Shown: positions 1 through 22,398 of the stretch, one piece after another | Position numbering within the stretch: the first letter of the stretch is position 1 | Layout of the letters: every line of letters begins with the position of its first letter | Source of the DNA: a virus | Virus record (IMG/VR): IMGVR_UViG_3300037492_000365 | Span: 1-22,398 of that record | DNA length: 22,398 bases | Strand: one strand, 5' to 3' | The notes under the pieces: model-generated | The model's database searches: none | What the model was told of the DNA's origin: nothing | What the model saw: only the letters and a program-made list of their open reading frames with translations | Position numbers and translations under genes: made by a program

Positions 1-278
1 GCCAGCGCCAGCACAAGCCGCAACCCGAGCGCCGCCGCCACGCGCTGAATATTATCCTCGCGCAGGTTCTTGGCCCCAAGTATCTGCCGCGCCCGCGCCT
101 CGGACACCTCAAGCCTGATTGCCAGATCGCGCACCGAAAGCCCGAGCTCAAGCGCCCTGGCCGCGAATATCCGCGACAGCGGGAACCCGTGCTCGCAGTA
201 CGAGCGAAGCCGCTCTGCGCGTTTCGCAAGCGCCGCCCGCGTCGCCTCGACTGATGAATCCATGTTGTCATTCGTCAT
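1..278 (-). CDS. XRE/Cro-like helix-turn-helix regulator, C-terminus cut by window edge
   Basis: The open frame runs off the left edge with 92 complete codons. Residues from about 45 onward read LSVRDLAIRLEVSEARARQI followed by LREDNIQRVAAALG, which has the spacing of an XRE-type HTH (helix, turn, recognition helix, then a helix that scans for the next). I infer a DNA-binding regulator. The start at 278 is chosen because GGAAAGGAAATTACA precedes it with AAGGA about 8 nt upstream; a second in-frame ATG lies at 263. It overlaps the stop of the upstream gene by 11 bp, so it is the last visible gene of the leftward cluster. A sigma-like or antitoxin-type HTH is possible. The missing C-terminus prevents assignment to a family. 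Confidence 0.7.
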   Translation of the reverse strand, partial: MTNDNMDSSVEATRAALAKRAERLRSYCEHGFPLSRIFAARALELGLSVRDLAIRLEVSEARARQILGAKNLREDNIQRVAAALGLRLVLAL

Positions 279-591
279 TGTAATTTCCTTTCCAGTCCAG
301 AACGGCCACCTCGGCCAGCTCGACAACCCACGGGCGCGGGTCGTCGGCCTCGTCGTCGTCGTTGCCGACGCCGTGAAACGTCACCAAATGCACCGGCACC
401 CAGACGCTGCGGTCAGGGTTGCGGCTGTTGTCGTGGCCCGTTACTGGCCCGAGAACGGTGCGCCGTGAACGCGCTTCAAGCGCCCGGCGTAGCTCGCCGC
501 TCGCGTCGTAATCCAGGCTCTCGGCGACGCCGCCGGACGACTGGCTCTCGGCAATGAGGCGCTCGGCTTCGACGGATGCCTCGAGGCTCAC
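268..591 (-). CDS. Hypothetical protein, 107 aa
   Basis: I do not recognise this protein. It begins with GTG at 591, whose last two bases overlap the TGA of the upstream gene (GTGA, 4 bp). The N-terminal half is helical and charged (SLEASVEAERLIAES, then ELRRALEARSRR). The second half looks like beta strands, including RSVWVPVHLVTFHGVGN and PWVVELAEVAVLDWKGN, with an acidic loop NDDDEADD between them. There is no signal peptide or membrane segment. Its position between an acidic protein and an HTH regulator in a tightly coupled cluster suggests an accessory or host-takeover role, but nothing in the sequence shows a function. Confidence 0.6.
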   Translation of the reverse strand: MSLEASVEAERLIAESQSSGGVAESLDYDASGELRRALEARSRRTVLGPVTGHDNSRNPDRSVWVPVHLVTFHGVGNDDDEADDPRPWVVELAEVAVLDWKGNYNDE

Positions 592-1043
592 AGCGCGCCC
601 CGCAGCTTTGCGTCGCGGCGCGCAACCCGCGCGGCCTCGGTGGCGAATTGGGCGGCGATGAAGGCATCGTACGCCGCCGGTGCTTTCGGGCCGGTGGCCG
701 CGGCGAGGTATGCGGCGTAGGCCATGGCCTCAACGCATTGAGCGAGGCTGTACGCTGCGTCCTCCTCGCTTTCTTCGTCCTCGTCTTCCTCCTCCTCTTC
801 GTCATCGTCGCCATCGTCGTCCTCGGATGCCGCTGCCTCCCGCCCGAGGGCCGCGCGGAGTTCCTCCCGCAGCGCATCTACGTCGAACTCGGATGTGGCG
901 AACCCCCATTCCTCCAGAGCCCTTTGAAGCACCAAATACTCGAAGTCGTCCGCGTCGTCGGCGGCGACCGAGCGGCCAACCAGTGGGTCGGCAACGTGGT
1001 CCATGGCGATTGACTCGGCCAGGGGCAAGTAAGCGCGGTTCAC
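588..1043 (-). CDS. Hypothetical protein with long Asp/Glu tract, 151 aa
   Basis: I do not recognise this family. The start is taken as GTG at 1043, which shares GTGA with the stop of the upstream gene; an internal ATG at 1004 is an alternative. Residues 14-73 are mixed helical. Residues about 74-95 are an almost unbroken Asp/Glu run. Residues 96-151 form an Ala-rich helical tail (QCVEAMAYAAYLAAATG, then FAIAAQ-type and Arg-rich end). Such acidic tracts occur in DNA-mimic or histone/nucleoid-binding proteins, but low-complexity acid linkers are also common, so DNA mimicry is only a hypothesis. The distinct halves on either side suggest two helical modules joined by a charged linker. Confidence 0.6.
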   Translation of the reverse strand: MNRAYLPLAESIAMDHVADPLVGRSVAADDADDFEYLVLQRALEEWGFATSEFDVDALREELRAALGREAAASEDDDGDDDEEEEEDEDEESEEDAAYSLAQCVEAMAYAAYLAAATGPKAPAAYDAFIAAQFATEAARVARRDAKLRGAL

Positions 1044-1276
1044 GACTCCACCCCGATTCTGACGCACACGCACCAGCTGCCGTGCTTGTTTTCGCCCCAG
1101 TAACAGCCGCCGTCGCCGTCGCAATTATCGTCGCATTTTTGCGAGAGCACCGAGCGCACTGCCTTGCTGTCGCCAATCTTAATGACGCGGTTCTCGTCCT
1201 GGCTTTTGCCGATTGCGTTTTCGACGGCCTCGGTTGCGTCGTTGTCAAACTCGTGCGTGTAATTTTTGATGGTCAT
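1040..1276 (-). CDS. Small Cys-rich hypothetical protein, 78 aa
   Basis: First gene of the leftward cluster after the 157-bp gap. ATG at 1276 is chosen over upstream in-frame starts because AAGAAAG lies about 9 nt before it and the longer version would run through the probable promoter. The N-terminal half (MTIKNYTHEFDNDATEAVE) looks like a small alpha/beta fold. The C-terminal half carries five cysteines in a C-x3-C-x5-C-x9-C-x-C arrangement with acidic Gly loops (KCDDNCDGDGGCYW), suggesting a metal site or disulfides. The stop overlaps the GTG of the next gene (GTGA). No function is recognised. Confidence 0.55.
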   Translation of the reverse strand: MTIKNYTHEFDNDATEAVENAIGKSQDENRVIKIGDSKAVRSVLSQKCDDNCDGDGGCYWGENKHGSWCVCVRIGVES

Positions 1277-1328
1277 GGTCGTTGTCTTTCTTGTTGCGAG
1301 TCGGTCGGTGTGGCCAGCTCGTAAAAAG

Positions 1329-1357
1329 ACCATAAGCCCTGCCACCTAGGTCCGCAA
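1329..1357 (-). promoter_or_regulatory. Candidate leftward promoter for the 1-1276 gene cluster
   Basis: On the minus strand TTGCGG (1357-1352) and TATGGT (1334-1329) are separated by 17 nt, a sigma70-like layout with modest consensus fit. An 8-bp palindrome ACCTAGGT (1344-1351) lies exactly in the spacer and could be a binding half-site. It sits about 55 nt upstream of the ATG at 1276. The whole 1277-1433 gap holds no other gene that I can see. Confidence 0.3.
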
Positions 1358-1433
1358 CATAAAACTTCTACCTTGCGTCGCTTTATCCGAAAACCGCGCC
1401 TTTTCATTGACGAAACGGCGACGCTTTTTTAGC

Positions 1434-1787
1434 TTAACCTTGCGCCGCAATTGTAATCAGCACCGACGGCTGGCCTTTTGACTGGCTATATTCCCAGCGA
1501 TACCGCGCGCTCCCGTCGTCAAGGCCGAGCGCGTCGGCCACGCCATCGCGGACGGCTTTTAAAGCGCCTTGGAGGTTGTCGCTGTCCAGCGTGCGAGGGG
1601 ACACGCGCACGAGCTCGGCGCGGATGACGCCGCCGAGAGCTGCCAGCGCCCGAAGCTCGCGGGCGTAGGGCAGCAGTGCGAGGCGAGCCGCGAGCCGCTG
1701 CCCCTTGGCGCGCTTAGCCCTCTTAGCCCAGTGCTCGCGAAGGTTCGTTGTGCTTGGCGCGAGGATGCGAAGCGTCACCGAAATCAT
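1434..1787 (-). CDS. RusA-like Holliday junction resolvase, 117 aa
   Basis: RusA-family enzymes are dimeric Mg-dependent endonucleases that cut four-way DNA junctions. The protein is 117 aa against 120 for E. coli RusA. The family signature is visible: an N-terminal beta strand (ISVTLRILAP) with STTNLREHWA following, then TLDSDNLQGALKAVRDG and ALGLDDG. D68 and D70 match the paired catalytic aspartates, K77 a conserved lysine and D90/D91 the third acidic position. The ATG at 1787 overlaps the TGA of the HTH gene (ATGA), so it is co-transcribed with the regulator, on the strand opposite to the other recombination genes. I infer that it resolves the branches made by the exonuclease/annealase pathway. 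Confidence 0.8.
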   Translation of the reverse strand: MISVTLRILAPSTTNLREHWAKRAKRAKGQRLAARLALLPYARELRALAALGGVIRAELVRVSPRTLDSDNLQGALKAVRDGVADALGLDDGSARYRWEYSQSKGQPSVLITIAAQG

Positions 1788-2059
1788 CGCGCCGCCTCGA
1801 TTCTGTCCAACGCCGCGAACGCCTCGAGCTGCTCCTCGCGAAGCCACGCCCGGGCCGGGATCGCGCCGTTCGTCCAAGCTTCAATCGCGAGCGCGTGACG
1901 CCAGCTCGGACGCCGAATTCCCGCGAGCCACAGGTGGACGGCGGTGCGAGTGACGCCAAAAACGCGCGCCATCGCCGCTTGGCTTGTGTTCGTTCTGACG
2001 AGGTATTTTGCTAGCTCTTCGTTTGCAATGCGCTTTTTTCTTGTCATAGTTGTTAACAA
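1784..2059 (-). CDS. Cro/XRE-like HTH transcriptional regulator, 91 aa
   Basis: A small DNA-binding protein. Basic N-terminus MTRKKRIANEELAKYLV is followed by TSQAAMARVFGVTRTAVHLW, a canonical HTH, then AGIRRPSWRHALAIEAWTNG, which matches the Cro/YdaS-type pattern of a proline and then a helix ending in IE-x-x-T-x-G. The start is taken as TTG at 2059 because AAGGA lies 9 nt upstream; the ATG at 2047 (87 aa) has no visible ribosome site. The gene faces the divergent control region, where a dyad at 2076-2098 could be its operator. I infer that it controls the divergent early operon and itself. Whether it is a lytic Cro-like switch or a lysogeny repressor cannot be told. Confidence 0.8.
   Translation of the reverse strand: MLTTMTRKKRIANEELAKYLVRTNTSQAAMARVFGVTRTAVHLWLAGIRRPSWRHALAIEAWTNGAIPARAWLREEQLEAFAALDRIEAAR
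2023..2050 (+). promoter_or_regulatory. Candidate rightward early promoter
   Basis: TTGCAA (2023-2028) and CATAGT (2045-2050) are 16 nt apart on the plus strand, a moderate sigma70-like match lying inside the 5' end of the HTH gene. A start near 2057 would give a leader of about 70 nt before the ATG at 2127 and would place the dyad at 2076-2098 in the leader. GTTAACAAAAGTTAC (2052-2066) overlaps the presumed start point. Confidence 0.3.
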
Positions 2060-2075
2060 AAGTTACCATCCTTTT

Positions 2076-2098
2076 CGTCAGCTCGCAATGAGTTGACG
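2076..2098. promoter_or_regulatory. 23-bp dyad, putative operator in the divergent control region
   Basis: The left arm CGTCAGCTC (2076-2084) and right arm GAGTTGACG (2090-2098) pair at 8 of 9 positions around the 5-nt centre GCAAT. The dyad lies in the 67-bp gap between the leftward HTH gene and the rightward early operon. Symmetric sites of 16-23 bp are usual for dimeric Cro/XRE regulators, so I infer autoregulation and control of the early operon. No second copy was noticed elsewhere in the window. Confidence 0.5.
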
Positions 2099-2126
2099 CA
2101 CCACCACCTCCATCAAGGACTTCACC

Positions 2127-2366
2127 ATGATTGATTTGACTGGCCGCGCTTTTGCGCGCGCTTACCGCCCCCGCCCCAGTGCCGCGAGTCTCGTCGCTCG
2201 CTGGAACCCGCCCCGAGCCCCGGGCAGCGCCGGCAACCGCCGCAGCGGGCCTCCCAGTGCCCCTGCCGTCGCCCCTGCGCCGCGCGAGTACGTCGTCGCC
2301 CTCGTCGGACTGACGCTTGCGAATCTCGCCCTCGTTGCGTTGTGCGCGTTTGGAAGTGTCCGATGA
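2127..2366 (+). CDS. Small basic protein with C-terminal membrane segment, 79 aa
   Basis: First gene of the rightward operon, with AAGGA 7 nt before its ATG. Residues 1-53 are basic and Pro/Ala-rich. Residues about 54-77 are hydrophobic (YVVALVGLTLANLALVALCA) and predict one membrane helix close to the C-terminus, leaving the N-terminus probably cytoplasmic. The TGA overlaps the ATG of the next gene. No family is recognised. A position just after the control region is typical of phage accessory genes. Confidence 0.55.
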   Translation: MIDLTGRAFARAYRPRPSAASLVARWNPPRAPGSAGNRRSGPPSAPAVAPAPREYVVALVGLTLANLALVALCAFGSVR

Positions 2367-2599
2367 CGCGCGACGAATACGTTAAGGCCGAGGCCCGCGC
2401 TGTCCAAGCCTGCAGTGTCGCCGCGGACGCCCATGATCGGGCTTACGGGGCGTATGAAGCCATCCGCTACGTCGGCTCCCGCGCGGCCGTGGAGGACGCC
2501 TACACGGCCACGTTGACCACCCGCGCAGTCTACGACGCCGCGAAGGCGTGGCGCGACAATACCGGTTGGCGTCGCCCAACGTTGCGAGGTGCCCGATGA
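2363..2599 (+). CDS. Small Ala-rich helical hypothetical protein, 78 aa
   Basis: I do not recognise it. The start is placed at ATG 2363 because it forms an ATGA overlap with the preceding stop. The sequence is Ala/Tyr-rich and almost wholly helical (DEYVKAEARAVQACSVAADA, then AYGAYEAIRYVGSRAAVED), with a basic C-terminus (GWRRPTLRGAR). It is soluble, with no signal or membrane segment. It is translationally coupled on both sides, so it is likely expressed together with the recombination proteins downstream. Confidence 0.5.
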   Translation: MTRDEYVKAEARAVQACSVAADAHDRAYGAYEAIRYVGSRAAVEDAYTATLTTRAVYDAAKAWRDNTGWRRPTLRGAR

Positions 2600-2802
2600 G
2601 CCCGCAACGCGAGCTGGACGCGCCCTTGATTCGCTTCGGCCGCGCGGTCATCGACCTGCAGCGCGTGCCCCTCATCCCGTACGCCGAGCGCGACGAAGAA
2701 AGCATCGCGCTTTTGTGCGACGCGACGACAGAGTGGGCCGCGTCACTGGCCGTGGTGACCGCCGTGGCCGTCGAGCGCGCACTCGCGGGAGGTCGCGAGT
2801 GA
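2596..2802 (+). CDS. Small hypothetical protein, 68 aa
   Basis: The start ATG at 2596 overlaps the previous stop (ATGA), and its own stop overlaps the GTG of the exonuclease fusion (GTGA). The protein has a charged first half (LDAPLIRFGRAVIDLQRVPL) and an Ala/Val-rich second half (ATTEWAASLAVVTAVAVERA), which could be a buried or weakly membrane-associated helix. It shares no motif I can name. Because it directly precedes the exonuclease-annealase gene, a partner role is possible, but the sequence does not show one. Confidence 0.5.
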   Translation: MSPQRELDAPLIRFGRAVIDLQRVPLIPYAERDEESIALLCDATTEWAASLAVVTAVAVERALAGGRE

Positions 2803-4274
2803 GCACGCTAATTGTTGATTTCAGCGCCGTCTTTTGGCGCCAATGGCACGCGAGCGGGAACGAGGCCGTGAATTTTGCGCGCCAACGCGCCGTCGGGCAA
2901 ATCCGCGCTCACGCTGTTGAGGCCCGCGGCTTCCCGCTTGCCCCTCGCGCGGGTGCCGTTATCGCGCTTGACGCGGGCAACAACTGGCGGCGTAAATTGT
3001 GGCCCGAGTACAAGGCCACGAGGCCCGACAAGGACGCGCTCGCGCTCGAGCAGTTGCGTCTCTGCGAGCAGGAGCTGCGCGCGGAAGGCTACCCGCTCGT
3101 GCGCCTTGACGGGTACGAAGCCGACGACGTTATCGCGTCGCTGTGCGCGTCAATCGAGGGCCACAAAACAATCTTGACGGCAGACAAAGACCTGCTCCAG
3201 CTCCTCGGGCCGGAGTGCGACATGTACCATTTAGCCCGCGATAAATACGTCTTTGACCTCGACGTGCAAAGCGAGCTCGGCATTACGCCAAGCCAGGTTG
3301 CCGAGTGGCTCGCACTCGCGGGGGACGCGAGCGATAACGTTCCCGGGGTCGTCGGGGTCGGTCCCAAAGGCGCGAGCAAATTGCTTGCAAAACATGGCAC
3401 CCTTGCGGGCATCTTCGACGCGCTCGGCACCGAGGGCACGTTTACCCCTGCCCTCGACAAAAACCTGCGCGACGCTGCGAGCCGCGCCGACTGCCCGATC
3501 CTGATGAGCCTTGAACTCGTCAAGCTGAACGCCAAGCGCGCAATGGCCGCGATCACTCCCGAATTGCTCGCGGCAATCAAAGCGCCGCGGAAACCACAAC
3601 CCAACACCGCAACCGAAACAGAAGAAAACATGATTCAAGAACACGAATTTGAACCCGAGGCCGCGGCGCTGCCAGAGCCACCTAAAACCCTGCCGCATCA
3701 ACACGAGGTGCCCATCATCGAACGCGCCCCCGAAGCGCCTACAGCGCACGCCCTGGCGGTGCTGCCGCGCGACTGGACGCGCCAGCTCGAGCCAATCGAT
3801 TCGCGCTCAGCCTACGGCTTGGCTAAAGTCGTCGTCGCGTCGCGGATGTTTCCCGCGTATGGCGCTCCCGAGTCCGCGCTGTTGGTTCTCATGGCGGGCC
3901 GCGAATTCGGCCTCGGCGCTATGGCATCGCTCAGGTCATTCCACATCATCGAAGGCAAGCCCACAATGAGCGCGCAGGCCATGATGGCGCGGTGTTTGGA
4001 GCATCCGAGCTGCGCGGAGTTCCGTGTGGTGCGGAGCGAGTGCAGTAACGAGCTTGCGACTGTGAGCGTGCGCCGCGTCGGCTGGACTACGCCCGAAATC
4101 TACACGTGGAGCGCCGACGATGCGAAGCGTGCGGGCCTTGCTGGCCGGGGCAACTGGAGCAAATATCCGCGCGAGATGCTAATCAATCGCTGCATCGCCG
4201 AGGCCGCGCGATTCACTTGGCCCGAGGTTATGGCGGGTGTGTACGCGCCCGAAGAATTTGGCGGTGCGTCGTGA
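2799..4274 (+). CDS. FEN-family 5'-3' exonuclease fused to RecT-like single-strand annealing protein, 491 aa
   Basis: One uninterrupted frame, started at GTG 2799 by GTGA overlap. Residues 1-275 are a FEN/PIN exonuclease: D7 (LIVDFSAVFWR), D58, YKATR (71-75), GYEADDVIA (E107, D109, D110), TADKDLLQL (D129, D131) and GDASDNVPG-VVGVGPKGASKLL (D176, D179, helix-3-turn-helix). All expected metal ligands are present. Residues about 276-337 form a Pro/Glu-rich linker. Residues 338-491 match RecT-family annealases: MAGREFGLGAMASLRSFHII, EGKPTMSAQAMM, then SADDAKRAGLAGRG, KYPREMLINRCIAEAARF and VMAGVYAPEEFG. Known phage systems usually encode exonuclease and annealase separately (Red alpha/beta, RecE/RecT). 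I infer coupled resection and annealing of replicating DNA. An internal ATG at 3630 in the linker could give a free annealase. Confidence 0.88.
   Translation: MSTLIVDFSAVFWRQWHASGNEAVNFARQRAVGQIRAHAVEARGFPLAPRAGAVIALDAGNNWRRKLWPEYKATRPDKDALALEQLRLCEQELRAEGYPLVRLDGYEADDVIASLCASIEGHKTILTADKDLLQLLGPECDMYHLARDKYVFDLDVQSELGITPSQVAEWLALAGDASDNVPGVVGVGPKGASKLLAKHGTLAGIFDALGTEGTFTPALDKNLRDAASRADCPILMSLELVKLNAKRAMAAITPELLAAIKAPRKPQPNTATETEENMIQEHEFEPEAAALPEPPKTLPHQHEVPIIERAPEAPTAHALAVLPRDWTRQLEPIDSRSAYGLAKVVVASRMFPAYGAPESALLVLMAGREFGLGAMASLRSFHIIEGKPTMSAQAMMARCLEHPSCAEFRVVRSECSNELATVSVRRVGWTTPEIYTWSADDAKRAGLAGRGNWSKYPREMLINRCIAEAARFTWPEVMAGVYAPEEFGGAS
3630..3632 (+). promoter_or_regulatory. Possible internal start for a free RecT-like product
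   Basis: ATG codon 278 of the fusion falls in the interdomain linker, preceded by AGAAGAAAAC, a weak purine-rich ribosome site. Initiation here would yield 214 aa covering the whole annealase half. The signal is weak, so this is a possibility only. Confidence 0.2.
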
Positions 4275-4348
4275 GTGCATTGAAACCAAAACCGAAACCA
4301 AGGCCTCGGCCAAAACCGCTCTACAACCAAGGACAGAACCATGAATAA
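4271..4348 (+). CDS. Lys/Arg-Pro repeat micro-ORF, 25 aa
   Basis: GTG at 4271 overlaps the fusion's TGA (GTGA), as for real neighbours. The product reads MSAL then [12 protein letters not shown], ending LYNQGQNHE. Its 3' end overlaps the start of the pentapeptide gene by 8 bp and contains that gene's ribosome site. It may be a real basic peptide, or a translated leader keeping ribosomes moving into the next gene. Alternatively it is a chance frame. The strict alternation of Pro with basic residues is the only positive sign of selection. Confidence 0.35.
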
Positions 4349-4688
4349 AAGCCAGCTTGAAGCGGTGCTTAAAGCCCACGCGCTGTGGCTTTGTTTCAAA
4401 CAAGGTTGTGCCGCGGACTTGAGCTTTGCAGACTTGCGTGGCGCGGACTTGATTGGCGCAGACTTACGCAACGCTAATTTGAGCTGCGCGGACTTACGCC
4501 GCGCTGATTTGAGCCTTGCTAACTTGGACGGGGCTAACTTGGACGTGGCTAACTTGGACAGGGCTAACCTTTATGGCACAACCCTTGACAACACATGCCA
4601 CGAAAAGTCTGAATTTGATTACACAAAAGGAGGCAGCGAGTATGTTTGTCTAAAGCTCACTGCCCTATGCTTAGATGAGGACACATGA
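4341..4688 (+). CDS. Pentapeptide-repeat protein, 115 aa
   Basis: ATG at 4341 has AAGGA 7 nt upstream. After a helical N-terminus (residues 1-24), residues 25-84 form twelve consecutive A(D/N)LXX pentapeptides, enough for three turns of a right-handed beta-helix. A 31-residue tail with three Cys follows. Some family members (MfpA, Qnr) mimic DNA and bind gyrase; most have no known role. It sits between the annealase and SSB genes and overlaps the SSB start by 4 bp (ATGA), so it is expressed with DNA-metabolism genes. Gyrase or nuclease modulation is a hypothesis. At three turns it is much shorter than Qnr, so a full gyrase mimic is doubtful. Confidence 0.85.
4413..4592 (+). repeat. Twelve tandem 15-nt coding repeats (pentapeptide units)
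   Basis: Units of the form GC(N)-(G/A)A(C/T)-TT(G/A)-NNN-NNN encode the A(D/N)LXX array. The first seven units use mainly Asp and the last five mainly Asn, and units 8-10 (GCTAACTTGGAC plus three bases) are nearly identical, suggesting recent slippage or duplication. Confidence 0.8.
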
Positions 4689-5110
4689 ACAAAACCACAC
4701 TATTTGGGCGGCTCGGGCGTGATCCCGAGTTGAAACAAGCGGGCAACACAAGCTTGCTCAAATTCTCAATCGCGACGACGGAGCGCATCAAGAAAGGCGA
4801 CGTGTGGAGCGACCACACCGAGTGGCATAACGTCATCATCTTCGGCAAGCGCGGCGAGGCGCTGGCGAAACACCTGACGAAAGGCTCGCAAGTTGTCGTC
4901 GAAGGCTCGCTCAGGACGTCCTCGTGGGAGAAGGACGGCCAGAAACACTACAAGACCGAAATCAGCGCGAGCGACGTCCACCTCGTGAGCGCGCCCCGCG
5001 AGCAGGGCCAGGGACAGGGCCGAGGGCAGTTGCGGAGCTTGCCGCTGCCCGGGGTGTCTATCGTCGGTGGTGGTGACGATGGCTTTGGCGGCGACGACAT
5101 TCCGTTTTGA
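4685..5110 (+). CDS. ssb: Single-stranded DNA-binding protein, 141 aa
   Basis: Classical bacterial-type SSB. The OB fold spans residues 1-105, opening [20 protein letters not shown] with [30 protein letters not shown] and [20 protein letters not shown], ending in [14 protein letters not shown] short Gln/Gly linker ([11 protein letters not shown]) leads to the acidic tip GGDDIPF, the usual docking site for partner proteins. ATG 4685 overlaps the upstream stop (ATGA). SSB coats ssDNA exposed by the exonuclease domain. Its tip might recruit the fusion protein or host RecO/PriA-type partners, but that is inferred from the family. Confidence 0.95.
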
Positions 5111-5120
5111 GGCTAACACA

Positions 5121-5618
5121 ATGAGAAAAACGCCCACACCGATTGACGACGAGATTGAAATCCCAATGCCTCAGGATAAGGAGCGTGCGGGATGGCTCGA
5201 CACGACGGCCTGCGGGGAATGCAACGGGAGACCCAAGGAGTACTCAGCGGCTTGCGCGAAATGGCACGAGTGCAAAAGTTGTGCTCCTCCCGTTCCTCGA
5301 CCCCCGATGACAACGTGGGAGCTTGACGCGGATTGGTTCCAAGCAATAGCGAGCCAGTTGCGCCAAGACCCTGTGCACTCTGTGCCACGGTTAGACCCAG
5401 ACATTCTGTACGAGCAGCTAGGCTATTTGAGAGAAGGCCGCGATTTTTGGCAAGAGGCCGCGGAGAAGGGGTATCAAAGAATCCGCACGTTGACGCGCGA
5501 AAACCAAACGATTCGCGCGTCGTTTAACGAATGGAAGGCCGACGCGGAATTAGCCGAGGCGCGAGTTTTGGAGCTCGAAGGCTACGCCCCGCCAAAGGAG
5601 CAAAAAGGCACCGGCTAA
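5121..5618 (+). CDS. Hypothetical Cys-cluster and coiled-coil protein, 165 aa
   Basis: ATG at 5121 has GAGG about 8 nt upstream; the longer frame from 5067 would overlap SSB out of frame. Residues 31-54 hold C31-x2-C34, C45 and C51-x2-C54, a zinc-ribbon-like cluster. A Pro stretch (PPVPRPPMTTW) and a helical second half follow (LDPDILYEQLGYLREGRDFW, then heptad-like AELAEARVLELE), which probably forms a coiled coil. I do not recognise the family; a zinc-binding nucleic-acid or adaptor protein is plausible. It ends the rightward operon, and its stop interleaves with the stop of the convergent endolysin gene in the four bases CTAA. Confidence 0.65.
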   Translation: MRKTPTPIDDEIEIPMPQDKERAGWLDTTACGECNGRPKEYSAACAKWHECKSCAPPVPRPPMTTWELDADWFQAIASQLRQDPVHSVPRLDPDILYEQLGYLREGRDFWQEAAEKGYQRIRTLTRENQTIRASFNEWKADAELAEARVLELEGYAPPKEQKGTG

Positions 5619-6748
5619 CCGCGCACCAGCCGCAGGAATAGCTCCCAAGGCCAGCGCACGTCCCCGACGCCTCCCGGGTCAACGTGCGTTGATTTCTTGA
5701 ACGCCGCCCCAACTGCCGCGTGGCTCGTGATGCCGCGTTTGCCGGCGAGAAGGCCGGCGGCGTCCACGCGCTCGAGTGGGATATCCCAGCGCTTGCAGAT
5801 TGCGCGCACAAGCTCGGCTGCGCGCACAACGACTCGGAGGCCGTCCTGCGGCCCGTCCCCGTCGCGAGTCCAGTCCGTCTTGTGGGCTTGCCCGACGAGT
5901 TCGATTTGGATGCCGGTGGCGTTCGCGCCCGGTGCGGCCCATGCGACGTCATGCTCGATAACGCATTGAAAAACCTTCTCAGGCCCGACGACGTAGTGGG
6001 CGCTCGCTTGCGGCGCGTCTTGCCCCGCGAACCACAAGGCGACGTTTCGCGCGGTGCCGACGGCGATGGGATTTTCCGTGCTGTGCAGCACTACCCAATC
6101 GACCTTGGCGCGGTTTGATTTTGTGTAGTTTTTGGCCAGGATTGTGGCCGACTTCGCTCGTTCCGCAGGCTTCGGTGATGGTGGGGCCGTCACGACGATG
6201 CCGCCCCCTCGCACCACGTGCGTCGTCGTTGCGTAGTCGGCATGGCTGCTCCCTGCGTGCGCCTTGCTTGCGTTTTGCCACTTTGTCCCATCGGTACGCC
6301 ACCAGCCGTAGATGAGCCCGCCAGCCGCCCAGTGCTTGCCAGCATTCGCCACGGGTTCGTCGATCCAATTCTTCGCCGCGAGGCGTGCGAAAACCTTCGC
6401 GTCGTGCAGACGCGCCCACTCAAGCGACGTCATATTCCCGTTGCGGAATTTGTCGATGCCAGGGACGTCGTTCGCGCGGATACCAGCCTCGGCGAGTTGC
6501 TCGGCGGTCGGCATCGTCGCGGGGTCGATGTGGAGCGCCACAACGTGCAGCGCGTCGAGCTCGTCGAGCGACGGGAGACGCGCGCCGTTCGCCGTGGCCC
6601 ACTCGACGGCTGTCCGCGGCGTTAATCGAGCGAAGCAACTCGACGCGGAGTCCCACAGCGGGAGTCTCGTAATTTCGACGCCGCTCGGCAGCGCGAACCA
6701 ACCCGAGGGATGAGGCGCCACGCAAGACAGCGGCGAAGTGAATGTCAT
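5615..6748 (-). CDS. Endolysin: N-acetylmuramoyl-L-alanine amidase with unknown N-terminal domain, 377 aa
   Basis: Residues about 213-377 are an Amidase_2-type zinc amidase, which cuts the bond between muramic acid and the stem peptide. VVLHSTENP gives H222, SAHYVVGPE the core strand, GIQIELVG (E283) the following strand, and ITSHAAVGAAFKKSTHVDPGG the C-terminal metal region (H343, H355, D357). Residues about 25-180 form a separate domain (ARLPSLDELDALHVVALHID, EPVANAGKHW, LIYGWWRTDG, DYATTTHVVRGGG) that I cannot name; it could be wall-binding or a second catalytic module. No signal peptide is seen, so export would rely on the holin. ATG 6748 overlaps the upstream stop (ATGA). The gene is last in the lysis cassette. 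Confidence 0.85.
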   Translation of the reverse strand: MTFTSPLSCVAPHPSGWFALPSGVEITRLPLWDSASSCFARLTPRTAVEWATANGARLPSLDELDALHVVALHIDPATMPTAEQLAEAGIRANDVPGIDKFRNGNMTSLEWARLHDAKVFARLAAKNWIDEPVANAGKHWAAGGLIYGWWRTDGTKWQNASKAHAGSSHADYATTTHVVRGGGIVVTAPPSPKPAERAKSATILAKNYTKSNRAKVDWVVLHSTENPIAVGTARNVALWFAGQDAPQASAHYVVGPEKVFQCVIEHDVAWAAPGANATGIQIELVGQAHKTDWTRDGDGPQDGLRVVVRAAELVRAICKRWDIPLERVDAAGLLAGKRGITSHAAVGAAFKKSTHVDPGGVGDVRWPWELFLRLVRG

Positions 6749-7002
6749 CGCTCGACCCGAGCGCGCGGCGCACGATGAGCCGCAAAGCGATGCGCCCGCA
6801 TACTGTTATCAGCGGTATTATGGCCGCAATTGCATTGCGCGCATCGAGCGTAGACGCGCGCGCAATCAGCGCACCGGAGCACGACGGTCGCAATCACAGG
6901 TTTATTGCCAGTCAAATGCCACGCTTTGTCGCAAAAACGGCCCTCAATGCGATCTTGCCGCGCGACTCCACCGTAGTGCGCGGGCGTCAAGGTAGACGTC
7001 AC
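6745..7002 (-). CDS. Small Cys/His zinc-finger-like protein, 85 aa
   Basis: GTG at 7002 is chosen for its GTGA overlap with the upstream stop; GTG at 7011 is an in-frame alternative. C44-x2-C47 and C54-x2-C57 are followed by H61, H71 and H76. C54-x2-C57-x13-H71-x4-H76 approximates a C2H2 finger, while the two C-x2-C pairs alone could form a zinc ribbon. The C-terminus is very basic (HRFAAHRAPRARVER), consistent with nucleic-acid or envelope-phosphate binding. No family is recognised. It sits between two wall-degrading enzymes, where a zinc protein is unexpected. It may regulate, or it may simply occupy a compact operon. Confidence 0.6.
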   Translation of the reverse strand: MTSTLTPAHYGGVARQDRIEGRFCDKAWHLTGNKPVIATVVLRCADCARVYARCAQCNCGHNTADNSMRAHRFAAHRAPRARVER

Positions 7003-7568
7003 GGTTGCCACGCCGGGGTTGAGTGCGCGTGCAGCAACTGAGCGAACAACGCGAAACGTTTACGCGAGCCCGCCTTGCCACCATCGTTCGAGCACGAGCC
7101 GCTTCCGTAGGCCGCAAGGCGCTCTTCGACTGGCAGACGCCAGCACGCTAGGAGCGAACCACGCAAGGCTTTGAGGCCTACCGCCAAGAGCTTGCGCCTG
7201 TCGGCGAAGTGCTCCGCGCGTCCTGCGGAGAGCTGAACCTGGAGGATGCCCACAGCGCGCCCGCCGTCGCACCTCGCCGCGTAGTTGCGTCCCAGGTGCC
7301 GGCCTCGAAAACATGGCCCCTTGTCCGCGTCGAGCGCCAAGCCCGTCTCGCCGATAGCCATCGCAAGCACAAACGCCGCGGACTCGGGCCGCGTCAACCC
7401 TGGTAGCGGTTCGTGCGCCTGGACGACGAAAACGATGTCCTCGGCTATGGCGGCGTACCTCACGCGCGTCGCGTCGGCAGTCTCGTCGTAGCCCGGGAAC
7501 CGCAACGCCTGCGACGGTGGCGCAAATTGAAGCGCCAGCGCGAGCAGCCACTCGACGACGACGGTCAT
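6999..7568 (-). CDS. Secreted lysozyme-like (transglycosylase-type) muralytic enzyme, 189 aa
   Basis: An N-terminal hydrophobic stretch (VVVEWLLALALQFAPPSQA) looks like a signal peptide or signal-anchor. The remainder resembles the SLT/goose-lysozyme fold: AMAIGETGL with E74 as the likely catalytic glutamate, GGRAVGILQVQ (102-112) matching the G-x-x-x-G-x-x-Q loop, and LAAYGSGSC (151-159) matching the AY-x-x-G motif. Four cysteines (86, 100, 142, 159) could make two disulfides, as expected for a periplasmic protein. I infer glycan-strand cleavage, complementing the amidase. It might instead be a virion-associated transglycosylase, although the neighbours favour lysis. Its stop and start both overlap neighbours by 4 bp. 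Confidence 0.68.
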   Translation of the reverse strand: MTVVVEWLLALALQFAPPSQALRFPGYDETADATRVRYAAIAEDIVFVVQAHEPLPGLTRPESAAFVLAMAIGETGLALDADKGPCFRGRHLGRNYAARCDGGRAVGILQVQLSAGRAEHFADRRKLLAVGLKALRGSLLACWRLPVEERLAAYGSGSCSNDGGKAGSRKRFALFAQLLHAHSTPAWQP

Positions 7569-7996
7569 TGCAGCGCCGCCGCGACTTCGCTCGAGCTCGG
7601 GAGCGCCAGCGCCCCTGGCAACGGGGAGGACGTCTCAGCGCCACCGATTGCAGTCCCGGCAACGACGCCAGCCTCGACGAGAAGCGCCGCGAGCTCGGCG
7701 TATGCTTTCGCGGCCTCCTGGCGGGCCTTTACGGGGTCCGCTTGCCCGGGTTGCGCCAAAGCCCCACTCAGCGCCGCCGCGCTCTCCCTGGCGCGTTTGA
7801 GCGCCGCGGCGATGCGAGGCTCCGTGTCTTGCTTTGGGTGGCGCGCGAAATAGATCCGCGAGCCCGCATCGGCCACGCTGATTGCGTCCGAAAGAAACGC
7901 CGCGCCTCGAGCGAGTTGGAGCGCGAGCTGCGCGCCACCGGCACACCCGAGGGTGAGCGCCGCGACAAGCCCAAGAGCCAACGCGCGCCTCATCAT
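7565..7996 (-). CDS. Lipoprotein in lysis cassette, spanin candidate, 143 aa
   Basis: Start ATG 7996 (MMRRALALGLVAALTLGC) forms an ATGA overlap with the holin stop. Basic residues, a hydrophobic core and the lipobox LTLGC place the lipidated cysteine at residue 18, with Ala-Gly next. The mature 125 residues are Ala-rich and helical (AALKRARESAAALSGALAQ, AYAELAALLVEAGVVAG), with no C-terminal membrane anchor. An outer-membrane lipoprotein beside a holin suggests an o-spanin that helps to disrupt the outer membrane. However, it is longer than typical Rz1 and lacks its Pro-rich stretch, and no embedded or adjacent classical i-spanin was found, so the role is tentative. Confidence 0.65.
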   Translation of the reverse strand: MMRRALALGLVAALTLGCAGGAQLALQLARGAAFLSDAISVADAGSRIYFARHPKQDTEPRIAAALKRARESAAALSGALAQPGQADPVKARQEAAKAYAELAALLVEAGVVAGTAIGGAETSSPLPGALALPSSSEVAAALQ

Positions 7997-8184
7997 TCGA
8001 CGGCCTTGGAGGCGACCTGCGGCTGCTGGAACAAATGCAAGACTGCCGATGCCCCAGCCAAGAGCGCCCCGATGGCGATTTGGCGCAACCCGATGCCAGC
8101 ATGTGGCACCGCGACGTGGGCAATAGCCCCGCCGATAAATGCGGTGGCAGCAACTGAGGCCCAAGATTTCCAGTTCGTTTTCAT
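7993..8184 (-). CDS. Holin candidate with two membrane segments, 63 aa
   Basis: ATG 8184 overlaps the previous stop (ATGA). Residues 8-26 and 34-52 are hydrophobic helices (ASVAATAFIGGAIAHVAV and RQIAIGALLAGASAVLHLF) separated by a short Pro/Gly turn, with a basic N-terminus (MKTNWK) and polar C-terminus. Small size, two membrane spans and a place ahead of two muralytic genes fit a class II holin, which perforates the inner membrane at a set time. Holins have little sequence conservation, so the call rests on topology and context. Confidence 0.72.
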   Translation of the reverse strand: MKTNWKSWASVAATAFIGGAIAHVAVPHAGIGLRQIAIGALLAGASAVLHLFQQPQVASKAVE

Positions 8185-8552
8185 CGAAAAGCTTTCGCGG
8201 CGAGAGCACCAAGTAGAGCGAGACAAGCCCCCACAAACACTGCGAGCAAGCTTCGCTTGACGTCGCCCGTTGCGGTCCTGCGGTCGCTTGCAATTTCCTT
8301 CGTCTCGGCTTCAACGTTGCCGATTCGCAACTCATGCAGCTCGATTCGAGTCGAACTGCCGACAAGGAGCGCCATCACTGTCTCGTGTCGCCTGTCCTGT
8401 TGCGCCGCTTGTTTCGCAAGCATTTCGCTCAAGTTTTCGCGTAGCTCGGAGATTGACGCGGCAGAGCGCGCCTCGTGAGCTTGAAACTTCGAGTCGAGCG
8501 CCGCGGCAATCGCTGGCGGTATCGGTCGGCTTGATGGCCTCGCCGAGGCCAC
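8181..8552 (-). CDS. Coiled-coil protein with C-terminal membrane helix (XhlA-like), 123 aa
   Basis: Start uncertain: GTG at 8552 is 1 nt past the preceding stop, TTG at 8561 overlaps it, and an ATG at 8600 lacks a ribosome site. Residues 20-95 predict a long heptad-bearing helix (SISELRENLSEMLAKQAAQQ, then RIELHELRIGNVEAE), and residues 101-120 a single membrane helix (SLLAVFVGACLALLGALAA). This coiled-coil plus C-terminal anchor layout is that of hemolysin XhlA-type proteins, which act with holins in some phage and prophage lysis modules. It could instead be an inverted spanin-like part. It opens the lysis cassette. Confidence 0.65.
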   Translation of the reverse strand: MASARPSSRPIPPAIAAALDSKFQAHEARSAASISELRENLSEMLAKQAAQQDRRHETVMALLVGSSTRIELHELRIGNVEAETKEIASDRRTATGDVKRSLLAVFVGACLALLGALAAKAFR

Positions 8553-8553
8553 G

Positions 8554-8823
8554 CTATTCAACCGTTCCAAGCGCGCCGCGGCTTGTCGCGAGCATCGCAT
8601 AGAGTGCGAGCTTTATACCCCCGCGCAACTCGCCGTGCTCATCCACGGATGCCAGCTCATCAGCGCCGAACAACTCGGAGCCGTGTTCGACGACGACGCC
8701 GGCGCTCGTCTCAGAAACAAACTCGACGCGCATCACGTTTGACTCCGCGGCGTATGAAAAGCTCGTGATGCGGATGGCCGTTGCGACTGCTGCGGGTTGT
8801 GGCTTTGACAATTTGTAGGGCAT
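8554..8823 (-). CDS. Hypothetical phage protein, 89 aa
   Basis: ATG 8823 lies 12 nt beyond the preceding stop; no strong ribosome site is visible. The protein seems to be mainly beta (VATAIRITSFSYAAE, SNVMRVEFVSETSAGVVVE), followed by an acidic segment and an Ala-rich helix (GGIKLALYAMLATSRG). It has no signal or membrane segment. It lies between the fibre-like protein and the lysis cassette, where small fibre-assembly or baseplate-type proteins often occur. Function unknown. Confidence 0.6.
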   Translation of the reverse strand: MPYKLSKPQPAAVATAIRITSFSYAAESNVMRVEFVSETSAGVVVEHGSELFGADELASVDEHGELRGGIKLALYAMLATSRGALGTVE

Positions 8824-8835
8824 GTTGGGATTTGC

Positions 8836-9363
8836 TCAGGAGGTGGAGTTGGTGATTAGGCCCAAATTTGCGAGCTCAGTAAGTAAGTTTTGTAGGGCCG
8901 AGTTTCCACCGCGAGAACCTGTTACCGTCGGCTTGGCAATTGGCGTAGTGGCGAAAAATCCTATTGACTGGCCGGAGCGCCCGATTTTTACCGACGTTGC
9001 CGCAATGGTTCCGATGTTAATAATTGCCGCAGCGTCGAGCGTCCATGACGTGGCCCCGCCTGTCATCGTGCTTGTCGCCCCGGGTACAATTTGAAGCCCG
9101 AGCACGGTGCCGGACGAATAAAACGACCAACTGCCAGCGCGCCATGCTTGAGCCGCGCCGTTAGAATCGAAAAACAACCTGCCGGTTCCGCTCATCTCTA
9201 CGGACAGGTCAGTGTTAATCGGAGCGCGCACAACCGACGCAGCGCCGCCCGTGAACCAATTTGTCGCCGTACTGCCAATCGCGGCACCGCTACCGACAGC
9301 CGCAACCGTCACCTCGCCAGACGCCAGCCGCAACGCACCGCTTTTTGTTTCGTGGATTGTCAT
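8836..9363 (-). CDS. Fibre-like virion protein with conserved Gly-rich C-terminus, 175 aa
   Basis: Rich in Gly, Ala, Ser and Thr with many short beta strands, typical of trimeric fibres. The C-terminus FFATTPIAKPTVTGSRGGNS followed by ALQNLLTELANLGLITNST is a motif I recognise from many phage fibre or head-fibre proteins (F-x-G-x-x-P-V-x-x-P-x-V-x-G-S-x-G-x-N, then LLxxLAxLGLI). The family usually decorates virions or binds host surfaces. It lies after the ejection proteins and just before lysis, which suits a short tail fibre or spike. The protein is short, so it may need a partner to attach to the particle. No catalytic motif was seen. Confidence 0.7.
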   Translation of the reverse strand: MTIHETKSGALRLASGEVTVAAVGSGAAIGSTATNWFTGGAASVVRAPINTDLSVEMSGTGRLFFDSNGAAQAWRAGSWSFYSSGTVLGLQIVPGATSTMTGGATSWTLDAAAIINIGTIAATSVKIGRSGQSIGFFATTPIAKPTVTGSRGGNSALQNLLTELANLGLITNSTS

Positions 9364-9367
9364 ATTT

Positions 9368-9805
9368 TCACGGCAGGGTGGAGGTCAACAGCCAAATGGT
9401 GACGCTGCCCGCGGTTGCAGCGTTGAGCAGCCCGACGGTGCTTACCGCGGACAACAAAACCGGCGTCGTCGTGCTGAAGTTTTCGCAAAACAGCGCATGC
9501 GACAATTGCCCGACAGTTGCGCCCACGGCTTGGAAAACGTTGAAGGCGCTTGCATATTTGTCCACTGTTCCGGCGATGCCAACCGACACGGTGTAGCTCG
9601 CGATGGTGCCGCCGGCGAATGCGGTGTCGTGCTTTATCGCTACGGCGTGCAGTACAGTTTTCGCCGGCAACGTTGCGAGCGTGATCGAACTCGTCAACGC
9701 GGCGGCTGAAAGGCTTGCAAATGTCGCGGTGTATGGAGTCCACATAAAATCATCAGGTAAAAAGAACCAAGGCGGCGAGACACAATCGATGGAGAAGGTG
9801 ATCAT
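9368..9805 (-). CDS. Small beta-rich virion-associated protein, 145 aa
   Basis: ATG 9805 follows the previous stop by 3 nt with GGTG upstream; a second in-frame ATG (MWTPYTATF) at 9745 would give 125 aa. The central part (TSSITLATLPAKTVLHAVAI, then HDTAFAGGTIASYTVSVGIA) resembles a recurrent phage beta-sandwich family found near head or tail accessory genes, though I cannot name it firmly. The C-terminal half continues with alternating hydrophobic strands (SAVSTVGLLNAATAGSVTIW). No signal peptide. It is probably a structural or decoration protein. Confidence 0.6.
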   Translation of the reverse strand: MITFSIDCVSPPWFFLPDDFMWTPYTATFASLSAAALTSSITLATLPAKTVLHAVAIKHDTAFAGGTIASYTVSVGIAGTVDKYASAFNVFQAVGATVGQLSHALFCENFSTTTPVLLSAVSTVGLLNAATAGSVTIWLLTSTLP

Positions 9806-9808
9806 TGT

Positions 9809-10093
9809 TCACCAGTGCACCAAGAGGCCGGTCGCGGTGGTGCCAACCGCAATGATTTTCGCGGCCTGGATTTCGCGCGACTGACCGCCGTAAATCGGGA
9901 CAGTCACGTTCACGCCGTCGCCGCGTTGAACGACGATGACGCCAGCAACGCCCAGGGCCGCGTTTTGCACGGTGATTCTGATGCAGGTCCGCTTGCGGCC
10001 CTTCGGATCGTTTGCCAATAAATCCACGTCGGCGACGATGGCCGGGAACGCAACGTAATCCGGCGACGAGTAAAGTTGGCTGGAGGCGCTCAT
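9809..10093 (-). CDS. Small hypothetical virion-region protein, 94 aa
   Basis: ATG 10093 overlaps the stop of the large ejection protein (ATGA). The sequence is beta-rich: LYSSPDYVAFPAIVADVDLL, then RKRTCIRITVQNAALGVAG and VIVVQRGDGVNVTVPIYGGQ, ending AAKIIAVGTTATGLLVHW. It looks like a single compact beta-sandwich. Lying among structural genes, it is probably a minor virion or fibre-adaptor protein. No known family is recognised. Confidence 0.6.
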   Translation of the reverse strand: MSASSQLYSSPDYVAFPAIVADVDLLANDPKGRKRTCIRITVQNAALGVAGVIVVQRGDGVNVTVPIYGGQSREIQAAKIIAVGTTATGLLVHW

Positions 10094-12939
10094 TTCAGCT
10101 CCGAGGTTAGCGCAATTCCCTCGCTACCGCTTTGATAGTTTTTGGCGATGTTGCTTGGCGGGCCTCGACGCGCTGGCGGTGGAGCTCCAGACGGCCCCGC
10201 GCTTGCCGGCGGCGGGTAGATCGATTGGATGGCGCGCATTGATTGAGGCATCAATAGCGGGTCCGTTGGAATGCCAAGCAACAGCCCGAGCTGCGTGCGC
10301 GTTGCGACGTTTGGCGCGCGCCCCTCGGCTTGCAATTTGGCGAGCTTTTGAACGACGCGCGCTTGCATGTCCGCAAAAGTCGCAGGGTAAACCGTTCGCA
10401 CGGCGTCAACGGCCTCGGGTGAAAGCTTGCCGGATGCAACGTCGTCAAGAAGGCTTGCGGGGTTCTCGACGGTGCGAAGGCGCACAAGCCAAGTTTGAAT
10501 TTGCGCGCGCGTAGGCGGGAGGTCTTGCGCGTAGGGTGTGGGAGCTTTCAAGCCCTTCGGCAAATTGGCGTTGAGGTAGTCCACCTGGCGCACGGCTGTT
10601 TTGACGGCCTCGGTTCGCGCTGTCGGCGCTTGCTCTGCCAGCCACTCGGTTTGTTTTGCGACCTGTGCCTCAATAGCGGGGAGCTGCTCTGCGAGCTTGC
10701 GAACGCTTGCGGCTTTGGCGGCGAACGCTGCCGCAGCAACGCCGGTTGTCGGCGCTCGTTTAACGGCAACGACGGACGTTTTGCCGATAGCGTCGGCGGC
10801 TTTTGTGACGCCCGCGGCAACCGTCCCGGCTTTGCCCTCGGCGATGTTGTCGAGCATCTCCGCGGCGCGCAAAACCGTGCGCGTCCCGAGCAGCGGTGAG
10901 ATCCACTTCGGCAAGAACCCAACGCCAGCACCGAGGTCCGCGAGCGTCTTTTGAGCCTTTGCGACTTGCGCGCCTTCAATAAGCTTTTTTTGCAAACGCG
11001 CGTTGATCGCCGCCAGCTCAACCATGTCCGCGCGATGTGCCGGCAGCTTGCTCAAATTGCCAAATTCAAGCGCGGCTTTTTGCCATTCCGTCAAATCTTT
11101 GATTTGTGCAAATAGCGATTTATAAGCAATGTTTTCTGTGGGCTTTGTCGTCGCGGCGATGTTTGCAAGAATCGATTCTGGGTTTGCGATGCGCCCACTT
11201 AACCACGGGTTTGTGGGGTGCGCCCCGTACTCAGTGCCGTGATACCAGGACTGCATAACCATGCTGGATTTGTCAAACGACGCGGACATTGGCGCGTTCA
11301 TTCGCTTGTTTTGCGCGCCTGCTAACCCCCATATCGCCTCGTCTTCAAGGCCGGTGCGAAGGCGCCCGTACATCGGCTCAAGGATGTCGGTTAGCAACCG
11401 CCGGTGCTGCGCGCCCATGTTGGGCATTCCTTGAAAATTCGATGTTACCTTACCGACTGCGCGCTTGGCTCCAACGTCGAGCGCTTTGTACGCGGCTTCG
11501 GAACCTTCGGCCCCGCCCAACGCATACGCGGCATCAATTTCGCGCTGCGCGAGCAAAAGCTCGTGCTTCAACTGCGGCAATCCGGTTTGCGCGTACTGTT
11601 GTTTTCCTTCTAAAATTGCCCTTTCAACATCGTCAAGCGATTGCTGAATTGCTTCAGCCGCAAACGCCCGTTGCGTTAACACGCTGTCCGCGTCGGACGA
11701 CACCAGGCCTTTATAGGATGCGATTTTTAGATCGCCGTTGCGAATCAGCGTTGCCGTTTTTTGTTCAAGCACCCATTTGCGATCTAGGTCCGCTTGGATC
11801 GATTCGGGTTGCGCTTTAACGAGCAACCCGCCCTCGGGTTGTTTGCCCGAGACAAGCTCTGCCAGGCGCTTTTCGCCGTCGAGCGCAGCAGCACGCGTCT
11901 TGGGCTCGGCCAGGCGCATCGCGTCGTCGAGCTCGGCCCCCTTTAGGCCAGCCATTCGGCCTTTCACTTTGAGCAGCGTTTTTGCCACCGGACGGCTGAC
12001 ACCTGGCGGTGGCGTCAGCGAATCGACGAAGGCCGCGGCGGTTACGTCGTCTAGCGTCGTGGCTGCACTCGCGCCGAGCGGGGCAACTTCGCCCGCCGCA
12101 GGCACGGCCTCGAGCACGTCGCCAACCGCGCCAACGGGCGCTTTGACGGCCCCGGCTTCAAGCGGCGTTGCCAAGTCGGTGAGCGGTGCCTCGACGCGTC
12201 CTGCGGCCTCCTGTGCTGCCGCCGGTGCGCCCCGGCGAGCGACTTTGCCAAGCAACCCAGCGCCGGCCCCGATGCCGCCGCCAAGTCCAAACCCGAGCGC
12301 GCCACCAGTTAGGCCCGCCGCGGCAATCTGGCCAATGCGTTCGCCGTTGAGCTGGTTGTCAAGCGCGAGTTGCCCCGCTTCGCGTCCAGCGCCTTGTAAC
12401 GCCCCTTCGGCGGCGCCCTGCACCCCGAATCGCAACGCGGTGCGCCCGATGCCTTGGGTGGCCCCCTCGGCGGCGGCAAGGCCTAGCCCCGCGACCGCGC
12501 GCTCGCCCGCTCGCATCGCAAGCGCCGCTGGAGCTTGAGCCGCGATGCGAGCGGCGAGGCTCCCGATGATTGGAGCCGCGCCAGCCCCGCCCGCTGGCGC
12601 GGTCGCGATGGCCGAGGCGATGATGGGCGCGACAGCACCGACGACCTCGGAGCCGATTGACAGCCCTGGCTCGAGCTCTTGGTACGCTCGCAACCGCTCC
12701 CCGAGCCCGAGTTGCGAGGCGAGAAGGTCCGATCCGCTGAGTGTCGCGCCGCGTAATGCGCCGCCGACCACGGCCCCGACCTTGGCCTCGATGCCGCCGT
12801 ATTTTTCGCCGAGTTCAGCTTGCGCGACCTCTTGCGCCGTTGGGACGCCGTAGCCCTCGTCCTTGGCCGCGGCGAGGTCGGATTCCTCGACATAGACGAG
12901 CTTGCCGCTGAGGGGCTTAAGGACCGGAACGCGGGCCAT
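10090..12939 (-). CDS. Large internal virion (DNA ejection) protein, 949 aa
   Basis: A long Ala/Gly-rich helical protein with no enzyme motif. After a short N-terminal part (MARVPVLKPLSGKLVYVEES), residues about 53-235 contain repeated Gly/Ala hydrophobic helices (GAVAPIIASAIATAPAGG, LTGGALGFGLGGGIGAGAG) that could insert in membranes. Residues about 330-900 are charged helices and likely coiled coils, and a Pro-rich tail follows (IYPPPASAGPSGAPPPARRG). Size, composition and position after two other Ala-rich proteins match podovirus internal core proteins such as T7 gp15/gp16, which leave the capsid to form a conduit through the envelope. This is inferred from context, not from specific homology. 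No transglycosylase signature was found. Confidence 0.68.
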   Translation of the reverse strand: MARVPVLKPLSGKLVYVEESDLAAAKDEGYGVPTAQEVAQAELGEKYGGIEAKVGAVVGGALRGATLSGSDLLASQLGLGERLRAYQELEPGLSIGSEVVGAVAPIIASAIATAPAGGAGAAPIIGSLAARIAAQAPAALAMRAGERAVAGLGLAAAEGATQGIGRTALRFGVQGAAEGALQGAGREAGQLALDNQLNGERIGQIAAAGLTGGALGFGLGGGIGAGAGLLGKVARRGAPAAAQEAAGRVEAPLTDLATPLEAGAVKAPVGAVGDVLEAVPAAGEVAPLGASAATTLDDVTAAAFVDSLTPPPGVSRPVAKTLLKVKGRMAGLKGAELDDAMRLAEPKTRAAALDGEKRLAELVSGKQPEGGLLVKAQPESIQADLDRKWVLEQKTATLIRNGDLKIASYKGLVSSDADSVLTQRAFAAEAIQQSLDDVERAILEGKQQYAQTGLPQLKHELLLAQREIDAAYALGGAEGSEAAYKALDVGAKRAVGKVTSNFQGMPNMGAQHRRLLTDILEPMYGRLRTGLEDEAIWGLAGAQNKRMNAPMSASFDKSSMVMQSWYHGTEYGAHPTNPWLSGRIANPESILANIAATTKPTENIAYKSLFAQIKDLTEWQKAALEFGNLSKLPAHRADMVELAAINARLQKKLIEGAQVAKAQKTLADLGAGVGFLPKWISPLLGTRTVLRAAEMLDNIAEGKAGTVAAGVTKAADAIGKTSVVAVKRAPTTGVAAAAFAAKAASVRKLAEQLPAIEAQVAKQTEWLAEQAPTARTEAVKTAVRQVDYLNANLPKGLKAPTPYAQDLPPTRAQIQTWLVRLRTVENPASLLDDVASGKLSPEAVDAVRTVYPATFADMQARVVQKLAKLQAEGRAPNVATRTQLGLLLGIPTDPLLMPQSMRAIQSIYPPPASAGPSGAPPPARRGPPSNIAKNYQSGSEGIALTSELK

Positions 12940-12941
12940 TA

Positions 12942-14801
12942 TTATTTACTCTCGTACGATTTCACGGGAGCGGCACGAGACGCACCGTCGCGGCGCACTG
13001 CGCCCGCGGCTTTGAGGTGCTGCCGCACGGAGTCGGCCGCAAGTTTTGGGATTTCATGGATAGTCGTTGCCCATGCGTCTTGGCCGAACGTGCGTGGTGG
13101 CGCCGTCACCGTCGCTTGCGCCCTCTCTTCCGTCGGTGCCGACGGGTTGAAGCCGCCGCTGTTCGCTTTCGCGAGATTAGCGGCGAGCGCGCCACGAATA
13201 ATTTCGCCCCGCCCCGCCGCTACCGATGTTCCAACTAACTGATGCCAGCCGCCCTTACCAAGTTCGACCAACGACTCGGCTTGGTTCTGCGTCGCTGCCG
13301 CTGCCGCTGCCGCGCTTTGTAAATCTCTCGCGGCATCCTTCGGGACGAGATAGTCCACGCCTTCGAACGACACCACGCCTTGCGTTTTTCGCGTCTCGCC
13401 TTCGCCCCCGGCTTCGCGCTCGGCCTTCACCGTATCGGCTCTGTCCCGCCTCATCTTGAGGTCTTCTCGCTCTACCGCGCGCTCTTTCGCGAACGCCTTC
13501 TCTTCTGGCGTAGCCCCGCCACCACCACCGCCGCGATTCGCCGCCGCGATGCGTTGCTGCTCGGCTTTCGCGTGGAGCAGTTGAACTTCGTTGTCGCCTT
13601 TCTTGCTTTCGAGATCCAAATGCTCCGCGAGCTTCGTCGCGTTCGCACGAATCGCCTCGGTGCGCCCCTCGTTCGCGAATCGCAACGCCTGCGTTTTTAG
13701 CACGTCGTTTTGACGCGCCCTCGTGAACTCCGCGGCTTGCTGGTCGTCCCCGAATTGCTGGCGCGCGAGGCCGTAGATTGACTGCGCCGCGCCGAGCGCG
13801 CTCTTTTTATTGTCAAGGTTCGCTTTTTGCGCCGCGATATCGTTGTCGATTGAATTCTGTAGCATTGCAAGCGCGTTGTTTTTGAGACGCCCGCCGCTGT
13901 AGCCTTCGGCGTAACCACCGAGCGCAACAGCCAAGAGCGACAAGACGTTGCCGAATGCGTTGCCCTTCGAGAAATACTGCGACGGGTCAATCTTTGTCGC
14001 GGCAATGTCGGCTTTCATCGTGTCCATTTGTGCGACGCGATTACTTTGCGACGCGTCGAACTCGGAGCGCATCTTTTCGTAGCTGGCAATCTGTTCTCGC
14101 TCGGTAACTGCCGCGGCCTCTTGCGCCTTCGTGTCCCGCTCGAGCGCGTTTGCGAGGCTCGTTTGCTCGGCCCCAGCGGCCACTAAATCGGCTTTGCGCT
14201 TGGCCGAGTCAATCAACATGCCCTCGCCGGTCAAGCCTAGCGGCGTGGCGGCGTAGCGCGCTTTCGCGGCGTCGTAAGCCGCGGCTGCTTGCGGCGTGAG
14301 TTTGCCTGAGGCTTTTGCAGCCTCGTAAGCTTTCTCGTCAGGCAACGTGCCGTAGAGCATCGGCAAGCCAGCGGGTGCGGCTGGACGCGGGGCGTAGGTT
14401 ACCGGTGCGCGGGCGATGGTTTGCGGGGCTGCGGGCGACCTACTGAAATCGGCTGTGGCGTAATCAGGTTGTCGCTCGCCTAAAAAAGGGGACGGCGTTG
14501 CCAAGCGTTGAAACGCAAACTGGCCTTCTAGCGGGGCCACCCCGGGCACCAACGCCGGGGACGCGAACGACATCGCGCCCAACGATGGCGCGTTGCTTTC
14601 AAAAAGTCTTGCGACGCTTTTCGGTGGTTGCGCCGCCGGTACGCCAAAGTCTCTATCCCGCGCCAGTGTTTCCGGCACGCGCGTGGATGCCAGCCGCGCC
14701 GCGGATGCGGCAAGCGCCGCGCGTTCTGCGCCTTGTTTTAGCCGCTGTTCGCGTGCGAAGGCTTCTTCGTCGGTTTCTGGCCACAATTCGGGAGTCGCCA
14801 T
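12942..14801 (-). CDS. Internal virion protein, Ala-rich coiled coil, 619 aa
   Basis: ATG 14801 overlaps the preceding stop by one base (TAATG). Residues 1-160 are Pro/Ala-rich and probably disordered. Residues about 200-400 are coiled coil around a conserved-looking block: IDPSQYFSKGNAFGNVLSLL, AVALGGYAEGYSGG, ALAMLQNSIDNDIAAQKANL, SIYGLARQQFGDDQQAAEF. I have seen this pattern (D-x-x-x-Y/F-F, Gly-rich turn, AIDxDIxAQKxxL) in other phages' internal proteins, so the call is stronger than composition alone. A Gly6 linker near residue 425 precedes another charged helix and a less ordered C-terminus. Likely a core or ejection protein. Confidence 0.68.
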   Translation of the reverse strand: MATPELWPETDEEAFAREQRLKQGAERAALAASAARLASTRVPETLARDRDFGVPAAQPPKSVARLFESNAPSLGAMSFASPALVPGVAPLEGQFAFQRLATPSPFLGERQPDYATADFSRSPAAPQTIARAPVTYAPRPAAPAGLPMLYGTLPDEKAYEAAKASGKLTPQAAAAYDAAKARYAATPLGLTGEGMLIDSAKRKADLVAAGAEQTSLANALERDTKAQEAAAVTEREQIASYEKMRSEFDASQSNRVAQMDTMKADIAATKIDPSQYFSKGNAFGNVLSLLAVALGGYAEGYSGGRLKNNALAMLQNSIDNDIAAQKANLDNKKSALGAAQSIYGLARQQFGDDQQAAEFTRARQNDVLKTQALRFANEGRTEAIRANATKLAEHLDLESKKGDNEVQLLHAKAEQQRIAAANRGGGGGGATPEEKAFAKERAVEREDLKMRRDRADTVKAEREAGGEGETRKTQGVVSFEGVDYLVPKDAARDLQSAAAAAAATQNQAESLVELGKGGWHQLVGTSVAAGRGEIIRGALAANLAKANSGGFNPSAPTEERAQATVTAPPRTFGQDAWATTIHEIPKLAADSVRQHLKAAGAVRRDGASRAAPVKSYESK

Positions 14802-16333
14802 TATTTCCGAGCCTCCACGCGCTTCAATCGCTTGCCAACTTGACCGAGCATCCCGAGCATTGGCCCGATGGCTTTGGTCGTGTCCAAGCCGAGGCCGCGG
14901 GGCGTTGGCGTGACCATCGCCGCTGTCAGCGGGTTCGATTGCATCGCCTGCGCCGACACCCCGAGCTGCCGCCCCGCGGGTCCAACATCGCCGCGGTAAT
15001 CAAACGACTTCGGCGAGGCTGCGTCGAGCGCGCCGTTAAGCATTTTCGGTTGCAATTTGCTTGCTGCTTCGGCTGCGTAGTCGTCGAACGAGCGCACAAC
15101 CTCGGCGCGTTTCGCGGCCTCCGGTGCGCGCGCGCGACCCTCGAATTCTGCCGCGCGTTCGTTGAAGAATTGCGCCAGCTTTTGCGATTCATCGGGCGCC
15201 GCCCCGTACTCATCATCCGAAATGCCCTCAAATTGCGTTGGCATCGCCTTGGCGACGATGGCCGCTGCTCGCGGGTCAATCGCGCGTCGGATGCCTAGAT
15301 GCTCGTTTGCCATGGCGCGCTGCGCTTCGGTGTACCGGCTAGGTGTCGCCGTGATTGCGTCGGGCGGGAGCTGCACGTCCCCGCGGCGCCTTGGCATTGA
15401 AAGCGGGGCCATTAGCTGTTGCGTCGGCATCATATAGCTGCCGTCGGCGAGACGCACGGGCTTACCTGAGACGTCGGCGGGGTTCGGTGCGTCACCCGCG
15501 ACTGCGCGGTCCCGCTCGTTCAGGCTCGCGGTCAGCGCCCGCAGACGTGCGGCCTTGATGTCGGCGGGGCTCGTGATGTCCGCGTCGTTCTCGTCGCTCA
15601 TGCGCTGGAGCTGCTCGATCTCGTCGTCGTCGCCTGCGGCCGGCTCGTCGTCACTCAGCGGCCTCTTTCGCGCGTAGCCCGCGGGCGTATTGTAATACCT
15701 TTTTGCGGCCTCGCGATTCGCGGGCATCGCTAAAGCTTCCATCAATTTGTCTGCCGCCATGCCGCCGTCTTTCATGTTTTTCTTCTGCCTTTCGTCGGAC
15801 ATTACCGTTTTTCCGACTACCCCGGCCACTCCGGTCACAGCCCCCAGCACCGCGTTTTGCGTCCTGGTTTCGTCGGCTTCTTTTTTAGCCTGCAAGTCGT
15901 CTTTGGCTTGCTGATTAAAAGCGTAATCGCTGTACGACTGCCCGAGTTGTTGGCCTTCAATCCCGCTTTGCGCCATGTCCTGCGCCCCGCGTTGCTGCAA
16001 AAGCGCAAGCCTGGCTTTGCGCGCGTACGCGGCTTGTTGCTCGCGAATTCCAGCGGCTGCGCCGTAGCCTTGTGACTCGAGCTCCGCGTTGGCCTGGCTA
16101 GCGCCGCGCGCCATAGAGGGGTCGTAGCCGCGCCGGCCCGCTTGCGATTGGGCGAAGGCCTGCTGTTGTTGCAAGCCTTGCCACAGCTGCCCCTCCGGCC
16201 CTTGCGTGGCCTTCGGCCCCATCTCTGGCGGCACGATTGTCCCGAGCGCGTCGTCGTAGAGCGCGCCGTAGGCGTCTCGGCGGCGTTGCTGACCTTCGGG
16301 GCGGGCGTATTTAAAATCGTCGATCATTGTCAT
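14801..16333 (-). CDS. Internal virion protein with interrupted S74-like motif, 510 aa
   Basis: ATG 16333 has GGAG 7 nt upstream. Residues 1-160 are Gln/Ala-rich coiled coil. Residues 161-178 are Gly/Val-rich, leading into SDERQKKNM (179-187), which resembles the S-D-x-R-x-K-x-N opening of S74 intramolecular chaperone/peptidase domains. The expected continuation, KSFDYRGDVGPAGRQLGVSA (442-461 region) with QAMQSNPLTAAMV, then TPRGLGLDTTKAIGPMLGML and a final coiled coil, appears only about 240 residues later. The intervening part is acidic and disordered-looking (DDEPAAGDDDEIEQL). Homologues often have the two halves adjacent. Self-cleavage has not been shown in such internal proteins and is uncertain here. 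Confidence 0.65.
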   Translation of the reverse strand: MTMIDDFKYARPEGQQRRRDAYGALYDDALGTIVPPEMGPKATQGPEGQLWQGLQQQQAFAQSQAGRRGYDPSMARGASQANAELESQGYGAAAGIREQQAAYARKARLALLQQRGAQDMAQSGIEGQQLGQSYSDYAFNQQAKDDLQAKKEADETRTQNAVLGAVTGVAGVVGKTVMSDERQKKNMKDGGMAADKLMEALAMPANREAAKRYYNTPAGYARKRPLSDDEPAAGDDDEIEQLQRMSDENDADITSPADIKAARLRALTASLNERDRAVAGDAPNPADVSGKPVRLADGSYMMPTQQLMAPLSMPRRRGDVQLPPDAITATPSRYTEAQRAMANEHLGIRRAIDPRAAAIVAKAMPTQFEGISDDEYGAAPDESQKLAQFFNERAAEFEGRARAPEAAKRAEVVRSFDDYAAEAASKLQPKMLNGALDAASPKSFDYRGDVGPAGRQLGVSAQAMQSNPLTAAMVTPTPRGLGLDTTKAIGPMLGMLGQVGKRLKRVEARK

Positions 16334-16343
16334 TATTTAGCTC

Positions 16344-16934
16344 CTACGCCTTTGGCCCGCCCAACGCTTGCCCAGCGTACCCGAGTCCGGTGTTCGCCGC
16401 GCCCAACACCGCTTCGCCGAATCGCCTGTCATCCGCGTCTTGCCGCGCCTGGACGCCTTGTTGCAGCTGATATTGCTGCTGCGCCGCGCGTTTCGCGAGC
16501 GCTTGTTTCCGCAGCTCTTCAGTCTGCACCGCTTGGCCGTAGTCGATCTGCCGCATATGCGCCGCCAGCGCCGCGTTGGTACCCGCCTCAAGCGCCTGCT
16601 GCCCCTGCTGCGCGCCCTGCATCGAGGTTTGCAACGCCTGCCCTGCGCCAGCAAACTGCGCGCCTCGAGCTGCTAGCGGATTCCCACTAGCCGCGGCCAC
16701 CGCCGCTTGCTGCATATCCTGCCCCGCCGCGAGCCTCTGTCCCGCCTGCATCTCGCCGCTCATCGCCGCTTGGCGCATCGCTTCAGCCGCGGGTATCTCC
16801 TCGGCGTAACGGGCCTCGAGGCGCTTACGCTGCTCGGCCTCGTAGGCGTCGCCGTACATTGCCCCGGTGGCGTACCGGGCCTTGCTCATTTGCTCTTCAT
16901 ACGTGAGCGGTTCGCCTACAGCCTTGAATGGCAT
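16344..16934 (-). CDS. Small internal virion protein, Gln/Ala-rich coiled coil, 196 aa
   Basis: ATG 16934 follows the upstream stop closely, with AGAGGA 8 nt ahead. The protein is almost wholly helical (YEAEQRKRLEARYAEEIPAA, EELRKQALAKRAAQQQYQLQ), with a Gly/Ala/Gln middle (QFAGAGQALQTSMQGAQQGQ) and a Gly-rich C-terminus (AANTGLGYAGQALGGPKA). There is no signal peptide. In podoviruses the gene after the nozzle is often the small core protein (T7 gp14-like) that opens the ejection channel. I infer that role from order and composition only. It resembles the N-terminal third of the next protein in composition, possibly from shared ancestry. Confidence 0.62.
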   Translation of the reverse strand: MPFKAVGEPLTYEEQMSKARYATGAMYGDAYEAEQRKRLEARYAEEIPAAEAMRQAAMSGEMQAGQRLAAGQDMQQAAVAAASGNPLAARGAQFAGAGQALQTSMQGAQQGQQALEAGTNAALAAHMRQIDYGQAVQTEELRKQALAKRAAQQQYQLQQGVQARQDADDRRFGEAVLGAANTGLGYAGQALGGPKA

Positions 16935-16937
16935 TTC

Positions 16938-19900
16938 TTAATTCCTCTGCTGCGTCCCGGGTTTGTAGAGGCCTTGTTTGCCCGCGAGCTCGACGGTGAA
17001 TCCGGTGCAATCGTAACCCTGTCCAGTTGTCGAACCAGCGCTCGCCGTGTCCTCGATTCGCAATTTAAAAGACGTGCATTTCTGCGCCTTCACTCGCAAG
17101 ACTTCAAGCTCTACGAGTTTCTGATTGTCGATAGTGGCCTCGCCGTAGGATTGGATTTGCGTCGGCGTTGTCGAGTCAAAATCCTGGTAGAGCGAAATCG
17201 TCAAAGTGTGCCGGTTGTTTTTCTTGCACAACGCGGCCACTTGGCGCACGCGCTGCAACCCGCTCTGCTGCGTGGCTTGAAGCCAGCCCGTTTCAATTTT
17301 CATCGGCACGTACAGGGTCGAGCTGTCCCAGTAGCTGGTTAGATCCTCTTTGTAGACGATGCCAGCGCTTGACAGGACGTAGTAGTTTTCCTTGTGCATT
17401 GTCGCGCCTACCGGATCAAGAACGCCCGCCGCGGTGCGGACGTCCCACCGGCTCCACGCGCCTTGGGCGAAATCGTAACACAGGACGACTCCGGTGCTGG
17501 TTACCGGGTTCCGCAGCGTAAACCGAACGTGGTTGTTACGCGGCACCAAAACGCCCGAGGTGCATTCGGTAAACTCATCGGTGGCGTCGAGAATTGCCGC
17601 GCCGATGAAGTTAATCTGCAAGTCGCGCCCGAGCACCATCATCCCGGCTTGCGACTGGAAGAACAGCCCCGCGGGCGTTTCGACGACGCTTCGGACGTCA
17701 ACGCACCCTGCGTCGGAGCTGATAAGCTGGAGGCCCGAAAAGTCGTTGTTGCGGCCCCCGTCGTCGGGGCCAGTCCCGGCCACCGCGTAGATTTTGCCAG
17801 CCGTAAAAATGATGGTTTTGTCGTCGAGCTCGCCGAGCGCCGTGACGTGCTCGCCGCCCGGGATTAGGAATGCGAAGGCGTCATTGAACTCGGGCGCAAT
17901 TGCAAGTTGGTTCGCAGTCGCGGCGTTGTAAAGTTTCGAGTACTGCACACGGTCACGGCGAAAGAAGCCCGCGAGCCACACGCGTTTTGTGCCCACCATG
18001 ACATACGCGGCACCGTCGGGGCCGGCGGCGTCAACCTCGGCCCCCGACTGCGTGTAAAGGGCGTCGAACTGCGCGCCGGTGTCGCGAATGGCGGGGAAAA
18101 ATTGCGTGAGTTCCGAGTCAAACGTGTTTGTTAACGGCGTCGAGCACCGTTGAAACACCCCGTCCTGGTCCGCGCGGAAAAGCGCCACTTGGAAACGCTT
18201 GCCGCTGAAGTACCGTTGCGATGGGCCGAGCGTGTAAAACTCGACTTCCACGCGCAGGTTTGGCCCCGCTACAGTGTGCGTGACCGAAGGGCCGGGGACG
18301 CTGCGCGTCAGGTTGCCCTTTTCATCGTAGCTCTCAAAAACGCCAAGATAAGTGTACGTTCCAGCAACCAGTGTGCTGGTAACGTCGGCAACCGAGGCCG
18401 TGCGGACCACAAAGGGGCCGCTGGCAAAACCGAGCTCCGTGACGGCTTGCCCCGTGTAATAGCCGACGTTTGCCCCGCCGAACGTGACGCCGCCTTGCGA
18501 TGCGGAGCCTTGTGAAACCTTGCCGTTTAAGTCGAGGTCCACGATGTCGCTCGCAAGCGTCGGCTCCTGAATTAAAGCGTCGGCAGTGATTCTGTGCGTC
18601 CCGTACCGATACTCGGTTAGGACCGTGGCTTTTTGCTGGACGGTTTGAAGCGAACCCGTCGGAAGGTTGCGAAAGCTTTTAACAAGCGACGGCGTAACGC
18701 CAAAATTGTACCGGCCCACGGGGGCCGTTAGATGGACAAACGAATTCTCCTGGAAAAGATCAAATATTACCTCGGAGCAGTACCCGTTGCTGCCCGAGGG
18801 GTACAATGGCCGCGCCGCCACGAAAAACCTGTCGTTTGCGGACCACGGCTTGGATACGGCGCCGCAATTTCTGACGGTTTTGCGAGACGAAAAAGCCGTG
18901 TTTGTGGAATTTGTTGCGTTGATGTCGAGGTTGTAGAACGTCGGCGCTATTCCGTTGCCTCGCACAACGACCGTCACTACGCGGTCGTCGTTTAAGGCTT
19001 CGACGACGCCTAGCTGGTACGGTTGGTAACCCGAGCTTGGTACAAGCCAGGACCAGTTGAGCACTCCGTTTTCCGTGTACGCTTTCAAATAAACGTTATC
19101 GGCGTCGTCTGCTGCCAGGATGTAGATTTGCCCAATCCTCGGCCCGTCGGCTATCGCGCAGTACATCCACGCGCGGCCTACGGCGGGCAGAATTACCCAT
19201 GATGCGTTCGTCGCGGCGTCGCTCATGCGCGCTACGTAAATCTCGCTCCCACCTCGCCGGACGTAAGTATATGCCCACTGGCCCGAAAAACCCGTCGGCC
19301 AAGTGCCAAGCGGAGTCGAGTCGTGCGTGCGAACGTTGCCTGTTTCGTCAAACACGTACGCGGTCAAATCTGCGTGCGTAATTGACACAGCCGGCGCGGT
19401 TGTTGGGGTTAAAGACGACCAGCGGTAGAATTGCAACGTTGTCGTCGCGAGGCGCTGGACACTAATAAAAGCCACGCTTTCACCAGCCCCGGCCCCGGCC
19501 CCGGTGACGACGCGAGCGCCGCCTATCTCGGCGTATGCCGCGATTGGATCGGACGCGATAATCGTAGTGGGTTTGATTTCGTTCGCGGCGTTCTCAGCCT
19601 CGATTTTGTAAACGAGGCTCGTCGCAAGGCCCGTGGACAGGCCATTGACGACAAACCGCAACGTCGTCGCCGCGTGGATTGCATAGCCGGCAACGTGCGC
19701 GGTGTCGCAACTTTGGACGCTTAACGAGTCCGAGAACATAGGGCGTTCCGCGCCCGTAAAGGGGGCAAGAGCGCCTTTCTTAAACCAAGACGGGGCAAGG
19801 CTGGCGTTCCCCTCAATAAGCGCCCACAGGCTGCGGTTGCCACGAATTAGCAGCTCGTCGCCCGACGACAGCAACCCCTTGTCGGTGCCCTCGTAAGTGT

Positions 19901-20066
19901 AGCCGGTGGCAGTCACCGGCGTGAACCCGTGCCGCTTTGTCAGCGCCCCGCCGCGCTTGTAATAGGCATTCGTAGCTTGCGCCAGGCTGTCGGGTTGGCG
20001 AAGGCGCTCGTCAAGCTTCTGGTTGAGGCCAGTTGATAGCGGGATAAATATTGGCTGGCGTGGCAT
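16938..20066 (-). CDS. Very large tail nozzle/stabilization-type structural protein, 1042 aa
   Basis: ATG 20066 (MPRQPIFIPLSTGLNQKLDE) is 1 nt beyond the upstream stop; a TTG at 20087 is less likely. The opening pattern, with G-x-N-x-K-x-D, then ATNAYYKRGGALTKRHGF, is typical of podovirus tail hub/nozzle proteins, in which the first strand is followed by a K/R-R-x-GF turn. Almost all the rest is beta-strand, probably propeller and jelly-roll domains. The C-terminal third contains RVWLAGFFRRDRVQYSKLYN, ALGELDDKTIIFTAGKIYAV, LQLISSDAGCVDVRSVVETP and GLFFQSQAGMMVLGRD, a conserved block of this family. I infer that it forms the tail tip through which DNA leaves. Longer than T7 gp12 (about 800 aa). 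Confidence 0.7.
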   Translation of the reverse strand: MPRQPIFIPLSTGLNQKLDERLRQPDSLAQATNAYYKRGGALTKRHGFTPVTATGYTYEGTDKGLLSSGDELLIRGNRSLWALIEGNASLAPSWFKKGALAPFTGAERPMFSDSLSVQSCDTAHVAGYAIHAATTLRFVVNGLSTGLATSLVYKIEAENAANEIKPTTIIASDPIAAYAEIGGARVVTGAGAGAGESVAFISVQRLATTTLQFYRWSSLTPTTAPAVSITHADLTAYVFDETGNVRTHDSTPLGTWPTGFSGQWAYTYVRRGGSEIYVARMSDAATNASWVILPAVGRAWMYCAIADGPRIGQIYILAADDADNVYLKAYTENGVLNWSWLVPSSGYQPYQLGVVEALNDDRVVTVVVRGNGIAPTFYNLDINATNSTNTAFSSRKTVRNCGAVSKPWSANDRFFVAARPLYPSGSNGYCSEVIFDLFQENSFVHLTAPVGRYNFGVTPSLVKSFRNLPTGSLQTVQQKATVLTEYRYGTHRITADALIQEPTLASDIVDLDLNGKVSQGSASQGGVTFGGANVGYYTGQAVTELGFASGPFVVRTASVADVTSTLVAGTYTYLGVFESYDEKGNLTRSVPGPSVTHTVAGPNLRVEVEFYTLGPSQRYFSGKRFQVALFRADQDGVFQRCSTPLTNTFDSELTQFFPAIRDTGAQFDALYTQSGAEVDAAGPDGAAYVMVGTKRVWLAGFFRRDRVQYSKLYNAATANQLAIAPEFNDAFAFLIPGGEHVTALGELDDKTIIFTAGKIYAVAGTGPDDGGRNNDFSGLQLISSDAGCVDVRSVVETPAGLFFQSQAGMMVLGRDLQINFIGAAILDATDEFTECTSGVLVPRNNHVRFTLRNPVTSTGVVLCYDFAQGAWSRWDVRTAAGVLDPVGATMHKENYYVLSSAGIVYKEDLTSYWDSSTLYVPMKIETGWLQATQQSGLQRVRQVAALCKKNNRHTLTISLYQDFDSTTPTQIQSYGEATIDNQKLVELEVLRVKAQKCTSFKLRIEDTASAGSTTGQGYDCTGFTVELAGKQGLYKPGTQQRN

Positions 20067-20067
20067 G

Positions 20068-20403
20068 TTAGAAAATCCACACGTCAACGGTGATCGTTAT
20101 TGCGCCAGAATGCACCAGCGTGACGTCGGTGGACGTCAATGCCGTTTGCGAGTTCACGAACACCCCGGGGCCACCGATTGCTTTAGTGACAATGAAACCG
20201 CTCGGGACGTGCCCGAGATTGTGCGCTAATTTGACGCCGAAAAACGCAGGTACTGCAACGTCGCGGAGCCACACGCCAACTGCAAAAGGGAGACGATTCG
20301 CGTCGCGTCGTTGCGAATCCACGGCCTCGGCGAGCGCTACTTTCGCAAACGAGTCCGACTGAGGCCGCAAGCCTTGGAGCGGAAGCACCCGCGCGCGCGT
20401 CAT
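20068..20403 (-). CDS. Hypothetical beta-rich structural protein, 111 aa
   Basis: ATG 20403 overlaps the upstream stop (ATGA). After MTRARVLPLQGLRPQSDSFA the chain is beta-rich (LPFAVGVWLRDVAVPAFFGV, KLAHNLGHVPSGFIVTKAIG) and ends VTLVHSGAITITVDVWIF. LAHNLGHVPSGFIVT resembles a motif in phage proteins from adaptor or receptor regions (L-x-H-x-LG-x-x-P-x-x), a common virion fold. It lies between the probable adaptor and the nozzle gene, so a head-tail joining or tail accessory role is likely. It could equally be a small spike subunit. Confidence 0.62.
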   Translation of the reverse strand: MTRARVLPLQGLRPQSDSFAKVALAEAVDSQRRDANRLPFAVGVWLRDVAVPAFFGVKLAHNLGHVPSGFIVTKAIGGPGVFVNSQTALTSTDVTLVHSGAITITVDVWIF

Positions 20404-21116
20404 GCTTGCCAGCGATTCCACGGCGCGTAATTGTCCCAGTCCCGCATCGTGTCGCCCACAATTTCCGGCATCCCTGCGTCTCGAGCGCCGGCGAGCTTTG
20501 CGATCTGTTGCTCGAGCTGCGCTCGCTGCGCCATCAGGCCATTCGCCTGTTCAAGCGATTCCTCCTTGTTTAGCATATCGATTGCGGCGCCGTAAATCGC
20601 CCAATCTTCCCAACCGTTCACGCCGTCGAACACGTCGCCGTCAAGCACCAGGGGCACGAACGCGGGGACGTAATGGAGCGTGAAACTGTGGCTCGCGTTC
20701 GTCACTGCGGGCCTAATTTCGAGGTTCGCGCCCATGAGCCTATATCGATAATCGTCGAGCTCGGCGTTGCTCGTGTTCTGTTGATAAACGAGCGACGCCC
20801 ACTGTTTCAGATTAAATTTCGGCACCCACACAACGCGCCGCCCGTCCGTTGCTGATAGCGCAAGCAGCGCCATGAACGACGGCACCAACAAGGGTAGGTA
20901 GGCGTTCGAGCCGCCGATAACAAACGACGTTGTTGCGGCGTAATACTCATCGCCGCGCGCAATGATGAGCAAATTGTATAGCTGCTTCAGATGGCGGTTC
21001 ACGCCATTCGTTAGCTCGGCGTCGGTCACAAACGCCGCGGCCTGATTCGAGGTTTGCATATCCGCGAGTTCGCGGGCGCGTGAACGCATGTCGAGTAGCG
21101 AGACGTTCGCGGACAT
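20400..21116 (-). CDS. Probable head-tail adaptor (tail tubular A-like), 238 aa
   Basis: ATG 21116 has a strong AGGAGG site (7 nt spacing). The N-terminus (LLDMRSRARELADMQTSNQA, ELTNGVNRHLKQLYNLLI) is helical, then a beta region follows (TSFVIGGSNAYLPLLVPSFM, RRVVWVPKFNLKQWASL, SFTLHYVPAFVPL). The C-terminus returns to helices (WEDWAIYGAAIDMLNKEESL, QRAQLEQQIAKLAGARDAG). This helix-beta-helix layout, the length and the position after the capsid and before the nozzle match podovirus adaptor proteins (T7 gp11, P22 gp4). They connect the portal to the nozzle. I infer the role from layout and order rather than from a diagnostic motif. Confidence 0.65.
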   Translation of the reverse strand: MSANVSLLDMRSRARELADMQTSNQAAAFVTDAELTNGVNRHLKQLYNLLIIARGDEYYAATTSFVIGGSNAYLPLLVPSFMALLALSATDGRRVVWVPKFNLKQWASLVYQQNTSNAELDDYRYRLMGANLEIRPAVTNASHSFTLHYVPAFVPLVLDGDVFDGVNGWEDWAIYGAAIDMLNKEESLEQANGLMAQRAQLEQQIAKLAGARDAGMPEIVGDTMRDWDNYAPWNRWQA

Positions 21117-21131
21117 GCAGACCTCCTAGCG

Positions 21132-21494
21132 TCAGGTATCGTAGCCGTAGAATGCGACGGTGTTGATCGAACCGGCGGCGTCGTTGGCTGCGCCCGCAGC
21201 GTTCACAATTTGAATCGTGATCGTGTTCGCAACGGTGCCGCCGGGAACGGTCGCGCTCACGTTGGCCGCAAAACCGAGAACGCTGTTAGTGTTTGCCAGC
21301 GCGTGAACGCGAGCGTAACGCCGTTTCAGGGTAGCGACGTAGACGCCGACGCCAGTTCTTGCGACCGAGGCAACGATGCCGCCCGGGTCGTCCTGCACAG
21401 TCGGCGGCGTGTTCGCGGTGATGCGAAAGCTCCCGACAGTTACCCCGCGCGCGTGAGCGTAGGGATGGTAGAGGCCTTTTTCGGTGGTGCTCAT
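21132..21494 (-). CDS. Small structural protein, 120 aa
   Basis: ATG 21494 has GAGG 6 nt upstream. The N-terminus (STTEKGLYHPYAHARGVTVG) is followed by beta strands (SFRITANTPPTVQDDPGGIV, VGVYVATLKRRYARVHALAN) and a Gly/Ala-rich C-terminal half (TVPGGTVANTITIQIVNAAG). The order and composition are typical of small capsid-associated or decoration proteins beside the capsid gene. It has no signal or membrane segment. A head-completion role is the alternative. No family is recognised with confidence. Confidence 0.62.
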   Translation of the reverse strand: MSTTEKGLYHPYAHARGVTVGSFRITANTPPTVQDDPGGIVASVARTGVGVYVATLKRRYARVHALANTNSVLGFAANVSATVPGGTVANTITIQIVNAAGAANDAAGSINTVAFYGYDT

Positions 21495-21501
21495 ATTTGC
21501 C

Positions 21502-21966
21502 TCACGCGAGCTGGTAGGTCACTTCGACGAGGAGCACGCCGACCGCTACTCCGGTGCCCGGCTTAGTAACGTTCAACGCAATGCGCTGGTTTGCCGCGAG
21601 CGCGGAATTCAGACCAGAAGCCACGGCCGTTGCAGTGTTGACCACAAGCCCGGTGACGTTTGTGCTGCGGCTTCCAAGCGGGGTGCCGCCAAGTGCGCCG
21701 CCCGCAACGTCGCCAGTCTGAAGCGCAAGCGTAGCGTAGTTGGTTGCGTCTGCGGTCGATGCAGTTTGCGGGACAACGTTGCAGCTGTTAATGATGATCG
21801 GGACTTCCGACACCATTAGCAGATGCTGAGTCAGCGTGCTAGCGGCTGCGTCGGCTGGCAACTTGATGCGGACGACGCGCGTGCGAAGCGCGTAGTCCAC
21901 ATCGCTTGGAACGCCCAAAGCGTGCGCGGGTGGGATGATCAAATCTGTGCTGGTTTTGATTGCCAT
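21502..21966 (-). CDS. Head-associated structural protein, decoration/head-fibre candidate, 154 aa
   Basis: ATG 21966 has a strong AGGAGG site 8 nt upstream and directly follows the capsid stop, suggesting high expression. The protein is beta-rich and Thr/Val/Ala-rich: LRTRVVRIKLPADAAASTLT, HLLMVSEVPIIINSCNVVPQ, TSSVTGLV-like repeats, and RIALNVTKPGTGVAVGVLLV at the C-terminus. Immediate placement after the capsid and a strong ribosome site suggest a protein needed in hundreds of copies, such as a decoration protein. The neighbouring 120-aa gene has a similar character. Function is inferred from position. Confidence 0.65.
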   Translation of the reverse strand: MAIKTSTDLIIPPAHALGVPSDVDYALRTRVVRIKLPADAAASTLTQHLLMVSEVPIIINSCNVVPQTASTADATNYATLALQTGDVAGGALGGTPLGSRSTNVTGLVVNTATAVASGLNSALAANQRIALNVTKPGTGVAVGVLLVEVTYQLA

Positions 21967-21987
21967 TTTCTTATCCTCCTACAGAGT

Positions 21988-22398
21988 TCACACGCCGTCG
22001 AAGTCAATAACAACGTTATCAACGGGACGTTGGCAAATCAGGTTGCCGTACATTTTCAAGCGGAACTCGATGCCGTCGCTTGCGGACTCGCGAAGGAACC
22101 GGCGCCCATCTTCCTCGGCGAAATGCGGGGCATCGCCGAGCGTTGCGAATTCCCATGCGTCACGGCGCGAGAGCAGGCCGAACGCGTAGGGGCACGTGGG
22201 GTCGTCGAGAACTGTGATGTTTCCGGACGAAGTGATGAGGTTGAAGCCCTGAAAGCCAACCTTGGCCTTTCCGGCCGATTGGACATCGACGAAGGCCTTA
22301 GCCTGCATCGACTTCTGGAGCTCGCTTGCACGCTCGGAATTCATCCAAACCGTGTCGAATTTCCCACCGTTGGTGCGGCCTCGAGCAAGGCTGTCAAA
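21988..22398 (-). CDS. Major capsid protein, C-terminal part cut by window edge
   Basis: The frame is open from the right edge to TGA at 21988 (136 codons visible). TNGGKFDTVWMNSERASELQ, then AFVDVQSAGKAKVGFQGFNL, ITVLDDPTCPYAFGLLSRRD, AWEFATLGDAPHFAEEDGRR and SDGIEFRLKMYGNLICQRPV match the C-terminal half of HK97-fold capsid proteins of podoviruses: the A-domain strands, the V-L-D-D-P-x-x-P turn and the final Y-G-N-L strand. Its first part lies outside the window. It is the upstream-most late gene visible, so the late promoter and head-assembly genes lie to the right. No internal disruption is seen. Confidence 0.83.
   Translation of the reverse strand, partial: FDSLARGRTNGGKFDTVWMNSERASELQKSMQAKAFVDVQSAGKAKVGFQGFNLITSSGNITVLDDPTCPYAFGLLSRRDAWEFATLGDAPHFAEEDGRRFLRESASDGIEFRLKMYGNLICQRPVDNVVIDFDGV

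Follow-up and report, generated by a model that had tools for sequence, protein, structure and literature searches.

The peptidase S74 domain acts in folding and self-cutting and is familiar mainly from tail spikes, at the tips of which it is located; as the S74/ICA domain, it occurs both in phage spikes and in MYRF, the myelin factor of animals. It is called intramolecular because the chaperone and its client are made as one chain. The locus described here raises the question of whether the two ends of such a domain can lie far apart, and what a domain split in this way might do. It belongs to IMG/VR virus record IMGVR_UViG_3300037492_000365, the whole 22,398-nucleotide stretch of which is referred to below as the window. 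According to an earlier note on this DNA, an internal virion protein encoded there carries what look like the two ends of an S74 domain separated by an acidic disordered insert.

Two S74 pieces in one protein

The protein of interest (the target) has 510 residues and is encoded by a minus-strand open reading frame at 14801-16333. The features considered in this study are as follows:

10090..12939, minus strand: 949-residue protein, presumed by position only (gene order) to be a large ejection protein
12942..14801, minus strand: 619-residue protein of unknown function, assigned to the same cluster by gene order
14801..16333, minus strand: gene of the two-piece S74 protein, stop codon included, with related proteins in 12 other contigs, one of which is truncated
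14804..15043, minus strand: residues 431-510, S74 C piece, with F444-x-Y446, G458-V-S-A-Q462, V474 and the terminal helix 485-509
15044..15718, minus strand: residues 206-430, variable insert, with boundaries set by us
15719..15799, minus strand: residues 179-205, S74 N piece with Ser179, Arg182 and Lys184, presumed to be cut before Ser179
15800..16333, minus strand: residues 1-178, alpha-helical N domain, aligned in 13 contigs and presumed to be the mature product
16344..16934, minus strand: upstream 196-residue protein without an S74 piece, with a stretch near its end that resembles target residues 146-172
16938..20087, minus strand: nozzle/stopper-like protein (1049 aa as listed), assigned with PHROGs and used to find relatives

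Checking the translation of the minus-strand frame placed the motifs named in the earlier note at the residues it had given: SDERQKKNM at residues 179-187 (nucleotides 15773-15799, minus strand), FDYRGD at 444-449 and RQLGVSAQAM at 455-464.

For the window protein, Pfam lists a single family, PF13884 (Peptidase_S74), which matches the C piece with 18.6 bits (E 0.0023) and thus falls below the curated cut-off of 22 bits. This family was listed for all 12 proteins carrying a C piece, and the best matches of the relatives fall on that piece. The cut-off was exceeded in four of the 12 (L006, 24.7 bits; L003, 22.2; L008, 23.2; L010, 26.1), while the scores were lower in L009 (20.1), L014 (20.0), L015 (17.8) and L028 (18.2), as well as in the contigs carrying the two pieces on separate genes (L020, 20.6; L023, 19.8; L036, 21.0). 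When 12 whole records were searched in six frames with PF13884, nine gave a match, two of them above the cut-off (L008 and L020), and none was found in the window, L003 or L021; the record of L036, searched in the same way, also gave a match. The N piece was listed alone in two of these 13 records (L010, profile positions 1-14, E 0.0046; L023, positions 1-21, E 0.013). Scanned alone against all Pfam, six of the seven N-piece fragments gave no match and that of L010 was listed with an E value of 0.096.

Since these single-sequence scores are weak, profiles were compared using hhalign. The reference consisted of 12 ordinary S74 domains from phage records (K1F, Roseobacter phage CRP-823, Vibrio phage 1.184.A and nine more); having been drawn from matches to the contiguous K1F domain, it does not allow one to conclude that no split domains exist elsewhere. 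The N-piece profile was built from 10 of the 13 contigs, L003 and L015 being omitted as near copies and L021 not being included. It aligned with the references with a score of 31.1 and a probability of 82, as compared with 16.7 for the best of 100 column shuffles and 11.0 for the best of 34 windows taken from the preceding domain. The C piece scored 22.8, with a probability of only 10, and the best of its 100 shuffles reached 15.7. Both halves therefore exceeded every shuffle. The N piece aligns with reference columns 3-24 and the C piece with columns 35-67, which follow one another within one domain. Together with the PF13884 matches, this bears out the idea that the two stretches form opposite ends of a single S74 domain with an insert between them.

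The spacing between the two ends is quite different from that of the references. In 11 of the 12 reference domains, the Ser lies 45-47 residues ahead of the G of GxxAQ (in the twelfth, Cys replaces the Ser and the motif is a degenerate GCTVQ), whereas 279 residues separate Ser179 from G458 in the window protein, and the distance is 268-385 residues in the nine members having both pieces in one gene, which are thus not contiguous as the domains of this family are. Judging by its sequence, the domain is an S74 domain, yet it departs from the contiguity of the family and its score in the window lies under the Pfam cut-off. The observation of a split S74 domain in the target is confirmed.

Structure predictions were made with AlphaFold2 for the window protein (8 alignment rows, mean pLDDT 47.8) and for L010 (15 rows, mean pLDDT 65.0). 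The N domain of L010 was modeled as long helices with a pLDDT of about 70-92, and the terminal helix was present in both models (residues 485-509 in the low-confidence model of the window protein). In both cases, the pLDDT stayed below 50 in the N piece and in the stretch that runs from before F-x-Y as far as GVxAQ, and the models were treated as no evidence either way as to whether the halves pack together. A Foldseek search of the PDB with the L010 model gave no match at 0.001 or better; three matches had E values of 7-9.5.

Conservation of the pieces and their occurrence on two genes

Relatives were collected from IMG/VR scans with the target protein, its alignments and the nozzle-like protein, which yielded 13 contigs including the window. 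These contain three near-copy pairs; L002, which encodes an identical protein, was not counted, and L029 was dropped, having matched only 29 residues of the nozzle-like protein at the end of the contig. No relatives were counted in 50,697 phage records (weak matches with E values of 3-6 were discarded) and none was confirmed in the genome_contigs scan, both being searched with a peptide pattern as the first filter; nor did a sequence search of the PDB give a relative at E 1. When six members were scanned with PHROGs, phrog_1882 (unknown function) matched the window protein (E 0.0035) and L003 (E 0.0025).

All 13 contigs retain the Ser, Asp and Lys of SDxxxK, with the Lys five residues after the Ser, and 11 of them also retain the Arg at +3. 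The C piece is present in the 12 contigs that reach it (L021 ends before it), and all 12 have kept [F/Y]-x-Y, GVxAQ and a terminal helix-like end. In 10 of the 13 rows (L003, L015 and L021 being dropped), the mean pairwise identity was 0.62 for residues 179-187 and 0.48 for 179-201, versus 0.23 for 152-178; it was 0.51 for 444-484, versus 0.28 for 431-443 and 0.21 for 391-430. The two pieces are conserved islands, although others exist: the core of the helical domain (residues 45-115) has a mean identity of 0.63, equal to the level of the SDxRxK motif.

In nine contigs, both pieces are carried by one gene around a variable insert of 214-331 residues, which is the least identical region of the window protein in six of the seven comparisons with other members. 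The earlier description of this segment as acidic and disordered holds for its charge in the window (net -6) and does not extend to the whole group, since the net charge ranges from -9 to +2 among members and the insert position in L020 and L023 is occupied by PF01471, a domain that binds peptidoglycan (23.8 and 25.3 bits, as compared with a cut-off of 23). Self-BLAST signals of internal duplication were clearly above 30 shuffles in L006, L014 and L015, slightly above them in L020 and L028, and not above them in the other seven inserts; those of L006, L014 and L015 have been lengthened by internal duplication.

In three contigs (L020, L023, and L036), the pieces are located on two adjacent genes, and the breaks occur at two different places. 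The first gene of L020 (8493-9110 plus the stop) ends shortly past the N piece, and the second, starting from ATG 9116 or GTG 9110, encodes the insert and the C piece. The arrangement is the same in L023 (stop at 14429-14431, ATG at 14433). The start-to-start offsets of 623 bases in L020 and 640 bases in L023 leave different remainders modulo three, and therefore no one shared frameshift fuses the genes of both contigs. In L036, the first gene (5893-7182) holds the N piece together with the insert, and the 102-residue C piece has a gene of its own (7186-7494), in frame behind one TAG. This stop may be read through; general recoding of TAG is unlikely because the adjoining long genes can be read without interruption in the standard code and terminate with TGA or TAA. 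A GGAA tract lies a few bases before the start of the second gene in all three contigs. The fact that the pieces lie far apart or on separate genes suggests that they may come together after synthesis, which in the two-gene contigs would mean assembly between chains.

L020 and L023 are 85% identical in the N piece and 84% in the C piece, versus 53% in the helical domain and 64% in the insert, so that in this one two-gene pair the pieces are the best conserved parts. The corresponding dN/dS values are 0.15 and 0.11, with dS near 1 to 1.4. It follows that both pieces are under constraint even when encoded as separate proteins. In the pair L008 and L009, the identity is 50% in the N piece, 65% in the C piece, and 77% in the helical domain. 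The window and L003 have the N domain in common (dS 0.008) while their C pieces differ with a dS of 2.6, so that the C piece can be exchanged by itself. As regards the history of the two arrangements, the trees disagree: that of the nozzle-like protein forces three changes between one gene and two on well-supported branches, whereas that of the N domain groups the three two-gene contigs, weakly (74/74). The two-piece identity, the conservation of the pieces and the two-gene arrangement with its two break points can all be read at the sequence level.

Proposed mechanism and other explanations

The explanation that we favor, giving it a probability of about one half, is that the target is a putative ejection protein of a podovirus-like phage with a two-piece S74 chaperone/protease, the N piece of which enters a trimer of C pieces and is cut there by a Ser-Lys dyad. 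The C piece would trimerize via its terminal helix and form a chamber from the F-x-Y and GVxAQ strands. The N piece (SDxRxK), which ends a helical domain of about 180 residues, would then enter this chamber, either from its own chain across the insert of 214-331 residues or, in the three related phages with two genes, from a separate protein. The Ser-Lys dyad would next cut before Ser179 and release a helical protein of about 178 residues. Reassembly, trimerization, cleavage and a role in the virion are what we infer for these pieces, the cleavage before Ser179 being proposed because the dyad is present. At clearly less than even odds, one can go further and suppose that S74 acts in trans here, a free C-terminal subunit, only 102 residues long in the shortest case, capturing, trimerizing and cutting the tail at the C-terminus of an ejection protein made separately.

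These steps can be compared with two known systems. In endosialidase F (gp17 of phage K1F), the Ser and Lys are likewise five residues apart (S911 and K916, versus S179 and K184 in the target), and the aromatic-x-aromatic strand, the GVxAQ motif and the terminal helix are also found; unlike the target, however, the K1F domain is contiguous, with 45 residues from the Ser to the G of GVIAQ, and is located at the end of a tailspike, whereas the target group has 268-385 residues in one gene, or two genes, and the position of an ejection protein. The ICA domain of MyRF has the same spacing between Ser and Lys (S587-K592). The fact that the spacing is that of both K1F and MyRF counts in favor of the explanation proposed. 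According to a study of MyRF (PMC8326128), S587 and K592 are equivalent to S911 and K916 of the endosialidase and each is indispensable for cleavage; the chain to be cut threads a ring of strands; Y615, Y617, I637 and Q639 lie near the cleavage site; and the terminal coiled coil drives trimer formation, only trimers being able to cut. The equivalents in the target would be Ser179 and Lys184 in the N piece and F444, Y446 and Q462 in the C piece, those of the C piece being mapped by us from the order of the motifs. Cleavage of the MyRF trimer frees its N-terminal part (PMC8326128; PMC3742443). MyRF differs from the target in that only 28 residues separate S587 from Y615, and no two-gene form is described in the portions of these two papers used here.

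Other explanations have to be set against this one. The two pieces might reassemble and trimerize while no longer cutting, the domain having become a structural or assembly device; the terminal helix-like end kept in the 12 C pieces fits this idea and no direct sign of cleavage was obtained, but the Ser and Lys required for cleavage in MyRF (PMC8326128) are kept in 13 of 13 contigs while the residues between them vary, and we find it unlikely. It is also rather improbable that the S74-derived pieces no longer meet, the helical protein using SDxRxK as a docking tag and the insert being served by the C piece as an independent oligomerization domain. This would account for the separate genes in three contigs, the C pieces that differ between the window and L003 when the N domain does not, and the little-conserved N piece of L008 and L009. 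Against it, both pieces have kept the S74 signatures and the spacing of the dyad, and [F/Y]-x-Y and GVxAQ are present in 12 of 12 C pieces, their MyRF counterparts, by our own mapping onto the residues reported in PMC8326128, being near the cleavage site.

We give very little credence to an artefact, in which the N motif would be a chance match and the two-gene cases assembly or sequencing errors. Every case is admittedly an uncultured contig, and L036 is one in-frame TAG, possibly read through, away from a single gene; but the N piece outscored 100 of 100 shuffles, L020 and L023 were recovered from two different metagenomes, can be aligned with each other from the new start codon onwards and differ in their relative frames, and the GGAA tract precedes the second start in all three two-gene contigs. 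It is likewise highly improbable that the C piece serves in trans as chaperone to other S74 starts, for instance that of a tail fibre of the same phage. The free-standing 102-residue C piece of L036 would suit such a role, but PF13884 was found only at the target in the 13 incomplete records, in a search that missed the C pieces of the window and L003. Among the points that weigh against the proposed cutting of the N piece in a C-piece trimer are the score of the window C piece under the Pfam cut-off, its absence from the matches of the whole-record search, the hhalign probability of 10 for the C-piece profile, the six N-piece fragments without a Pfam match, the low-confidence models, the helical core that is as conserved as SDxRxK, the N piece of L008 and L009, which is less identical than the helical domain, and the exchange of the C piece alone.

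Within the limits of our literature library and reference set, a split two-piece S74 domain is a departure from the known contiguous kind: among the open-access matches listed, judged by title and the start of the abstract, none was recognized as describing a split S74 domain or one in an ejection protein. If S74 does act in trans here, the natural split into two genes would show that S74 parts can find each other, and a chaperone called "intramolecular" would have turned into an intermolecular one encoded by two genes. Cleavage could then be started by mixing two proteins, which in our opinion should help its study, and self-cleavage would be added to the maturation of the phage injection machine.

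Position in a putative ejection-protein cluster

The attribution of the target to the internal virion proteins is in line with the position of its gene, which follows adaptor- and nozzle-like genes, as would be expected for a podovirus ejection protein. The nozzle-like protein matches phrog_511 ("internal virion protein", E 5e-8) and phrog_8094 ("tail appendage", E 0.014). In T7, the adaptor and nozzle genes are followed by a small protein and then by larger ones, the ejection (internal core) proteins gp14-gp16, and the same succession of a small and then larger proteins is observed here, with the nozzle-like and 196-residue proteins upstream of the target and those of 619 and 949 residues downstream of it; the order of the genes in the cluster is the same in the nine related loci that extend far enough. 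This comparison with T7 suggests that the window contains a putative ejection-protein cluster of a podovirus-like phage. The likeness to gp14-gp16 is one of position, whereas the 196-, 619-, and 949-residue proteins of the window cluster gave no meaningful match in Pfam (none at all in the case of the 949-residue protein). We know of no S74 domain in the T7 core proteins, and to our knowledge it would be unusual and unexpected for an ejection cluster to contain an S74 trimer.

The 196-residue protein encoded just upstream of the target lacks SDxxxK in all 10 members compared. Its residues 160-186 nevertheless align with target residues 146-172, which end six residues before Ser179, with an hhalign score of 39.4 over 27 columns, as compared with a maximum of 18.9 in 60 shuffles. 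This protein looks like a form of a similar end that is free of the uncut tail, which may be taken as a modest hint in favor of the cleavage model.

C-terminal S74 piece and the adjoining gene

The window and L003, a related contig that also encodes a two-piece Peptidase_S74 protein, are nearly identical as far as the insert separating the two S74 pieces. The C pieces are located as follows:

Window, 14804-15043: S74 C piece; next gene from 14801 down
L003, 7258-7497: S74 C piece; next gene from 7500 on

These two C pieces differ (synonymous divergence, dS, 2.6), and the genes which follow begin differently and encode products of 619 aa in the window versus 565 aa in L003. This is an apparent allele exchange spanning the gene boundary.

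Contents of the insert in related contigs

A module with the pattern [TS]PERR...LGI...IDPRA is present in duplicate in the insert of three related proteins:

L014 protein, residues 321-455: module duplication
L015 protein, residues 314-448: module duplication
L006 protein, residues 322-426: module duplication

In two of the three contigs carrying the S74 pieces on two adjacent genes, the peptidoglycan-binding domain PF01471 scored above its cut-off in the segment separating these pieces (L020, 9116-10177; L023, 14433-15551).

Other window genes

5615-6748 (-): endolysin, 377 residues, with PHROG matches
2589-4274 (+): single ORF matching a phage exonuclease, then a RecT-like annealing protein

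All 17 PHROG matches to the endolysin begin at residue 147 or later, and none covers residues 1 to about 145. In the single ORF, the PHROG scan of 2772-4271 gave matches to phrog_107 (phage exonuclease, E 4e-31) and, after it, phrog_561 (RecT-like annealing protein, E 3e-22), an apparent exonuclease-annealase fusion.
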